64,000 nucleotides of DNA from Blattabacterium cuenoti. Lineage in GTDB: Bacteria > Bacteroidota > Bacteroidia > Flavobacteriales > Blattabacteriaceae. Below, one piece after another: positions 1-64,000 of the stretch; the stretch's first letter is position 1, and each line of letters begins with the position of its first letter. The notes under the pieces were generated by a model. It saw only the letters and a list, made by a program, of their open reading frames with translations, did not search any database and was not told the DNA's origin. A program made the translations under genes and the position numbers. The stretch lies in the NCBI RefSeq assembly GCF_014252375.1, contig NZ_CP059221.1, positions 1 through 64,000 on the forward strand, in the 5' to 3' direction.

Positions 1-1236
1 ATGAATAATGAAGCTTTAATAGATTCTTTTTTAGATTTTAAATATGAAAAAAAAATAGATAGAGTTAACTTAATAGCTATTTTGGAAGAATCTATACGAT
101 GTGTATTGAAAAAAAAATACGACTCTTCCAAAAATTATGATATTATAGTAAATCCAGATCAAGGAGACTTAGAAATTTGGAGAAACAGAATAGTAGTAAA
201 AGATGGATTTATTAAAGATAAAAATAAAGAAATAGAATTATATGAAGCAAAAAATATTGAACCTGATTTTGAAATAGGTGAAGAAGTAACAGAGAAAGTT
301 GAGTTAAAATCATTAGGTAGAAGAGCTATTTTATCATTAAAACAAAATTTATTATCAAAAATTAATGAATACGATAATACAAATATTTATAGAAAATTTA
401 AAAATAAAATAGGAGAAATAATAAATGTAGAAGTATATCATATTTTACCTAAACATCTTTTTGTAAAGGATGAAGAACAAAATGAAATGATTTTACCTAA
501 ACAAGAACAAATCCCTAATGATTTTTTTAAAAAAGGAGATATAGTTAAAGCATTAGTAAAAAAAGTAGACTGGAAAGATAATAAACCTATTGCTATTCTT
601 ACTAGAAAAAATGAAGATTTTCTAGAAGAATTATTAAAATTAGAAATCCCAGAAATTTCAGAAGGTATAATAACAATTAAAAAAGTTACAAGAATTCCAG
701 GAGAAAAAGCAAAGATTTCTGTAGAATCTAATGATGATAGAATTGATCCAGTAGGTGCTTGTGTTGGAATGAAAGGATCTAGAATTCATCCAATTGTTAG
801 AGAATTAAAAAATGAAAATATAGATATTATTAATTACACTTCAAATATTCAATTATATATAACTCGTTCTTTAAGTCCTGCAAAAATATCTATAATGGAA
901 ATTAATGAGAAAAAAAAATGCGTTAATGTATATGCAAAAATAGAAGAAATATCTAAAGCAATTGGAAAAAATGGACAAAATATAAAATTAGCAACACAAT
1001 TAACAGGTTATAAAATAAATATATTTAGAGATAACCATTATGATGATGATGTAGAATTGTCAGAATTTTCTGATGAAATAGATAAAAAAATTTTAGAAAA
1101 ATTTCACAAAATTGGACTAAATACAGCAAAATCTGTTTTAAATTATGAAAAAAAATATTTAATTGAAAAAACAAATATTGAAGAAAAAGTTATAAAAAAA
1201 ATAGTTTCTATATTAAAAAATGAATTTGAAGGATAA
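1..1236 (+). CDS. nusA: Transcription termination/antitermination factor NusA
   Basis: NusA binds RNA polymerase and nascent RNA and modulates pausing, termination and antitermination. The 411-residue protein has the family order: an N-terminal polymerase-binding domain (about 1-125), an S1 domain (about 135-205) and two KH domains (about 230-345). The KH1 hallmark is visible as DPVGACVGMKGSRI near residue 249, and the second KH motif as AIGKNGQNIKLA near 320. Length is normal for Bacteroidota, which lack the long acidic C-terminal repeats of enterobacterial NusA. The gene starts at the first base of the window, so nothing upstream can be used to confirm the start; the MNNEALIDSF opening looks like the family N-terminus. 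It is followed by a hairpin and then infB. Identification is secure. Confidence 0.96.
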   Translation: MNNEALIDSFLDFKYEKKIDRVNLIAILEESIRCVLKKKYDSSKNYDIIVNPDQGDLEIWRNRIVVKDGFIKDKNKEIELYEAKNIEPDFEIGEEVTEKVELKSLGRRAILSLKQNLLSKINEYDNTNIYRKFKNKIGEIINVEVYHILPKHLFVKDEEQNEMILPKQEQIPNDFFKKGDIVKALVKKVDWKDNKPIAILTRKNEDFLEELLKLEIPEISEGIITIKKVTRIPGEKAKISVESNDDRIDPVGACVGMKGSRIHPIVRELKNENIDIINYTSNIQLYITRSLSPAKISIMEINEKKKCVNVYAKIEEISKAIGKNGQNIKLATQLTGYKINIFRDNHYDDDVELSEFSDEIDKKILEKFHKIGLNTAKSVLNYEKKYLIEKTNIEEKVIKKIVSILKNEFEG

Positions 1237-1238
1237 TT

Positions 1239-1267
1239 AAACAATATTTATCTTTTAAATATTGTTT
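1239..1267 (+). terminator. Perfect 11-bp hairpin after nusA, candidate terminator
   Basis: Two bases after the nusA stop codon, AAACAATATTT (1239-1249) and its exact reverse complement AAATATTGTTT (1257-1267) form an 11-bp stem with a 7-nt loop, followed by T-rich sequence. It has the geometry of an intrinsic terminator, though the stem is AT-rich and therefore weak. It could also be a 3'-end stabiliser of the nusA message. Confidence 0.5.
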
Positions 1268-1270
1268 GTC

Positions 1271-1303
1271 TTGTTAAATTTTTATTTTAAATTTTTATTT
1301 TTG
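1271..1303 (+). promoter_or_regulatory. Candidate Bacteroidota-type promoter for infB
   Basis: TATTTTTG at 1296-1303 matches the Bacteroidota -7 consensus TAnnTTTG exactly. A TTG at 1271-1273 lies 22 bp upstream, near the -33 position. Transcription would begin around 1308-1310, about 20 nt before the infB ATG. In such AT-rich DNA the match could be chance, but it sits directly after the nusA hairpin, where a new promoter would be needed. Confidence 0.4.
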
Positions 1304-1329
1304 TTCTTATTCATTTTTTATTAAAATAT

Positions 1330-3810
1330 ATGGTTGATAAAATTAGACTAAAGACAATTTTAACTAAATTTAATATATCATTAAAGAGAGTAATTAATTT
1401 TTTACGAAAAAATGGTATTAAAATAGAAAATAATCCTAATACAAAAATAGAAAAAAAAGTATATAAATTTCTTATTAAAAAGTTTAATAATTATAAAAGA
1501 ATTAGAAATGATTCAGAAAAAATATTTTTACAAAAAAAAATAGAAAATGAAAAAATAAAAAAAGAATTATTAAGATCAATAAAAATTAATAGTAAAATTA
1601 ATTTTAAATTTAAGAATTACAATTCTATAGAAAAATATGAAAAAATAAATGAAAAATTGAAAGAAAAAAAAATAGAAAAAAAATTACCTGAACACATAGA
1701 TACTGTATATAAAAAGTTAGATGGTGTTATATTAACTGGAGATAAAATAGATCTTTCTAAATTTGAAAAAAGAAAAATAAAATCAAATTTTAAAAAAAAA
1801 CGAAAAAGAATAAAAAAAGAAATACCATTTAAAAATAAAAATAGAAAAAATAATACATTTAAAAATTTTTCAGAAAAAAATTCAGAAAAAAAATTTAATA
1901 AAAAAGTAAAAATTACAGATGAACAAATAAAAAAACAAATTAAAGAAACTTTAGAAAAGTTATCATATAAAGGAATAAAATCAAGATATAAAATAAAAAA
2001 AGAAAAACGTCAAAGCAAAAAAGAAAAAAAAATAATAAAAAATAAAATAGATAATAAAAAAGAAAAATTATTAAAATTAGCAGAATTTACTACAGTTAAT
2101 GAACTATCATCAATGATGAATGTAAATCCAACTGATGTTATTATGTCATGTATGTCTTTAGGAATTATGGTAACTATGAATCAAAGATTAGATGCGGAAT
2201 TAATAACTTTAGTATCAGATGAATTTGGATATAATGTAGAATTTGTAGGTTTAGATTTAGAAGAATTTCATCAAGAAAAAGATTTAGAAAAAGATTTGAA
2301 ACCTAGACCTCCTATAATTACTATTATGGGACATGTAGATCATGGGAAAACATCTTTATTAGATTTCATAAGAAATACAAACGTTATTGCTGGAGAATCT
2401 GGGGGTATTACTCAACATATAGCTGCATACAGTGTAGAATTAAATGATAACCAAGGAATTACATTTTTAGATACTCCTGGACATGAAGCGTTTACTGCAA
2501 TGAGAGCAAGAGGAGCTCAAATAACTGATATAGCTATTATAGTAATAGCATCAGATGATCAAATAATGCCTCAAACTAAAGAAGCAATAAGTCATGCTCA
2601 AGCAGCAAACGTACCTATTATTTTTGTTTTCAATAAGATTGATAAACCAAATGCGAATACAAATAGAATTAAAGAACAATTATCAAAATTAAATTTTTTA
2701 GTAGAAGAATGGGGAGGTAAATATCCAAATCAAGAAATATCAGCAAAAACTGGAAAAGGAATTAAAAAATTATTGGAAAAAGTTATTTCAGTTTCAAACT
2801 TATTAAATTTAAAATCAAATCCTAATAAGTTAGCAATAGGTACAGTTATAGAAGCTTCTTTGGATAAAGGAAAAGGTTATATAACAACTGTACTTGTTCA
2901 GGGAGGTACTATAAAATTAGGTGATTATGTTTTAGCAGGAATAAATCATGGAAAAGTAAAAAATTTATTAGATGAAAGGGGTAATTCTATATCATTTGCT
3001 GGTCCATCTAAACCTGTTACTATAGTAGGATTAAATGGTGCACCTACTGCAGGTGAAAAATTTAAAATTTTTTCTAATGAAAAAGAGGCTAAACAATTAG
3101 CCTCTAAAAGAGAACAATTACAAAGAGAACAAAATATACGTTCTCAGAAACATTTAACTTTAGATGAAATAGGAAGAAGGATTTCTATAGGAGATTTTAA
3201 AGAATTAAAAATAATTATAAAGGGAGATGTAGATGGATCAGTTGAAGCAATAGCTGATGCTTTACAAAAATTATCTAAAAGTAACATTATGATTAATATC
3301 CTTTATAAAGGAGTTGGACAAATTACAGAATCAGATATATTATTAGCTAGTGCATCAGATGCAATTGTAATAGGATTTAATGTAAGACCTAATATAGGAG
3401 CAAAAAATATATCAAGAAAAGAAAATATAGAAATAAGAATTTATTCTATTATATATAATGTGATTAATGATGTTAAAGAAGCAATGGATGGTATGTTATC
3501 TCCAGAAATAAGGGAAAAAATATTAGGAAATGCAGAAGTAAGAGAAATATTTGTAATTTATAAAGTTGGTACAATTGCTGGATGTATGGTTATAGAAGGA
3601 AAATTATTAAGAAAATCAAAAGTAAGATTGATACGAGAAGGTATTGTTATTCATAATGGAGAATTTATATCATTAAAACGATTTAAAGATGATGTAAAAG
3701 AAGTAAATAAAGGATATGAATGTGGAATAAGATTAAAAAATTATAATGATTTAAAATCTGGAGATATCATAGAATCTTATGAAGAATTTTATTCATCAAA
3801 ATCTAAATAA
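1330..3810 (+). CDS. infB: Translation initiation factor IF-2
   Basis: IF-2 is the GTPase that brings initiator tRNA to the 30S subunit and promotes subunit joining. The 826-residue protein has a lysine/asparagine-rich N-terminal region (about 1-245), the short IF2 N-domain (about 250-300), then the G domain. G-domain motifs are intact: GHVDHGKT at 334-341 (G1), DTPGHE at 381-386 (G3), NKID at 435-438 (G4) and SAK at 471-473 (G5). Domains II, III and the C-terminal fMet-tRNA-binding domain follow. The N-terminal linker is almost entirely K, N, E and I codons, as expected for a flexible segment under strong AT mutation pressure. The ATG start gives the usual small IF2_N-like helical start. It is separated from nusA by 93 bp with a hairpin and a possible promoter. 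Confidence 0.97.
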   Translation: MVDKIRLKTILTKFNISLKRVINFLRKNGIKIENNPNTKIEKKVYKFLIKKFNNYKRIRNDSEKIFLQKKIENEKIKKELLRSIKINSKINFKFKNYNSIEKYEKINEKLKEKKIEKKLPEHIDTVYKKLDGVILTGDKIDLSKFEKRKIKSNFKKKRKRIKKEIPFKNKNRKNNTFKNFSEKNSEKKFNKKVKITDEQIKKQIKETLEKLSYKGIKSRYKIKKEKRQSKKEKKIIKNKIDNKKEKLLKLAEFTTVNELSSMMNVNPTDVIMSCMSLGIMVTMNQRLDAELITLVSDEFGYNVEFVGLDLEEFHQEKDLEKDLKPRPPIITIMGHVDHGKTSLLDFIRNTNVIAGESGGITQHIAAYSVELNDNQGITFLDTPGHEAFTAMRARGAQITDIAIIVIASDDQIMPQTKEAISHAQAANVPIIFVFNKIDKPNANTNRIKEQLSKLNFLVEEWGGKYPNQEISAKTGKGIKKLLEKVISVSNLLNLKSNPNKLAIGTVIEASLDKGKGYITTVLVQGGTIKLGDYVLAGINHGKVKNLLDERGNSISFAGPSKPVTIVGLNGAPTAGEKFKIFSNEKEAKQLASKREQLQREQNIRSQKHLTLDEIGRRISIGDFKELKIIIKGDVDGSVEAIADALQKLSKSNIMINILYKGVGQITESDILLASASDAIVIGFNVRPNIGAKNISRKENIEIRIYSIIYNVINDVKEAMDGMLSPEIREKILGNAEVREIFVIYKVGTIAGCMVIEGKLLRKSKVRLIREGIVIHNGEFISLKRFKDDVKEVNKGYECGIRLKNYNDLKSGDIIESYEEFYSSKSK

Positions 3811-3828
3811 TGATAAAAAAACAATATT

Positions 3829-5484
3829 ATGTATAGAACACATAATTGTGGTGAATTATCTGAAAAAGATATTAATAAAAAAATAATACTATCTGGATGG
3901 ATTAAAAAAATTAGAAATTTAGGAAATATAATATTTATAGATATTAGAGATTATTTTGGAATTACACAATTAGTAATTAACAAATCATTAATAAGAAATA
4001 ATTTAGGAAAAGAGTTCTTAATAAGAATTAATGGAAAAGTTGTAAGTAGATCTTCAAAAAATAATATTCTATCTACAGGATCAATAGAAGTATTAGTATC
4101 AAAAATAGAAATATTAAACAAATCACTTATACCTCCTTTTATTATAGAAGATAAAACAGATGGAACTGATAAAGATAGAATGATTTATAGATATCTTGAT
4201 ATAAGAAGATCTATTATAAAAAATAATTTAATATTTCGTCATAAAATAATGTTAGAAATAAGAAGATTCTTATCTTCTAAAGATTTTATAGAAATAGAAA
4301 CTCCTATATTAGTTAATTATACCCCTGAAGGGGCTAGAAGTTTTTTAGTTCCATCTAGGAATTATCAAAACAAATTTTATGCATTACATCAATCACCTCA
4401 AATATTTAAACAATTACTTATGATAGGTGGAATAGATAAATATTTTCAAATAATAAAATGCTTTAGAGATGAGGACGCTAGATATGATAGACAAATTGAG
4501 TTTACTCAAATTGATTGTGAAATGTTATTTGTAGATGTTATTGATATATTAAAATTTTTTGAAAAATTTGTAATACATATTTTTACCAAATTTAGTAATT
4601 TTAAAATTACAAAACCTTTTGTATCTATTCCTTATTATAAATCTATTAAATATTATGGTACTGATTGTCCAGATATACGTTTTGGAATGAAATTCAATGA
4701 ATTAAATTTATTAGTAAATAAAGAGAATATTAGTATATTAAAAAAATATGAATTAGTAATTGGTATAAAAATAGAAAGTTTTAATTATTTTCCTATAGAT
4801 TTTAAAAAAAACAAAATTGAAAATAAAAATATTTTTTGTATAAAACATAAGTCGGAAAAAAAATTTTTATTATATAACAAAAAAATATTAAATTACGATG
4901 AAATAAACATTTTTTCTAAATTTTTTAATACTAATCCAGGGGATTTTATATTTATATCTTATGGAAAAAAAAATGAATCTAGATTTTTATTAAAAAAAAT
5001 ACGTAATGAAATAATTAATAATTTATCTAAAAAAAATGATTTTACATTTAATCCAATATGGATAACAGAATTACCAATATTAAAATTAGATAGTAATAAT
5101 AATTATAAGTCTGTACATCATCCTTTTACATCTCCTATAAATGAGGATATACATTTATTAAAAAAAAATCCAGAAAATGTTCGTTCTAAATCTTACGATT
5201 TAGTAATTAATGGTGTAGAAGTAGCTAGTGGATCTATAAGAATTAATAAAAAAAGTATACAAAAATTAATTTTTAATCATTTAGGTTTTTCAAATAAAGA
5301 AATACAACAAAAATTTGGATTTTTTATTAAAGCTTTAGAATACGGAACACCACCACATGGTGGAATTGCATTTGGTTTAGATAGATTAATTTCTTTATTA
5401 AAAAAAGATGATAATATAAAAAATTTTATTGCATTTCCTAAAAATAGTTCCGGTAAAGATATAATGACAAATGCTCCGTCTTAA
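3829..5484 (+). CDS. aspS: Aspartate-tRNA ligase
   Basis: AspRS charges tRNA-Asp in the cytoplasm. The 551-residue protein opens with MYRTHNCGEL, typical of bacterial AspRS, followed by the OB-fold anticodon-binding domain (about 1-105). Class II catalytic motifs are clear: the PILVNYTPEGAR region near 160-170, HQSPQIFKQLLM near 187-198, FRDEDARYDRQIEFTQID near 215-230, and the C-terminal motif 3 GIAFGLDRL near 515-525. The bacterial GAD insert lies around 270-400 and is much less conserved than the core. At 551 residues it is slightly shorter than usual (about 580), with the loss in that insert. It starts 18 bp after infB and ends 8 bp before convergent ppa. Confidence 0.96.
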   Translation: MYRTHNCGELSEKDINKKIILSGWIKKIRNLGNIIFIDIRDYFGITQLVINKSLIRNNLGKEFLIRINGKVVSRSSKNNILSTGSIEVLVSKIEILNKSLIPPFIIEDKTDGTDKDRMIYRYLDIRRSIIKNNLIFRHKIMLEIRRFLSSKDFIEIETPILVNYTPEGARSFLVPSRNYQNKFYALHQSPQIFKQLLMIGGIDKYFQIIKCFRDEDARYDRQIEFTQIDCEMLFVDVIDILKFFEKFVIHIFTKFSNFKITKPFVSIPYYKSIKYYGTDCPDIRFGMKFNELNLLVNKENISILKKYELVIGIKIESFNYFPIDFKKNKIENKNIFCIKHKSEKKFLLYNKKILNYDEINIFSKFFNTNPGDFIFISYGKKNESRFLLKKIRNEIINNLSKKNDFTFNPIWITELPILKLDSNNNYKSVHHPFTSPINEDIHLLKKNPENVRSKSYDLVINGVEVASGSIRINKKSIQKLIFNHLGFSNKEIQQKFGFFIKALEYGTPPHGGIAFGLDRLISLLKKDDNIKNFIAFPKNSSGKDIMTNAPS

Positions 5485-5492
5485 TATTAGTT

Positions 5493-5993
5493 TTAAGAAT
5501 GTTGTAAGTTTTTATTCCTTTTATATCGTAAACAAGATTCTTTATATGAGATTAATGCATATTTTCTACTTTTCCATCCATTTATTTCTATTTTTTTATT
5601 TTCTAAATCTTTATATACTAAAAAAAAATGTTCTATTTCCTTTTTTTTATGTGAATTAATATCATTTATATCATTAATTATATTGTAATTTGGATCAGAA
5701 ATTGGGACACATATTATTTTTTCATCTTTTTTTTTGTCATCTATCATAGAAAAAATACCAATAGGTTTAACTGTTATTAAACATCCTGGAATAGTAGGTT
5801 CAGTTAATAAAACTAATACATCCATAGGATCATTATCTGTAGACAATGTTTCTGGAATAAAACCATAATCTGCCGGATAATTCATAGGTGAGTATAATAC
5901 TCTATCTAATCGTATTTTATTATATTTTTGATCAAATTCATATTTATTTCTACTTCCTTTAGGAATTTCAATTAATACATCAAATATTACCAT
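5493..5993 (-). CDS. ppa: Inorganic pyrophosphatase (family I)
   Basis: Hydrolyses pyrophosphate from biosynthetic reactions to two phosphates, driving them forward. The 166-residue protein is the usual family I size. It begins with a conserved beta strand ending IPKGSRNKYEFD, followed by the MNYPADYGFIPET region and the metal-binding DNDPMDVLVL segment (canonical DGDPxDVxV). The C-terminal helix is lysine-rich. It is the second gene of a two-gene minus-strand unit: its ATG overlaps the TAA of the upstream E2 gene by one base (TAATG), so the two are probably translationally coupled. It converges on aspS. Confidence 0.96.
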   Translation of the reverse strand: MVIFDVLIEIPKGSRNKYEFDQKYNKIRLDRVLYSPMNYPADYGFIPETLSTDNDPMDVLVLLTEPTIPGCLITVKPIGIFSMIDDKKKDEKIICVPISDPNYNIINDINDINSHKKKEIEHFFLVYKDLENKKIEINGWKSRKYALISYKESCLRYKRNKNLQHS

Positions 5994-7183
5994 TATTTTT
6001 TTATTTTTGTATATATATTAAATTTTTCTAAATAATAAGCAACTTTTTTTACAAATCCACCTCCTAAAATTCCATCTATAACTCTATGATCATAAGAATG
6101 AGATAAATAAATTTTATGCCTAATTTTTATATAATCTACTCCACTATTTTCTATTATAGATAATTTTTTATGAATCAATCCTATTGCCATAATTGCTACT
6201 TGTGGTTGATGTATTATTGGTGTTCCAAAAAGATTACCAAAACTTCCAATATTACTTATTGTATATGTTCCATCCTTAGTTTCTTCAGGTTTTAATTTAT
6301 TTAATTTGGCTCTTTTAACTAAATCATTTATAATCTTTATCAATTCAAATAAATTATAAAAATCGGCATTTTTTATAACGGGGACAATTAAATTACCATC
6401 GGGTAATGCGGTAGCAATTCCAATATTAATATTTTTTTTTATTATTATATTAGTTTCATTTACGGATATATTTATCATAGGTAGATCTTTTATGGCTTTT
6501 ATTACACATCTTACAAAAACAGACATTATTGTTAATTTTTCTCCTGTTTTTTTTTTAAAAGATTCTTTTAAATTTTCTCTCCACTTAACAATATTTGTTA
6601 CATCTGCTTCAACAAAAGAAGTTACATGTGCTGATGTTTTTTTACTGTATATCATATGATCCGATGTTATTTTTCGTATTCTATTCATTTTTATAATTTT
6701 TTCGTTAAAATTATTTTTTTTTGATTTATACAATAAAATTTTTTTTGATTTTTTATTTTTTATATATGTTAATATATCATTTTTAGTAACTCTACCTTTT
6801 ATACCTGTACCATTTATTGTTTCTAATTCATAAAAATTAATTTTTTCTTTTTCAGCAATTTTACGTACAATAGGGGAATAAAATATTTTATTATTTTCTT
6901 TTTTTATATAAAATTTTATTTCATTTTTTTTATCTATTTTTTTTGATGTTGTTAAAGTAGCTATAATACATCCTATTTCAACTATATCATTTTTATTATA
7001 AAATTTTTTTTTTAAAAATCCATTTATTGGAGATGTTATTTCTGAATTAATTTTATCGGTAGTTATTTCTACTAATATTTCTTCTTTTTTTATAAAATCT
7101 CCTTCTTTTTTTAACCAACGAATGATAGTTACTTCATTGATACTTTCACCTAAAGAAGGAATGGTAAGATTATATTCGCACAT
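5993..7183 (-). CDS. 2-oxo acid dehydrogenase E2 (dihydrolipoamide acyltransferase)
   Basis: E2 core subunit of a 2-oxo acid dehydrogenase complex; it passes an acyl group from lipoyl-lysine to CoA. The 396-residue protein has an N-terminal lipoyl domain with the lipoylation lysine in ITTDKINSEI (about 40-50), a linker, an E1/E3-binding domain around 105-140 with a GTGIKGRVTKNDI motif, and the acyltransferase domain. The catalytic DHRVIDG is at 365-371 with His366. It is distinct from the SucB at 45034-46185, so it most likely serves pyruvate or branched-chain oxo-acid dehydrogenase. No E1 or E3 gene lies beside it, so the substrate cannot be fixed here. It is the first gene of a unit with ppa and has a candidate promoter upstream. 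Confidence 0.9.
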   Translation of the reverse strand: MCEYNLTIPSLGESINEVTIIRWLKKEGDFIKKEEILVEITTDKINSEITSPINGFLKKKFYNKNDIVEIGCIIATLTTSKKIDKKNEIKFYIKKENNKIFYSPIVRKIAEKEKINFYELETINGTGIKGRVTKNDILTYIKNKKSKKILLYKSKKNNFNEKIIKMNRIRKITSDHMIYSKKTSAHVTSFVEADVTNIVKWRENLKESFKKKTGEKLTIMSVFVRCVIKAIKDLPMINISVNETNIIIKKNINIGIATALPDGNLIVPVIKNADFYNLFELIKIINDLVKRAKLNKLKPEETKDGTYTISNIGSFGNLFGTPIIHQPQVAIMAIGLIHKKLSIIENSGVDYIKIRHKIYLSHSYDHRVIDGILGGGFVKKVAYYLEKFNIYTKIKK

Positions 7184-7242
7184 TTAAATTTATCATTATT
7201 ATCTTTATATTATTTTCCATATGTACATTTTTTATAAAATTA

Positions 7243-7250
7243 TATTTTTG
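7243..7250 (+). promoter_or_regulatory. Candidate -7 element upstream of nnr
   Basis: TATTTTTG matches the Bacteroidota TAnnTTTG element and lies 49 bp before the nnr ATG in a 115-bp divergent spacer. No matching -33 TTG is evident, so support is limited. Confidence 0.3.
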
Positions 7251-7263
7251 CATATATATAAAT

Positions 7264-7271
7264 CAAAAATA
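7264..7271 (-). promoter_or_regulatory. Candidate -7 element for the E2-ppa unit
   Basis: Read on the minus strand this is TATTTTTG, matching TAnnTTTG, about 81 bp before the E2 ATG. It lies only 14 bp from the opposing element at 7243-7250. Chance matches are possible in AT-rich DNA. Confidence 0.3.
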
Positions 7272-7298
7272 ATAAATTCATTTTAAAAAATTTAAAAA

Positions 7299-8846
7299 AT
7301 GAAAATTTTTTCTTTAAATCAAATTAAAAAAGCCGATCAACATTGTATTGATTTCGAACCAATTTCTAATTATAATTTAATGGAAAGAGCTTCAAAAAAA
7401 TGTTTTGATTGGATAATAAAAAATAAAAAATTATTTGAAAATTTTAATTTTCCATTTATTATTTTATCAGGAAATGGAAATAACGGTGGCGATGGTTTAT
7501 CTTTGGCTAGACGATTATATATTTTTGGAATAAAAGTCTCTGTATATATAATTAATATTTCTAGTCATTATTCTAATGAATTCTTAATAAACAAAAAAAA
7601 AATATTAAAATATAATATAAGATGTATAAATATATATGAAAATGACGAATATCCTTCTTTATGTGAAAAAAGTTATATTATTGATTCAATAGTTGGCGTA
7701 GGATTTAATAAACCTCTTAATAAATATTGGGAATCATTCTTTAATTTTATAAATAAAAAAAATTTTTTATCTATTTTATCTATAGATGTACCATCTGGTA
7801 TGTTTATTGACAATAATGAAAATTTTGATAAAATTATTAAATCAAATAATATTATCAAATCTGATTATATATTAACTTTTCAAGTTCCAAAATTACCATT
7901 TTTTTTACCTGATTATAAAAAATATGTAAAAAAATGGTATATTTTGAATATTGGATGGAAAGACGAATTTATAAAAAAAATATATACAAAAAATTTTTAC
8001 ATAGATAAAAAAGTTGTTTACCATATGAAAAAAAAAAGAGAAAAATTTTCTCATAAAGGAAATTATGGTAATGGAATTATTATAGGAGGTTCATATGGAA
8101 TGATAGGATCTATAGTACTTTCTGGAAAAGCTAGTTTTAAATGTGGAATTGGAAAACTAAATATATTTGTTCCAAGTTGTGGATACGATATAATTCAAAA
8201 CAATATATTTGAAGCAATTGTAAAAACTGATAAAAATAATAATTATATAAGTAATATAAATATTCCAGAAAATATAAATTCAATAGGAATAGGAATGGGA
8301 ATGGGAGTTAATAAATTTACTGTTAATGCATTTAAATCATTTTTAATATATATTAAAAAAAAAAAAAGATTTATACCTATTTTAATAGATGCTGACGCTA
8401 TAAATATATTATCAAATAATTTAAATTTATTAGACTTTCTTCCAAACAAAACTATTATTACTCCACATCCTAAAGAATTTAAAAAATTATTTGGTTCGTG
8501 GAAAAATGATTATCATAAATTATATATTCTAAAAAAAATGTCTAAAAAATATAATATGTATATAATATTAAAAGGTGCATATTCTATAATTTCTACTCCT
8601 TATGATGAACTTTATTTTAATAGTACAGGAAATCCAGGTATGGCAACTGCTGGTAGTGGAGATGTTCTTTCGGGAATGATTTTAAGTTTTCTATCTCAAG
8701 GATATTCACGTAAAGAATCATGTATTATGAGTGTTTACTTACATGGATTAGCAGGAGATATTGCCTCTAAAGAAAAAAATGAATGTTCTATTATTGCTAC
8801 AGATATTGTAAATTATATACCAAAATCCATTAAAACAACTTTTTAA
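7299..8846 (+). CDS. nnr: Bifunctional NAD(P)H-hydrate epimerase / dehydratase
   Basis: Metabolite-repair enzyme: the N-terminal half epimerises damaged NAD(P)HX and the C-terminal half dehydrates S-NAD(P)HX back to NAD(P)H using ADP or ATP. The 515-residue fusion shows the YjeF_N motif GNGNNGGDGLSLARRL near 60-75 and an SIDVPSG segment near 163-170. The C-terminal ribokinase-like domain carries GNYGNGIIIGGS near 252, DADAIN near 364 and the ATP-binding GNPGMATAGSGDVLSGM near 446-462. Length is normal for the fused form. It converges on lnt, with the two stop regions overlapping by 17 bp. Retention of a repair enzyme in a reduced genome fits a heavily respiratory lifestyle. Confidence 0.94.
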   Translation: MKIFSLNQIKKADQHCIDFEPISNYNLMERASKKCFDWIIKNKKLFENFNFPFIILSGNGNNGGDGLSLARRLYIFGIKVSVYIINISSHYSNEFLINKKKILKYNIRCINIYENDEYPSLCEKSYIIDSIVGVGFNKPLNKYWESFFNFINKKNFLSILSIDVPSGMFIDNNENFDKIIKSNNIIKSDYILTFQVPKLPFFLPDYKKYVKKWYILNIGWKDEFIKKIYTKNFYIDKKVVYHMKKKREKFSHKGNYGNGIIIGGSYGMIGSIVLSGKASFKCGIGKLNIFVPSCGYDIIQNNIFEAIVKTDKNNNYISNINIPENINSIGIGMGMGVNKFTVNAFKSFLIYIKKKKRFIPILIDADAINILSNNLNLLDFLPNKTIITPHPKEFKKLFGSWKNDYHKLYILKKMSKKYNMYIILKGAYSIISTPYDELYFNSTGNPGMATAGSGDVLSGMILSFLSQGYSRKESCIMSVYLHGLAGDIASKEKNECSIIATDIVNYIPKSIKTTF

Positions 8847-10479
8847 AAAAAACTTCATATAAGTTATAAAGAATAATATTAATAATTATTAAAAAGCATA
8901 TTCTATATAAAAAATCTCCATGTTTTGTATAAAAAGTTTTTTTTGAATTAGAATATATTTTATTTTTTAAAATACCTTCTTTTCCATAATCTATTTTAGA
9001 AATTATATTTCCTGTATAATCAATAAAACAAGAAATTCCAGTATTAGCTGATCTAGCTATATATTTTCTATTTTCAATAGCTCTCAAACGTGCATAATAT
9101 AAATGTTGTTTACAACCCTGTGAATTACCCCACCATCCGTCATTAGTAATAACTACCATTATATTTGCATTTTTTTTAAAAAATTTAGAAACATATTCTC
9201 CAAAAACAGATTCATAACAAATTATAGGAGCTATATTTATTTTTGAATCATAATTATTAAATACAAAAGAATTATTTTGTTTTCCTAATTCTATTACTCC
9301 TCCACCAAAGTTTAGTAATATGTTTCCTATTATTGGATATAATATTTTTTTATATGGAAAAGACTCAACAGCTGGAACTAATTTAGATTTATGATGATAT
9401 AAAAGATTTTTATCTGTAGATCTTATTTGAACAACTGAATTAAAAACATCAATCCATAAATTATTTTTTTTTAAAAATGGTTTAGAAGTCTCACTTTTAT
9501 TTTTATTATTATAGATTGTTAATAATTCTAATCCAACTATAAATGTTGTATATGGGGATTTAATCTTGAAATAATTTATAAAGTTAGAAATTATTTCATT
9601 TTTTTTTAAATTATTAGTTATTGTCTTATTTTCATTACCAGGAAATGAAGTTTCAGGAGCTACAATTAACATAGATTTTTTTAAAAAATCTATATTCATT
9701 AATTTTTTAAATTTAATAATTAACTCTTTATTTGATAATTTGTATTTTTGGTTATATGAATCAATGTTAGGTTGTAATATTAATGTTTCAATACATTTAT
9801 CATTTTTTATTTTTTTACAATTAAAATAAATAATATTTGATATAAAAATCATACAAAATATTATTGATATATTAATAAATAAATTTCTGTATAAAGAAAT
9901 TAAATTATTATTTTGTTTATATTCAATAATTGAATTTATAATTCCAATATTTACAATCCATATCCATATAGTCCCACCTAACACTCCAGTATATTCATAC
10001 CATTGAATCCATTCAATACGATTTGAAAATCCATTCCCTAAATTAAGCCATGGCCATGATAATTCCCATTCTAAATGCATTTTTTCAAATAATATCCAAA
10101 AACATATTAAAAATATATATCCTAATTTAGGTAAATCTGTATTTTTTTTAAAAAATGAGTAAGTTGTAAATACAACAGACATCATTATAGAATTTATAGT
10201 TACAGGAATTAGATACGCTTCTATAGCAAAACTACCATCAGATCTTTTTGCATAATGTAACCACCATGTAGAAATAGAATTCCAAATTAAAAAAGAAGTA
10301 AAAGAAAAAAATAATATATAAAAATAACTCTTTTTATTTAAAAATTCTTCCAAATATAATAATGGAACAAATGCTACAAATAAATAAATAGGATCACCAT
10401 TGGTTGGCCAACCTATACTTAATAAAAGTCCAGAAAATATACTATATAAAAAAGATTGAGTTTTACTTATTTTTATAAT
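8830..10479 (-). CDS. lnt: Apolipoprotein N-acyltransferase (start codon non-standard)
   Basis: Inner-membrane enzyme that adds the third acyl chain to lipoproteins. The nitrilase-like domain is clear: catalytic Glu276 in APETSFPG, the Lys of KSKLVP, Cys421 in IICYESVFGE, and NDGWWG (numbering from the start used here). The first ATG/GTG/TTG-type start is TTG at 10353, but the frame stays open upstream to a stop at 10486-10488. The upstream codons encode a good Lnt N-terminus: hydrophobic SGLLLSIGWP, then NGDPIYLFVAFVPLLYLEE, matching the first transmembrane region of the family. No ATG, GTG or TTG lies in frame there. I therefore place the start at ATT 10479 (549 residues); ATA at 10476 or 10470 are alternatives. 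If TTG 10353 were used, the 507-residue product would lack TM1. It lies 12 nt after the tmRNA 3' end. Confidence 0.88.
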   Translation of the reverse strand: MIKISKTQSFLYSIFSGLLLSIGWPTNGDPIYLFVAFVPLLYLEEFLNKKSYFYILFFSFTSFLIWNSISTWWLHYAKRSDGSFAIEAYLIPVTINSIMMSVVFTTYSFFKKNTDLPKLGYIFLICFWILFEKMHLEWELSWPWLNLGNGFSNRIEWIQWYEYTGVLGGTIWIWIVNIGIINSIIEYKQNNNLISLYRNLFINISIIFCMIFISNIIYFNCKKIKNDKCIETLILQPNIDSYNQKYKLSNKELIIKFKKLMNIDFLKKSMLIVAPETSFPGNENKTITNNLKKNEIISNFINYFKIKSPYTTFIVGLELLTIYNNKNKSETSKPFLKKNNLWIDVFNSVVQIRSTDKNLLYHHKSKLVPAVESFPYKKILYPIIGNILLNFGGGVIELGKQNNSFVFNNYDSKINIAPIICYESVFGEYVSKFFKKNANIMVVITNDGWWGNSQGCKQHLYYARLRAIENRKYIARSANTGISCFIDYTGNIISKIDYGKEGILKNKIYSNSKKTFYTKHGDFLYRICFLIIINIILYNLYEVFFKKLF

Positions 10480-10491
10480 TTTTTTTTAAAA

Positions 10492-10896
10492 TGGAGTTGG
10501 CGGGATTCGAACCCGCGTCCAAACAAGTAAAATAAAAGCTTTCTACATATTTATCCAAAAAAAATTTTTCAATTTATATTCAGTTTTTGGAATCAAAAAT
10601 ATAAATCTACTATTCAAAATTAATCTAAAGAAAATTTAAGAATAATCAATTTTCTTAGTTCCTTATTTTTATTAAGTACCTTCATAATACAAAAATCATA
10701 AGGAAAAAATTTTTGTGAAGATATTTTGCTATCATTAATATGATTATAGCTACTTATTAAAATAAGTTAAGCAGCAAAAGCGTATTCTTTTTCGCCGTTT
10801 ATATTTTGTAATAAATTTTTTACGTGAATTTTATTACAGTTACACGATATGCTTACTTTTATTAAATCATGATGTCAATTACCATATAACAACCCC
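10492..10896 (-). ncRNA. ssrA: tmRNA (transfer-messenger RNA)
   Basis: Trans-translation RNA that rescues stalled ribosomes and tags their products for ClpP-type proteases. The tRNA-like ends pair as an acceptor stem: 5' GGGGUUG (10896-10890) with CAACUCC, discriminator A at 10492; CCA is not encoded. The T arm GCGGGTTCGAATCCCGC is present at 10496-10512. The tag reading frame at 10796-10767 encodes GEKEYAFAA then TAA. The gene is one-piece, about 405 nt. Its likely partners in this window are ClpP and the ClpC-like ATPase. It is followed within 12 nt by lnt on the same strand. Confidence 0.95.
10767..10796 (-). other. tmRNA proteolysis tag reading frame
   Basis: Reads GGC GAA AAA GAA TAC GCT TTT GCT GCT TAA, i.e. 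GEKEYAFAA. The Gly resume codon is inferred from Bacteroidota tags that start with GE. The ending YAFAA, with Phe in place of the usual Leu of YALAA, keeps the hydrophobic-Ala-Ala degron. Confidence 0.85.
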
Positions 10897-10909
10897 CTTA
10901 ATTTTATTA

Positions 10910-10916
10910 CAATATA
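10910..10916 (-). promoter_or_regulatory. Weak candidate promoter element for tmRNA
   Basis: On the minus strand this is TATATTG, one T short of TAnnTTTG, 13 nt upstream of the mature 5' end. The same heptamer precedes the tRNA cluster at 28417. No -33 TTG is visible. Confidence 0.22.
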
Positions 10917-10958
10917 AAAAAATTTTTTTTAATTTAAATAAAATTTCTTAATTTTTTT

Positions 10959-12191
10959 TTATCTAAAACTAGATTGATTGTATGCGTCAATTCTAATAAA
11001 TAAAAATGTTAATATAGTAAAAGATAAAAAAGATGAGCCACCGTAACTAAAAAATGGTAATACAATTCCAATCGTAGGTAATAACCCCATAACCATACCT
11101 AAATTAATAAAAAAATGAATAAAAATAATATTTCCAACTGAATAACCTAAAACTCTTCCAAAATAATCTTTTTGTCTTTCTGATAAAAAATATATTCTAC
11201 CTATAAATAATAAATAAAATATTATCAATATTGTACTTCCAATAAATCCCCATTCTTCTCCTACTGTACAAAAAATATAATCAGTATGTTGCTCTGGAAC
11301 AAACTTACCTTTTGTTATTGTTCCTTTATGAAATCCTTTTCCAAATATATTTCCAGATCCAATAGCAGTTTTTGAAAATAATAAGTTATATCCTATATTA
11401 TCTCTATATTTTTTGTCAAATTCATTTTGAAATAAAATGTTAATTCTATCTTTATGATGTGGTTTTAAAAGTTTTTTAAAAAAAAATGGAGAGAAAATAG
11501 ATAAAAAAGAAAATAACAAAAATAGAAAAATATTTTTATATATTTTTCTATTCTTAAAGAATAAGATAATAAAAATTATTAATAAAAATGGAATAATAAA
11601 ATAATATGGAACAATTAATGAAAGTAAAAATAATAATATAGAAAATATACAATAAAATATAAAAATAAGAGAAAGTCCTTCTCTATATAAAGTTAAAAAA
11701 AAAGAAGAAAAAATTATTGATGATCCTGGATCAGGTTGTATAAATATTAATATAGATGGAACTATTAATATTAACATAATTAAAAAAAATATTTTTTTAT
11801 TATTTATGTTATATTTTTTTAATAAATAAGCAATAATTAAAGAAGTTGATATTTTAGATAATTCAGATGGCTGAAAATTAATGTTTCCTATAACATACCA
11901 TGATTTTGATCCATTTATGTCTTTTCCAAAAAAAAATACACCTATTAAAAGAGATAATGTAATTATGAAAAAAAATGGAGAAAAATTTATATAATGAATA
12001 GGTTTAAATATAAAAATTATAAATATTGATATAAAACTAAAAATAATCCAAATTAATTGTTTTTCAGCTTTTTCATTAGATACAGAATATAAATTTATAT
12101 AACCAAAAATAGTTATAAAAAAATAAATAATTATAATTTTCCAATCTATAATATAATTTCTATTTCTTCTTATTATTGGTATTTCTTGCAT
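10959..12191 (-). CDS. rodA: Rod-shape peptidoglycan polymerase RodA (SEDS family)
   Basis: RodA polymerises lipid II glycan strands during cell elongation and works as a pair with PBP2. The 410-residue protein has about ten hydrophobic segments. SEDS hallmarks include the QPSELSKI segment near 106-113, QPDPGSS near 150, the large periplasmic loop with GKGFHKGT and FVPEQHTDYIF around 285-305, and the C-terminal PFFSYGGSSF motif near 378-388. It is the last gene of the minus-strand order mreB-mreC-mreD-mrdA-rodA, two bases after mrdA, so co-transcription is very likely. The spacer to the tmRNA (10897-10958) holds only AT-rich DNA. Confidence 0.95.
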   Translation of the reverse strand: MQEIPIIRRNRNYIIDWKIIIIYFFITIFGYINLYSVSNEKAEKQLIWIIFSFISIFIIFIFKPIHYINFSPFFFIITLSLLIGVFFFGKDINGSKSWYVIGNINFQPSELSKISTSLIIAYLLKKYNINNKKIFFLIMLILIVPSILIFIQPDPGSSIIFSSFFLTLYREGLSLIFIFYCIFSILLFLLSLIVPYYFIIPFLLIIFIILFFKNRKIYKNIFLFLLFSFLSIFSPFFFKKLLKPHHKDRINILFQNEFDKKYRDNIGYNLLFSKTAIGSGNIFGKGFHKGTITKGKFVPEQHTDYIFCTVGEEWGFIGSTILIIFYLLFIGRIYFLSERQKDYFGRVLGYSVGNIIFIHFFINLGMVMGLLPTIGIVLPFFSYGGSSFLSFTILTFLFIRIDAYNQSSFR

Positions 12192-12193
12192 CT

Positions 12194-14068
12194 TTATTTT
12201 TTAATTTTTTTTATTTTATAAATAGAATCATAAATTTTTTGTAGATTAGATTTAATTATTCTTTTTTCAATATCTTTTCTATAAATATTATTACTAATAT
12301 ATTTTTCAGCAACAAGACTAGCAATAGGTCCAGCTAAATTAGATCCAAATCCTCCATTTTCTATAATTACAGATACAGCAATTTTAGGATTTTTCACAGG
12401 AGCAAACAATATAAATATAGAATGGTCTGGTAATGATATTATTTTCTTATTAATTTTAATAAAATTTTGAGAAGTACCTGTTTTACCTGCCATTTTTATA
12501 TTAGGACATCGAAAAGATCTTCCAGTTCCAACCATAAAAACTTTTTCCATTCCATCAATAACTACATTAAAATAATTTTTGTTTTTTATTTTTGTTTTTA
12601 ATTTTTTATAAATTATTGATTTTTTATTATTAATATTTTTTATAATATGTGGAATATAGAAATAACCTTTATTAGCAATAATACATGATAAATTTGCTAA
12701 TTGCATTGGAGAAACGTTTACCTCTCCTTGCCCAATACTATTTGATATAATTGTTATAGCATTCCATTTGTTTTTTCCATATTTTTTATCATAAAAATCT
12801 CCAGAAGGTATTAAATTTTTTCTAGATTTATACGATATTAAATCATAAGGAAAATCATAATCGAATCCAAAACTTTTAACAATTTTATTCCATTCATTTA
12901 CACCAACTTTTAAATCTTTTGGATATTTTTCTACAATACGTTTATAAACTTGTGCAAAAAAATTATTACAAGAAATAGCAATAGCTTTTTTAACGTTTAT
13001 TGGAAATCTATGATTTGAACCAGATATACATTTAATTCTTTTTTTTCCATATCTAAATCCATTATGACATATAAAGTTAGTATTTTCATTAATTACTCCC
13101 ATTTGAAGACCTGCTAATTCTATTAATAATTTAAATGTTGATGCTGGAGAATAACGGGCTTGTATAGATCTATCAAATAAAGGATTATTTAAATCATTAA
13201 TCAATCTTTTAAATTCTTTATTACGATTTTTACCAACTAATAAATTAGGATTGCTAATTGGACTAGAAACTAAAGATAATATTTCTCCATTTTTTGGATT
13301 AATAGCTACTACTCCACCTTTTTTATTAACCATAAGGTTTTCTACATATTTTTGTAGATTCCAATTAATAGTTAAAGTTACATCACTTCCACTTATAGCT
13401 TTAATATTATTTTTTTTGTTATTATAACTATCTATAATAGATCCATTTTTATCTCTTAACCAATAATTTATTCCTTTTTTACCTCTTAAAAATTTTTCAC
13501 AAGATTTTTCTATACCTGCCCATCCTATAAAATCACCTAGTTGATAATATTCTGATTCTCTTTTTATATCATTATCTGTAACTTCTCCTATATATCCAAA
13601 TATATTTGTGGAACTTTTTACATTATAATCTCTAATAGATCTCTTTATCCAATCAAAACCTTTAAATTTATATAATTTTTCTTGTATAGAAGCGAATTTT
13701 TCTTTTGAAAGAAAAGGAACAAATACAGACGGTAAATATCTTGAATAAGATTTTGCTTTTTCTAAATTTTGAAAAAAAATATTTTTTTTAATACCTACTA
13801 TATCACAAAATTCTTTAACATTAAAATTTTTTTCTTCCATAAGAATTGGGATAATAACTAATTCATAAATAGATTTATTAAAAACTAGTAATTTATGATT
13901 ACTATCAAAAATAAATCCCCTGTCAGGAATAATTATTTCCTTTTTTATAGAAGTATTCAAGGCATTCAAAATATATTTATCTGTATAAATTTGTATATAA
14001 AACAATCTAGATATAAATATAAAACCTACTATAAATAATAATAAATAAAAATTAAATAATTTTTTCAA
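12194..14068 (-). CDS. mrdA: Penicillin-binding protein 2 (elongation transpeptidase)
   Basis: Cross-links peptidoglycan during elongation, in the periplasm, partnered with RodA. The 624-residue class B PBP has one N-terminal transmembrane helix (about 5-25), a dimerisation/pedestal domain with the conserved IPDRGFIFDSN segment near 48-58, and the transpeptidase domain. Catalytic motifs are intact: Ser310 in STFK, SCNN near 360, and AGKTGTSQ near 530. Length is typical. The 3' end lies two bases before rodA, and the start overlaps the mreD stop by 4 bp, indicating translational coupling within the elongasome operon. Confidence 0.96.
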   Translation of the reverse strand: MKKLFNFYLLLFIVGFIFISRLFYIQIYTDKYILNALNTSIKKEIIIPDRGFIFDSNHKLLVFNKSIYELVIIPILMEEKNFNVKEFCDIVGIKKNIFFQNLEKAKSYSRYLPSVFVPFLSKEKFASIQEKLYKFKGFDWIKRSIRDYNVKSSTNIFGYIGEVTDNDIKRESEYYQLGDFIGWAGIEKSCEKFLRGKKGINYWLRDKNGSIIDSYNNKKNNIKAISGSDVTLTINWNLQKYVENLMVNKKGGVVAINPKNGEILSLVSSPISNPNLLVGKNRNKEFKRLINDLNNPLFDRSIQARYSPASTFKLLIELAGLQMGVINENTNFICHNGFRYGKKRIKCISGSNHRFPINVKKAIAISCNNFFAQVYKRIVEKYPKDLKVGVNEWNKIVKSFGFDYDFPYDLISYKSRKNLIPSGDFYDKKYGKNKWNAITIISNSIGQGEVNVSPMQLANLSCIIANKGYFYIPHIIKNINNKKSIIYKKLKTKIKNKNYFNVVIDGMEKVFMVGTGRSFRCPNIKMAGKTGTSQNFIKINKKIISLPDHSIFILFAPVKNPKIAVSVIIENGGFGSNLAGPIASLVAEKYISNNIYRKDIEKRIIKSNLQKIYDSIYKIKKIKK

Positions 14069-14586
14069 ATTCTAGTTTTTCTAAAATTTCTAAAAGAAAA
14101 GTAGATAATACATAAAATTGTTGTAAAAACACTACTAAATAATGTTTTAAAAAAAATTATTTTATTAATTACAACTGAACCATTTGATAATTCTATAATT
14201 AATAATGATATGTCATGTATTAAAACTAATGAAAAAATATAAAATATCTTTTTAAAAAAAGGTAATTCATAAATTGAAAAATTTTCTTGATTAAAATTAT
14301 TTCCATCAAAAAATTGTAAAAAATTTATTCTTAAAAAAGCACATAAAGTAGTAGAAAAAGCATGTATTCCCCCTGTATTCATAAAACAATCTATAATAAA
14401 ACCAATAAAAAAAGAAAAAAATAAAAAAATATGTTTATTCCATCTATATGGATATATTAATATAAAAATAATATATATATAAGAATATTCTCCTAAAAAT
14501 ATAGGATTATTAAAAATTGATATTTGAACTAAACAAATAAAAGAAATATAAAATGTTGAAACAACGATTTTTTTTATAAAATTCAT
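14065..14586 (-). CDS. mreD: Rod shape-determining protein MreD
   Basis: Small integral membrane protein of the elongasome that supports MreB/MreC. The 173-residue protein is almost entirely hydrophobic with about five predicted membrane helices; a FIIDCFMNTGGIHAFSTT segment (about 62-80) resembles the family's DxxxxxxxG-H core. Sequence similarity in this family is low, so the call leans on size, hydrophobicity and its position exactly between mreC and mrdA. It overlaps mrdA by 4 bp and follows mreC after 3 bp. Confidence 0.88.
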   Translation of the reverse strand: MNFIKKIVVSTFYISFICLVQISIFNNPIFLGEYSYIYIIFILIYPYRWNKHIFLFFSFFIGFIIDCFMNTGGIHAFSTTLCAFLRINFLQFFDGNNFNQENFSIYELPFFKKIFYIFSLVLIHDISLLIIELSNGSVVINKIIFFKTLFSSVFTTILCIIYFSFRNFRKTRI

Positions 14587-14589
14587 CTA

Positions 14590-15414
14590 TTAATTTTCAA
14601 CTTTATTAATATCAACAAATTCTTTTTTAAAAATATTTGTAACAACATATGCATTTCCTATATTAGAAAAATCAGAAAATAATCTTACTTTTATTATAAA
14701 ACTTGCATGTTCATTATCTAATTTATATGATTTTATAATACCAATTGGTATTCCTTCTGGAAAAGTTTCTGATTTTCCATCTGTTTCTATAATATCTCCA
14801 ATATTTATATTGCAATATTTAGGTATGTCATGTAAAATTACATATCTATAGCTAATACCATTCCATATAATGGTTCCAAAGTTTTTATTTTTTTTTATTC
14901 TTGCATTAATTTTAACTCTTAAATTAAGAAGAGATATAGCTGTACTAAAATGTGGAGTAGTTTTAATAATAATTCCAGCAATTCCATTTGATAAAATCAA
15001 TCCCATATCTGCTTTTATACCATCTAAACTTCCTTTATTAATAATCATGTAATTTTCTTGTTTATGAATACTATTACCTATAATTTTTACTGGAGTAAAA
15101 GTATATTCTTGAAGATATTCTATATTTCTTTTTATAAAATTATCAGGTGTTTTTATTATTTTAGAAAAAACACTTTCGTTATGTAATCTACTATTTTCAT
15201 TTAATAAATTTTCATTTTCTTTTTTTAAAAAGAAATAGTTTTGTAATTCATAAATAGTTTTGTAAATATTCCCAACTATAAAATTAGATCCATTACAAAT
15301 AAGTTTTGAATCTGAATTAAAATTTGAAAAAGAAAAAAAAATAGATATAGATTCTAATAAAAAAAATAAAATTAAAAAGCGCCATTTTAATATAAAACAA
15401 AAAAGATCACGCAT
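14590..15414 (-). CDS. mreC: Cell shape-determining protein MreC
   Basis: Periplasmic scaffold that links MreB filaments to PBP2 and RodA. The 274-residue protein has one N-terminal membrane helix (about 12-30), a coiled-coil-like segment (about 55-85, rich in E, N, L and K), and the MreC beta domain with PVKIIGNSIHKQENYMIINKG-type and GIAGIIIKTTPHFSTAISLL-type strands around 110-165. Length is normal for Bacteroidota. It lies 10 bp downstream of mreB and 3 bp upstream of mreD, inside the elongasome operon. Confidence 0.93.
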   Translation of the reverse strand: MRDLFCFILKWRFLILFFLLESISIFFSFSNFNSDSKLICNGSNFIVGNIYKTIYELQNYFFLKKENENLLNENSRLHNESVFSKIIKTPDNFIKRNIEYLQEYTFTPVKIIGNSIHKQENYMIINKGSLDGIKADMGLILSNGIAGIIIKTTPHFSTAISLLNLRVKINARIKKNKNFGTIIWNGISYRYVILHDIPKYCNINIGDIIETDGKSETFPEGIPIGIIKSYKLDNEHASFIIKVRLFSDFSNIGNAYVVTNIFKKEFVDINKVEN

Positions 15415-15424
15415 TTTTTTCCAT

Positions 15425-16465
15425 TTACTTCGTTAAAAACGTAAATTTACCAATATTATTTAAAGCAACACCTGTTCCTTTTACTACTGCTCTAAGTGGA
15501 TCATCCACTAAAAAAACAGACAGACCTGTTTTTTTAGAAATTCTTTTATCTAATCCTCTCAAAAGTGATCCACCACCAGCCATATAAATTCCAGTTTTAT
15601 ATATATCTGCTGCTAATTCTGGTGGGGTTTTTGATAAAGTTTCCATTACAGCATCTTCTATTCTTAGAATTGATTTATCAAGAGCAGGTATTGTTTCTTT
15701 ATAAGAAAGATTCATTTCTTTAGGTTTACCAGTAGGTAGATCTCTTCCTCTTATATGAATATCTTCTGGAATAGGATCTATTGACTCCATAGCTGCACCT
15801 ATTTCTATTTTAATTTTTTCAGCCGTTCTTTCTCCTATATATAAATTATATTTACTTCTAAGAAAATATGAAATATCATTAGTAAATACGTCACCAGCTA
15901 TTTTTATAGACTTTTGACAAACAATACCTCCAAGTGCAATAACACCACACTCTGTAGTACCTCCACCTATATCAATAATCATATTACCTTCAGCTTTAGT
16001 TACTGATATTCCAGAACCAATAGCTGCTGCCATCGGTTCTTCTATCAAGTAAACTTCCTTAGCATTTAAATGTTGAGCAGAATCTTTTACTGCTCTTTTT
16101 TCTACTTCTGTTATCCCTGAAGGTATGCATATAACCATTGTTAATGATGGAGTGAATATTTTACTATTAATACCAGGTATTTTTTTTATGAATTCTTTTA
16201 TCATAAGTTCTGCAATTTGATAATCAGCAATAACCCCATCTTTTAATGGTTTATATATTTTTATACTTTCATGTGTTTTCCCTTGCATTTGTTTAGCTTC
16301 TTCCCCAACTGCTAAAACTTTTTTATTTCTTAGATCTATAGCAATTATAGAAGGAAGATCTACCACTACCTTACTGTCATGCATAATAAGAGTATTTGCT
16401 GTTCCTAAATCTATAGCTATCCCTTGAGTAAAGAGATTCTTCATAAAATTGACTACTAATCCCAT
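15425..16465 (-). CDS. mreB: Actin-like rod shape protein MreB
   Basis: Bacterial actin homologue that forms membrane-bound filaments orienting cell-wall synthesis. The 346-residue protein has the nucleotide-binding motifs AIDLGTANT near 17-25 (phosphate 1) and DIGGGTTE near 164-171 (phosphate 2), the EEPMAAAIGSG segment near 142, and the C-terminal adenosine motif YMAGGGSLLRGL near 300. It opens with a short amphipathic MGLVVNFMKNLF stretch. A second in-frame ATG eight codons in would also leave a functional protein. It heads the mre-rod operon; the 88-bp spacer to divergent folK must hold its promoter, but I could not identify one with confidence. Confidence 0.97.
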   Translation of the reverse strand: MGLVVNFMKNLFTQGIAIDLGTANTLIMHDSKVVVDLPSIIAIDLRNKKVLAVGEEAKQMQGKTHESIKIYKPLKDGVIADYQIAELMIKEFIKKIPGINSKIFTPSLTMVICIPSGITEVEKRAVKDSAQHLNAKEVYLIEEPMAAAIGSGISVTKAEGNMIIDIGGGTTECGVIALGGIVCQKSIKIAGDVFTNDISYFLRSKYNLYIGERTAEKIKIEIGAAMESIDPIPEDIHIRGRDLPTGKPKEMNLSYKETIPALDKSILRIEDAVMETLSKTPPELAADIYKTGIYMAGGGSLLRGLDKRISKKTGLSVFLVDDPLRAVVKGTGVALNNIGKFTFLTK

Positions 16466-16553
16466 TAATATTTTTTTTTATGAAAATATCTACCTAATTT
16501 AAACAAAAATTATACTTTTTCAGTAAATTATATACTAATAATTTTTTCTTTGT

Positions 16554-17075
16554 ATGTTAAAAGAACATGATATATTCTTGTTAATAGGAGGAAACCAAGG
16601 AAATAGAAAAAAATATTTAGATGAATCATCTATTTTAATAGATAAAAAAATTGGAAAAATAATAAAAAAATCTTCTTTTTTTAAAAGTGAAGGATGGAAA
16701 ATGAAAAAAAACACTCCATATTTTTTAAATCAAATTATAAATATAAAAACTTTTTGTTCTCCTATTTCTTTGATGGATAAAATAAAAAAAATAGAAAATT
16801 CTATAGAAAAAAAAAGTGAAATAATAACTTATAAAAATAAAAGAATTTATAAAAATAGAAAAATAGATATAGATATTTTATTCTATGATCAATTAATTAT
16901 ATATACATCAAACTTAAATCTAATTATACCACATTATCTATTTCATTTAAGGAAATTTATTTTAATTCCTATGTGCGAAATTAATCCAAATAAATTACAT
17001 CCTGTATTTAAAATGACAATTCTAGAAATATTAGGATCATGTTCTGATAATTCCATAGTAAAAAAATTTTTATAA
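16554..17075 (+). CDS. folK: HPPK, 6-hydroxymethyl-dihydropterin pyrophosphokinase
   Basis: Transfers pyrophosphate from ATP to 6-hydroxymethyl-7,8-dihydropterin in folate biosynthesis. The 173-residue protein shows the family signatures LIGGNQGNRKKYL near 10-22, SSFFKSEGW near 42-50, FLNQIINIKT near 60-69 and the metal/ATP-binding KIDIDILFYD near 101-110, plus the HYLFHLRKFILIPMCEI segment near 125-143. Length is normal. It reads divergently from mreB and is followed 7 bp later by the OstA-like gene. Its presence suggests at least part of folate synthesis is kept to support the glycine cleavage pathway. Confidence 0.93.
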   Translation: MLKEHDIFLLIGGNQGNRKKYLDESSILIDKKIGKIIKKSSFFKSEGWKMKKNTPYFLNQIINIKTFCSPISLMDKIKKIENSIEKKSEIITYKNKRIYKNRKIDIDILFYDQLIIYTSNLNLIIPHYLFHLRKFILIPMCEINPNKLHPVFKMTILEILGSCSDNSIVKKFL

Positions 17076-17081
17076 AAAATA

Positions 17082-18716
17082 TTGTATATTTATTTGAAAA
17101 ATGATATTGTGATATATTATGATAAAAATAAAATAATTAAAATATATTTTTATATATTTTGTTATTTATTTTTTTTTTTATTTTTATCTACTGAAGTTTT
17201 TTCTAAAATCATAAAAAAAAACAAAAACAAACTTTATATTATTCATGCTGATTTTATACAAAATTATAAATTAAATAAATTTATAATAAGTGGAAATGTT
17301 CATATTAAGTATGATAAATATCATATTTTTTGTAAAAAATTAATTTATGATAAAAGTAATAATAAATTTTTTGGGTATGGAAAAATTAAAGTAAAATTAA
17401 ATAATTTAAAATTATCATCTAATTATGTAGAATATTATAAAAAAAATAATGTATCTCAATTAAAATTTATAGGTGATACTTTACTTAAATATAATAAAAT
17501 AAAATTAATTTCTAATAAAATTAACTTTTTTATTAAAAGTAAAAGATTTCAAGCAATTAAAAGTGTTTTATTTATTGATAAATTAAAATTAATAACTAAT
17601 AAATTTGAGTATAATTTCTTATCAAAAAGACTTATTTGTAATAACCAAGGAACTATTTTTTATAAAAATTATATTATTCATAGTAATAAAGGTTATTTCT
17701 TACCTGAGAAAGGAAAAATAGAATTAAAATATGGAATAAAATTTATAGATAAAAATCAAAAAAAATATTTAATATATACAAAAAAATTAGACTTTTTTAC
17801 AAAAAAAGAAATTATTATATTTAAATCATTTAATTTATTATATAGAAGTAATAAGAAAAACTTTTTATATTCTGACAATGTACTTTTAAACTTAAAAAAA
17901 AAAATTTTTTTATTTAAAAATATAAATTTACGATATAAAAATACTTACATAAAATGTAAAAGTCTTTTTTTTAATAATAGAATAAATAATGGATCTTTTA
18001 AAAAGATAATTTTAAATAATTTAAAAAAAGATTATTTAATATATGGAAATAATGGATTATTTAGTTTTAATAAAAAAAATGTTAATGTTACAATTAATAA
18101 TTCTAAAATTGTTATAAATAATATAAAAAATTATACAATATTTATATATTCTAAATATTTAAAAACAATATTTAATAATAATTTTTCTAATTATTCAATT
18201 AAATCATTTAATAATAAAATAATAGTTCCAAATCAAAATATATCAGCATATTGTTATTTACTAAAATTCATAAAAAATAATATTAGATTATTGAAAAATA
18301 TAATAATTAAAAAAGATAATGATAAACAATTATTTGGAGATGATATTAATATTAATTTAATTAATAAAGAAATAAAAGATATAACAATAAAAAATATTTT
18401 TTTCTCAAAAAAAAATAATTCAAAAGAATTTAATCAAATAAAAGGTGATGTTATGGTAGGAATATTTAAAAAAAATTTTGTGAAAAAAATTTCTATAAGT
18501 GGTAATGTTAATGGAATAATATTTTTACCATTAGGTGAAGAAAAATTATTAAATAAATTTTATACAAAAAAATTGTTATTATACATAGAAAATAATAAAA
18601 TAAAAAATATTGATTTTTTTGATAAGAAGAACTATAACTTTTTATTTTTTAAAAATGATAATAATCTTCCAAAAGAATCAATTTTTCTTCCTGAATTTAA
18701 ATGGATGGAAAAATAA
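17082..18716 (+). CDS. OstA-like / LptA-family periplasmic protein
   Basis: Likely periplasmic or envelope protein with beta-jellyroll OstA repeats, the fold that carries lipopolysaccharide between membranes. The 544-residue protein has a hydrophobic signal segment (about 22-42: FYIFCYLFFFLFL) ending TEVFSK, then many short alternating strands with patterns such as FIISGNVHIKYDKYHIFCKKLIYD. This is the long Bacteroidota 'OstA-like' form rather than the short enterobacterial LptA. The first start in frame is TTG 17082; TTG 17094 and GTG 17109 also precede the signal segment, and the nearby ATG 17101 is out of frame. Sequence is heavily shifted to K, N, I and F. lptB is 3.3 kb downstream. Confidence 0.75.
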   Translation: MYIYLKNDIVIYYDKNKIIKIYFYIFCYLFFFLFLSTEVFSKIIKKNKNKLYIIHADFIQNYKLNKFIISGNVHIKYDKYHIFCKKLIYDKSNNKFFGYGKIKVKLNNLKLSSNYVEYYKKNNVSQLKFIGDTLLKYNKIKLISNKINFFIKSKRFQAIKSVLFIDKLKLITNKFEYNFLSKRLICNNQGTIFYKNYIIHSNKGYFLPEKGKIELKYGIKFIDKNQKKYLIYTKKLDFFTKKEIIIFKSFNLLYRSNKKNFLYSDNVLLNLKKKIFLFKNINLRYKNTYIKCKSLFFNNRINNGSFKKIILNNLKKDYLIYGNNGLFSFNKKNVNVTINNSKIVINNIKNYTIFIYSKYLKTIFNNNFSNYSIKSFNNKIIVPNQNISAYCYLLKFIKNNIRLLKNIIIKKDNDKQLFGDDININLINKEIKDITIKNIFFSKKNNSKEFNQIKGDVMVGIFKKNFVKKISISGNVNGIIFLPLGEEKLLNKFYTKKLLLYIENNKIKNIDFFDKKNYNFLFFKNDNNLPKESIFLPEFKWMEK

Positions 18717-18740
18717 ATGTAATTTTTCAAAAGTATTTTT

Positions 18741-19919
18741 ATGAGCATAGAAAAAGAATTCATCAAATATCAAGCTCAAACTAGTAATTTTCCAATAAAA
18801 ATAGAAATTAATAGTGGAAAAGGAAGTTATCTTTATGGTAAAAATGGGAAAAAATACTTAGATTTTATATCTGGAGTTTCTGTAAATATATTGGGGCATA
18901 GAAATAAAAAAATAAATAATTCTATAAAAAAACAGATAGAAAAATCTTTACATACTATGGTATATGGAGAATTTATTAATAAAAATTGTGTAAAATTATG
19001 TAAAAAAATATCAAAATGTACTCCAAAGAATTTAACTACTACTTATTTAGTTAATTCAGGAACAGAAGCAGTAGAAGGAGCAATAAAATTAGCAAAAATT
19101 TATACTAATAAAAAAGAAATTATTGCTTGTAGAAATTCATATCATGGCAGCACTTATGGATCTTTAAGTTTAATAAATAATAATAAAAATAAAGTATTTG
19201 ATCCTTTAAATAATATAAAATTTATTAATTTTAATGATAAAAATGATATTAAAACAATAACAAATAATACCGCTTGTGTTATATTAGAAACAATACAATG
19301 TTCTAGTGGAATTATATTGCCTGACATTTCATTTTTAAAAGAAATTAGAAATATATGTAATAAAAAAAAAGTTTTAATGATTTTAGATGAAGTACAGACT
19401 GGTTTTGGAAGAACTGGGAAACTTTTCGCATTTGAACATTATAACGTGTCTCCCGATATATTAATAATAGGAAAAGGAATGGGTGGAGGAATGCCAATTA
19501 GTGCTTTTGTTTCATCTAATAAAATAATGAGGACATTTTGTGATAGTTCATATTTTGGCCATTTTACAACATTTGGTGGTAACCCTGTATCTGTAAGTGC
19601 TTCTTTATCTACTTTAGATCAAATTATAAATTCAAAAATAATAGAAAAATTATTATATAAGGAAAAATTAATAAGAAAATATCTAGTTCATCCAAAAATA
19701 ATAAAAATCCATGGAATTGGTTTATTATTAGGTATCGAATTATCTAATAAATATTTTGCAGAAAAATTATTAATAAAATGTATAAAAAATGGACTTATTT
19801 TATTTCGTTTTTTATTCTGTGATTATATACTTAGAATTACTCCACCTCTAAATATAAAGAATAATGAAATAAAAAAAGGATGTTTAATTATTATTAAAAG
19901 TTTAAACCAGATAAAATAA
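18741..19919 (+). CDS. Class III PLP aminotransferase (acetylornithine/ornithine type)
   Basis: Pyridoxal-phosphate aminotransferase of the family that includes ArgD, ornithine and 4-aminobutyrate aminotransferases. The 392-residue protein has YLDFISGVSVNILGH near 40-55, the cofactor-contact VNSGTEAVEGAIKLA near 107-121, SYHGSTYGSLS near 134-144, LDEVQTGFGRTGKLFAFEH near 215-233 with the PLP-contacting Asp, and the Schiff-base lysine in IIGKGMGGGMP near 245-255. The GNPVSVSA segment near 277 is also standard. Substrate cannot be decided from these motifs. In Flavobacteriia a gene like this commonly follows the OstA-like gene, as here. Arginine biosynthesis (argD) is a plausible role. Confidence 0.85.
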   Translation: MSIEKEFIKYQAQTSNFPIKIEINSGKGSYLYGKNGKKYLDFISGVSVNILGHRNKKINNSIKKQIEKSLHTMVYGEFINKNCVKLCKKISKCTPKNLTTTYLVNSGTEAVEGAIKLAKIYTNKKEIIACRNSYHGSTYGSLSLINNNKNKVFDPLNNIKFINFNDKNDIKTITNNTACVILETIQCSSGIILPDISFLKEIRNICNKKKVLMILDEVQTGFGRTGKLFAFEHYNVSPDILIIGKGMGGGMPISAFVSSNKIMRTFCDSSYFGHFTTFGGNPVSVSASLSTLDQIINSKIIEKLLYKEKLIRKYLVHPKIIKIHGIGLLLGIELSNKYFAEKLLIKCIKNGLILFRFLFCDYILRITPPLNIKNNEIKKGCLIIIKSLNQIK

Positions 19920-19927
19920 TAAATATA

Positions 19928-20674
19928 TTGAGATTTTTTATTGAATTATCTTATAATGGGAAAAATTTTTTTGGATGGCAAATTCAAAAAAAAGTTAATA
20001 CAATAGAAAAAAATGTGGAGTATTGTTTATCAACACTTTTAAAAAAGAAAATAAATATTATAGGAGCAGGAAGAACTGATAAAGGAGTCCACGCTAAACA
20101 AATGTTTGCACATTTTGATTACGATAATGAAATAAAAAGTAATTTTTTAGTAAAAAGATTAAATATTTTTTTACCTAAATCAATAAAAATAATAAATATT
20201 TTTAATGTTAAAAATAATGTTCACGCTAGGTTTAATGCTATAAAAAGAATATATAAATATTATATAATTTGTGATAAAAATCCATTTAATCAAGATTTTT
20301 CTTGGAATTGTTTTTATAGACTAAACATAAAAAAAATGAATATAGCATCAAAAATATTATTGTTATATAAAGATTTTAGTTCTTTTTGTAAAAAAGAAAA
20401 TAAAATTAAAACAAATAATAATTGTAAAATTTATAGATCCTTTTGGATAAAAAAAAATAATTATTTATGTTTTACTATTGAAGCTAATAGATTCTTAAGG
20501 TCAATGGTAAGATCAATTATTGGAACAATTATTGATGTAGGAAGAAATAAAATTACTATAAATGATTTTATAAAAATTATAGAATCTAAAAATTTTAATT
20601 ATTGTAGTCCATTAGTACCATCTTGTGGATTATTTCTTACTAAAATATTGTATCCAAAAAATATTTTTTTATAA
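19928..20674 (+). CDS. truA: tRNA pseudouridine(38-40) synthase
   Basis: Converts uridines 38-40 of the tRNA anticodon stem-loop to pseudouridine. The 248-residue protein begins MRFFIELSYNGKNFFGWQ, the family opening, from a TTG start at 19928; no ATG fits the conserved N-terminus. The catalytic Asp lies in GAGRTDKGVHAKQ near 46-58. Also visible are the ARFNAIKRIYKYYI segment near 100 and RFLRSMVRSIIGT near 190-202. It follows the aminotransferase by 8 bp and converges on the parvulin gene with a 2-bp gap. Confidence 0.95.
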   Translation: MRFFIELSYNGKNFFGWQIQKKVNTIEKNVEYCLSTLLKKKINIIGAGRTDKGVHAKQMFAHFDYDNEIKSNFLVKRLNIFLPKSIKIINIFNVKNNVHARFNAIKRIYKYYIICDKNPFNQDFSWNCFYRLNIKKMNIASKILLLYKDFSSFCKKENKIKTNNNCKIYRSFWIKKNNYLCFTIEANRFLRSMVRSIIGTIIDVGRNKITINDFIKIIESKNFNYCSPLVPSCGLFLTKILYPKNIFL

Positions 20675-20676
20675 TT

Positions 20677-21924
20677 TTATGTACATTTTATGTATGTATC
20701 TTCTATTACATTATTTATCCAATTTTTTACTTTATTTTTATTATTTAAATATTTTACTATATTTTCAATATATTTATAATCTTTTTCCAAAGAAATAGGT
20801 CTTTCATCAAAAAAATCTAAAAGTTTTATTACAAAAAAATAATTATTTATTTTTCCTTTAAAAATCTTTGATATATCATTTTTGTTTAACTTTAAAAATG
20901 AATTTCCAAAATATTTTAAAATTGTATTTTCATCAACTAAAATGTTTTCATTAAAAAATATATTATTTTTTGTTGAAATTTCTTTATTAATAAAATTAAT
21001 ATTATTATTATACTTATGTTTTATTTTATTTATTATACTATCTGTAATTTTTTCTGCGTTTTTTAATTCATTTTTAGAATATTTTTTTTCTAGAAAAAAA
21101 TCTTTAATATATACTTCATTATATTTCATACTTTCTAATTTTATTATATGAAATCCATCATTTGTTTCAAAAGGATCAGATATTTCTTTTTCTTTTAATG
21201 AAAATATTATTTTAAATTCCTCTGGAATTTCCTCTATTTTTAATTTTTTTATATTTAATTTTTTATTATTAAATGAAGGATTAATATTCATTTCTTTTTT
21301 TATTTTATTTAAATAGTTTAACGTTTTTTTTCTTAAAACATTATTTCCTTTTGGATATATAATAATATATGATATAAGTAATTTTTTCGGAAATACAGCT
21401 ATTTTATCTTTATTAAGATCATAAAAAAAAGATTTTATCTCATCAGGAGATACCTCTACATTATTAGTTATTTTATCAATCATTTTATATATAGATTGTT
21501 TATCCTTTTCAAAAGAAATTAATTTATCCAAAAATAAATTTTTATCATCTTTAATATTTTTTAAAAATTTATTACGATTATAATCATCTAATTTCCCTAC
21601 TTCTTTATTAAGAAAAGAACGAATAGATTCTTTTATTTCTTCATTATCAATTTTTATATTATTTTTTTTAGAATGAAACAATATTAATTTTTTAATTATT
21701 AAATCATTTAATTTATTTTTTGATAAGTTTTCACAAAAATCTTTTATTGAATATCCTGAATCTTTAATGTCAGATTCCAAAATAATTTCATCTCCAACAA
21801 TTGCAACAATTCCATCTATTTTTTGTGATTTTGAAATTGATAAAGCTAATAACGAACTATAGGAATAAAAAAATAAAAAACAAAAAAATAATATAAAAGA
21901 TTTAAAAAAATTATTTTTAATCAT
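20677..21924 (-). CDS. SurA-like periplasmic peptidyl-prolyl isomerase
   Basis: Periplasmic chaperone/isomerase expected to help fold outer-membrane proteins. The 415-residue protein has an N-terminal hydrophobic signal (about 8-28), a SurA_N-type helical domain starting DGIVAIVGDEIILESDI (about 37-53), and one recognisable parvulin domain at about 175-270, with IPEEFKIIFSLKEKEISDPFETNDGFHIIKL as its C-terminal half. A degenerate region follows to the C-terminus; a second parvulin domain is not clear. Length matches Bacteroidota SurA-like proteins (about 450). It lies between convergent truA and divergent lptB. Confidence 0.85.
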   Translation of the reverse strand: MIKNNFFKSFILFFCFLFFYSYSSLLALSISKSQKIDGIVAIVGDEIILESDIKDSGYSIKDFCENLSKNKLNDLIIKKLILFHSKKNNIKIDNEEIKESIRSFLNKEVGKLDDYNRNKFLKNIKDDKNLFLDKLISFEKDKQSIYKMIDKITNNVEVSPDEIKSFFYDLNKDKIAVFPKKLLISYIIIYPKGNNVLRKKTLNYLNKIKKEMNINPSFNNKKLNIKKLKIEEIPEEFKIIFSLKEKEISDPFETNDGFHIIKLESMKYNEVYIKDFFLEKKYSKNELKNAEKITDSIINKIKHKYNNNINFINKEISTKNNIFFNENILVDENTILKYFGNSFLKLNKNDISKIFKGKINNYFFVIKLLDFFDERPISLEKDYKYIENIVKYLNNKNKVKNWINNVIEDTYIKCT

Positions 21925-21983
21925 AAATAAAATTTCATTTAATAATAAAATTAAATATTAATATTTTTAAATAAAAATAAATA

Positions 21984-22703
21984 ATGATATTAGAAGTTAA
22001 AAATATATACAAAAAATATAAAAAAAAATATATAGTAAAAAATGTTTCCCTACATTTAAATAAAGGTGAAATAGTTGGATTAGTTGGACCAAATGGTGCT
22101 GGGAAAACTACTATATTTTATATTATAGCTGGATTATTAAAACCAGATAAAGGAAAAATAATACTTAATAACGAGAATATAACAAAAAAACCTTTATATA
22201 AACGATCTAGAAAAGGAATAGGATATTTATCACAAGAACCATCTATTTTTAAAAAATTAACTGTTGAAGAAAATATATTATCTATTTTAGAAATGCATAA
22301 AAAATTTTATAAAGATAGAATAAAAATAACAAAAAGATTAATTAATGAGTTTAATTTAGAAAAAATAAAAAAAGTTTTTGGTGAATCTATTTCAGGTGGA
22401 GAAAGAAGAAGAACTGAAATTGCTAGATGTTTATCCACAAATCCTAAATTTATTCTTTTAGACGAACCTTTTTCTGGAATTGATCCGATATCTATAGAAG
22501 ATCTACAAAAAATATTACTTAATTTAAAAAAAAAAAATATAGGAATATTAATTACAGATCATAATATTCAAGAAATATTTTCTATAACAAATAGAATTTA
22601 TCTTATGTATAAAGGAAAAATATTAAAACATGGAACTTCAAAAGAAATTATTAGTAATTCATTAATAAAAAAAATATATTTAGGTAATTTTTTTAATAAA
22701 TGA
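21984..22703 (+). CDS. lptB: LPS export ABC transporter ATP-binding protein LptB
   Basis: ATPase that powers LPS extraction from the inner membrane with LptF/LptG (not in this window). The 239-residue ABC protein has Walker A GPNGAGKT at 35-42, a Q-loop in GIGYLSQEPSIFKKLTVEENI near 76-96, signature SISGGERRRTEIAR near 137-150, Walker B FILLDEPFSGIDP near 158-170, and the switch ITDHNIQE near 191-198. The signature SGGERRR, rather than SGGQxQR, is characteristic of LptB. It ends in TGA overlapping the ATG of thiN by 4 bp (ATGA). Confidence 0.95.
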   Translation: MILEVKNIYKKYKKKYIVKNVSLHLNKGEIVGLVGPNGAGKTTIFYIIAGLLKPDKGKIILNNENITKKPLYKRSRKGIGYLSQEPSIFKKLTVEENILSILEMHKKFYKDRIKITKRLINEFNLEKIKKVFGESISGGERRRTEIARCLSTNPKFILLDEPFSGIDPISIEDLQKILLNLKKKNIGILITDHNIQEIFSITNRIYLMYKGKILKHGTSKEIISNSLIKKIYLGNFFNK

Positions 22704-23323
22704 ATTTTAATAAAAAAAAAGAAATAGACTTATTTTTAAATGGAATACCTCCTTCTTTTAAAAAAAATTTTTTAAATAAAAAAATATTTGCTGTTGATGG
22801 AGCTTATTCATATTTAAAAAAATATAAAATACCTATAGATTATCTTAGCGGAGATTTTGATTCTTTTTTATATAAAAAAGAAAATATTTTAGTTAAAAAA
22901 TCAATATTTAATACTTATAATCAAAAAAAAACTGATTTTGAAAAAGCTTTAACTATAATTATTGAAAAAGGATTTAATAACGTTAATGTATGGGGAGCTA
23001 GCGGAAAAGAACAAGATCATTTTTTGGGAAATTTATCTACCGCATTAAAATATAAAAAAGAAATATCCATTATATTTTATGACTATTATCATTCATATTT
23101 TTTTCTAGAAAAAAAATCAAAATTGTTTGTAAAAAAAAATAAAAAAATATCTTTATTTCCATTTCCTAGTGTATTAAAATTAAAAACTAAAGGATTAAAA
23201 TATAATATAAATAATACTGATATGGAAATAGGGAAAAATATTGGAATAAGAAATAAATCAGTTGAAAATTATATTGAAATTCTTTATAAAAAAGGAGAAT
23301 TATTAATTTTCATAGAAAATTAA
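22700..23323 (+). CDS. thiN: Thiamine pyrophosphokinase
   Basis: Transfers pyrophosphate from ATP to thiamine to make TPP. The 207-residue protein carries the family motifs: FAVDGAYSYLKKY near 30-42, LSGDFDS near 49-55, QKKTDFEKAL near 75-84 and GASGKEQDHFLGNLSTAL near 99-116. Its C-terminal beta domain contains GLKYNINNTDMEIG near 164-177 and a GIRNKSVEN segment near 179. It overlaps lptB by 4 bp and so is probably translated with it. Its retention implies use of thiamine made elsewhere or supplied by the host, for TPP enzymes such as SucA in this window. Confidence 0.9.
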   Translation: MNFNKKKEIDLFLNGIPPSFKKNFLNKKIFAVDGAYSYLKKYKIPIDYLSGDFDSFLYKKENILVKKSIFNTYNQKKTDFEKALTIIIEKGFNNVNVWGASGKEQDHFLGNLSTALKYKKEISIIFYDYYHSYFFLEKKSKLFVKKNKKISLFPFPSVLKLKTKGLKYNINNTDMEIGKNIGIRNKSVENYIEILYKKGELLIFIEN

Positions 23324-23331
23324 AAAATGTT

Positions 23332-24255
23332 TTATATACTTAATTTTTTTATAATATTTTTTACGTTAATAGCAGATTTATGAAATAATTTCATTTCATT
23401 ACTATTTAATTTCAACTCTAAAATTTTATCAACACCATTTTTTCCTAGTATAACTGGAACACCTAAAAATATACCATTTATTCCATATTCTCCATTAAGA
23501 AATGAAGAACAAGAAAAAATTCTTTTTGAATCTTTTAGTATAGATTCAATCATATTAACAATAGAAACTGATGGTGCAAACCAAGCAGATGTCCCCAAAT
23601 AATTTACTAATTCTTCTCCAGCCTTTTTAGTTTTATTAATAATTTCTTCATTTTCTACTTCTGATATAAATTCTTTTATTGGTATTCCTGATATGGAAGT
23701 ATACCTATATAAAGGTACCATAGTATCTCCGTGTCCACCTATTAATAATGATTGAATATCAATAGGAGATATACCTATTTTTTTAGATAAAAAAAAACGA
23801 TATCTAGCAGTATCTAATATACCCGCCATTCCTATTATTTTATTTGAAGAAATATTAGATTTAATATAACCTATATATGTCATTATATCTAATGGATTAG
23901 ATACAATTATAAATTTTGCATTTGGAGACAAATTAATAGCTTCTTTAACAACATTACTAATAATCTTACTATTAATATCTACTAAATCATCACGGCTCAT
24001 CCCTTTTTTTCTTGGCATTCCACAAGTAACAACTATTATTTCAGAATTTTTTGATTTTAAATAATCATCTGTATATCCATATATTTTTGTATTTGATCCT
24101 GTTAAAGGAATCATTTGAGATATATCCAAGCTTTTTCCTTTAGAAATATTTTTTTTAACATCTATAAGAATTATTTTATTTACTATATCTTTTTGTGCTA
24201 AAAAACTAGCACAATATGTTCCTACATTTCCTGATCCAATTATAGTAATTTTCAT
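23332..24255 (-). CDS. mdh: Malate dehydrogenase (LDH-like)
   Basis: Oxidises malate to oxaloacetate with NAD in the TCA cycle. The 307-residue protein begins with the Rossmann motif ITIIGSGNVGTYCA (3-16). The substrate loop GMPRKKGMSRDDL (about 79-91) carries the Arg residues that favour malate over lactate. Also present are VSNPLDIMTY near 118-127 and the catalytic His in IGGHGDTMVPL near 172-182. Length is standard for bacterial LDH-like MDH. It is divergent from gcvP and ends 8 bp from thiN. Confidence 0.95.
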   Translation of the reverse strand: MKITIIGSGNVGTYCASFLAQKDIVNKIILIDVKKNISKGKSLDISQMIPLTGSNTKIYGYTDDYLKSKNSEIIVVTCGMPRKKGMSRDDLVDINSKIISNVVKEAINLSPNAKFIIVSNPLDIMTYIGYIKSNISSNKIIGMAGILDTARYRFFLSKKIGISPIDIQSLLIGGHGDTMVPLYRYTSISGIPIKEFISEVENEEIINKTKKAGEELVNYLGTSAWFAPSVSIVNMIESILKDSKRIFSCSSFLNGEYGINGIFLGVPVILGKNGVDKILELKLNSNEMKLFHKSAINVKNIIKKLSI

Positions 24256-24276
24256 TTTTATACATTAATTTTTTTA

Positions 24277-24284
24277 TAAATTTG
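24277..24284 (+). promoter_or_regulatory. Candidate -7 element upstream of gcvP
   Basis: TAAATTTG matches TAnnTTTG exactly, 45 bp before the gcvP ATG in the mdh/gcvP divergent spacer. There is no clear -33 TTG. Confidence 0.33.
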
Positions 24285-24329
24285 CATAAATTTTTAATTT
24301 TTTATATTAAAAAAATATAATTTATTATA

Positions 24330-27230
24330 ATGAATAATAATGAAGGATTAATAAAAAAAGAAAAGTTTTATAATAGACATATTGGTCCATCTTATGATGA
24401 AATAAATTTAATGTTGAAAATATTAAATTTTTCTTCTATTGAAGATTTTATAAAAAAAACAATACCTGAAGAAGTTAGATTTAAAGGAAAATTAAAGATA
24501 CCTAACGATATGTCAGAATATCAATATTTAAATCATATTAATAACATTGGTAAAAAAAATAAAATATATAGATCTTATATAGGATTAGGATATAGAAATA
24601 CTATTCTTCCAAGTGTTATACAAAGAAATATTTTGGAGAATCCAAGTTGGTATACGTCTTATACTCCTTATCAATCTGAAATATCTCAAGGCCGTTTAGA
24701 AGCATTAATTAATTTCCAAACAATGATATCTGATCTTACAGGAATGAAAATAAGCAATGCATCAATGTTAGATGAATCATCAGCAGCTGGAGATGCTATG
24801 TTTATGATTTATATAAAAAAAATTAAAGAAAAAAAAATTTATAATGATTGTTCTTTTTTTATTTCAGATGAATCTTTACCTCAAGTGATAAATGTTTTAA
24901 AAACAAGATGTTTTGGATTAGGAATTGATCTAATAGAAGGTAATCATAAAAATATAGAAAACTATTATAATAAAAAAAAATTTTTTGGGTTATTAATACC
25001 TTATCCTTCTTGTTTAGGAGAGATATATGACTATTCAAAATTAATTTCTTTTGCAAAAAAGAATGATATATCAATAATAGTTTCTGTAAACTTATTGTCT
25101 TTAGCTTTAATAAAGTCCCCGGGAGAATGGGGGGTAGATGTGTCAGTAGGTACAACACAACAATTTGGCATGCCTATGGGATATGGTGGGCCACATGCTG
25201 CATTTTTTTCTACTAATGAACAATACAAAAGATTTCTTCCAGGAAGAATAATTGGAATATCAGTAGATAAAAATAAAAAAAAATCTTTTCGTATGGCAAT
25301 TCAAACAAGAGAACAACATATAAAAAGAGAAAAAGCTACATCCAATATATGTACTTCACAAGTATTACCTGCCATTATTTCTTCAATGTACGCTATATAT
25401 CATGGAAAAAATGGAATAATTAGAATTGCAAAAAATATTCATGAATATACTAAAAAACTAGACTATTTACTATCTTCATTTAAAAACATTAATCAAATAA
25501 ATAAATTTTATTTTGATACTCTTAGAATAAGAGTTAATTCTAAATATTCTATAGAAAAAATAAAAAAAATATCTGAAAAAAAAAAAATAAATTTTAGATA
25601 TATAGATAATAATCATCTAACTATTTCGTTAGATGAAACTACTTGTGAAAAAGATATAAATGACATATCAAAAATTTTCTTTGAATCTGAATTAAATAAT
25701 AAATTTTATAAAATAAATAATAATAAATATTCAAACAAATATTACATAAAAATTCCATCTTTCTTAAAAAGAAAATCTAATTTTTTTGAATATGAAATAT
25801 TTAACAAATTTCATTCAGAAAACGAATTAATGCGTTATATAAAAAGACTTGAGAAAAAAGATATATCCTTAAACCATTCTATGATTCCACTAGGATCATG
25901 CACAATGAAATTAAATTCTGCTACAGAATTATTATCAATAACACAAAATGAATGGAAAAATATTCATCCATTTGTACCTAATAATCAATCAATTGGTTAT
26001 AATATTATTATAAAAAATTTAAAAAATTATTTAAAAGAAATAACAGGTTTATCTGGAGTATCACTACAACCTAATTCAGGTGCTCAAGGAGAATATACAG
26101 GTCTTATGATTATTAAATCTTTTTTTTATTCAAAAAAAGAATACAAAAGAAATGTAGCATTGATACCATCGTCTTCTCATGGAACAAATCCAGCTTCTGC
26201 AAGTATGGCAGGAATGAAAATAATTTCTATAAAAAATAAAAATGATGGATCTATAGACATAAAAGATTTAATAAACAAATCGAAAGAATATAAAGATTAT
26301 TTATCTGTACTAATGATAACTTATCCTTCTGTTAATGGAACTTATGAAAAAAATATAAAAAATATTATTGAAATTATACATAAATATGGTGGGTTGGTTT
26401 ATATGGATGGAGCAAATATGAATGCACAAGTAGGATTAATAAAACCGTCTGATTTAGGAATAGATATATGTCATCTTAATCTTCATAAAACATTTGCAAT
26501 ACCACATGGTGGTGGGGGACCTGGAATGGGACCAATTTGTGTAAAATCTAATTTAATTCCATTTTTACCAACTAATCCTGATAAAATCAGTAAAAAAATA
26601 AATGATAAAAAATTAACAATTTCTTCTTCTCCATATGGTTCTTCTTTAATATTAACTATTTCTTATGCTTATATAAAATTATTAGGATCAGAAGGGCTTA
26701 AATTATGTACAGAAATATCATTATTAAACGCTAATTATATTAAAAATAAATTAATGAATCATTATAATATATTATATGTTGGAGAAAATAATATGGTAGC
26801 ACATGAATTAATAATAGATTGTAAACCTTTTAAATCAATAGGAATAGAAGTTAACGATATTGCAAAGAGAATGATAGATTATGGATTTCATGCACCAACA
26901 ATATCTTTTCCAGTAGAAGGGGCAATGATGATAGAACCTACTGAAAGTGAATCTAAAGAAGAAATTGATAGATTTATTAGCACACTTATTGAAATAAAAA
27001 AAGAAATTAAAGAAATAAAAGATGGAAAATTTTCTAAAGAAAATAATGTAATAAAAAATTCACCACATAGTATAAATACATTAACAAATGATGTATGGAA
27101 TTATCCATATAGCAGAGAAAAGGCTGCTTATCCATTACCATGGGTTAAAAAATATAAATTTTGGCCTACTGTAGATAGAATTATTGATGGATATGGGGAT
27201 AGAAACTTAATATGCTCATACTGTTGTTAA
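24330..27230 (+). CDS. gcvP: Glycine dehydrogenase (decarboxylating), P protein
   Basis: PLP-dependent P protein of the glycine cleavage system; it decarboxylates glycine and loads aminomethyl onto lipoylated GcvH, feeding one-carbon units into folate. The 966-residue single-chain form shows both homologous halves: N-terminal FYNRHIGPS near 12-20, YTPYQSEISQGRLEAL near 111-126 and the GTTQQFGMPMGYGGPHAAFF segment near 274-293; C-terminal SMIPLGSCTMKLN near 515-527, QPNSGAQGEYTGL near 580, and the PLP lysine in HLNLHKTFAIPHGGGGPG near 714-731. Full length for the family. Its 3' end overlaps convergent tsaD by 15 bp. Other gcv genes are not in the window. Confidence 0.97.
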   Translation: MNNNEGLIKKEKFYNRHIGPSYDEINLMLKILNFSSIEDFIKKTIPEEVRFKGKLKIPNDMSEYQYLNHINNIGKKNKIYRSYIGLGYRNTILPSVIQRNILENPSWYTSYTPYQSEISQGRLEALINFQTMISDLTGMKISNASMLDESSAAGDAMFMIYIKKIKEKKIYNDCSFFISDESLPQVINVLKTRCFGLGIDLIEGNHKNIENYYNKKKFFGLLIPYPSCLGEIYDYSKLISFAKKNDISIIVSVNLLSLALIKSPGEWGVDVSVGTTQQFGMPMGYGGPHAAFFSTNEQYKRFLPGRIIGISVDKNKKKSFRMAIQTREQHIKREKATSNICTSQVLPAIISSMYAIYHGKNGIIRIAKNIHEYTKKLDYLLSSFKNINQINKFYFDTLRIRVNSKYSIEKIKKISEKKKINFRYIDNNHLTISLDETTCEKDINDISKIFFESELNNKFYKINNNKYSNKYYIKIPSFLKRKSNFFEYEIFNKFHSENELMRYIKRLEKKDISLNHSMIPLGSCTMKLNSATELLSITQNEWKNIHPFVPNNQSIGYNIIIKNLKNYLKEITGLSGVSLQPNSGAQGEYTGLMIIKSFFYSKKEYKRNVALIPSSSHGTNPASASMAGMKIISIKNKNDGSIDIKDLINKSKEYKDYLSVLMITYPSVNGTYEKNIKNIIEIIHKYGGLVYMDGANMNAQVGLIKPSDLGIDICHLNLHKTFAIPHGGGGPGMGPICVKSNLIPFLPTNPDKISKKINDKKLTISSSPYGSSLILTISYAYIKLLGSEGLKLCTEISLLNANYIKNKLMNHYNILYVGENNMVAHELIIDCKPFKSIGIEVNDIAKRMIDYGFHAPTISFPVEGAMMIEPTESESKEEIDRFISTLIEIKKEIKEIKDGKFSKENNVIKNSPHSINTLTNDVWNYPYSREKAAYPLPWVKKYKFWPTVDRIIDGYGDRNLICSYCC

Positions 27231-28268
27231 ATTTGGAAAATATATTTTTTTATATTTAGAATAAGGGGCGATATTATTAGATGAAAACATATTATATTTA
27301 TATTTTAAAAATCCAGTAATAGCTATCATTGCACCGTTATCAGTTGCTAAACATTTTTTTGGAACAAATAAATCGCAATTATTTTTTTTTGCATAAATAG
27401 AAAAATTATTTATAATTTCTTTATTAGAAGATACACCACCTGATAAAATTATCTTATTTATATTAGTTTTTAATACAGCCATATTTATTTTTTCTATAAG
27501 TATATCTGATATAGATTTTTGTATAGAAGCACATATATCATATATGTTTTTTTTAATAAAAAATGGTTCTTTTTTTGTTTTTTCTTCAATAAATTTTAAT
27601 ATATGAGTTTTAAATCCACTAAAACTAAAATCTAATCCTTTTATTAAAGGCTTTGGAAAAGTAAATTTTTTATTATTTCCATATTTAGAATACATTTCTA
27701 TAGTTTCACCACCTGGATAACTAAATCCAATTTTTCTTGCTATTTTATCAATAGTTTCTCCTAATGCATCATCTAAAGTTGATCCTAATACTTTCATTTT
27801 AAAAAATCCATCTACTTTTATAATTTGTGTATGTCCTCCACTTATTACCAAACTTAAAAATGGAAATTTTGGAAAACTATTATTAAAGTTTGCATTTTTA
27901 ATAAAATGTACAAGTATATGTGCCTGTATATGGTCTACTGGAATAATAGGTATATCTAATCCCATTGCTAATGATTTTGAAAATGAATAGCCTACTAAAA
28001 TAGAATTAATTAATCCTGGACCTATTGTACACGATACAACATCAATATCATTTTGTTTTATTTTTGCTGTAGAAATAGATTTATTAACTGCTTCTAATAA
28101 TTCCTCATCATGTAATCTAGCAGATAGTTCAGGAACTACACCTCCGTATTTTTTATGAACATGTTGATGTATTACAATATTAGATAATATTTCATTACAT
28201 CTCATAATAGAGACTGCTGTATCATCACATGATGATTCAATTCCAATAACAATAATTTTTTTTTTCAA
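27216..28268 (-). CDS. tsaD: tRNA threonylcarbamoyladenosine transferase TsaD
   Basis: Transfers threonylcarbamoyl to A37 of ANN-decoding tRNAs, with TsaB and TsaE. The 350-residue ASKHA-fold protein opens MKKKIIVIGIESSCDDTAVS from a TTG start at 28268, the only start compatible with the conserved N-terminus. Visible motifs include GGVVPELSARLHDEEL near 41-56, the metal-binding pair in VDHIQAHI near 115-122, LVISGGHTQI near 141-150, and SGGVSSNKE near 276-284. Length is normal. It converges on gcvP and is divergent from the tRNA cluster, across a 159-bp spacer (28269-28427) in which I see only a possible promoter. Confidence 0.96.
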   Translation of the reverse strand: MKKKIIVIGIESSCDDTAVSIMRCNEILSNIVIHQHVHKKYGGVVPELSARLHDEELLEAVNKSISTAKIKQNDIDVVSCTIGPGLINSILVGYSFSKSLAMGLDIPIIPVDHIQAHILVHFIKNANFNNSFPKFPFLSLVISGGHTQIIKVDGFFKMKVLGSTLDDALGETIDKIARKIGFSYPGGETIEMYSKYGNNKKFTFPKPLIKGLDFSFSGFKTHILKFIEEKTKKEPFFIKKNIYDICASIQKSISDILIEKINMAVLKTNINKIILSGGVSSNKEIINNFSIYAKKNNCDLFVPKKCLATDNGAMIAITGFLKYKYNMFSSNNIAPYSKYKKIYFPNLTTV

Positions 28269-28416
28269 AAAAATAAAATATAATATTCTTTAATAAAGAA
28301 AAAAAAATCAGAAAGAAATAAAAATAAATTCATAATGTATCAATATAAATAAAATTTTTTTATAAAAAATAGATATTAAGATTTTAAATAAACAAATAAA
28401 GTAATTAACTTAGTTT

Positions 28417-28423
28417 TATATTG
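28417..28423 (+). promoter_or_regulatory. Candidate promoter element for the tRNA cluster
   Basis: TATATTG, close to TAnnTTTG, ends 5 bp before the first base of tRNA-Ser, the spacing expected between a Bacteroidota -7 element and the start of transcription. No -33 TTG is evident. Confidence 0.33.
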
Positions 28424-28427
28424 GAAG

Positions 28428-28513
28428 GGAGAATTGCCGGAGTGGTTAACGGAACAGTTTGCTAAACTGTCGATATATAAAATATCACGTGGGTTCGAAT
28501 CCCACATTCTCCG
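28428..28513 (+). tRNA. tRNA-Ser (anticodon GCU)
   Basis: Acceptor stem GGAGAAT pairs with ATTCTCC, discriminator G at 28513. The anticodon stem-loop is ACAGT-TTGCTAA-ACTGT, giving anticodon GCU. A long variable arm and T arm GTGGGTTCGAATCCCAC are present, as expected for class II tRNA-Ser. CCA is not encoded. First of three closely spaced tRNAs. Confidence 0.95.
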
Positions 28514-28517
28514 TCAA

Positions 28518-28592
28518 CGGGGTATAGCGTAGTTTGGTTATCGCGCCTGGTTTGGGACCAGGAGGTCGTAGGTTCAAATCCTGCTACCCCGA
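28518..28592 (+). tRNA. tRNA-Pro (anticodon UGG)
   Basis: Acceptor stem CGGGGTA pairs with TACCCCG, discriminator A. The anticodon stem-loop is CCTGG-TTTGGGA-CCAGG, giving UGG. The T loop is GGTTCAAATCC. CCA is not encoded. It begins 5 bases after tRNA-Ser, so the cluster is almost certainly one transcript. Confidence 0.95.
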
Positions 28593-28600
28593 TATTATTA

Positions 28601-28674
28601 GGTCACGTAGCTCAAATGGATAGAGCAACTGCCTTCTAAGCAGTAGGTTACAGGTTCGAATCCTGTCGTGATCA
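28601..28674 (+). tRNA. tRNA-Arg (anticodon UCU)
   Basis: Acceptor stem GGTCACG pairs with CGTGATC, with one G-U pair; discriminator A. The anticodon stem-loop is ACTGC-CTTCTAA-GCAGT, giving UCU, which reads AGA/AGG, the main Arg codons in this AT-rich genome. The T arm is ACAGGTTCGAATCCTGT. It ends four bases before the end of convergent clpP. Confidence 0.95.
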
Positions 28675-28678
28675 TTAT

Positions 28679-29362
28679 TTATTTTTTTTTTCCAATTAAT
28701 ATCTCATCTATCATTCCGTATTCTTTTGCTTCTAAAGAATTCATCCAATGATCTCTATCTGAATCTTTTTCTATTTTTTCAATTGGTAAACCTGAATGAT
28801 TAGATATTATTTCATAAAGTTCTTTTTTTAATTTTAATATTTCACGAAATGAAATTTCAATATCTGAAACTTGCCCATGTGTACCACCTATAGGTTGATG
28901 AATCATAATTCTAGAATGTTTTAATGAAGATCTTTTTTTTTTTGCTCCAGAGCATAATAATACAGCAGACATAGATGCTGCTATACCAGTACAAATTGTT
29001 GATACATCTGGACTAACAATTTGCATTGTATCATAAATACCTAGTCCTGCATGTACTTCTCCTCCGGGAGAATTAATATAAATTTGAATATCTTTTTTAG
29101 AATCTATAGATTGTAAAAATAATAATTGAGCTTGTATTATGTTGGCTATTTGATCTTCTATTGGAGTACCTAAAAATATAATACGATCCATCATCAAACG
29201 AGAGAAAACATCCATTTGTGCAACATTTAATTTTCTTTCTTCAACAATATAAGGAGTTGTTAACTTTAAATATTCATTTATTTTTAAACCACTAATTTTC
29301 CTATGTTTTGTAGCGTATTTTATAAATTCTTTTGAATCTTTTTTATAATTAATTGTATCCAT
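28679..29362 (-). CDS. clpP: ATP-dependent Clp protease proteolytic subunit
   Basis: Serine protease barrel that degrades unfolded and tagged proteins delivered by Clp ATPases. The 227-residue protein has an N-terminal extension of about 28 residues before the conserved TPYIVEER start. The catalytic Ser lies in CTGIAASMSAVLL near 122-134 and the catalytic His in SRIMIHQPIGG near 149-159. The substrate-channel segment INSPGGEVHAGLGIYDTM near 93-110 is also intact. Its likely ATPase partner here is the ClpC-like protein at 50099-52213. It stands alone on the minus strand next to the tRNA cluster. Confidence 0.96.
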   Translation of the reverse strand: MDTINYKKDSKEFIKYATKHRKISGLKINEYLKLTTPYIVEERKLNVAQMDVFSRLMMDRIIFLGTPIEDQIANIIQAQLLFLQSIDSKKDIQIYINSPGGEVHAGLGIYDTMQIVSPDVSTICTGIAASMSAVLLCSGAKKKRSSLKHSRIMIHQPIGGTHGQVSDIEISFREILKLKKELYEIISNHSGLPIEKIEKDSDRDHWMNSLEAKEYGMIDEILIGKKK

Positions 29363-29452
29363 ATTAATAAAAATTTTTCATAAAGTTACTTAATAATTAG
29401 TCTTTTTTATGTATGTACTAAAAGACGTATAAAATTAAAAATAAATTAAAAA

Positions 29453-30916
29453 TTGTATAAAAAATTAGTATTACAAACGTTTATATATTCTATAGGATTA
29501 ATTTTACCAAAGTTAGTAAACTACATTTTTATAAGGTTTTTTACTTTTTCGTTAAAAAGAGAAGAATTTTCTATTTATACAGATATGTATTCTATATCTT
29601 TTTTAATTATAGGATTTCTTTCATTTGGACTAGAAAATACTTATTTTAGATTTTTATATAAAAAAAATTATAATAAAAATATTGTTTTCTCTACTACTGT
29701 AATAATACAATTTTTTATTATTTCTATATTTTCTATTATATCAATAAACTTTTTAAAAAAATTAATAAATTTTACTGGATATTCAAATCATCCTGAATAT
29801 TTTATAATATTTTTTTTTATAATAGTATTTGATACTATATGTACATTACCTATGGCATGGTTACGAATTAATGAAAAACCTTTTATATATTCTATAATCA
29901 ATTTTGTTACTATGATTACACAATCATTGTTTACATTATATATGTTTTTTTGTTATAAAAATTATATTTTTATTTCAAAAAAAATTTATATAATAAGTAT
30001 ATATAATTTTATAAACACTATTACAAATAAAACAGGATACATATTTATATCTAATATGATTTCTTCTTTTGTTAATTTAATTTTAATAATACCTATTTTA
30101 ATAAAAAAAGTTAAAATTGTTAACTTTAGTAAATCTATTGCAAAAGAAATGATTAATTACAGTATTCCTATTATGTTAGGAACAATCTCTTTTTCTGTAA
30201 ATGAAAATTTAGATAAAATTTTAATTAAAAGATGGGTTTCAGATGAAATTAATGGTGCCTATTCTGCATGTTATAAAATAGCTTCTTTTATGAGTTTATA
30301 TATTAGAATATTTCGTTTAGGAATAGAACCATTTTTTTTTAAAAAATCCAATGAATATAACGCAAAATATTATTATGAAGATATTACTTATTTATTTATT
30401 TTATTTGGATTGATTTTTTATGTTATAATATGTGGAAATATACAGTTTGTTAAAGATTTTTTAATAAATAAAAAATATCATACTACAATTTCTATTATTC
30501 CAATAATAATGATAGGAAATTTATTCTTAGGAATATATACAAACATGTCAATTGTTTATAAAATTATGAATAAACCTTTTGTAGGAACTTATATCTCTTT
30601 AGTTGGAGTAATTGTTACATTATTATTTAGTATAATATTTATTATTTCTCCAAATAATAATTTTTTAATTCCTGCTTGGGGAACATTTATGTCTTATGGA
30701 TCTATGTTGTTAATTTTATTTTTTTGGAGTAAAAAAAATTATAAAAAATTTTGTAAAAATATAAAAAATATATTTATTCATTTTTTTATTGCAATTATAC
30801 TTGTATATATGATGAATATAAATAAAATATTAGAAATTAATTTCATAATACAATTTACATATTTGTTAATTGTTTTTTTACTAGAAAAAAAAAGACTGTA
30901 TAATTTAATTAAATAA
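29453..30916 (+). CDS. Polysaccharide/oligosaccharide flippase family membrane protein
   Basis: Integral membrane protein of the MATE-like polysaccharide exporter superfamily, which flips lipid-linked saccharides. The 487-residue protein shows about 12-14 hydrophobic helices and the family-like opening TFIYSIGLILPKLVNYIF near 9-26, plus a SIPIMLGTISFSVNENLDKILIKRW region near 233-257. The start is TTG at 29453. In Flavobacteriia this family often sits before dut and a sugar nucleotidyltransferase, as here. It could equally be a lipid II flippase of the MurJ class; no motif separates these. Confidence 0.8.
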   Translation: MYKKLVLQTFIYSIGLILPKLVNYIFIRFFTFSLKREEFSIYTDMYSISFLIIGFLSFGLENTYFRFLYKKNYNKNIVFSTTVIIQFFIISIFSIISINFLKKLINFTGYSNHPEYFIIFFFIIVFDTICTLPMAWLRINEKPFIYSIINFVTMITQSLFTLYMFFCYKNYIFISKKIYIISIYNFINTITNKTGYIFISNMISSFVNLILIIPILIKKVKIVNFSKSIAKEMINYSIPIMLGTISFSVNENLDKILIKRWVSDEINGAYSACYKIASFMSLYIRIFRLGIEPFFFKKSNEYNAKYYYEDITYLFILFGLIFYVIICGNIQFVKDFLINKKYHTTISIIPIIMIGNLFLGIYTNMSIVYKIMNKPFVGTYISLVGVIVTLLFSIIFIISPNNNFLIPAWGTFMSYGSMLLILFFWSKKNYKKFCKNIKNIFIHFFIAIILVYMMNINKILEINFIIQFTYLLIVFLLEKKRLYNLIK

Positions 30917-30919
30917 AAA

Positions 30920-31288
30920 ATGAATAATATTTTATTATTAAAAGATTATTTTCCAAAAAATATTTATAATAATAACTTAATATCACTAAATTCATTAGAT
31001 AGAAAATTAATATCTACTGGTTATTGTATTTCATTAAAAACTTATAAAAAATGTTATTTTTTCATAAAAAAAATATTTATAAATGCTTTTTGTTTTATTC
31101 ACATAACAAAATGTATGGAAATTAAAATAATTATGATTAATATTTCTTATGAAAAAATTTTTATTTATCCTAAAAATAAAATAGGAATAATAGATTTTTT
31201 TTCAAAAAATAATATTACTTGGAAATATTCATCAACTCTTAATTATAGTAAAAGAGGTAAAAAATGTTTTGGAAGTACTGGAATATAA
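30920..31288 (+). pseudogene. dut: Degenerate dUTPase (dut-like), probably inactive
   Basis: dUTPases hydrolyse dUTP to dUMP and keep uracil out of DNA. This 122-residue frame is open but short (family about 145). Recognisable parts are a strand LISLNSLDRKLISTGYCISL near 21-40 that aligns with the family's L.PLERALVKTGLFIEL, a later stretch MEIKIIMINISYEKIFIYPKNKIG (65-88) matching the core strands, and the C-terminal motif V ending CFGSTG. The AGMDLRA motif I, the RSGLA motif II and the substrate/catalytic NxPGTIDxDYRG motif III are not visible. Context supports the identity, since dut lies between the flippase and nucleotidyltransferase in relatives. Catalytic activity is doubtful; a repurposed protein cannot be excluded. 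Confidence 0.65.
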
Positions 31289-31301
31289 TAAATTAATAAT
31301 A

Positions 31302-32333
31302 ATGAAAATTTTAATCCCAATCGCAGGAAAAGGTATGCGTCTTTATCCACATACTTTATGTATTCCTAAAGCTTTTTTTTCTATTGCTGGAAAATCAATT
31401 TTAAAAAGATTATTAGACGAATTATTTGAATTAATTAAATATTTTTCAGTTAAAGAAATAATATTTGTAATACGTCCTAATGAACAAAAAAATGAAATAG
31501 AAGAAAAATTAAAAAAACTTACTTATGATATAGGAATATCTTATACTATTTATTATCAAGAAATACCACTTGGTACTGCAGATGCAATTTTGAAAGCAAA
31601 AGAATCTCTAATTGGACCAATAATTATTGTATTTTCTGATTCATTGTTTAATAAAATTTCTATTAAAGGAAAAATAAAAAAATATTCTGAAAATATTATA
31701 TGGACAAAAAAAGTATCAAATCCTAGTTCTTTTGGTGTTGTTAATTGTAATAATTCTGGTAAAATTTTAAATTTTATAGAAAAACCAAATTATTTTATAT
31801 CAGACTTAGCTATTGTCGGTTTGTATTATTTTAATAATGGATTAACTCTAAAAAAAGAATTGCAATATTTAATAGATAATGATATAAAAAATAATAAAGA
31901 ATATCAATTAACATCTGTATTAGAAAATATGAGAAAAAAAGGAGAAACATTTATAAGTCATACAGTTAAAGATTGGATGGATTTTGGAGATAAAAGAAAT
32001 ACTATTTGTTCAAATTCAAAAATTTTATCTATGGAATATAAAAATAATTCAAAATTAATTCATAAAAATACCATAATTAAAAATAGTATTATTTTAAATC
32101 CATGTTACATAGAAAAAAATTCTATAATAGAAAATAGTATAATAGGTCCATATGTTTCCATAGGAAAATTTACAGAAATAAAAAATACTAGAATTAAAAG
32201 ATCTTTAATTCAAAATAATACAAAAATAGTATATTCTAATTTAAAAAATAGTATAATAGGAAATTATGTAAATTATAAAGAATCAGAGAAAGAAGTAAAT
32301 ATAGGAGATTATTCTAATATAAATAATTCATAA
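31302..32333 (+). CDS. Sugar-1-phosphate nucleotidyltransferase family protein
   Basis: Likely makes a nucleotide-activated sugar for envelope polysaccharide. The 343-residue protein begins MKILIPIAGKGMRLYPHT, the family's phosphate-binding GxGxRL loop, followed by the catalytic lysine in IPKAFFSIAGK. An IIVFSDSLFNK segment near 105-115 is in the position of the usual Asp metal site, and FGVVN near 140 follows. The C-terminal part (about 245-343) is a hexapeptide-like left-handed helix with repeats such as NSIIENSIIGPYVSIG. A TTG at 31269 would add 11 residues overlapping dut, but the ATG at 31302 matches the conserved start. The sugar is not determinable. Confidence 0.88.
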   Translation: MKILIPIAGKGMRLYPHTLCIPKAFFSIAGKSILKRLLDELFELIKYFSVKEIIFVIRPNEQKNEIEEKLKKLTYDIGISYTIYYQEIPLGTADAILKAKESLIGPIIIVFSDSLFNKISIKGKIKKYSENIIWTKKVSNPSSFGVVNCNNSGKILNFIEKPNYFISDLAIVGLYYFNNGLTLKKELQYLIDNDIKNNKEYQLTSVLENMRKKGETFISHTVKDWMDFGDKRNTICSNSKILSMEYKNNSKLIHKNTIIKNSIILNPCYIEKNSIIENSIIGPYVSIGKFTEIKNTRIKRSLIQNNTKIVYSNLKNSIIGNYVNYKESEKEVNIGDYSNINNS

Positions 32334-32365
32334 TTTTTTATTATATTTAATAAATTATAATAAAC

Positions 32366-32569
32366 ATGGGTTTTATATTTAATTTTCTTATATTACTTGG
32401 AACATTTGGAACCACAGAAATAGTGGTGATAGTTATTCTTGCACTCTTACTTTTTGGTGGAAAAAAAATTCCGGAATTAATGAGAGGTTTGGGAACAGGA
32501 CTAAAAGAATTCAAAAAGGCTTCAGAATCTGATAATGATTCTGATTCTAATTCTGATTCAAAAAAATAG
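32366..32569 (+). CDS. tatA: Sec-independent protein translocase subunit TatA/E
   Basis: Pore-forming subunit of the twin-arginine translocase. The 67-residue protein has a short N-terminus with [21 protein letters not shown] (11-31), where the transmembrane helix ends in the family's FG motif, then an amphipathic helix [20 protein letters not shown] (32-51) and a charged serine/aspartate tail. Size and architecture are classic TatA. TatC is not in this window. A clear Tat substrate candidate here is ActB at 58648, which carries an SRRDFLK signal. Confidence 0.94.
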
Positions 32570-32675
32570 TTAATTTAATAATATATATTCTTTTTATATT
32601 TCGGCATTTATAATATTTTTTTCATTTATAAAAAATTTTTCAATTCATACTGAAAAACTGAAAAAAAATTAATGA

Positions 32676-33800
32676 ATGACGAAAACGAAAAGTATTATAT
32701 TTTTCTTATTTATTATAAAAAGTTTAATTATTAATTTAAACCTTAAGTTATTTAATTATAACTATAAAAAATCTATTTCAGATGATAAAAAAAATACAAT
32801 AGATACGAATAAAAATTGTTTTCTTTATAAAAAAATATATGAAAAATGTACAAAAGGAGGAATGTGGTTATTACCATTTGGTAATAAATTTTTTTTTAAA
32901 AAAAAACAAATTGAAAAAAATATCATTGATTATTCATTATATAATTCATCAAAAAATAAAAATATTGATTACTTAAGTAAAAATGAATTAAAATTAAGAT
33001 TAAAAAAAATCAATAAAAAATCCCAAATAAAAATTATAAAATATAATAATATAGTATATAAAACTGTATTAAAATATTTACGAGCAGGTAAATATATAGG
33101 AAAAATAATATCATTATCAAATTATTATTTTCCAATGTTTGAAGAAAAACTAGAAAAATATGGAATTCCTATAGAATTAAAATATTTGGCAATTGTAGAA
33201 TCAAGTTTAAATCCTATTATAATATCTAATTCAGGAGCAAAAGGAATATGGCAATTTATGCCTAAAACTGGAAAATCATATAATTTACATACAAAAAATG
33301 TTTATGATGAAAGAAACGATCCAGTTAAATCTACCGAAGCTGCCTGTCGTTATTTAAAATATCTGTATATGAATATAGGTAATTGGGAACTATCATTAGC
33401 TGCATATAACTCTGGACCAAATATTGTAAATAAAATTTTGAAACGTGGTAAAAACAAAAAAAATTTTTGGAAATTATGGATATCATTTCCTAATGAAACA
33501 AAAAATTATGTACCTAAATTTATTGCAGTAAATTACATAATGAATTATTATAAAAAACATAATATATCTTCATATATTCACTTTCCAAAATATAGTATTA
33601 GAGATACTATACTAATACCTGTAAGAAAAAAAACACGTTTGATTTTTGTTTCCGACATACTTAATATTCCAATTCATGAACTAGTTTTATTAAATCCTAA
33701 ATATTCAAAAGGAGTTTCAAAAAAAAATAATTTATTATTAAGAATACCCAGAAATAAAATTTTTTTATTAAAATATAGAAGTATTATTCGTGAGGATTAA
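32676..33800 (+). CDS. Membrane-bound lytic transglycosylase (SLT domain, MltD-like)
   Basis: Cleaves peptidoglycan glycan strands during wall turnover. The 374-residue protein has an N-terminal hydrophobic segment (about 6-24) and a lytic transglycosylase SLT domain at about 155-265. The catalytic Glu lies in [11 protein letters not shown] near 169-179; [14 protein letters not shown] near 187-200 and [12 protein letters not shown] near 244-255 are also conserved. The C-terminal part (about 300-374) resembles one LysM-like repeat, fewer than usual, so the binding region has shrunk. Two ATGs lie at 32672 and 32676; only the second is in frame. Confidence 0.9.
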
Positions 33801-33840
33801 TTTTTTCAATATATTAAGTAAATATTTTTTTAATTACTTT

Positions 33841-34827
33841 ATGAAAGAAAAAGTTGAACAAAAAAAAAAATTTTTAGAATCTATTTTGGATAAAATGGAT
33901 AAAATGTATGGAAAAGGAACAGTTATGCGTATGGGTGAATCTGGCTTAAAAAATTTAGAAACTGTATCATCTGGATCAATTAGTGTAGATATAGCTTTAG
34001 GAATAAAAGGATTTCCAAAAGGTCGTATTATTGAAATATTTGGTCCAGAATCATCTGGAAAAACTACTTTAGCTCTTCATGCCATAAATCAATCTCAAAA
34101 GTTAGGTGGATATGCCAGTTTTATTGATGCAGAACACGCTTTTGACTGTTTTTATGCTGAAAAAATAGGAATTAATACAAAAGAATTAATTATTTCCCAA
34201 CCAGATAATGGAGAACAAGCATTAGAAATAGTAGATAATTTAATAAAATCTGGGGTAATAGACATTGTAGTAGTAGATTCTGTAGCGGCATTAACACCTA
34301 AAAGTGAAATAGAAGGAGAGATGGGGGATTCAAAAATAGGATTACAAGCAAGATTAATGTCACAAGCATTGAGAAAATTAACATCTAGTATAGGTAAATC
34401 TAAAAGTATATTAATATTTATTAATCAATTGAGAGAAAAAATAGGAACATATGGTAATCCTGAAGTTACTACTGGTGGAAATGCATTAAAATTCTATTCT
34501 TCTATAAGAATAGATATAAGAAGAGGAGCACCAATAAAAATAGATGATAAAATAATAGGAAATAGAACTAAAGTAAAAATAGTAAAAAATAAGCTATCTC
34601 CACCCTTTAAAATAGCTGAATTTGATATTGTATATGGAGAAGGAATTTCAAAAACAGGAGAAATTTTAGATTTAGGAGTTAATTTAGGGATAATAAAGAA
34701 AAGTGGATCTTGGTTTAAATATAAAGATTTATCCTTAGGTCAAGGAAGAGATTCTGCTAAAGAATTTTTAAAAGAAAAAAATAATATTATTAATGAAATA
34801 CAAAGAAATATAATAAATAAATATTAG
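33841..34827 (+). CDS. recA: Recombinase RecA
   Basis: Forms filaments on single-stranded DNA and catalyses strand exchange. Using the ATG at 33841 the protein has 328 residues and begins [33 protein letters not shown]-like, matching Bacteroidota RecA. An in-frame GTG at 33790 would add 17 residues overlapping the transglycosylase gene and unlike the family, so I reject it. Walker A GPESSGKT is at 68-75; the [10 protein letters not shown] Walker B, the [19 protein letters not shown] loop region and INQLREKIG follow. The acidic C-terminal tail of E. coli RecA is absent. Motifs are intact, in contrast with the eroded repair and replication genes near 49-53 kb. Confidence 0.96.
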
Positions 34828-34833
34828 AATATT

Positions 34834-35598
34834 ATGAAAATTACTTTTTTAGGAACTGGAAATTCTCAAGGAATACCTATCATCGGTTCTAATAATCCTG
34901 TTTGTTTATCTAAAAATAAAAAGGATAAAAGATTAAGAAGTTCAGTATTAATAGAAATTAATTATCAACATTTTTTAATAGATTGTAGTCCTGATTTTAG
35001 ATATCAAATGTTAAAAAATAACTTTAATAAGTTAGATGCTGTTTTAATTACACATGAACATTATGATCATATAGGAGGAATAGAAGATATAAGACCTTTT
35101 AATTTTATAGAAAAAAAAATTAAACATATCCCAATTTATGGATTAAATAGAGTATTAAAAAATATAAAAAAAAGATTTTTTTACATATTTTCTTCAAAAA
35201 AAAAAAATATTTTAAAAATTTCATTTAACGAAATAAATAATTATAATAATTTTTTTTATATTTTAAACATAAAAATATATCCATTATTAATATGGCATGA
35301 ATGTCTATCCATTTTAGGATTTCGTATAAAAAATATTGCATATATAACAGACGCTAGTATTATACCAGATAAAACTATTGAAAAATTGAAAGGACTAGAT
35401 ATATTAATATTAAATATTTTAAGAAAAAAATCGTATAAAAATTTTTTTTCACTTTCAGAAACTTTAGATATTATTCGAATTATTAAACCTAAAAAAACAT
35501 ATATAACGCATATTAGTAATAAATTTGGATTTCATGAAAAAATAGAAAAAAATTTACCAAAAAATGTTTATTTAGCTTACGATGGTTTAGTTTTATAA
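34834..35598 (+). CDS. MBL-fold metallo-hydrolase (PhnP-like)
   Basis: Metallo-beta-lactamase-fold hydrolase, most like the PhnP/cyclic phosphodiesterase branch. The 254-residue protein begins MKITFLGTGNSQGIPIIG, then has the first conserved Asp region LIDCSPDFRYQML near 48-60 and the metal-binding motif THEHYDHIGGIED near 71-83. Later motifs include YITDASIIPDKT near 170-181, with the bridging Asp, and THISNKFGFHE near 229-239. The substrate is unknown. It is co-directional with recA, 6 bp downstream, and 14 bp before the cytochrome maturation gene. Confidence 0.87.
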   Translation: MKITFLGTGNSQGIPIIGSNNPVCLSKNKKDKRLRSSVLIEINYQHFLIDCSPDFRYQMLKNNFNKLDAVLITHEHYDHIGGIEDIRPFNFIEKKIKHIPIYGLNRVLKNIKKRFFYIFSSKKKNILKISFNEINNYNNFFYILNIKIYPLLIWHECLSILGFRIKNIAYITDASIIPDKTIEKLKGLDILILNILRKKSYKNFFSLSETLDIIRIIKPKKTYITHISNKFGFHEKIEKNLPKNVYLAYDGLVL

Positions 35599-35612
35599 AT
35601 ATTTAAATTATT

Positions 35613-38600
35613 ATGAACTTTTTTAAAAAAATATTTTTGTCTAATAAGACAACATCTATTTTATTATTATTATTATCATTATCAATGGCAATAGCTACAT
35701 TTGTAGAAAAAAAATATTCAACTGATATTGCTAAAATATTCATATATGAATCAAGATGGTTTGAGATTATTATTCTACTAATTTTAATTAATTTAATTGC
35801 AAATATATATAAATATAAATTATGGAAAAATAAAAAAATACCAGTTTTAATTTTTCATTTATCATTTATATTAATTATAATTGGAGGTTTTATATCAAGA
35901 TATTTCAGTTATGAAGGTATAATCTCCTTAAGAGAGGGAAATACAACTAATAAAGTTAAATCTCAAAAAAGTTATATAAAATTAGAAATTAAAAAAAAAA
36001 ATTATAAAAAATTTTTATACGATCCATATATACTTTCTAAGTATTATAACAATTATAATAAAAAATTTTTTTTTAATAAAAATCCGTTAAAAATAAGAAT
36101 TTTAAGATTTATTTCATGTCCAAAAATAATTTTATCAGAAAAAAATCCATTAGAAAAAATTATAAAAATTATATATATAGATAAAAATAGTAGAAAAGAA
36201 ACATTCATTAAAAATGGGGAAAGTATTGAAATAAATAAAATTCCTTTTTCTTTTAATAAAAAAATATCTAATGGAATTACAATTTTAGAAAAAAATGGGA
36301 TAACATATATAAAATCTTCATTTATTGGAAAAAAAATAAATATGATAAATGGAAAATCATATTTTATTATTAAAAATAAACCTGAAATACTAGAAAACAG
36401 ATGCTTATATGAAGTAAAAATTAATGAATATAAAAAAATTAATTGGGTAATACCTGAAGGTATTGTAAATGGAGAATTGAAATATATAGAATCATGTGAT
36501 GATAATGAAGAAAATAATAATTCTATTAATACTATAATAGCAGAAGTAATTTTTCAAAAAAAACGAAAAATAATAACATTTTCAGGTGGAAAAAATTTTA
36601 CTAAAATGAGTAATCCTATATTTATAAATAATTATAAAATATCTATAGGATATGGATCAAAATTATTGAATCTTCCATTCTATTTACATTTAAACAAATT
36701 TGAATTAAAAAATTATCCAGGTTCTGATCTTCCATCCTCTTTTATGAGTTACATAACTATTATAGATAGAAATATTAATCATAATCATTTGATTTATATG
36801 AATAACGTATTAAATTATAAAGGATATAGATTGTTTCAATCCGGATATGATTTTGATAAAAAAGGTACTCATATTTCTGTAAATAACGATTATTTAGGTA
36901 CTTTTATTTCTTATATAGGATATGCTGCTATGAGTATTGGAATGTTTATAAATTTGTTTTGGAAAGGAACTAGATTTTCATTTTTAATAAAAAAAATGTA
37001 TTTATTAAAAAATAAAAAAATACTACCATTTTTGATTATATTTTTTTTCATTTTTTTTGAAAAATCATATTCAAATGACGAAATAAACCATTATAAAAAA
37101 GATTATTATGATATAGAAACATTGTCAGATTATATAAATATTCCAAAAAATCATTCAGAAAATTTTGGTAAACTACTAATACAGGATTCTAAAGGAAGAA
37201 TTAAGCCAGTTAATACTATGGCAATAGAATTATTAAGAAAAATTTTTAAAAAAGATAATATAGGAAATTTAGATGCTAATCAATGGTTTATTTCTATTCA
37301 TCAAGATAATGTTTTTTGGATGAAAGTTCCTTTTATTAAAATAGATAAAAAAATAAAAAATAAAATACTAAAAAAAATAAGATTAAAAAATTATAAAAAA
37401 GATCATGTTTCTTTAATAAATTTTTATAAAATAGATCCGAATACATTAAAATTAAAATTTCTTCTAAAAGAGGATTATAAAAAATCTTTTTCTAAGAATC
37501 CAATTGATAGAAATGAATACGACAAATCAATAATAAATATAGCAGAAAGAATTGGAATTATTCATGAAATTTTTCAAGGAAAATATATCAGAATTTTTCC
37601 AATAATTAACGATTATAATAATACATGGTCAAGCTGGATAAGACCTGATAATAATAAATTATATCCATTAGGTTTATCAATGTTTAATAATTATTTAAAA
37701 TCTATATTTATTTCTCAAAATGAAAAAAACTGGGACATAGCAAATGAAGAAATAAATAGAATAAAATTGTTTCAAGTAAAGAATTCTAAAATAGCTCTAC
37801 CTTCAACTAATAAAATTAACGCAGAAATAATTTATAATAAATTAAATATATTTTACTATTTATCTTTTTTATACATGATATTAGGAGTAATTTTAATTAT
37901 AAATTCTTTTATAAAAATTTTTTTACAAAAAAATTTTTTAAATATATTACATAGTATATTATTAATTATTTTATCAATTTTATTTATAATAAATTCTGCT
38001 GGATTAATTACTAGATGGTATATATCTAATCACGCTCCATGGACAAATGGATACGAATCTGCAATATTTATTAGCTGGTGTGTATTAGGAGTAGGATTCT
38101 TATTTAAGAAAGATAAATTTTTGGTAGGAATAACATCTTTAATTTCATCTATTTTATTAATGATTGCACATGGAAGTGCAATGGATCCAGAAATAACAAA
38201 TTTAGTTCCAGTATTAAAATCATTTTGGTTAATTATACATGTTGCGACTATAGCGTCTAGCTATGGTTTTTTTTTTACTGGATCTGTATTAGGTTTTTTT
38301 GTATTAATATTTTTTATATTAAAAAAATTTTTTCCATATAAAAAAAATAAAATTTCTATTCAAATAGAAAGATTCACAATAATTAATGAATTATGTCTTA
38401 CTGTAGGTATATTTTTATTATCTATAGGAACATTTCTAGGATCAATTTGGGCTAATAATAGTTGGGGTAGATATTGGAGTTGGGATCCTAAAGAAACATG
38501 GGCCATGATTAGTATCATGATATACGCTTTTACCCTACATATTAGATTAATTCCATCAATGAAAAATAAAATTATTTTTAATTTTTTAAGTGTTTTATCA

Positions 38601-38780
38601 ATTAGTTCTATAATAATGACTTATTTTGGGGTTAATTATTATTTATCAGGTCTTCATTCATATGCAAAAGGTGATGCAGTATCTATACCAAATTGGATAT
38701 ATTTAAGTTTAATTATATTATTTATTGTTACAATAATAGCTTATTTTTTTGAAAAAAAAAATAAAAAAAATATTTTTTAA
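35613..38780 (+). CDS. Fused cytochrome c biogenesis protein CcsBA (system II)
   Basis: System II heme exporter and cytochrome c synthetase: it moves heme out and ligates it to CxxCH motifs. The 1055-residue protein fuses a ResB/CcsB-like N-terminal half (membrane helices near 10-30, 45-60 and 68-92, then a large soluble region) to a CcsA half with about eight helices (about 755-1050). The heme-handling WWD motif is clear as NNSWGRYWSWDPKETW near 948-963, and conserved His residues are visible in ISNHAPWTNGYES near 807-819 and LHSYAKGD near 1015. Such fusions are common in Bacteroidota. Its substrates in this window would be ActA and ActE. Confidence 0.92.
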   Translation: MNFFKKIFLSNKTTSILLLLLSLSMAIATFVEKKYSTDIAKIFIYESRWFEIIILLILINLIANIYKYKLWKNKKIPVLIFHLSFILIIIGGFISRYFSYEGIISLREGNTTNKVKSQKSYIKLEIKKKNYKKFLYDPYILSKYYNNYNKKFFFNKNPLKIRILRFISCPKIILSEKNPLEKIIKIIYIDKNSRKETFIKNGESIEINKIPFSFNKKISNGITILEKNGITYIKSSFIGKKINMINGKSYFIIKNKPEILENRCLYEVKINEYKKINWVIPEGIVNGELKYIESCDDNEENNNSINTIIAEVIFQKKRKIITFSGGKNFTKMSNPIFINNYKISIGYGSKLLNLPFYLHLNKFELKNYPGSDLPSSFMSYITIIDRNINHNHLIYMNNVLNYKGYRLFQSGYDFDKKGTHISVNNDYLGTFISYIGYAAMSIGMFINLFWKGTRFSFLIKKMYLLKNKKILPFLIIFFFIFFEKSYSNDEINHYKKDYYDIETLSDYINIPKNHSENFGKLLIQDSKGRIKPVNTMAIELLRKIFKKDNIGNLDANQWFISIHQDNVFWMKVPFIKIDKKIKNKILKKIRLKNYKKDHVSLINFYKIDPNTLKLKFLLKEDYKKSFSKNPIDRNEYDKSIINIAERIGIIHEIFQGKYIRIFPIINDYNNTWSSWIRPDNNKLYPLGLSMFNNYLKSIFISQNEKNWDIANEEINRIKLFQVKNSKIALPSTNKINAEIIYNKLNIFYYLSFLYMILGVILIINSFIKIFLQKNFLNILHSILLIILSILFIINSAGLITRWYISNHAPWTNGYESAIFISWCVLGVGFLFKKDKFLVGITSLISSILLMIAHGSAMDPEITNLVPVLKSFWLIIHVATIASSYGFFFTGSVLGFFVLIFFILKKFFPYKKNKISIQIERFTIINELCLTVGIFLLSIGTFLGSIWANNSWGRYWSWDPKETWAMISIMIYAFTLHIRLIPSMKNKIIFNFLSVLSISSIIMTYFGVNYYLSGLHSYAKGDAVSIPNWIYLSLIILFIVTIIAYFFEKKNKKNIF

Positions 38781-39542
38781 GTGTATAAAAAAAAAGGAAA
38801 AAATTTATTTAGAGACGTATTTGGAAATTTTTTTTTTGTAAAAAAATTTTTAATTTTTACTATTGGACTTATATCTTATTATAAATATAATGGATTTAAT
38901 AAATTATTATTGAAAGGGACAGAACATATTAAGAATCTACCTGAACAAAAAGTTCTTTTTGTTTCTAATCATCAAACTTATTTTGCAGACGTATTTGTCA
39001 TGTTTCATGTGTTTTGTAGTATAAAGAACGGTTTTATAAATACTATTAAAAACCCAATATATTTATTAAATCCAAAAGTAAATTTATATTATGTCGCAGA
39101 TGAAAAAACTATGAAAAAAAATTTTTTGTCAAAATTATTTATTTATTTAGGAGGAATTACTGTAAAAAGAACATGGAAAAAAAATAAAAAAGTTGATTGT
39201 TTATTATACATGTCAGAAATTTCTAAAATGGGAAAAGCATTAAATGATGGATGGTTAATCACCTTTCCACAAGGTACTACTAAAGCATTTGCACCTGGGA
39301 GAAGAGGTGTAGTACATATAATTAGAAAATATAATCCAATTGTTGTCCCTATTGTTATAGATGGATTTTATGATGCATATGATAAGATAGGAATTAATAT
39401 AAAAAAAAAAGAAATATTTAAAAAAATGATATTTAAAAAACCAATTAAAATAGATATTAAAAAAGAAACAACAGATAACATTATGGAAAAAATAATGGAT
39501 TCTATAGAACAATCTAATAAATACAAAATTAAAAATAAATAA
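38781..39542 (+). CDS. Lysophospholipid (1-acyl-glycerol-3-phosphate) acyltransferase
   Basis: PlsC-family acyltransferase, expected to make phosphatidic acid at the inner membrane. The 253-residue protein starts at GTG 38781, immediately after the CcsBA stop. The active-site block SNHQTYFADVFVMFHVF (about 54-70) has His and Asp separated by five residues rather than the classic HX4D; I recall the same spacing in Bacteroidota relatives, so it is probably not a defect. The substrate-binding block FPQGTTKAFAPGRRG near 161-175 corresponds to FPEGTRS. No alternative ATG fits. It may be translated by coupling to the upstream gene. Confidence 0.87.
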   Translation: MYKKKGKNLFRDVFGNFFFVKKFLIFTIGLISYYKYNGFNKLLLKGTEHIKNLPEQKVLFVSNHQTYFADVFVMFHVFCSIKNGFINTIKNPIYLLNPKVNLYYVADEKTMKKNFLSKLFIYLGGITVKRTWKKNKKVDCLLYMSEISKMGKALNDGWLITFPQGTTKAFAPGRRGVVHIIRKYNPIVVPIVIDGFYDAYDKIGINIKKKEIFKKMIFKKPIKIDIKKETTDNIMEKIMDSIEQSNKYKIKNK

Positions 39543-39582
39543 TAATAATAATTAATTAATTTATTAATAATTTCATTTTATT

Positions 39583-42258
39583 ATGAAATACGAAAAAATA
39601 AAAAATATTTTTATTGATTTTTTTAAAAAAAAAAAACATAAAATATATCCTTCTTTTCCAATTTGTTTAAATGATAACTCGTCTAGTTTTTTTGTTAATT
39701 CAGGAATGAATTATTTTAAGGATTATTTTTTAGGATATAAAATTTCAAATTATTTAAGAGTAGCGAATATACAAAGATGTATTAGGGTTACTGGAAAACA
39801 TAATGATTTTAAACAAGTTGGGTATGATAACTATCACCATACAATGTTTGAAATGATGGGAAATTGGTCATTTGGAGATTATTCAAGAAAAAAGGCTATA
39901 GAATGGGCATGGGAATTATTAGTAAATAAATATGGTATATCTCAAAACGATATATATGTTACTATATTTAAAGGAGATAATAAAGATAAATTATTATTAG
40001 ATGACGAAAGTTTAAAATACTGGAAAAATTTTGTTAATAAAGATCATATACTTTTTTTTGGAAAAAAAGATAATTTTTGGGAAATGGGTGATAATGGACC
40101 ATGCGGCCCATGCACAGAAATTCATATAGATTTACGTAATAATAAAGAAAAATCAATAATTTCAGGAAAAAATCTTGTAAACCAAAACCATCCTAAAGTA
40201 ATAGAAATATGGAACATAGTTTTTATAGAATTTTTAAGAAATTTTGATAACAAATTAATATCTCTTGAGACAAAACATGTTGATACTGGAATGGGTTTAG
40301 AAAGATTATGTATGGTATTGCAAAAAAAAAGTTCTAGTTATGAAACTGATATATTTTATCCAATTATTAATTCAATAAAAGAAAACATAATTTACAAAAA
40401 TTTAAATTTAAAACAAAAAATTTCCATACAAATAATAGCAGATCATTTAAGAGCTGTAATTTTTTCTATATATGATGGACAAACTCCATCAAATAAAGAA
40501 TCTGGTTATATAATAAGAAAAATATTACGTAGGGCAATTATTCACGCTTATTTTTATTTAAAAATAAAAGATCCTTTTATATATACTTTTTCTGATATTA
40601 TTATAAAAAAATTTTTACCAAAAAATATAAATAAAAAAAAATATATAATTGATACAATTAAAGAAGAAGAAATTTTATTTATTAATGTTATTAAAAATGG
40701 ATATAAAAAAATACATCATATTATTGAATACACTAAAGAAAATAAAGAAAAAATTGTTGATGGAAATATAATATTTAAATTACATGATACTTATGGATTT
40801 CCATCAGAAATATCTAAAATATTTGTAAAAAAACACAATTTATCAGTTGATGAAAAAACATTAAAAAAAAGATTATTAGAACAAAAAAATAAATCTAAAA
40901 AATATAACAATATAAATATAATTTTAAGTCCTTGGATATATTTAAATAATAAAAATAAGTATGATAAAATTAATAATTCGTTTATAGGATATAATACATT
41001 GAATTGTGATATATATATAATAAAATATAGAAAAATTTTTTATAAATTAGAAGAAAGAAATTACTATGAATTAGTATTTAATAAAACACCTTTTTATCCT
41101 GAAAGTGGTGGACAAATAGGTGATACTGGTTTCATAAAAAATAATTATGAAAAAATTGATATTATTAATACAATTACTGTAAATGATGATATTATACATA
41201 TTGTAAATAAATTACCACATAATATTAACTCTATTTTTAACTCATTTGTTGATAAAAATAAAAGGATGGAAATAGAATGTAATCATACATCTACTCATTT
41301 GTTATTATTTACACTAAAAAAAATATTAGGTGATCATGTTAAACAAAAAGGGTCTTATATAAATAATAATTATCTAAGATTTGATTTTTCTCATAATGAA
41401 AAAATATCTTATGAAAAATTAATTTATATTGAAAATTTTGTACAAGAGTTAATTTTTTCTTCTATTCCTATAAAAGAAAAACAATTTTCTTCTTTTAAAG
41501 AAATTAAAAATTTTATATCTTTTTTTGATAAAGAAAAATATAAAAATTATAAAAAATTACGTGTAATCTCTTTTGGAGATTCACATGAACTTTGCATAGG
41601 AACACATGTAAAAAATACTGGATCAATTCAAATATTTAAAATATTGTCAGAAAATTCCTCTTCTTATGGAATAAGAAGAATTAAAGCAATAACTTATAAA
41701 AAAGCAATTAAATATTTAATAAATTCTTATTATAAATTTAGTAATTTAAAGAAAAATTTTAATTGTAATAATATATCAAAAATGATAATTCATCTTAAAG
41801 ATAAAAATAAAAATCTTGAAAAAAAGATATCAAAAATATTTTTAGAAAAGATAAAAAATATTAAAGATGAATATAAAACAAAAATTATATATTTAAATGA
41901 TATAAAATATATATGTAATATATATTATAAAGAAGAAAATAAAAATGAGAATCTTTTCAAAAAAATTGGTATGGATTTAGTAAAAGAAATTTCAAACCTA
42001 TTTATGTTCACTGGATTCATAAAAAATGGAAAATATTTTATTTTTATTTTTATATCATATAATTTAATAAAAAATAAAGAAATTAATGCCAATGAAATAA
42101 TGAAAAAAATTGTTAAAAATAAATATAAAACAAAACCATTGGGAAAAAATAATTTTTCTTTTATGATTGGTAATAATAAAAATGAAATAAAATATATATT
42201 AAATGATATGATTAAATATATAAAAGAAAAATTTTCTAAAAAAATAATTTTAAATTAA
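39583..42258 (+). CDS. alaS: Alanine-tRNA ligase
   Basis: Charges tRNA-Ala and edits mischarged Ser/Gly. The 891-residue protein has the class II core: FINSGMNYFKDYF-like motif 1 region near 35-48, QRCIRVTGKHNDFKQVG near 64-80, HHTMFEMMGNWSFGDY near 86-101, and WEMGDNGPCGPCTEIHID near 166-183. The editing domain zinc ligands are seen in CNHTSTHLLLFTL near 566-578 and the CIGTHVKNTG region near 671. A coiled segment and C-terminal Ala domain complete the usual architecture. The C-terminal third is strongly K/N/I biased but length is normal. Confidence 0.96.
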   Translation: MKYEKIKNIFIDFFKKKKHKIYPSFPICLNDNSSSFFVNSGMNYFKDYFLGYKISNYLRVANIQRCIRVTGKHNDFKQVGYDNYHHTMFEMMGNWSFGDYSRKKAIEWAWELLVNKYGISQNDIYVTIFKGDNKDKLLLDDESLKYWKNFVNKDHILFFGKKDNFWEMGDNGPCGPCTEIHIDLRNNKEKSIISGKNLVNQNHPKVIEIWNIVFIEFLRNFDNKLISLETKHVDTGMGLERLCMVLQKKSSSYETDIFYPIINSIKENIIYKNLNLKQKISIQIIADHLRAVIFSIYDGQTPSNKESGYIIRKILRRAIIHAYFYLKIKDPFIYTFSDIIIKKFLPKNINKKKYIIDTIKEEEILFINVIKNGYKKIHHIIEYTKENKEKIVDGNIIFKLHDTYGFPSEISKIFVKKHNLSVDEKTLKKRLLEQKNKSKKYNNINIILSPWIYLNNKNKYDKINNSFIGYNTLNCDIYIIKYRKIFYKLEERNYYELVFNKTPFYPESGGQIGDTGFIKNNYEKIDIINTITVNDDIIHIVNKLPHNINSIFNSFVDKNKRMEIECNHTSTHLLLFTLKKILGDHVKQKGSYINNNYLRFDFSHNEKISYEKLIYIENFVQELIFSSIPIKEKQFSSFKEIKNFISFFDKEKYKNYKKLRVISFGDSHELCIGTHVKNTGSIQIFKILSENSSSYGIRRIKAITYKKAIKYLINSYYKFSNLKKNFNCNNISKMIIHLKDKNKNLEKKISKIFLEKIKNIKDEYKTKIIYLNDIKYICNIYYKEENKNENLFKKIGMDLVKEISNLFMFTGFIKNGKYFIFIFISYNLIKNKEINANEIMKKIVKNKYKTKPLGKNNFSFMIGNNKNEIKYILNDMIKYIKEKFSKKIILN

Positions 42259-42299
42259 AATTTTTAAAATGTTTAAATTTAATAAAATGAAATTATCAT

Positions 42300-45017
42300 A
42301 TGGATGATAGATTTTCTTTTCTAAAAGATATTCATTTTATAGAATACTTGTACAAAAAATACAAAATTGATCCTAATTCTATAGAATCAAGTTGGAATTA
42401 TTTTTTTAACGGATTTGATTTTGGAAAAAAAAATTTAAAAAATAATGAATCATTAATTTATAAAGATTTAATAAATAAAGAATATTCTGTATTTAACTTA
42501 ATTCAATCTTATAAAAATATAGGTCATTTTTATACAAATATAAATCCACTAAAAGAATGTAAAAATAATTTAAAAATAAAAGAATTTGGATTTTCTGAAA
42601 ATGATTTTGAAAATTTATTTGAATCAGGAAAATTAATAAATATTGGAAAATCATCATTAAAAAAAATTATCAATTTTTTAGAAAAAATTTATTGTGGTTC
42701 TATAGGTATAGAATATTCACATATATATGATAAAAATAAAATTAATTGGATAGAAAAAAAATTTATTAAAAATAAATTAATGTCTTTTTCTTCAAAAGAA
42801 AAAAAATTTTTTTTGAAAAAACTTAATGAATCTACAAAATTTGAAAATTTTGTTCATACTAAGTTTACAGGACAAAAAAGATTTTCTATAGAAGGTAATG
42901 ATTCAATTATTATTCTTTTAGAAGAAATGATTAAATATTCTTCTAAAAATTATTCAACTAAAGAATTTATTTTAGGAATGTCACATAGAGGTAGATTAAA
43001 TATTCTTTCTAATTTCTTAGAAAAAGATTTATCTAAAATATTTAGTGAATTCCAAGACAAAGAATATGAAAATAATATATTTTCAGGAGATGTAAAATAT
43101 CATATGGGGTATAGTGGGGAAAAAAATATAGAAGAACTTAATAAAATAATTAATATTTATTTATTACCTAATCCATCACATTTAGAATCTGTAGACCCTA
43201 TTGTTGAAGGTATGACTCGTGCAAAAATTGATACAATTCATAATAAAAATCATTATAATATAATTCCAGTTTTAATTCATGGTGATGCGGCTTTATCTGC
43301 TCAAGGAATTATATATGAAGTACTTCAATTATCTAAATTAAAAGGATATAAAACTGGAGGAACAATTCATATTGTTATTAATAATCAAATAGGATTTACT
43401 ACAAGTGTTATTGAAGGACGTTCTAGTTTATATTGTACTGATATAGCAAAAATAATATCATCTCCTATTTTGCATGTCAACGCAGATGATGTTGAATCTG
43501 TAGCTAAATCAATACGATTTGCAATAGATTTTAGAATGAATTATAAGGAAGATATTTTTATAGATTTAGTTGGATACAGAAGGCATGGACATAATGAAGG
43601 TGATGATCCTAGATTTACCCAGCCTATTTTATATAAAAAAATATTTACACATCCTAGTTGTTATGAGTTATATAAAATTAAATTAAAAAAAGAAAATATT
43701 ATAAATGATGATTACATAATAGATATAGAAAAAAAATATACAAAAATTCTTATAAAGAAATATGATGAATCAAAGAATATAAAAAAAAATGTTTTAATTC
43801 CATTTTTACACAAAGAATTTAAAGATATTCCTTTTGTTTTTGAAGAAAAAGAGTTTTTTAAAAAAATTGATACAAAATTTCCAATTAAAAATATATTTAA
43901 TATTTCAAAAAATATATTTTCTCTTCCCAAAGAAAAAACTTTTTTAAAAAAAACAATATCTATTTTTTTTAATAGATTAGAGATGTTAAAAAAAAATTTG
44001 ATAGACTGGAGTATGGCTGAAATATTAGCTTATGGGACATTATTATACGAAGGATATTCCATTCGGCTATCTGGAGAAGATGTAGCTAGAGGCACTTTTT
44101 CTCAACGTCATATAACAGTAAAAACAGAAGAAGAAGAAGAGATTATAATTCTTAATAAAAAATTTAATAATAAACAAGGAAAAATAGAAATATACAATTC
44201 TCCGTTATCAGAATATGGAGTATTAGGATTTGATTATGGATATTCAATGGTTACTCCAAATACTCTAACTATATGGGAAGCTCAATTTGGAGATTTCAGT
44301 AACGGATGTCAAATAATAATAGATCAATACATTTCTTCAGGAGAAGAAAAATGGAAAATACAAAATGGTATAGTATTGTTGTTACCTCATGGTTACGAAG
44401 GACAAGGTCCTGAACATTCATCTGCAAGGATAGAAAGATATTTACAACTATGTGCAAAAAATAATTTATTTATAGCAAATTGTACATATCCTTCTAATTT
44501 TTATCATTTACTAAGAAGACACATGAAACTAAAATTTAGAAAACCACTTATAATATTCACTCCAAAAAGTTTATTAAGGAATAAAAAATGTTTATCCTCT
44601 ATAGAGGATCTATCTAATGGATCTTTTGAAGAAATTGTAGATGACAATTCAATATCAGATTATAAAAAAATAAAAAGAATAATTCTTTGCTCTGGAAAAA
44701 TATATTATGATTTATTAAATAAAAAAGAATCAATTAAAGATTATAAAACTGCATTGATTAGAATAGAACAAATTTATCCTTTAAATATTAAAAAGATTAA
44801 AAATATTTTAGATAAATATGAATATAAAAAAGACATATTTTGGGTACAAGAAGAGCCTGAAAATATGGGATTATGGAGTTTTATTTTAAGAAAAATTGGA
44901 AATATAATTAAAATTAAATTAATATCTCCAATAGAAAATTCTAGTCCTTCTGCAGGATCTTATATTAACTTTATAAAAATTAAAAATAAAGTATTAGAAA
45001 AATCTTTTATTTTTTAG
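42300..45017 (+). CDS. sucA: 2-oxoglutarate dehydrogenase E1 component
   Basis: TPP-dependent E1 of the 2-oxoglutarate dehydrogenase complex in the TCA cycle. The 905-residue protein opens with the SucA-specific N-terminal motif, here FIEYLYKKYKIDPNSIESSW (14-33). Core features include LGMSHRGRLNILSNFL near 227-242, the TPP-binding VLIHGDAALSAQGIIYEV near 330-347 with INNQIGFTTS near 362-371, and the transketolase-like GEDVARGTFSQRH near 593-605 and LLPHGYEGQGPEHSSARIER near 699-718. It is followed 16 bp later by sucB. Length is typical. Together with SucC and Mdh it supports a working oxidative TCA branch. Confidence 0.97.
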   Translation: MDDRFSFLKDIHFIEYLYKKYKIDPNSIESSWNYFFNGFDFGKKNLKNNESLIYKDLINKEYSVFNLIQSYKNIGHFYTNINPLKECKNNLKIKEFGFSENDFENLFESGKLINIGKSSLKKIINFLEKIYCGSIGIEYSHIYDKNKINWIEKKFIKNKLMSFSSKEKKFFLKKLNESTKFENFVHTKFTGQKRFSIEGNDSIIILLEEMIKYSSKNYSTKEFILGMSHRGRLNILSNFLEKDLSKIFSEFQDKEYENNIFSGDVKYHMGYSGEKNIEELNKIINIYLLPNPSHLESVDPIVEGMTRAKIDTIHNKNHYNIIPVLIHGDAALSAQGIIYEVLQLSKLKGYKTGGTIHIVINNQIGFTTSVIEGRSSLYCTDIAKIISSPILHVNADDVESVAKSIRFAIDFRMNYKEDIFIDLVGYRRHGHNEGDDPRFTQPILYKKIFTHPSCYELYKIKLKKENIINDDYIIDIEKKYTKILIKKYDESKNIKKNVLIPFLHKEFKDIPFVFEEKEFFKKIDTKFPIKNIFNISKNIFSLPKEKTFLKKTISIFFNRLEMLKKNLIDWSMAEILAYGTLLYEGYSIRLSGEDVARGTFSQRHITVKTEEEEEIIILNKKFNNKQGKIEIYNSPLSEYGVLGFDYGYSMVTPNTLTIWEAQFGDFSNGCQIIIDQYISSGEEKWKIQNGIVLLLPHGYEGQGPEHSSARIERYLQLCAKNNLFIANCTYPSNFYHLLRRHMKLKFRKPLIIFTPKSLLRNKKCLSSIEDLSNGSFEEIVDDNSISDYKKIKRIILCSGKIYYDLLNKKESIKDYKTALIRIEQIYPLNIKKIKNILDKYEYKKDIFWVQEEPENMGLWSFILRKIGNIIKIKLISPIENSSPSAGSYINFIKIKNKVLEKSFIF

Positions 45018-45033
45018 TTAAATTCAAATAATT

Positions 45034-46185
45034 ATGATAATAGAAATAAAAGCGCCCTCACCTGGAGAATCAATTACAGAAGTAGAAATATCTTCTTGGC
45101 TTGTAAAAAATGGAGATTATGTAAAAAAAGGACAACTTATAGCAGAAATTGATTCTGATAAAGCTACTTTAGAAATTTTTTCTGAAGAAAATGGAATAAT
45201 AAGTATTTTATATAAAAAAAATACTAAAATCTCAGTTGGAGATACTATATGTTTAATAAATACTGAAAATATAAAAAAAAAATCTAATATAATAAAAAAA
45301 ATAGCATCTCCAGCTTCTGAAAAAATATTAAGAGAAAAAAATATATTAAAAAAAAACGTTGAAGGAACAGGAAAAAAAGGAAGAATAACGAAAAAAGATT
45401 GCATAGAACATGTTGTATGTAATTTACAAATCAATGAAAATGTAATAAGAAAAGAAACTAAAACACCTTTATCTTCTTTAAGAAAAAAATTATCTGAAAG
45501 ATTAGTTAATGTTAAGAATAATTCAGCAATATTAACTACTTTTAATGAAATTAATATGCAAGAAGTTTTTTATATAAGAGAAAAATATAAAAATATTTTT
45601 AAAAAAAAACATGGGGTAAATTTAGGATTTATGTCATTTTTTACATTATCTTGTATAAGAGCATTAAAGTTATATCCAGATGTTAATTCAATGATTGATA
45701 AAGAAAATAATAAAGTAAACTTTAATTATTTTGATATTAGTATTGCAATATCTGGTCCAAAAGGATTAATGGTTCCTGTAATAAGAAATGTTCAAAAATT
45801 ATCTTTTTTGGAAATAGAAAAAGAAATAGATAGACTATTAAAAAAAGTAAAAAATGGAACAATATCTATAGATGACATGAAAGGTGGAACTTTTACAATT
45901 ACTAATGGTGGTATTTTTGGATCAATGTTATCTACTCCAATTATAAATCCACCTCAAAGTGCTATTTTAGGAATGCATAAAATCATAGATAGAGTTGTAG
46001 TAATTAATAATTCCATAAAAATATGTCCTATTATGTATGTAGCTTTGTCATATGATCATAGAATTATTGATGGAAGAGAATCAGTTGGATTTTTATCTTG
46101 TATTAAAGAAACAGTTGAAAATCCTATAAAATTTTTAATGAATGAAAATGAAAAAAATATCCCAAATATTCTAAAAATTTTATAA
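45034..46185 (+). CDS. sucB: 2-oxoglutarate dehydrogenase E2 (dihydrolipoamide succinyltransferase)
   Basis: E2 core of the 2-oxoglutarate dehydrogenase complex. The 383-residue protein has one lipoyl domain with the modified lysine in EIDSDKATLEI (about 38-48), an E1/E3-binding segment with VEGTGKKGRITKKD near 109-122, and the catalytic domain ending with LSYDHRIIDGRESVGFL near 341-357. The motif-bearing His is in DHRIIDG. The C-terminus carries about ten extra residues after the usual end. It lies 16 bp after sucA, forming the classic sucAB pair, which separates it from the other E2 at 5993-7183. Confidence 0.95.
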   Translation: MIIEIKAPSPGESITEVEISSWLVKNGDYVKKGQLIAEIDSDKATLEIFSEENGIISILYKKNTKISVGDTICLINTENIKKKSNIIKKIASPASEKILREKNILKKNVEGTGKKGRITKKDCIEHVVCNLQINENVIRKETKTPLSSLRKKLSERLVNVKNNSAILTTFNEINMQEVFYIREKYKNIFKKKHGVNLGFMSFFTLSCIRALKLYPDVNSMIDKENNKVNFNYFDISIAISGPKGLMVPVIRNVQKLSFLEIEKEIDRLLKKVKNGTISIDDMKGGTFTITNGGIFGSMLSTPIINPPQSAILGMHKIIDRVVVINNSIKICPIMYVALSYDHRIIDGRESVGFLSCIKETVENPIKFLMNENEKNIPNILKIL

Positions 46186-46761
46186 TCTTTTTCTAAAATT
46201 TCTAAAAACAGGATTTTGAATATTTCTAAATCCAATATTTGATTTTTTTATTTGATTTTTTACTATATTTATTTGATCACGTAATATTCCAGATTTATCA
46301 ATATTTTTTGCTTCTAATAAGAATAATTTTGCTTTTTCTTTATTTCCCTTTGATAAATAAACTATTGCTAAATTTAATTTAGCGATAGCTATATTATATT
46401 TAAATTTCAATCCATGAACTAAAGATTTTTTTATATAAAATTCTGACTTATTTATATCTTTTTCTAAAAAAAGTATTCCATTTAAAAAATAAAAATAAGC
46501 TATTTGATTTTTTGTAAGTTGAATATAAGGATTTTTAATATAACCTAAATATTTTTCTAATCCTTTCATATCTTTTTTACCTGCTTTTATAAATGCCATT
46601 AATAAAAATTCATTTTTAAATACAAAAAAAAGAAAAAGTAAACTTATCGTAAATAATATGAAACTAAATAAATAATTTTTTTTTATTACAAAAAAGAAAA
46701 TAGATAATAAAAAAATTAATATAGATATTATAGTTTTTGTATATTTATTGTTTATTATCAT
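46180..46761 (-). CDS. Membrane-anchored TPR-like protein, function unknown
   Basis: The 193-residue protein has two adjacent N-terminal hydrophobic helices (about 9-28 and 30-50) followed by a soluble helical region. Segments such as NQIAYFYFLNGILFLEKDINKSEFYIKKSL (85-114) and IAIAKLNLAIVYLSKGNKEKAKLFLLEAK look like two tetratricopeptide repeats. No catalytic motif is visible. It overlaps convergent sucB by 6 bp and lies 5 bp downstream of the esterase gene on the same strand. A protein-protein interaction role at the inner membrane is inference from the repeats only. Confidence 0.65.
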   Translation of the reverse strand: MIINNKYTKTIISILIFLLSIFFFVIKKNYLFSFILFTISLLFLFFVFKNEFLLMAFIKAGKKDMKGLEKYLGYIKNPYIQLTKNQIAYFYFLNGILFLEKDINKSEFYIKKSLVHGLKFKYNIAIAKLNLAIVYLSKGNKEKAKLFLLEAKNIDKSGILRDQINIVKNQIKKSNIGFRNIQNPVFRNFRKRL

Positions 46762-46766
46762 ATATA

Positions 46767-47423
46767 TTATTGTTTATTATTTTTTTTTATCCAATTAATA
46801 AAATCTATATAATTTATTTCATTTAATTCATGTCCAGACTCATATTCTTTATAAAATATTGAGTATGTATTATTTTTATTAAGTATTTTTATTCCATTTC
46901 TAGCCCAATCGATAGGAATAATTGTATCATATTTTCCATGAGAAATAAAAAAATCTATATATTTATTTTCTTTAGAAAAAATAATTTTATCATCAAAATA
47001 TCCACTTAAAGAAATAACTTTTTTTACTTTTTTATTTTTTAAAGCTATTCCATAGCTTATAATTGATCCTTGACTAAATCCACATATCCATACTTGATTA
47101 CAATTAAGATTATATTTTTCTATTGATTTATCTATAAAATCAGATATAGTATTAATAGAATTTTTAGCTTGTTCTACATTAATAAATTTTTTTTTATCAG
47201 AAAAATTAATATCATACCAATAATATTTTAAATTTTCTTCAATACAATAAAGACCCTGTAAACTAATTATAAAAAAATTATTAGGAATATCTTTTTTAAA
47301 ATAAAAAAGATTATTTTCATTACTTCCATATCCATGGATCATTAAAAATAAAGGAGAATATTTATTATATTTTTCTGGTTTTTTAAAAATATATTTTATG
47401 GAATTTTTTTCTTTATGTATCAT
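46767..47423 (-). CDS. Alpha/beta-hydrolase, phospholipase/carboxylesterase family
   Basis: Serine hydrolase of the YpfH/carboxylesterase type. The 218-residue protein has the oxyanion region LFLMIHGYGSNENNLFYF (25-42), the nucleophile elbow GFSQGSIISYGIAL (about 114-127), an acidic residue in SHGKYDTIIPIDWAR (about 162-176) and the catalytic His in YESGHELNE (about 196-204), giving a complete Ser-Asp-His triad. Size is normal for the family. The physiological ester is unknown. It is divergent from sucC across an 88-bp AT-rich spacer in which no promoter stood out. Confidence 0.83.
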   Translation of the reverse strand: MIHKEKNSIKYIFKKPEKYNKYSPLFLMIHGYGSNENNLFYFKKDIPNNFFIISLQGLYCIEENLKYYWYDINFSDKKKFINVEQAKNSINTISDFIDKSIEKYNLNCNQVWICGFSQGSIISYGIALKNKKVKKVISLSGYFDDKIIFSKENKYIDFFISHGKYDTIIPIDWARNGIKILNKNNTYSIFYKEYESGHELNEINYIDFINWIKKNNKQ

Positions 47424-47511
47424 ATCAAATTAAAAAATTAATATAAAATAAAAAAAATTAATAATAAATATATTTTTATTTTAAATTTACTTTTACTTTA
47501 AATTATAATAT

Positions 47512-48705
47512 ATGAATTTATACGAATACCAGGGAAGAGAAATTTTAAAAAATTTTTCAATTTTTGTTCCAAATGGAATTATAGTTTCTTCCCCTGAAGA
47601 AGCTGTAAAAGCTGCAAAAATTTTATTTAAAAAAACTAAAAATAAATCTTTAGTTATTAAATCACAAATACATGCAGGAGGTAGAGGAAAGTCAGGTGGT
47701 ATTCAGATAGTAAAAAATATTAATGATGTTTATAAAAAATCTAAAAATATTTTAGGAAAATATTTAGTTACACCTCAAACCCCAAAAAAAGGTTTAATTG
47801 TAAAAAAAATATTATTATCGGAAGATATTTATTCAGAATCATATTTAAATGATAAAAAATTGATAAAGGAATATTATTTATCAATAATGTTAAATCGTAA
47901 TATAAAAAAAAATATTGTTATATGCTCTAAAGAAGGTGGAGTTAATATAGAAGAAATATCAGAAAATCCAAAAAAATTATATATAGAAGAAATAAATCCA
48001 ATATTAGGATTACAAATATTTCAAATTAAAAAAATAGGATTTTTTTTAGAAATGTATAATAATGAACTTCTAAAAAATTTTTATTTTTTTCTAAAAAATC
48101 TTTATAAAGCATATACATATATTAACTCTACATTAATTGAAATAAATCCATTTATAAAAACATTTAATAATGAAATTATTCCAGTAGATGTTAAAATAAC
48201 GTTAGATGATAATGCAATTCCTAGAATAAAAAATTATCTATATAAATTAAATATAACTCATAAAAAAAATAAAAATTTTAATTTTATAAAATTAAAAGGT
48301 AATGTAGGATGTATGGTTAATGGTGCTGGATTAGCAATGGCCACTATGGATATGATTAAATCATGCGGTGGAGAACCTGCTAATTTTTTAGATATAGGAG
48401 GATCTGCTGATGAAAATATAGTAAAAGAATCTTTTTTATTAATATTAAAAGATAAATCAGTAAAAGTTATATTAATAAATATATATGGAGGTATAGTCCG
48501 CTGTGATACAGTTGTAAAAGGAATTTTGGAATCATGTAAAATTAATTGTCCAATTAACATACCAATTATTTTTCGTTTGAAAGGAACAAATGAAAAAAAT
48601 GCAAAAGATTTTATTTCTAGAACTAATTATATATCATCTATTTATATTACCGATACATTAAAAGATTCTTCTAATAAAATAAGAGAAATTTTATATAATT
48701 ATTAA
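47512..48705 (+). CDS. sucC: Succinyl-CoA ligase (ADP-forming) beta subunit
   Basis: With SucD (not in this window) it converts succinyl-CoA to succinate with ATP or GTP formation. The 397-residue protein begins MNLYEYQGREILKNF, the family opening, and has the ATP-grasp lysine region LVIKSQIHAGGRGKSGGIQIV (about 44-64), the metal-binding GCMVNGAGLAMATMDMIK near 264-281, the NFLDIGGSAD segment near 289-298 and INIYGGIVRCDTVVKGI near 323-339. Length is standard. It is separated from sucAB by two small minus-strand genes. Confidence 0.96.
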   Translation: MNLYEYQGREILKNFSIFVPNGIIVSSPEEAVKAAKILFKKTKNKSLVIKSQIHAGGRGKSGGIQIVKNINDVYKKSKNILGKYLVTPQTPKKGLIVKKILLSEDIYSESYLNDKKLIKEYYLSIMLNRNIKKNIVICSKEGGVNIEEISENPKKLYIEEINPILGLQIFQIKKIGFFLEMYNNELLKNFYFFLKNLYKAYTYINSTLIEINPFIKTFNNEIIPVDVKITLDDNAIPRIKNYLYKLNITHKKNKNFNFIKLKGNVGCMVNGAGLAMATMDMIKSCGGEPANFLDIGGSADENIVKESFLLILKDKSVKVILINIYGGIVRCDTVVKGILESCKINCPINIPIIFRLKGTNEKNAKDFISRTNYISSIYITDTLKDSSNKIREILYNY

Positions 48706-48707
48706 TT

Positions 48708-50087
48708 ATGTTGAATAAAAATATAATAGAAAAATATAAACCGAAAAAATTAGATGAAATAATTGGACAAGATGAAATAATACATTCTTTAATAAATAGT
48801 ATAAAGAATAAAAATTTTTATAAATTTTTATTCTTTATTGGAAAAGAAGGTGTTGGTAAAAATACTTGTGCAAATATTTTAGCGAAAAATATAAATAAAT
48901 ATTTTTCAGAAAAAGAAAATACATATAATTTATATAAATTATATAGAATTTTTAGAAATCCTTTTAAAGAGACGTTATTAGATAAATTTTTTATAAAAAA
49001 AAATAATAATGATAGTCCAAATATTTTTATATTTAATAATTTTAATATAACCTATCTATCTAATATATTTAGATTAATAAAAGTTAATAACAGTATATTT
49101 ATTTTTTGTATAAAAGAAAAAAAATTTTTTAATTTAATAGTAGAAAAATATCAATCATTTATATTTAAAGATATATCTGAACAAAAAATATTTTCCCACA
49201 TAAACATGATTGTGAAAAAAGAAAAAATACAAATAGAAAAAGATGCTTTATACACAATTTCTAAATATTCAAATGGTTCAATTGGAAAAGCTATTACAAT
49301 ACTAAATAATATTTATTTAAATAAGAATATTATAACTAATAATTATATTATAAATAAGTTAGGGATTATTGATAAAAAAGATTTTTTTATATTAGTAGAT
49401 TATTTATTAAATAATGATATAAATAAAGCATTAACTTTTATTAAAAAGATTTTTTTAGAAAAAGAGATTAAATATTTTATAATTGGATTAAAAAAACATT
49501 TTAGAAATTTATTTTTATCAAAAAATTTTAATAAATCATTAGATTTTATAAAAAAAAAAGAAATATTAGAATATTATGTAAAACAATCAAAAAATATATC
49601 TTATTATATTTTAAATAAAGCATTATATATTTGTTCTGATCTAGAACAAAAATATTTTTTGTATAAAAATATAGAATTTAATATAAAATCATTAATAGAA
49701 ACAAGTATAATTCAATTATCATATTATTTTTCAAAAAAATTAAAAATAAATAATAATAATAAAATAATTTTTTTTAAAGAATCATGGAATAATTTTATAC
49801 ATAATATTCCAAAAAATTTATTATCCAATGAATTAATTAATTCATTAATTAATGATACAAAATTTAAAATATTAAATAATAAAACATTATTAATAGTTAT
49901 TTCGTGTAACATAGAAAATAACAAATTAAGTTTAATTAATAAAAATTTTTATAAATTCTATAAAAATAGAATAGATAATTTATTTTTTAATTTTAAAATT
50001 GAAATTGAAAATAAAAATGATAATTCATATTTAAAAAATAAATTTCTAAATTTATTTATAAAACGAATAATTTCAAATAATTCTTAA
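48708..50087 (+). CDS. dnaX: DNA polymerase III tau/gamma subunit, ATPase motifs eroded
   Basis: Clamp-loader scaffold that loads the sliding clamp and tethers polymerase cores. The 459-residue protein opens KYKPKKLDEIIGQDEI (10-25), matching DnaX. The fold can be followed, but active-site elements are changed. Walker A reads GKEGVGKNT at 45-53, with Asn52 where Thr/Ser is expected. The zinc-module cysteines are gone. Walker B, usually IIDEVH, reads IFNNFN (108-113). The arginine-finger SRCQ is EKYQ, and the sensor-2 LRDA is IGKA. The C-terminal domain starting with WNNFIHNIPKN near 360 matches the Bacteroidota DnaX tail. Probable role is structural, with ATPase activity doubtful; HolB is a less likely identity. 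It starts 2 bp after sucC. Confidence 0.82.
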   Translation: MLNKNIIEKYKPKKLDEIIGQDEIIHSLINSIKNKNFYKFLFFIGKEGVGKNTCANILAKNINKYFSEKENTYNLYKLYRIFRNPFKETLLDKFFIKKNNNDSPNIFIFNNFNITYLSNIFRLIKVNNSIFIFCIKEKKFFNLIVEKYQSFIFKDISEQKIFSHINMIVKKEKIQIEKDALYTISKYSNGSIGKAITILNNIYLNKNIITNNYIINKLGIIDKKDFFILVDYLLNNDINKALTFIKKIFLEKEIKYFIIGLKKHFRNLFLSKNFNKSLDFIKKKEILEYYVKQSKNISYYILNKALYICSDLEQKYFLYKNIEFNIKSLIETSIIQLSYYFSKKLKINNNNKIIFFKESWNNFIHNIPKNLLSNELINSLINDTKFKILNNKTLLIVISCNIENNKLSLINKNFYKFYKNRIDNLFFNFKIEIENKNDNSYLKNKFLNLFIKRIISNNS

Positions 50088-50098
50088 TTTTAAAATTA

Positions 50099-52213
50099 AT
50101 GATTCACTACTTAAAAAAAAAAAAAAGTTATTTTTCTGTTTATTTAGATGAAAATATTAAAAATGATAATTTTAATTCTTCTTATGAAAATATAGGAAAA
50201 AACAAATCTAATTTAGGATTTTACAATAAAAATACATCGTTAATTAATAATACACCTATATTAAATCGTTTTGGAAAAAATTTAAATAACATAGCAATAG
50301 AAGGGAAGATAGATCCATTAATAGGAAGAGAGAATGAATTGGAAAGAATATCTCAAATCTTAATAAGAAGAACAAAAAATAATCCTTTATTAATAGGTGA
50401 ACCTGGAGTTGGAAAAACAGCTATTGCTGAAGGATTAGCTCTTAATATAGTTAAAAAAAAAGTATCCAGAATATTATATAATAAAAAAATAATTATACTA
50501 GATATAACAAGTATAATATCAGGTACAAAATATAGAGGAGAGTTTGAAGAAAGAGTAAAATATATCATTGATGAATCAGAAAAAAATCCTAATATAATAC
50601 TTTTTATAGATGAAATACATACAATTATAGGAGCTGGAACATATTCTACTGGATCATTAGATATATCTAATATATTTAAGCCAGCCTTATCAAGAGGAAA
50701 TATTCAATTTATAGGAGCTACAACACTAAATGAGTATAAAAAATATATAGAAAAAGACGGGGCATTAGAGAGAAGATTTCAAAAAATAATTATAAATCCT
50801 TCTTCAGAAAAAGAAACTATTAATATATTAAAAAATATTAAGTATAAATATGAAAATTATCACAATGTAATTTATACTAAAGAAGCTATTAATGCCTGTG
50901 TTAAACTAACTTCTAGATATATTTCAGATAGATTTTTTCCTGATAAAGCTATAGATGTATTGGATGAATCAGGATCTAGAGTTTATATAAAGAATATAAA
51001 AGTACCACAAGAAATAATAATATTAGAAAAAAGATTAGAAGAAATTATAATAGATAAATCAAACGCAATAAAAAATAAAAAGTACAAAGAAGCGGCTGAA
51101 TTTCGTTATAAAAAAAAATTAATAGAAAATAAATTAATAAAAGCTCAAAAAAATTGGGATAAATTTTCTAAAGAAAATAAAAATACTGTACATAAAAAAC
51201 ATGTTGAAGAAGTTATATCTATGATAAGTGGAATACCTATTAATAGAATAGATAAAATTGAAATAAAGAAATTAGATACAGTTATTAATTCCATAAAAAA
51301 TAAAATAATTGGACAAAATGAAATAATAGAAAAATTTATAAAAGTTATTAAAAATAATATTTCAGGAATGAGAAATTTTGATTCACCAATAGGATCATTT
51401 ATGTTTCTGGGAAAATCTGGAGTTGGAAAAACTTATTTAACAAAAATTTTATCCAAAGAATTATTTAATTCAGAAGACTCATTAATACGTATAGATATGA
51501 GTGAGTATATGGAAAAATTTTCTATTTCAAGATTAATAGGTTCTCCTCCAGGATATGTTGGTTATGAAGAAGGTGGGCAACTAACTGAAATTATTAGAAA
51601 TAGACCATATTCAATAATATTATTTGATAAAATAGAAAAAGCACATCCTGATATTTTTAATTTATTATTACAAATATTAGATTATGGATATATAACAGAT
51701 AGTTCTGGAAAAAAAATAAATTTTAAAAATACTATTATTATATTTATTTCAAATATTGAAATAGAAGATCTTATATCAGAATTTAAAAAAATAGGATACA
51801 AAACAAAATTAAAAAAAAATAAAAATAAATATAATAAAAGTATTTTGAAGAAATCATTAAAAAAAATATTTTCTTATGAATTTTTAAATAAAATAAACGA
51901 TATTGTTATATTTAATTCATTAAATTCTAATGATATCTCTAAAATAATCATATTAGAATTAAATAAATTAATATCACATGTTAATAGTTTAGGATATAAA
52001 TTGATTTTAGATTCTAAAATCAATAGTTTTATTAAAAAAATTGGGGTAAAAAGTGAATACAGTATTTCATCTATACAAAAATCAATAGATAAATATTTAA
52101 AAAATACTATATCTGAATCTATTGTTAATGGAAGTTTAAAAAAAGGATATAAAATTTTATTAAAGATGAACTATAAAAAAAATAATATAATAGCTTGTAT
52201 AGACAAAAAATAA
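50099..52213 (+). CDS. clpC: ClpC-like AAA+ unfoldase, N domain lost, second ATPase altered
   Basis: Double-ring Clp/HSP100 ATPase that feeds substrates to ClpP. The 704-residue protein is about 140 residues shorter than ClpC: the N-terminal Clp_N adaptor domain is missing, replaced by about 65 low-complexity residues. D1 is intact, with GEPGVGKT at 100-107, FIDEIHTIIGAG near 171-182 and ERRF near 223. A short UVR-like middle (KYKEAAEFRYKKK near 333) favours ClpC over ClpB. D2 has Walker A GKSGVGKT at 438-445, but Walker B reads LFDKIEKAHPD with Lys511 (codon 51629-51631) where the catalytic Glu is expected, and the GARPLRRAIQ sensor-2 block is reduced to EYSISSIQ. An EFKKIGYKTK segment may be the ClpP-docking loop. 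It overlaps nth by 19 bp. Confidence 0.85.
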   Translation: MIHYLKKKKSYFSVYLDENIKNDNFNSSYENIGKNKSNLGFYNKNTSLINNTPILNRFGKNLNNIAIEGKIDPLIGRENELERISQILIRRTKNNPLLIGEPGVGKTAIAEGLALNIVKKKVSRILYNKKIIILDITSIISGTKYRGEFEERVKYIIDESEKNPNIILFIDEIHTIIGAGTYSTGSLDISNIFKPALSRGNIQFIGATTLNEYKKYIEKDGALERRFQKIIINPSSEKETINILKNIKYKYENYHNVIYTKEAINACVKLTSRYISDRFFPDKAIDVLDESGSRVYIKNIKVPQEIIILEKRLEEIIIDKSNAIKNKKYKEAAEFRYKKKLIENKLIKAQKNWDKFSKENKNTVHKKHVEEVISMISGIPINRIDKIEIKKLDTVINSIKNKIIGQNEIIEKFIKVIKNNISGMRNFDSPIGSFMFLGKSGVGKTYLTKILSKELFNSEDSLIRIDMSEYMEKFSISRLIGSPPGYVGYEEGGQLTEIIRNRPYSIILFDKIEKAHPDIFNLLLQILDYGYITDSSGKKINFKNTIIIFISNIEIEDLISEFKKIGYKTKLKKNKNKYNKSILKKSLKKIFSYEFLNKINDIVIFNSLNSNDISKIIILELNKLISHVNSLGYKLILDSKINSFIKKIGVKSEYSISSIQKSIDKYLKNTISESIVNGSLKKGYKILLKMNYKKNNIIACIDKK

Positions 52214-52848
52214 ATAATTCTTTAAAAAAAAAAATTTTAATAATTGAAAAAATATTAGATTTTCTATATCCAAATCCTATAAATAATTTATATCATATAA
52301 ATAATTACACATTATTAATATCTATTATCTTGACTGCAAGATGTAAAGAAATAAAGGTTAACAATATAACAAAAAAAATTTTTAAAAATATAAAATCCCC
52401 TTATGATTTAATTAAATTAAAAATATATAAAATTAAAAAATTAATAGAAGAATTAGGTCTTCATAATAAAAAATCTAAATATATTTATGCTTTGTCTAAA
52501 ATATTAATAAAAAACTATAATGGTTCAGTACCAAAAAATCTTTATAAGTTAAAAATTTTACCAGGAGTAGGACATAAAACAGCATCTGTTTTTTTATCTA
52601 ATGTATCTAATAAGTATCTATTTCCAATAGACACACATATACATAGAATGATGTATAGATGGAAATTAAGTGATGGGAAAAATATAAAAAAAACAGAAGA
52701 GAATGCCAAACTTTTTTTTAAAAAAAAAAAATGGAAAAAATTACATTTACAAATTATTTCTTATGGTAAAGAATTTTCTCCATCTCGTAAATGGAAATTA
52801 AAAAAAGACATAATTTATCAAGAATTACTAAAAAATAATTTATTATAA
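52195..52848 (+). CDS. nth: Endonuclease III-like DNA glycosylase without Fe-S cysteines
   Basis: Base-excision repair glycosylase/AP lyase for oxidised pyrimidines. The 217-residue protein has the helix-hairpin-helix PGVGHKTASVF with catalytic Lys128, and the catalytic Asp146 in FPIDTHIHRM. The substrate motif usually reading SAQCTD or SAQATD is TARCKE (about 45-50). The C-terminal Cys4 cluster loop is replaced by SYGKEFSPSRKWKLKKD with no cysteines, so the [4Fe-4S] cluster cannot form as in E. coli Nth. The start is TTG 52195 inside the clp gene, which places the conserved helix LIIEKILDFLYPNP at the right distance. Catalytic residues remain, so activity is possible. Confidence 0.87.
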   Translation: MYRQKINNSLKKKILIIEKILDFLYPNPINNLYHINNYTLLISIILTARCKEIKVNNITKKIFKNIKSPYDLIKLKIYKIKKLIEELGLHNKKSKYIYALSKILIKNYNGSVPKNLYKLKILPGVGHKTASVFLSNVSNKYLFPIDTHIHRMMYRWKLSDGKNIKKTEENAKLFFKKKKWKKLHLQIISYGKEFSPSRKWKLKKDIIYQELLKNNLL

Positions 52849-52866
52849 AAATAAAAATTTTTTAAA

Positions 52867-53220
52867 TTAAAAAGGAAGATCATCAAAATCATCAGAAGAT
52901 AAAGAAGATTGTGATGAAATTTCTTTTTTATTAGAAAGATTAGAATTTAAAATTACGTCTATTTTCCACCCTTGAATAGAATTAAAATATTTTATAACCC
53001 CATCTGGTGTTTTCCACTCTCTACCTTTAATATTAAAAAATACTTTTACTTTATCTTGTAATTTTATTATATCTAATAATCCAACTTTATCCTGAATAAA
53101 TTCAATTAATATATTTTGAGGATAAGGTTCATCAGTAGTAATAACCAATTCTCTTTTTTTAAATCCACTTTCAAATTTTTGTAATTGAAGTATTTCCTTA
53201 ACTTTCCCTATTATCTCCAT
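52867..53220 (-). CDS. DUF3127 protein with SSB-like C-terminal tail
   Basis: Small Bacteroidota-specific family whose fold resembles an OB domain; its function is not established. The 117-residue protein begins MEIIGKVKEILQLQKFESGFKKRELVITT, matching DUF3127, has a DKVKVFFNIKGREWKT strand pair near 57-72, and ends with a serine-rich linker and DDFDDLPF. That tail closely resembles the DDIPF tip with which SSB recruits partner proteins. It is the last gene of a five-gene minus-strand block, 5 bp after the SPFH gene. A DNA-related role is inference. Confidence 0.8.
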   Translation of the reverse strand: MEIIGKVKEILQLQKFESGFKKRELVITTDEPYPQNILIEFIQDKVGLLDIIKLQDKVKVFFNIKGREWKTPDGVIKYFNSIQGWKIDVILNSNLSNKKEISSQSSLSSDDFDDLPF

Positions 53221-53225
53221 ATATT

Positions 53226-54152
53226 TTATTTCTTTTTATCTTTATTTTTATAATCCTTTATTTGATTAGATACGCTAAATGAAGTTATCATATTATTTAA
53301 CATTTCATTTGCTGATCCAGGAGTATTAGGCAATAATATTAAATTAGTATTACTTTCTTTTCCTATAGATTGAAGAGTATCGTAATGTTGAGTAACAACA
53401 ATTAGTGCTGATGCTTCATGAGAATTAATTCCCATTTTATTCAAAATTTCTATAGATTCTAAAATTCCTCTAGAGATCTCTCTTCTTTGATCAGCGGTAC
53501 CTTTTCCTTCTAATTTTTTACTTTCAGCTTCTGCTTTTGCTTTAGCTACTATTTTTATTCTTTCAGATTCCGCTTTATATTCTGCAGCAACCTTTTCCCT
53601 TTCCGCTGTATTTATTCTATTCATTGCTGATTTTACTTGTTCATCTGGATCTAAATCTGTAACTAATGTTTTTATAATTGAATAACCATAATCCAACATT
53701 GATTCTTCTAATTCATTTTTTACAGCAATAGCTATATCATCTTTTCTTTCAAAAACATCATCTAATTTCATTTTTGGTACTTCAGCACGAACTACATCAA
53801 ATATATAAGAAGTAATTTGAGAATGTGAATTATCAAGCTTATAAAAAGCTTCATAAACTTTATCTCTTATTACTTTATATTGAACTGAAATTTTTACTTT
53901 TACAAATACATTATCTTTTGTTTTTGTATCAATTAATACGTCTAATTGTTGAATTTTTAAGGATAATTTTCCTATAATACGATCTGCATAAGGAATTTTT
54001 AAATTTAATCCAGCATTACGTACACTGTGGAATTTTCCCATCCTTTCAATAATAACAGCAGTTTCTTGATTTACTACAAACAAAAAACTGGAAAGTATAG
54101 AAAAAGATGAAACAATTAATATTCCGTAAAAAAATAAATCAAAAATATTCAT
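53226..54152 (-). CDS. SPFH/Band 7 (stomatin/QmcA-like) membrane protein
   Basis: Membrane-anchored SPFH protein, a family involved in membrane microdomains and regulation of membrane proteases. The 308-residue protein has one N-terminal hydrophobic helix (about 5-27), then the Band 7 domain with NQETAVIIERMGKFHSVRNAGLN (28-50), YKVIRDKVYEAFYKL near 112-126, and a long helical region with AEREKVAAEYKAESERIKIVAKAKAEAESKKLEGKG near 187-222. Such a coiled coil with AEREK is typical of stomatin/QmcA. It shares strand and short spacing with neighbours but no FtsH or NfeD gene is nearby. Confidence 0.9.
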   Translation of the reverse strand: MNIFDLFFYGILIVSSFSILSSFLFVVNQETAVIIERMGKFHSVRNAGLNLKIPYADRIIGKLSLKIQQLDVLIDTKTKDNVFVKVKISVQYKVIRDKVYEAFYKLDNSHSQITSYIFDVVRAEVPKMKLDDVFERKDDIAIAVKNELEESMLDYGYSIIKTLVTDLDPDEQVKSAMNRINTAEREKVAAEYKAESERIKIVAKAKAEAESKKLEGKGTADQRREISRGILESIEILNKMGINSHEASALIVVTQHYDTLQSIGKESNTNLILLPNTPGSANEMLNNMITSFSVSNQIKDYKNKDKKK

Positions 54153-54163
54153 AATTATATTAT

Positions 54164-54478
54164 TTATAATAAACCTAATTCTAAACGGGCTTCTTCACTC
54201 ATAAATTCTTTACTCCAAGGTGGATCAAAAGTTAAATTTATTTTTACTTTTTTAACATTTTTTATAGATTTTATTTTATTTTCTATTTCTTTTGGTAAAG
54301 AATCTATTATAGGACAATTTGGACTTGTTAATGTCATTATTATTTTTACTTCATTTTCAGAAAAAATTTGAATATCGTAAATTAAACCTAATTCATAAAT
54401 ATCTACAGGTATTTCAGGATCATATATATTTTTTAATATAGATATTATACGATTTTTTAATACACTCTTATTACACAT
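54164..54478 (-). CDS. DUF59/MIP18-family Fe-S assembly protein (SufT/PaaD-like)
   Basis: Small protein of the family that helps deliver Fe-S clusters. The 104-residue protein has the hallmark NIYDPEIPVDIYELGLIYDI (17-36), the cysteine motif MTLTSPNCPIIDSLP (43-57) and the C-terminal FDPPWSKEFMSEEAR near 83-97. Size is normal. Clients in this window would include ActB with its Fe-S centres. It overlaps the 3' end of the M16 gene by 8 bp and is probably part of the same transcript. In Bacteroidota it usually accompanies suf genes, which are not here. Confidence 0.87.
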   Translation of the reverse strand: MCNKSVLKNRIISILKNIYDPEIPVDIYELGLIYDIQIFSENEVKIIMTLTSPNCPIIDSLPKEIENKIKSIKNVKKVKINLTFDPPWSKEFMSEEARLELGLL

Positions 54479-55844
54479 TTCTTTTCAAAAAATTTCCATT
54501 TATATCTAAAAAATGAATAGGATAACCTAAATCTTTTATTGACGAAATAATTTCTTTTGATTTACCTATAATTAAAATACTACCTTTATCAGTAGTAAAA
54601 AATTTACTACAAACCTTATTTACATCATCTACTGTAACTGATTGAATTTTTTTTACGAAATTTTTATAAAATCCATGTGGAAGATTATTCTTTTTTTCAC
54701 ATATAAAAAAATCACTAATTTTAGTAGAATCTTCTAAATCTAATAAAAATTGTCCAATTATTTCTTGTTTTTTAATATTTAATTCTTCTAAAGATATTTT
54801 TTTATTAACAATATTAGATAATTCATAAATTATATTTTTAACTGCATCTTTTGTAACTTCATTTCTTACTTTAGTATAAATAGAGAAATTACCAATATTT
54901 CTATCTGCATATAATATAGAATAAATACCATATGTATAAGCATTTTTTTCCCTTAAATTTAAAAATAGCCTACTATATGGTCCCTCTCCCAATATACTAT
55001 TAGCTATAATAGAGGGAATATATAATGGATCACTCTTTTTTAGATAAACTGTTTTACCAAAACAAATATTAGATTGAGTTAAAAATGGAATATCTACTAT
55101 ATGTACTTCCATTTTATCAAATGATGGTGTATATATATTTTTATATTTATTTACATAAGATTTTTTTTTCCATTTAGATAAATAATTTTTACATAAAAAT
55201 TTAACTTCTTTTTTAGAAATATCTCCTATAAAAGAAATATAAAATCTATTTGGTATATAATATTTTTTATATAATTTTTTTAAATCATCAATAGTTATAT
55301 TATTTATGGTGTCAACAGTTTCATGTTCTCCATATGGATGATTTTTTCCAAAATAAATTAGATTTCTTACATTTTTTAATATGTTATTAGGATCTTTTTC
55401 ATTAATTTCTATATTTGTTTTTATTTGTTTTGTTATATTTTCTAATTCTTCATTATTAGAGAATTTACAATTTGTTAATATCTCTATTAAAATAGATATT
55501 GATTTATTTAAATATTTTTTTAAAGTAGAAATTGTTATTTCATTAAAAGATGTATCAAGATTTATTCCCATGTAATCTATTATGGATTCTAATTCTTCTT
55601 TAGAATAATTCTTAGTACCAGATCTTAACATTCTACCAAAAACTTTTCTTATTCCTGACTTATCTTTTTCTAAAAATGGAATATAGTCTATTTCCAATGA
55701 AATTTTGACTAATGGTAGTTTATGATTTTCTACTAATAAAACTTGTAATCCATTTTTCAATAAAAAATAAACAGGTTTTTCTATATTTATATTAATATTT
55801 CTTTTCAATAATTTAGGAGGTATAGATATATCTTTTTTCATCAT
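54471..55844 (-). CDS. M16 peptidase-like protein lacking the zinc motif
   Basis: Second member of an M16 pair. The 457-residue protein has the two-lobe M16 fold, with an N-terminal lobe KNGLQVLLVENHKLPLVKISL (31-51) and a C-terminal lobe including LNLREKNAYTYGIYSIL near 298-314, the R/Y substrate-cage motif. The zinc-binding HXXEH is replaced by a segment around VFGRMLRSG (68-76), so it is probably non-catalytic. This matches M16 heterodimers where one subunit provides the metal site and the other substrate contacts. It follows the active M16 gene by 26 bp. It starts with two consecutive ATG codons. Confidence 0.88.
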   Translation of the reverse strand: MMKKDISIPPKLLKRNININIEKPVYFLLKNGLQVLLVENHKLPLVKISLEIDYIPFLEKDKSGIRKVFGRMLRSGTKNYSKEELESIIDYMGINLDTSFNEITISTLKKYLNKSISILIEILTNCKFSNNEELENITKQIKTNIEINEKDPNNILKNVRNLIYFGKNHPYGEHETVDTINNITIDDLKKLYKKYYIPNRFYISFIGDISKKEVKFLCKNYLSKWKKKSYVNKYKNIYTPSFDKMEVHIVDIPFLTQSNICFGKTVYLKKSDPLYIPSIIANSILGEGPYSRLFLNLREKNAYTYGIYSILYADRNIGNFSIYTKVRNEVTKDAVKNIIYELSNIVNKKISLEELNIKKQEIIGQFLLDLEDSTKISDFFICEKKNNLPHGFYKNFVKKIQSVTVDDVNKVCSKFFTTDKGSILIIGKSKEIISSIKDLGYPIHFLDINGNFLKRNV

Positions 55845-55870
55845 AAATTTAATTAATAAAAAGTTTAATA

Positions 55871-57163
55871 TTAAGATTTTAAATGTTTTGGTATATTATA
55901 TAAACAGACTCTATTATTTTTATTTAAATATTTATTAGCTACTTCTTTAATATCCGATGTTGTAACTTTCTTATAATTATCCATTACAGTATTAATTAAA
56001 TTTGTATTTTTATAATATAAATTATAATGCGACAAATTAGATGCAATACCACTCATAAAATAATTACTATAAATAAATCCTTTTTCAAATAAATTCATTT
56101 GCTTATCTAATTCGTACTGTGTTATTCCTTTATCTTTAAGTAGTTCCACTTCTTTATCTATTTCTTCTAATAACTTTTTTAAAGAAACACCATGATTAAT
56201 TATTCCATATATAGTAAAAACTCCATAATCTTCCATAACATCTAAAAATGTTCCAGCATATGCTGCTAATTGCTTTACATTTACTATATTTTTAATAATT
56301 CTTGAACTTTCACCTCCAGAAGAAATAATATAATCCATTATTTTTAATTTATAAAAATCATCATTTGAAATATTTGATGTTCTATAAGATAAAAATATTC
56401 CGGGGATTTTTGAATTTTTATCAAAAAATGTTGATACTATTTCTTCATTTATTGGATCCTCAACTGGAAAATTTATTGTTTTATTATATTTCTTTTTTGA
56501 ATTAAATGAAAAATATTTGTTTACCAATTCTTTTGCTTCATTTAACTCAAAATCTCCTGTTATTACTAATATTGCATTATTAGGTGAATAATATGTATTA
56601 TAAAATTTTTCATAATCTTTTTTTGTTGCTGCATCTAAGTCTCTATCACATCCAATTACTGGATATTTATAAGGATGTTTTTTAAATAATAAAGATGGAA
56701 TTATTTCTGATAAAACCTTAGTATAAGGTTGATTATCCACTCTCATTTTTTTTTCTTCTTTTACAACTTCTCTCTGAATTCTTATACTATCATTATCAAT
56801 TTTTGCATAAAACATTCTTTCTGATTCTAACCATAACGCAATAGGTAAACAATTAGATGGCATTATTTCATAATAGTATGTTTCATCTTGATTTGTATAA
56901 GCATTATTTTGGCCTCCATTAGAGGCAACATATTTATAATAATCACCTTTATTTATATTTTCTGATCCTTCAAACATAAGATGTTCAAAAAAATGTGCAA
57001 ATCCAGTTTTTCCAGGATCTTCATTTTTACTACCAACATGGTATAATACTGATGTATATATTATTGGATTTCTTTTATCTTGATGATAAATTATATTTAA
57101 TCCATTTGAAAGTTCTTCTTCTAAAAAATTAATTTTATAATCATTTTGAATTTTATTCATCAT
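55871..57163 (-). CDS. M16 zinc metallopeptidase (active subunit)
   Basis: Zinc peptidase of the pitrilysin/processing-peptidase family. The 430-residue protein carries the inverted zinc motif in GFAHFFEHLMFEGSE (58-72), with the distal Glu expected in the ERMFYAKIDNDSIRIQREVVKEE region (about 115-137). Its C-terminal lobe has SSGGESSRIIKNIVNVKQLAAY near 286-307. It lies first in the minus-strand block with the inactive M16 partner downstream. Whether it sits in the periplasm or cytoplasm is unclear: no signal peptide is visible, as the protein begins with MMNKIQNDYKINFLEEEL. Confidence 0.92.
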   Translation of the reverse strand: MMNKIQNDYKINFLEEELSNGLNIIYHQDKRNPIIYTSVLYHVGSKNEDPGKTGFAHFFEHLMFEGSENINKGDYYKYVASNGGQNNAYTNQDETYYYEIMPSNCLPIALWLESERMFYAKIDNDSIRIQREVVKEEKKMRVDNQPYTKVLSEIIPSLLFKKHPYKYPVIGCDRDLDAATKKDYEKFYNTYYSPNNAILVITGDFELNEAKELVNKYFSFNSKKKYNKTINFPVEDPINEEIVSTFFDKNSKIPGIFLSYRTSNISNDDFYKLKIMDYIISSGGESSRIIKNIVNVKQLAAYAGTFLDVMEDYGVFTIYGIINHGVSLKKLLEEIDKEVELLKDKGITQYELDKQMNLFEKGFIYSNYFMSGIASNLSHYNLYYKNTNLINTVMDNYKKVTTSDIKEVANKYLNKNNRVCLYNIPKHLKS

Positions 57164-57309
57164 AATAATATCAGAAATTTAATTTTTATTGTAAGTTTAG
57201 ATATATTTCTCAAATTAAGAAATTTACAATTTTATTTTAAAATAAATAATATAATATTTTTTTTCTTAATTTTCTTTGTTTAAAAATTATTTTATGAATT
57301 TTCGTAATT

Positions 57310-58623
57310 ATGAATAAGATTTTTTTCCCTGTTATATTTTTATTATTATTTACTACTGCTACTGTTGTAAAATCACAAAATCTTATAGAAGGAGATGTTA
57401 ATAATGGTAAAGATCTTTTTAAAAAAAATTGTACAGCATGTCATTCAATAGATTTGAAAAAAAAAATGGTAGGTCCTGCTTTATATGGAATAACAAAAAA
57501 AAGAAATCGTGAATGGCTACATAAATGGATAAAAGATAATAAATCATTAAGAAATAGTGGAGATAAGGAAGCAATAAAAATTTATAAAGAATATCAGGGT
57601 ATAGAAATGAATTCATTTGCACAATTATCAAGTAAACAAATAGATGATATTTTATCTTTTATAAAAGATGAAAAATTAGAAAAAAATAAGAAAGATAAAG
57701 AAGAAGATAAAGACAAAGAAAATATTAATATTATTGAAGAAAAAAATTTTTTAATAAAATTATTTATATTATTCTTAATAATTATATTCATAATAATAAT
57801 TTGGATATTATATAAAGTATTAATCTTATATAAACTATTATTTAAAGATAATGTTTTTTTTCCTAAAAAAGATTTATTTATAAAAATTATATATGAAAAT
57901 TTTTTGAGAAAAAATTTAAGAAACTGGTATTTTTTATTATTATTTCTAATAACATTTGCAATATTTAATATATATTTAATATGGAATTTTTTAATGAAAA
58001 TAGATGTTAACAAAGGATATGAGCCGAAACAACCTATTTATTTTTCTCATAAAATACATTCTGGAATTAATAAAATAGATTGTTTATATTGTCATTCGAA
58101 TGCAAAATATGGAAAAGTATCAGGTATTCCATCTGCAAATATTTGTATGAATTGCCATATTACTATTAATGAATATAATGGAGATTATATAGAAAAGGGA
58201 AAAAGTAGAGAAGAATATAACAATGAAATTAAAAAAATTTATTATGCTATTGGATGGGATGAAAAAAAAATGAAATATACTGGGAAAATTCATCCTATAA
58301 AATGGATTAGAATACATAATATGCCTGATTTTGTATATTTTGATCATTCTCAACATATTATATCTGGGAATAAATCAATAAAAAAATTTAAAAAGGTTGA
58401 AACAGTATGTAATGCATGTCATGGAGAAGTTAATGAAATGAATCAAATTAAAATGTCAGAAGATTTTACAATGGGATGGTGTATTTCTTGTCATAGAAAT
58501 ATAGAATTTGATAAGGATAATAAATATTATAAAGAATATTTTTTAAAAAATAATAAAAATAATACAGAAAAAAATACAATTGATAAAATTGGTGGAACTG
58601 AATGTGCTAAATGTCATTATTAA
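57310..58623 (+). CDS. actA: Alternative complex III multiheme cytochrome c subunit ActA
   Basis: Electron-carrying subunit of the quinol-oxidising alternative complex III at the periplasmic face. The 437-residue protein has an N-terminal signal segment (1-22, cleavable-looking), then a mono-heme domain with CTACH at 41-45, a charged K/E/D linker (about 115-145), two membrane helices (about 150-180 and 205-230), and five further CxxCH sites at 258-262, 279-283, 367-371, 391-395 and 432-436. The last site is one residue from the C-terminus. Five hemes are the ActA core; the extra N-terminal heme domain is an addition also known in some Bacteroidota, as I recall. It heads the act operon; hemes would be attached by CcsBA. 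Confidence 0.93.
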   Translation: MNKIFFPVIFLLLFTTATVVKSQNLIEGDVNNGKDLFKKNCTACHSIDLKKKMVGPALYGITKKRNREWLHKWIKDNKSLRNSGDKEAIKIYKEYQGIEMNSFAQLSSKQIDDILSFIKDEKLEKNKKDKEEDKDKENINIIEEKNFLIKLFILFLIIIFIIIIWILYKVLILYKLLFKDNVFFPKKDLFIKIIYENFLRKNLRNWYFLLLFLITFAIFNIYLIWNFLMKIDVNKGYEPKQPIYFSHKIHSGINKIDCLYCHSNAKYGKVSGIPSANICMNCHITINEYNGDYIEKGKSREEYNNEIKKIYYAIGWDEKKMKYTGKIHPIKWIRIHNMPDFVYFDHSQHIISGNKSIKKFKKVETVCNACHGEVNEMNQIKMSEDFTMGWCISCHRNIEFDKDNKYYKEYFLKNNKNNTEKNTIDKIGGTECAKCHY

Positions 58624-58647
58624 AATCAATTATTAATATATTTACCA

Positions 58648-61572
58648 ATGATTAATAAAGAAAAAAAATTTTCAATAAAAAAATTTTTTAGTGAAAAAAG
58701 TTCAAGAAGAGATTTTCTAAAATGGATTGGATTCAGCACTGCATCAGTTACTTTAGCAGCTTGTAAAGGCCCAGTTATAAAATCAATTCCTTATGTAGTA
58801 AAACCAGAAGAAATTGTTCTTGGAGAACCTATTTATTATGCATCTACTATGATAGACTCTTTTGACATAGGATGTGTTTTGGTAAAAACGAGAGAAGGTA
58901 GACCAATAAAAATAGAACCTAATTATAAATCTACATATTTTAATAATGTTTCAGTTAGAATACAATCATCTTTATTGTCACTTTATGATGAAGAAAGATT
59001 AAAATATCCATATATAAAAGGAAAAAAAAGTAATTGGGAATCTATAGATGATTATATAATTAATAATTTAAATTTTTTTAAAAAAAAACAAAAAAAAATT
59101 ATTTTTATTACTCCATCTTTACCAAGTTTTTCTACAAAAAAATTAATTAACGATTTTAAAAAAAATTATCCAAATACAGAATGGATTATATATGATCCTA
59201 TATCATATTCAAAAGCTTTAAATGCATCTAAAGAAATATTTGGAATACGTAATTTTCCTTTTTTTAACATAAAAAATATAAAACTAATAGTATCATTTGA
59301 TGCAGATTTTTTATTGGATTGGTATCCTGGTAGTATGGTAAAATATTATACAAAAAATAGAGATCCTAATAAAAATATGTTAAAACATATCCATATTGAA
59401 AGCAATATGTCTTTATCAGGTTCTAATGCTGATATACGTATTTCAAAAAAACCATCTGAAATAAAAAAAATGTTATTTAATCTTTATCAAAAAATTGTAT
59501 TAGGTAAAAATAATATAATGGATAAAGAAACAATAAAAATTTATAATCTAATTAAAAAATTTGGAAATGAAAGTGTAATTTTTTCTGATGGAGATCAAGA
59601 ATCTTATGAATTATCATTTTTGATAAATAAAGAAATAAAAAGTAACGCTATAAATCATAATAAGTTTTTTTTATCAAAAAATAGTGATGATGATAAATTT
59701 AAATTTTTTGTAAAAAATTCATATAATAAAAATATTGGTGCATTATTTATTTATGATTTAGATCCTATTTATAGCCTTCCATATCCATTGTCTAATAAAT
59801 TCAGAAAATTAATAAAAAAAACTCCTATGACAGTTTCATTTTCTATGAATAAAAATGAAACTAATAAATTAACAGATATAATTGCGCCTATTCCTCATTG
59901 GCTTGAATCCTGGGGGGATACTAATCCAATCTCTAACTATTATACTCTTATTCAGCCTACTATAAAAAATATTTTTAATACAAGACAATTTCAAGATTCT
60001 TTAATAATTTGGGGAAAAATAAAAAATAAAAACTATTATCAATACTTAAAAAATGAATGGGAAAGTAATATAATACCAAAATCGAATTATTCTTCTTTTA
60101 ATGAATGTTTATTTTATGGATACTTGAATACTAAAGACAACAATAGTAGTAATACTATAATAAGTAATAAAAATCATTATAAAATAAAACATATAAAAAA
60201 AATTAATAAAATAAATAATAATTCATTGGAACTTAGGTTATATACAAAAGTAAATATGGGGGATGGAAATCAATATAACAATCCATGGATACAAGAATTT
60301 CCTGATCCAATAACAAGAACTACTTGGGGTAATTATTTAACTATATCAGACTTTGATGCTAAAAATAATAATTTAAAAAATTGGTATAAAACAGATGGAA
60401 CATTACATGGAAATTGCGTTGATTTAATAAAAGATAATAAAATTTTTATTAAAAATATTCCTATATTTATTCAACCAGGACAAAGTAATGGATCTATAGG
60501 TATTGCTCTAGGATATGGACAAAAAATAGGAAAATTATCAAATTTATGTAATGGAAAAAATTCATATGTAATTTATAAAAATTTCAATATTAACCAATAT
60601 AATATATACATAAAAAAAACGAATAAAATACATAAATTTGCTTGTATACAATTACAAAATACTTCATTAAATAGAAATTTAGTAAAAAAAACTAATCTAA
60701 ATACATTTTTAAATTTCCCCAAAAATGTTTGGAATAAAAAAGAAGAAGAAAAAATTTCTAATAAGTTTTTAGATAAAAATAAAGAAATTAAAGGGCATCA
60801 TTTCAATCTTTCTATAGATTTAAACTCATGTATAGGTTGTGGAACTTGTGTAATTGCTTGTCATTCAGAAAATAATGTACCAGTTGTTGGAAGAAACGAA
60901 ATAGAAAATTCTAGAGATATGCATTGGATACGTATTGATAGATATTATTCAGATAATACTGTAAATAATTATGATAATAGCAATAAAAAAGAGAATATTA
61001 ACGTTTTTAATGTTAATCCTAAAATATCTTTTCAGCCAATAATGTGTCAACACTGTGAATATGCACCATGTGAAACAGTTTGTCCAGTAGCTGCTACTAC
61101 TCATAGTACACAAGGACAAAATATGATGACATATAATCGATGTGTAGGAACTCGTTATTGTGCAAATAATTGTCCTTATAAAGTTAGAAGGTTCAATTGG
61201 TTTGATTACGCAAATAATAAAAAATTTGATTTTAACATGAATAATAAATTAGGAAAAATGGTTTTAAATCCAGATGTTGTTATTAGAAGTAGGGGGGTAA
61301 TGGAAAAATGTTCTTTGTGTATTCAAAAAACTCAATATTCTATTGGAATAGCAAAAAAAGAAAAAAGAAAAGTAAAAGATGAAGAATTTGAAACAGCATG
61401 TAGTATATCATGTCCAACAGATGCAATAACATTTGGTGATATTAATGATAAAAATAGTAAAATTTCAAAAAAATTAAATAATTCAAGATCTTATAAGCTT
61501 CTTGATTTTATAGGGATTAATCCTAATGTTAATTATTTATTAAAAATAAATAATATAGAAAATGATGAATAA
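58648..61572 (+). CDS. actB: Alternative complex III Fe-S/molybdopterin-like subunit ActB
   Basis: Large peripheral subunit: an N-terminal molybdopterin-oxidoreductase-like domain without expected cofactor, fused to an Fe-S domain. The 974-residue protein begins with a Tat signal, SSRRDFLKW at 18-26, and a lipobox-like LAAC ending in Cys39. The Fe-S part has CIGCGTCVIAC starting at Cys728, CQHCEYAPCETVC, CVGTRYCANNC and a last group CSLC...CSISCPTDAITFGD, as in NrfC-like ferredoxin domains. It depends on Tat export, so the tatA at 32366 is relevant. It lies 24 bp after actA. The N-terminal half is strongly K/N biased between about 130 and 480. Confidence 0.95.
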   Translation: MINKEKKFSIKKFFSEKSSRRDFLKWIGFSTASVTLAACKGPVIKSIPYVVKPEEIVLGEPIYYASTMIDSFDIGCVLVKTREGRPIKIEPNYKSTYFNNVSVRIQSSLLSLYDEERLKYPYIKGKKSNWESIDDYIINNLNFFKKKQKKIIFITPSLPSFSTKKLINDFKKNYPNTEWIIYDPISYSKALNASKEIFGIRNFPFFNIKNIKLIVSFDADFLLDWYPGSMVKYYTKNRDPNKNMLKHIHIESNMSLSGSNADIRISKKPSEIKKMLFNLYQKIVLGKNNIMDKETIKIYNLIKKFGNESVIFSDGDQESYELSFLINKEIKSNAINHNKFFLSKNSDDDKFKFFVKNSYNKNIGALFIYDLDPIYSLPYPLSNKFRKLIKKTPMTVSFSMNKNETNKLTDIIAPIPHWLESWGDTNPISNYYTLIQPTIKNIFNTRQFQDSLIIWGKIKNKNYYQYLKNEWESNIIPKSNYSSFNECLFYGYLNTKDNNSSNTIISNKNHYKIKHIKKINKINNNSLELRLYTKVNMGDGNQYNNPWIQEFPDPITRTTWGNYLTISDFDAKNNNLKNWYKTDGTLHGNCVDLIKDNKIFIKNIPIFIQPGQSNGSIGIALGYGQKIGKLSNLCNGKNSYVIYKNFNINQYNIYIKKTNKIHKFACIQLQNTSLNRNLVKKTNLNTFLNFPKNVWNKKEEEKISNKFLDKNKEIKGHHFNLSIDLNSCIGCGTCVIACHSENNVPVVGRNEIENSRDMHWIRIDRYYSDNTVNNYDNSNKKENINVFNVNPKISFQPIMCQHCEYAPCETVCPVAATTHSTQGQNMMTYNRCVGTRYCANNCPYKVRRFNWFDYANNKKFDFNMNNKLGKMVLNPDVVIRSRGVMEKCSLCIQKTQYSIGIAKKEKRKVKDEEFETACSISCPTDAITFGDINDKNSKISKKLNNSRSYKLLDFIGINPNVNYLLKINNIENDE

Positions 61573-61580
61573 ATTAAAAA

Positions 61581-62945
61581 ATGTTTAATTATAAAAAATT
61601 TCATAGAAATAAACTGATTAAAGGAGAAAAAAAAATACAAGATATAACAAATGATATTATAAATCCTATAATAAATAAAGCTGGTAAACTATGGTGGATT
61701 TCTATATCAATATCTATTTTAGCATTTTTGTGGGGATTAATATGTATTATATATACAATAACAACTGGAATTGGAGTATGGGGATTAAATAGAACAGTAA
61801 ATTGGGCATGGGATATTACTAACTTTGTATGGTGGGTAGGAATAGGTCATGCGGGAACATTGATATCAGCAGTATTATTATTATTTCGTCAAAAATGGCG
61901 TTTATCTATCAATCGTTCAGCAGAAGCTATGACAATATTTGCTGTAATACAAGCTGGATTATTTCCTATTATACATATGGGAAGGCCATGGAATGCTCAT
62001 TGGGTATTACCAATTCCTAATCAATTTGGATCCATTTGGCCTAATTTTAATTCACCTTTATTATGGGATGTTTTTGCTATTAGTACTTATTTTTCTGTAT
62101 CTACTGTATTTTGGTTTATTGGGTTAATACCTGATTTTGCAATGATAAGAGATAAAGTCTCTGATCCATTTCAAAAAAAAATATATTCTATTCTTAGTTT
62201 TGGATGGAATGGAAGTGCTAAAGAATGGCAAAGATTTGAAGAAATTTCTTTAATATTAGCTGGTTTATGTACACCATTAGTTTTTTCTGTACATACAATA
62301 GTATCTTTTGATTTTTCTACTTCAGTTATTAAAGGTTGGCATAGCACTATTTTTCCACCATATTTTGTAGCAGGGGCTATATTTTCTGGATTTGCTATGG
62401 TTCAAACATTATTAGGTGTAGCTAGAAAAGTTCTTTCTCTAGAAAATTATATTACTAGAGATCATATTGAATATATGAATATGATAATACTATTTACAGG
62501 AGGTATTGTGTTATTAGCATATATAACGGAATATATTATGGCATGGTATTCAACTAGTCCTTTTGAAGAGTTTATATATTTTTCAAAAAAAGCATCAGAA
62601 GGACCTTTTTGGTGGGCATTTTGGTCATTAATATTTTGTAATATTATTATTCCTCAATTTTTATGGATTAAATCAATAAGAAGAAGCTTTTTTTGGTCTT
62701 ATGTAATAGCAATAATTATAAATATTGGTATGTGGTTTGAAAGATTTGACATTATTGTTCTTAATTTAAGCCATGATTATCTTCCATCTTCTTGGACTGG
62801 ATTTATTCCATCTTTTGTAGATGTAGGAATATTTATAGGAACAATTGGATTATTTTTTACTCTTTATCTAATATATATACGTGTTTTTCCTGTAATATCA
62901 CAATCAGAATTAAAAACAATTTTGAAAAAAACTGATGAACAATAA
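61581..62945 (+). CDS. actC: Alternative complex III NrfD-like membrane subunit ActC
   Basis: Integral membrane quinol-binding subunit of alternative complex III. The 454-residue protein has about ten hydrophobic helices, with conserved polar residues in WDITNFVWWVGIGHAGTLISA (78-98), HMGRPWNAHWVLPIPN near 132-147 and WYSTSPFEEF near 322-331. The NrfD/PsrC fold is clear. ActC-type subunits are proposed to carry a proton pathway. It follows actB by 8 bp, and its 3' end overlaps actD by 11 bp. Confidence 0.95.
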   Translation: MFNYKKFHRNKLIKGEKKIQDITNDIINPIINKAGKLWWISISISILAFLWGLICIIYTITTGIGVWGLNRTVNWAWDITNFVWWVGIGHAGTLISAVLLLFRQKWRLSINRSAEAMTIFAVIQAGLFPIIHMGRPWNAHWVLPIPNQFGSIWPNFNSPLLWDVFAISTYFSVSTVFWFIGLIPDFAMIRDKVSDPFQKKIYSILSFGWNGSAKEWQRFEEISLILAGLCTPLVFSVHTIVSFDFSTSVIKGWHSTIFPPYFVAGAIFSGFAMVQTLLGVARKVLSLENYITRDHIEYMNMIILFTGGIVLLAYITEYIMAWYSTSPFEEFIYFSKKASEGPFWWAFWSLIFCNIIIPQFLWIKSIRRSFFWSYVIAIIINIGMWFERFDIIVLNLSHDYLPSSWTGFIPSFVDVGIFIGTIGLFFTLYLIYIRVFPVISQSELKTILKKTDEQ

Positions 62946-63456
62946 TTATTGTAATTTATTGGCATTATATGATAACGAAACTATTCTTATAAAGAATATT
63001 AAAATTTTAATTAAAAAAAATAATTGTTATATAAATGATATATACTCTCCATATCCAATTCACGGATTAAATAAATTAATAAATTTAAAAAATACTAATC
63101 TATCTTTTTTATCTTTTATATATGGACTATTAGGATTTTTATTTTCTATGATTTTAATATGGTATATCATGATTTTTGATTGGCCACAAAATATTGGAGG
63201 AAAGCCTTATTATTCATTTATAAAAAATTTACCATCTTTTATTCCAGTTATATTTGAGTTAATAATATTTTTTTCTGCACATTTAATGTGTATAACTTAT
63301 TTATTTAAATGTAAATTGTATCCTGGATGTAAGGCAAAAAATCCAGATCCAAGAACAACAGATTATATTTTTTTAATAAAAATAAAAATATATAAAAAAA
63401 ATAAAAATAATATGGAAAAATTTTTATTAAAAAATGGAGCAATAAAAGTTAATTAA
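62935..63456 (+). CDS. actD: Alternative complex III subunit ActD (DUF3341)
   Basis: Small membrane subunit of alternative complex III with an N-terminal soluble domain and two membrane helices. The 173-residue protein has the domain start LLALYDNETILIKNIKIL (8-25), the conserved SPYPIHGLNKLI near 38-49, helices around 58-80 and 95-122, and a C-terminal CKLYPGCKAKNPDPRTTDYIFLI stretch near 127-149, typical of DUF3341. The ATG lies inside the 3' end of actC, so the two are probably translationally coupled. Confidence 0.94.
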   Translation: MNNNYCNLLALYDNETILIKNIKILIKKNNCYINDIYSPYPIHGLNKLINLKNTNLSFLSFIYGLLGFLFSMILIWYIMIFDWPQNIGGKPYYSFIKNLPSFIPVIFELIIFFSAHLMCITYLFKCKLYPGCKAKNPDPRTTDYIFLIKIKIYKKNKNNMEKFLLKNGAIKVN

Positions 63457-63471
63457 GTTAATTAAACAATA

Positions 63472-64000
63472 ATGATAAAATATATTTATTATTTTCTTTT
63501 TTCTATACTATCAATAATAATTATTTTAAATTTTTTTATTTTCAATAAAGAAAATCCAAGAGTAGTATATATGCCTGATATGTATTATTCTAATGCATAT
63601 GAGCCATATTCTGATCCAGATTTTATAAAAAAAAATAGTAAAAATGTTGACACTACAATTTTTAATAATAGTACTTCATCACTTTATCCTGTAAAAGGAA
63701 CAGTGTCAAGAAAAAAAAATTATGATCCAACATCATATCTAATATCAATTAAAGGTAAAGATTTTTCAAAAAAAATAAAAACGTCTCCATTATTAAAAAT
63801 AAATAATATAAATAATATTTTAAAAGAAGGTAAAAAATTATATTATATAAATTGTTCTATTTGTCATGGAGAAAAAGGTGACGGTCAAGGATTTTTAGTA
63901 AAAAATGAAAAAATTTTAGGAGTACCTGATTATAAAGATAGAGAATTAACTGTTGGAAGTGTATACTATGTTGTTACATATGGAAAAAATAATATGTCTT
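63472..64000 (+). CDS. actE: Alternative complex III mono-heme cytochrome c ActE (partial)
   Basis: Cytochrome c subunit of alternative complex III, cut by the window end after 176 codons. Reading from ATG 63472 gives an N-terminal hydrophobic segment (about 5-25), then YMPDMYYSNAYEPYSD, the ActE-type motif, and the heme site CSICHGEKGDGQG near 130-142. The SLYPVKGTVSR segment near 70-80 is also family-like. Family members I know of carry a lipobox Cys near residue 20; here the segment has no Cys, so it may be held by an uncleaved helix instead. It starts 15 bp after actD in the same operon. Confidence 0.9.
   Translation, partial: MIKYIYYFLFSILSIIIILNFFIFNKENPRVVYMPDMYYSNAYEPYSDPDFIKKNSKNVDTTIFNNSTSSLYPVKGTVSRKKNYDPTSYLISIKGKDFSKKIKTSPLLKINNINNILKEGKKLYYINCSICHGEKGDGQGFLVKNEKILGVPDYKDRELTVGSVYYVVTYGKNNMS

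Follow-up and report, generated by a model that had tools for sequence, protein, structure and literature searches.

Introduction

DnaX is normally the only clamp-loader subunit that hydrolyses ATP. In the clamp loader of Escherichia coli, ATP binding opens the clamp, and hydrolysis serves release. The role of tau as a polymerase tether is also established in E. coli. DnaX is usually viewed as a clamp-loading motor, and its tether role is hard to study, because model bacteria do not allow the two jobs to be separated. A clamp-loader AAA+ protein without ATPase activity has precedents in HolB (delta-prime) and in other inactive subunits.

Loss of dnaN, dnaX, holA and holB from symbionts is already known. 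Carsonella lacks all four genes (PMC2175510), and holA is lacking in all Karelsulcia (PMC12016543). All subunits are still reported for Walczuchella in a table of flavobacterial symbionts (PMC3971599), and one Blattabacterium is described as carrying dnaN as a pseudogene (PMC6039017). The Blattabacterium gene-loss papers (Kinjo 2018/2021) may already record the loss of dnaN or dnaX. No account of a retained, catalytically dead DnaX was found in the literature, of which the part on Blattabacterium gene loss was only partly covered. The cases in Carsonella and Karelsulcia concern the presence or absence of genes, whereas in Blattabacterium an inactive DnaX is retained under selection genus-wide and outlives the clamp. 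A selected dead DnaX within a dismantled clamp-loading system is thus what is added here.

The window analysed (64,000 nucleotides of Blattabacterium cuenoti) belongs to a genome of 574 kb with about 20% G+C, termed G000. Blattabacterium is the fat-body symbiont of cockroaches. The survey covered 49 Blattabacterium genomes, and 45 intact or open DnaX proteins were compared. The initial annotation of the window had described a single odd gene, a DnaX with eroded ATPase elements. The dead-ATPase state turned out to be genus-wide, and in addition the clamp is missing from the window genome.

Identity and domain organization of DnaX

The dnaX gene is located at 48708..50087 (+), and its translation is a single open reading frame of 459 aa. 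The frame matches TIGR02397 in an HMM search with an E value of 2.7e-37, at 128.8 bits against a curated cut-off of 250. In a profile search, E. coli gamma/tau are the top solved chains (3.4e-38). The AlphaFold2 model has a pLDDT of 80.8, and E. coli clamp-loader chains rank first in Foldseek (E 6e-12). The three-domain fold of base, lid and collar is present, and the overall TM score against the clamp loader is 0.4–0.5. This low value is probably due to the domain orientation and the extra C-terminal domain (CTD). The gene is bracketed by sucC (47512..48705, +) and clpC (50099..52213, +), and this position is unchanged in the relatives checked. The related DnaX loci obtained by a pattern search are all from Blattabacterium cuenoti. 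According to HMM, fold and synteny, the 459-aa frame is DnaX, an ATPase-dead clamp-loader subunit gamma/tau.

The AAA+ base domain (residues 1–160, 48708..49187, approximate boundary) is folded in the model, and its hydrolysis residues are lost. It is followed by the lid domain (residues 161–215, 49188..49352) and by the collar, or domain III, which is the oligomerization domain (residues 216–340, 49353..49727) and was assigned from the model and Foldseek. The CTD (residues 341–459, 49728..50084) is of the tau type and aligns with the full-length DnaX of free-living relatives; its predicted role is DnaE binding. All the domains are on the + strand. The base, lid and collar are homologous to those of E. 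coli and free-living Flavobacteriales DnaX, and with the latter the CTD is shared too. The intact frame and the persisting CTD of the initial annotation are thus borne out by translation, alignment and model, and the structure prediction and alignment suggested there gave a DnaX fold and DnaX homology.

Loss of the ATPase residues

Every ATPase motif is intact in the DnaX of the free-living relatives aligned (8/8). The window DnaX shares with bacterial DnaX the predicted fold and the glycines and lysine of the P-loop, but lacks the active residues of Walker A, Walker B, the SRC arginine finger and sensor 2. The P-loop GKEGVGKNTC (residues 45–54, 48840..48869, +) keeps G..G.GK from Gly45 to Lys51, and Thr52 is replaced by Asn. 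The former Walker B motif DEVH is now NNFN (residues 110–113, 49035..49046, +), and EKYQ is present in place of SRCQ at the former arginine finger (residues 146–149, 49143..49154, +). In the sensor-2 motif GSIGKAI (49275..49295, +), the Arg is replaced by Gly193. These substitutions had been read correctly in the initial annotation.

In the genus alignment, the P-loop glycines and lysine are invariant (45/45), whereas the following Thr, present in 8/8 free-living relatives, is replaced in all 45 proteins (Asn in 40, Ser in 4 and His in 1). With Ser at this position, Mg binding would still be possible. Of the 45 proteins, 44 have lost the Walker B Asp. The sensor-2 Arg is lost in 45/45 and present in 8/8 free-living relatives. 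The Arg of the SRC finger is retained in 26 of the 45 proteins and lost in the window lineage, and nearly all genus members have lost an Arg of the AAA+ domain that contacts DNA. Conservation within the genus falls largely on the structural residues that are also conserved in free-living DnaX. As the motif losses are common to the genus and the free-living relatives are intact, the hydrolysis-dead state predates the genus radiation. The window genome has carried the erosion further than this baseline.

The earlier statement that all the visible ATPase elements are eroded therefore holds for the Thr, the Asp-Glu pair, the arginine finger and the sensor-2 Arg, but not for the three glycines and the lysine of the P-loop. 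The zinc module is absent as had been stated, but its absence is not decay. The module is also absent in 6/7 readable DnaX proteins of free-living Flavobacteriales, which indicates that the absence is ancestral, and we rejected it as a sign of erosion.

Lost partners of DnaX

HolA (delta) and HolB are found at their own loci in 13/13 free-living relatives, and in 0/49 Blattabacterium genomes using public family models and Flavobacteriales profiles built for this analysis. The only matches of the latter profiles in Blattabacterium are cross-matches to dnaX itself, and the public models also give weak matches to RuvB-, Clp- and AlaS-like genes. The genome search proposed in the initial annotation found none of holA, holB and a second dnaX in G000. 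The remaining AAA+ matches there are RuvB- and Clp-like, so the intact second DnaX that had been considered as a counter-argument does not appear in this genome. The suggestion that another protein supplies the ATP hydrolysis is likewise disfavoured by these results. In G018 (C1:161512-163680), two RuvB-like matches lie 2 kb apart in frames of 198 and 328 aa, a possible partial duplication of ruvB.

The HolB of free-living Flavobacteriales has no working Walker A according to the HolB alignment, and thus DnaX was probably the only ATP-using subunit of the ancestral clamp loader. The Blattabacterium case differs from that of HolB, as the inactive subunit is DnaX itself, which still has an intact G..G.GK.

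All 49 Blattabacterium genomes encode DnaE. Its internal clamp-binding motif (QxSLFG-like) is found in some form in 12/12 free-living relatives and in 0/49 Blattabacterium genomes, all 49 of which have a lysine-rich linker at this place. Another clamp contact elsewhere in Blattabacterium DnaE is possible. Delta, delta-prime, the DnaE clamp motif and the hydrolysis residues are all gone genus-wide, which indicates that the common ancestor already had a broken clamp-loading pathway. The DnaE C-terminus appears equally preserved in genomes without dnaX and therefore gives no correlated signal for tethering.

In the dnaE gene of G000, the reading frame shifts at an A run within the fused N-terminal exonuclease (proofreading) domain (L193/L212, C1 about 309.7–314 kb, - strand). 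The same region is in frame in the relative G009. The frameshift could be an assembly error, be rescued by slippage or be a real loss of proofreading.

Clamp loss and its uncoupling from dnaX

Among the 49 genomes searched, dnaN gave no match in 8, including the window genome. These 8 genomes form one clade in the DnaE tree (support 0.999). Five of them show a clean absence of dnaN between the same neighbours, with a short gap remaining, and in G000 a tRNA-Met alone remains at the former dnaN site. These results indicate that dnaN was deleted once, in the clade to which the window genome belongs. The G000 gene matching a 559-aa neighbour in G047, which we take to be menD-like, is interrupted by a frameshift in a run of A (L151:1427-3108).

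The window genome thus has no gene for HolA, HolB or DnaN and, unlike E. coli and the free-living Flavobacteriales, combines their absence with a polymerase without clamp motif. Loading of DnaN together with delta and delta-prime is not a job open to its DnaX, which cannot be retained for this purpose. Clamp loading with little ATP hydrolysis, which the initial annotation had offered as one option, is excluded for this genome by the deletion of dnaN.

Five genomes of the clamp-less clade have an open dnaX. In G044 the frame is broken at a T run and otherwise continuous, in G019 the gene is deleted down to an unrecognizable remnant, and in G020 the AAA+ half is destroyed. Conversely, G021 keeps dnaN, and its dnaX is deleted. 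As a clamp occurs without DnaX and DnaX occurs without a clamp, the two genes were lost independently, and DnaX is hard to explain as a protein kept for loading DnaN. The repeated losses in G019, G020 and G021 indicate that the gene is not essential everywhere. In clamp-retaining genomes, dnaN frames are broken or split in G002, G049 and G017, which suggests an ongoing, repeated loss of the clamp.

The dnaX remnant of G020 has 18 stops in 200 AAA+ codons and then 0 stops in the 248 codons of the collar and CTD. The remaining frame of 247 aa (L149:4530-5273), for which a GTG start is possible, shows 28–41% identity to the C-terminal halves of other genus DnaX proteins. Its model consists of a clamp-loader collar and a small alpha-beta domain. 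The remnant is a natural ATPase-less DnaX. A profile search of the collar and CTD alignment alone against the PDB gave no matches.

Selection on dnaX

In pairwise codon models, the omega of dnaX is 0.12–0.32 in the pairs with unsaturated dS, and that of dnaE in the same pairs is 0.07–0.16. The comparison among relatives that the initial annotation had called for thus gave an omega below 1 for dnaX in every pair, and omega = 1 is rejected in all of them. It is also rejected between G000 and its nearest relative G009, both clamp-less (LRT 124); synonymous sites are saturated in the clamp-less pairs, and omega is therefore imprecise there. Neutral simulation of the AT-rich dnaX at comparable divergence produced 12–37 in-frame stops, and 0/200 runs stayed open. 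These results show that the window dnaX is under purifying selection and is not a pseudogene. DnaX mostly evolves faster than DnaE at the protein level (dN ratio about 0.9–2.9). Where dnaN is present, it is also under purifying selection (omega 0.13–0.23).

By domain, the omega of DnaX is 0.18 for the base, 0.15 for the lid, 0.28 for the collar and 0.31 for the CTD. Amino-acid divergence in 18 independent pairs gave no support for the AAA+ half as the most constrained part. A shift of constraint to the collar and CTD after clamp loss was also not supported (P 0.59, 3 clamp-less against 18 clamp-retaining pairs).

Proposed role of DnaX and alternatives

The best reading of Blattabacterium DnaX, and one to which we give an even chance, is that of a DnaE scaffold or tether that does not hydrolyse ATP. 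We infer this role from the losses and the constraint, both of which were computed. The Mg-binding Thr, the Walker B Asp and the sensor-2 Arg were lost before the genus radiation, and HolA, HolB and the DnaE clamp motif were lost at the same early stage, which turned DnaX into a pseudo-ATPase without its partners. The single deletion of dnaN in the window clade came later, with dnaX staying open and constrained. The collar presumably still forms a DnaX oligomer, and the CTD, like tau in E. coli, would bind the C-terminus of DnaE, tethering polymerases at the fork. The intact P-loop may hold nucleotide as a fixed structural cofactor, and the polymerase would run without a clamp. Oligomerization, DnaE binding and expression are predicted features of this protein. 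The case for the tether comes mainly from elimination and from G020; among the options of the initial annotation, it is what remains after the other two, as a favoured rather than a proven role.

The chief alternative is a slow relic, that is, a DnaX without an important role that decays slowly and is still open in most genomes. The three independent losses or wrecks of dnaX, the mostly faster protein evolution relative to DnaE and the piecemeal erosion of the arginine finger fit such a relic. We consider it unlikely, since omega is well below 1 in every pair, neutral decay would have produced many stops, the P-loop GK is invariant and the stops of G020 are confined to the AAA+ half. The invariant P-loop, with its specific Asn in 40/45, could also point to recruitment of DnaX to a non-replication job that needs its fold, as could the uncoupling of its retention from the clamp. 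Such recruitment is quite improbable: no specific partner or new domain was seen, the conserved residues are largely the structural ones of free-living DnaX, and the gene keeps its place between sucC and clpC in the relatives checked.

Hydrolysis-free clamp handling would again make use of the P-loop intact genus-wide. In dnaN-bearing genomes, the dead DnaX oligomer would bind ATP and open or hold the clamp, and the window clade would have lost this job later. The opening of the E. coli clamp by ATP binding and the purifying selection on dnaN agree with this mechanism. However, delta, the clamp-opening wrench, is missing, DnaE has no clamp motif, dnaN is kept without dnaX in G021, and a DNA-contact Arg is missing from nearly every genus member; the mechanism is also inapplicable to the window genome, which has no dnaN. 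We regard it as very doubtful. That the gene is really HolB-like, as the initial annotation had considered, or an assembly artefact is scarcely credible. Profiles of HolB do match the SRC region of DnaX in other genus members, but the window protein matches DnaX models and E. coli gamma/tau best, the matches listed include no delta-prime chain, and an artefact would not leave an intact frame with motifs common to 45 separate genomes.

The DnaE scaffold can be extended to the whole genus, and we put this wider proposal forward tentatively, at somewhat less than an even chance. The genus would replicate without a working clamp loader, and DnaX would be a nucleotide-holding pseudo-ATPase scaffold that selection maintained despite the loss of delta, delta-prime, the clamp contact of DnaE and, in one clade, the clamp itself. 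The scaffold is itself becoming dispensable, as two lineages have deleted dnaX and a third has only the collar and CTD left. If the proposal is true, the structural role of DnaX is here naturally separated from clamp loading. The genomes with the clamp, without the clamp, without the AAA+ half and without the gene form a graded natural series, in which roles of DnaX besides loading can be tested. The question is also raised of how roughly 570 kb is replicated by a polymerase apparently not using a clamp.

Frame breaks in the collar–CTD linker

The C-terminal truncations of DnaX in G003, G022, G041 and G044 were rejected as real losses of the CTD, as an A or T run is followed by an open CTD in a different frame. 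Long A runs are present in the linker between the collar and the CTD, and a run of A11 breaks the frame in G003, G022 and G041 (L020, L007 and L129, respectively) around codon 360. The frame-shifted but open CTD in these three genomes recalls the gamma/tau forms made by slippage.
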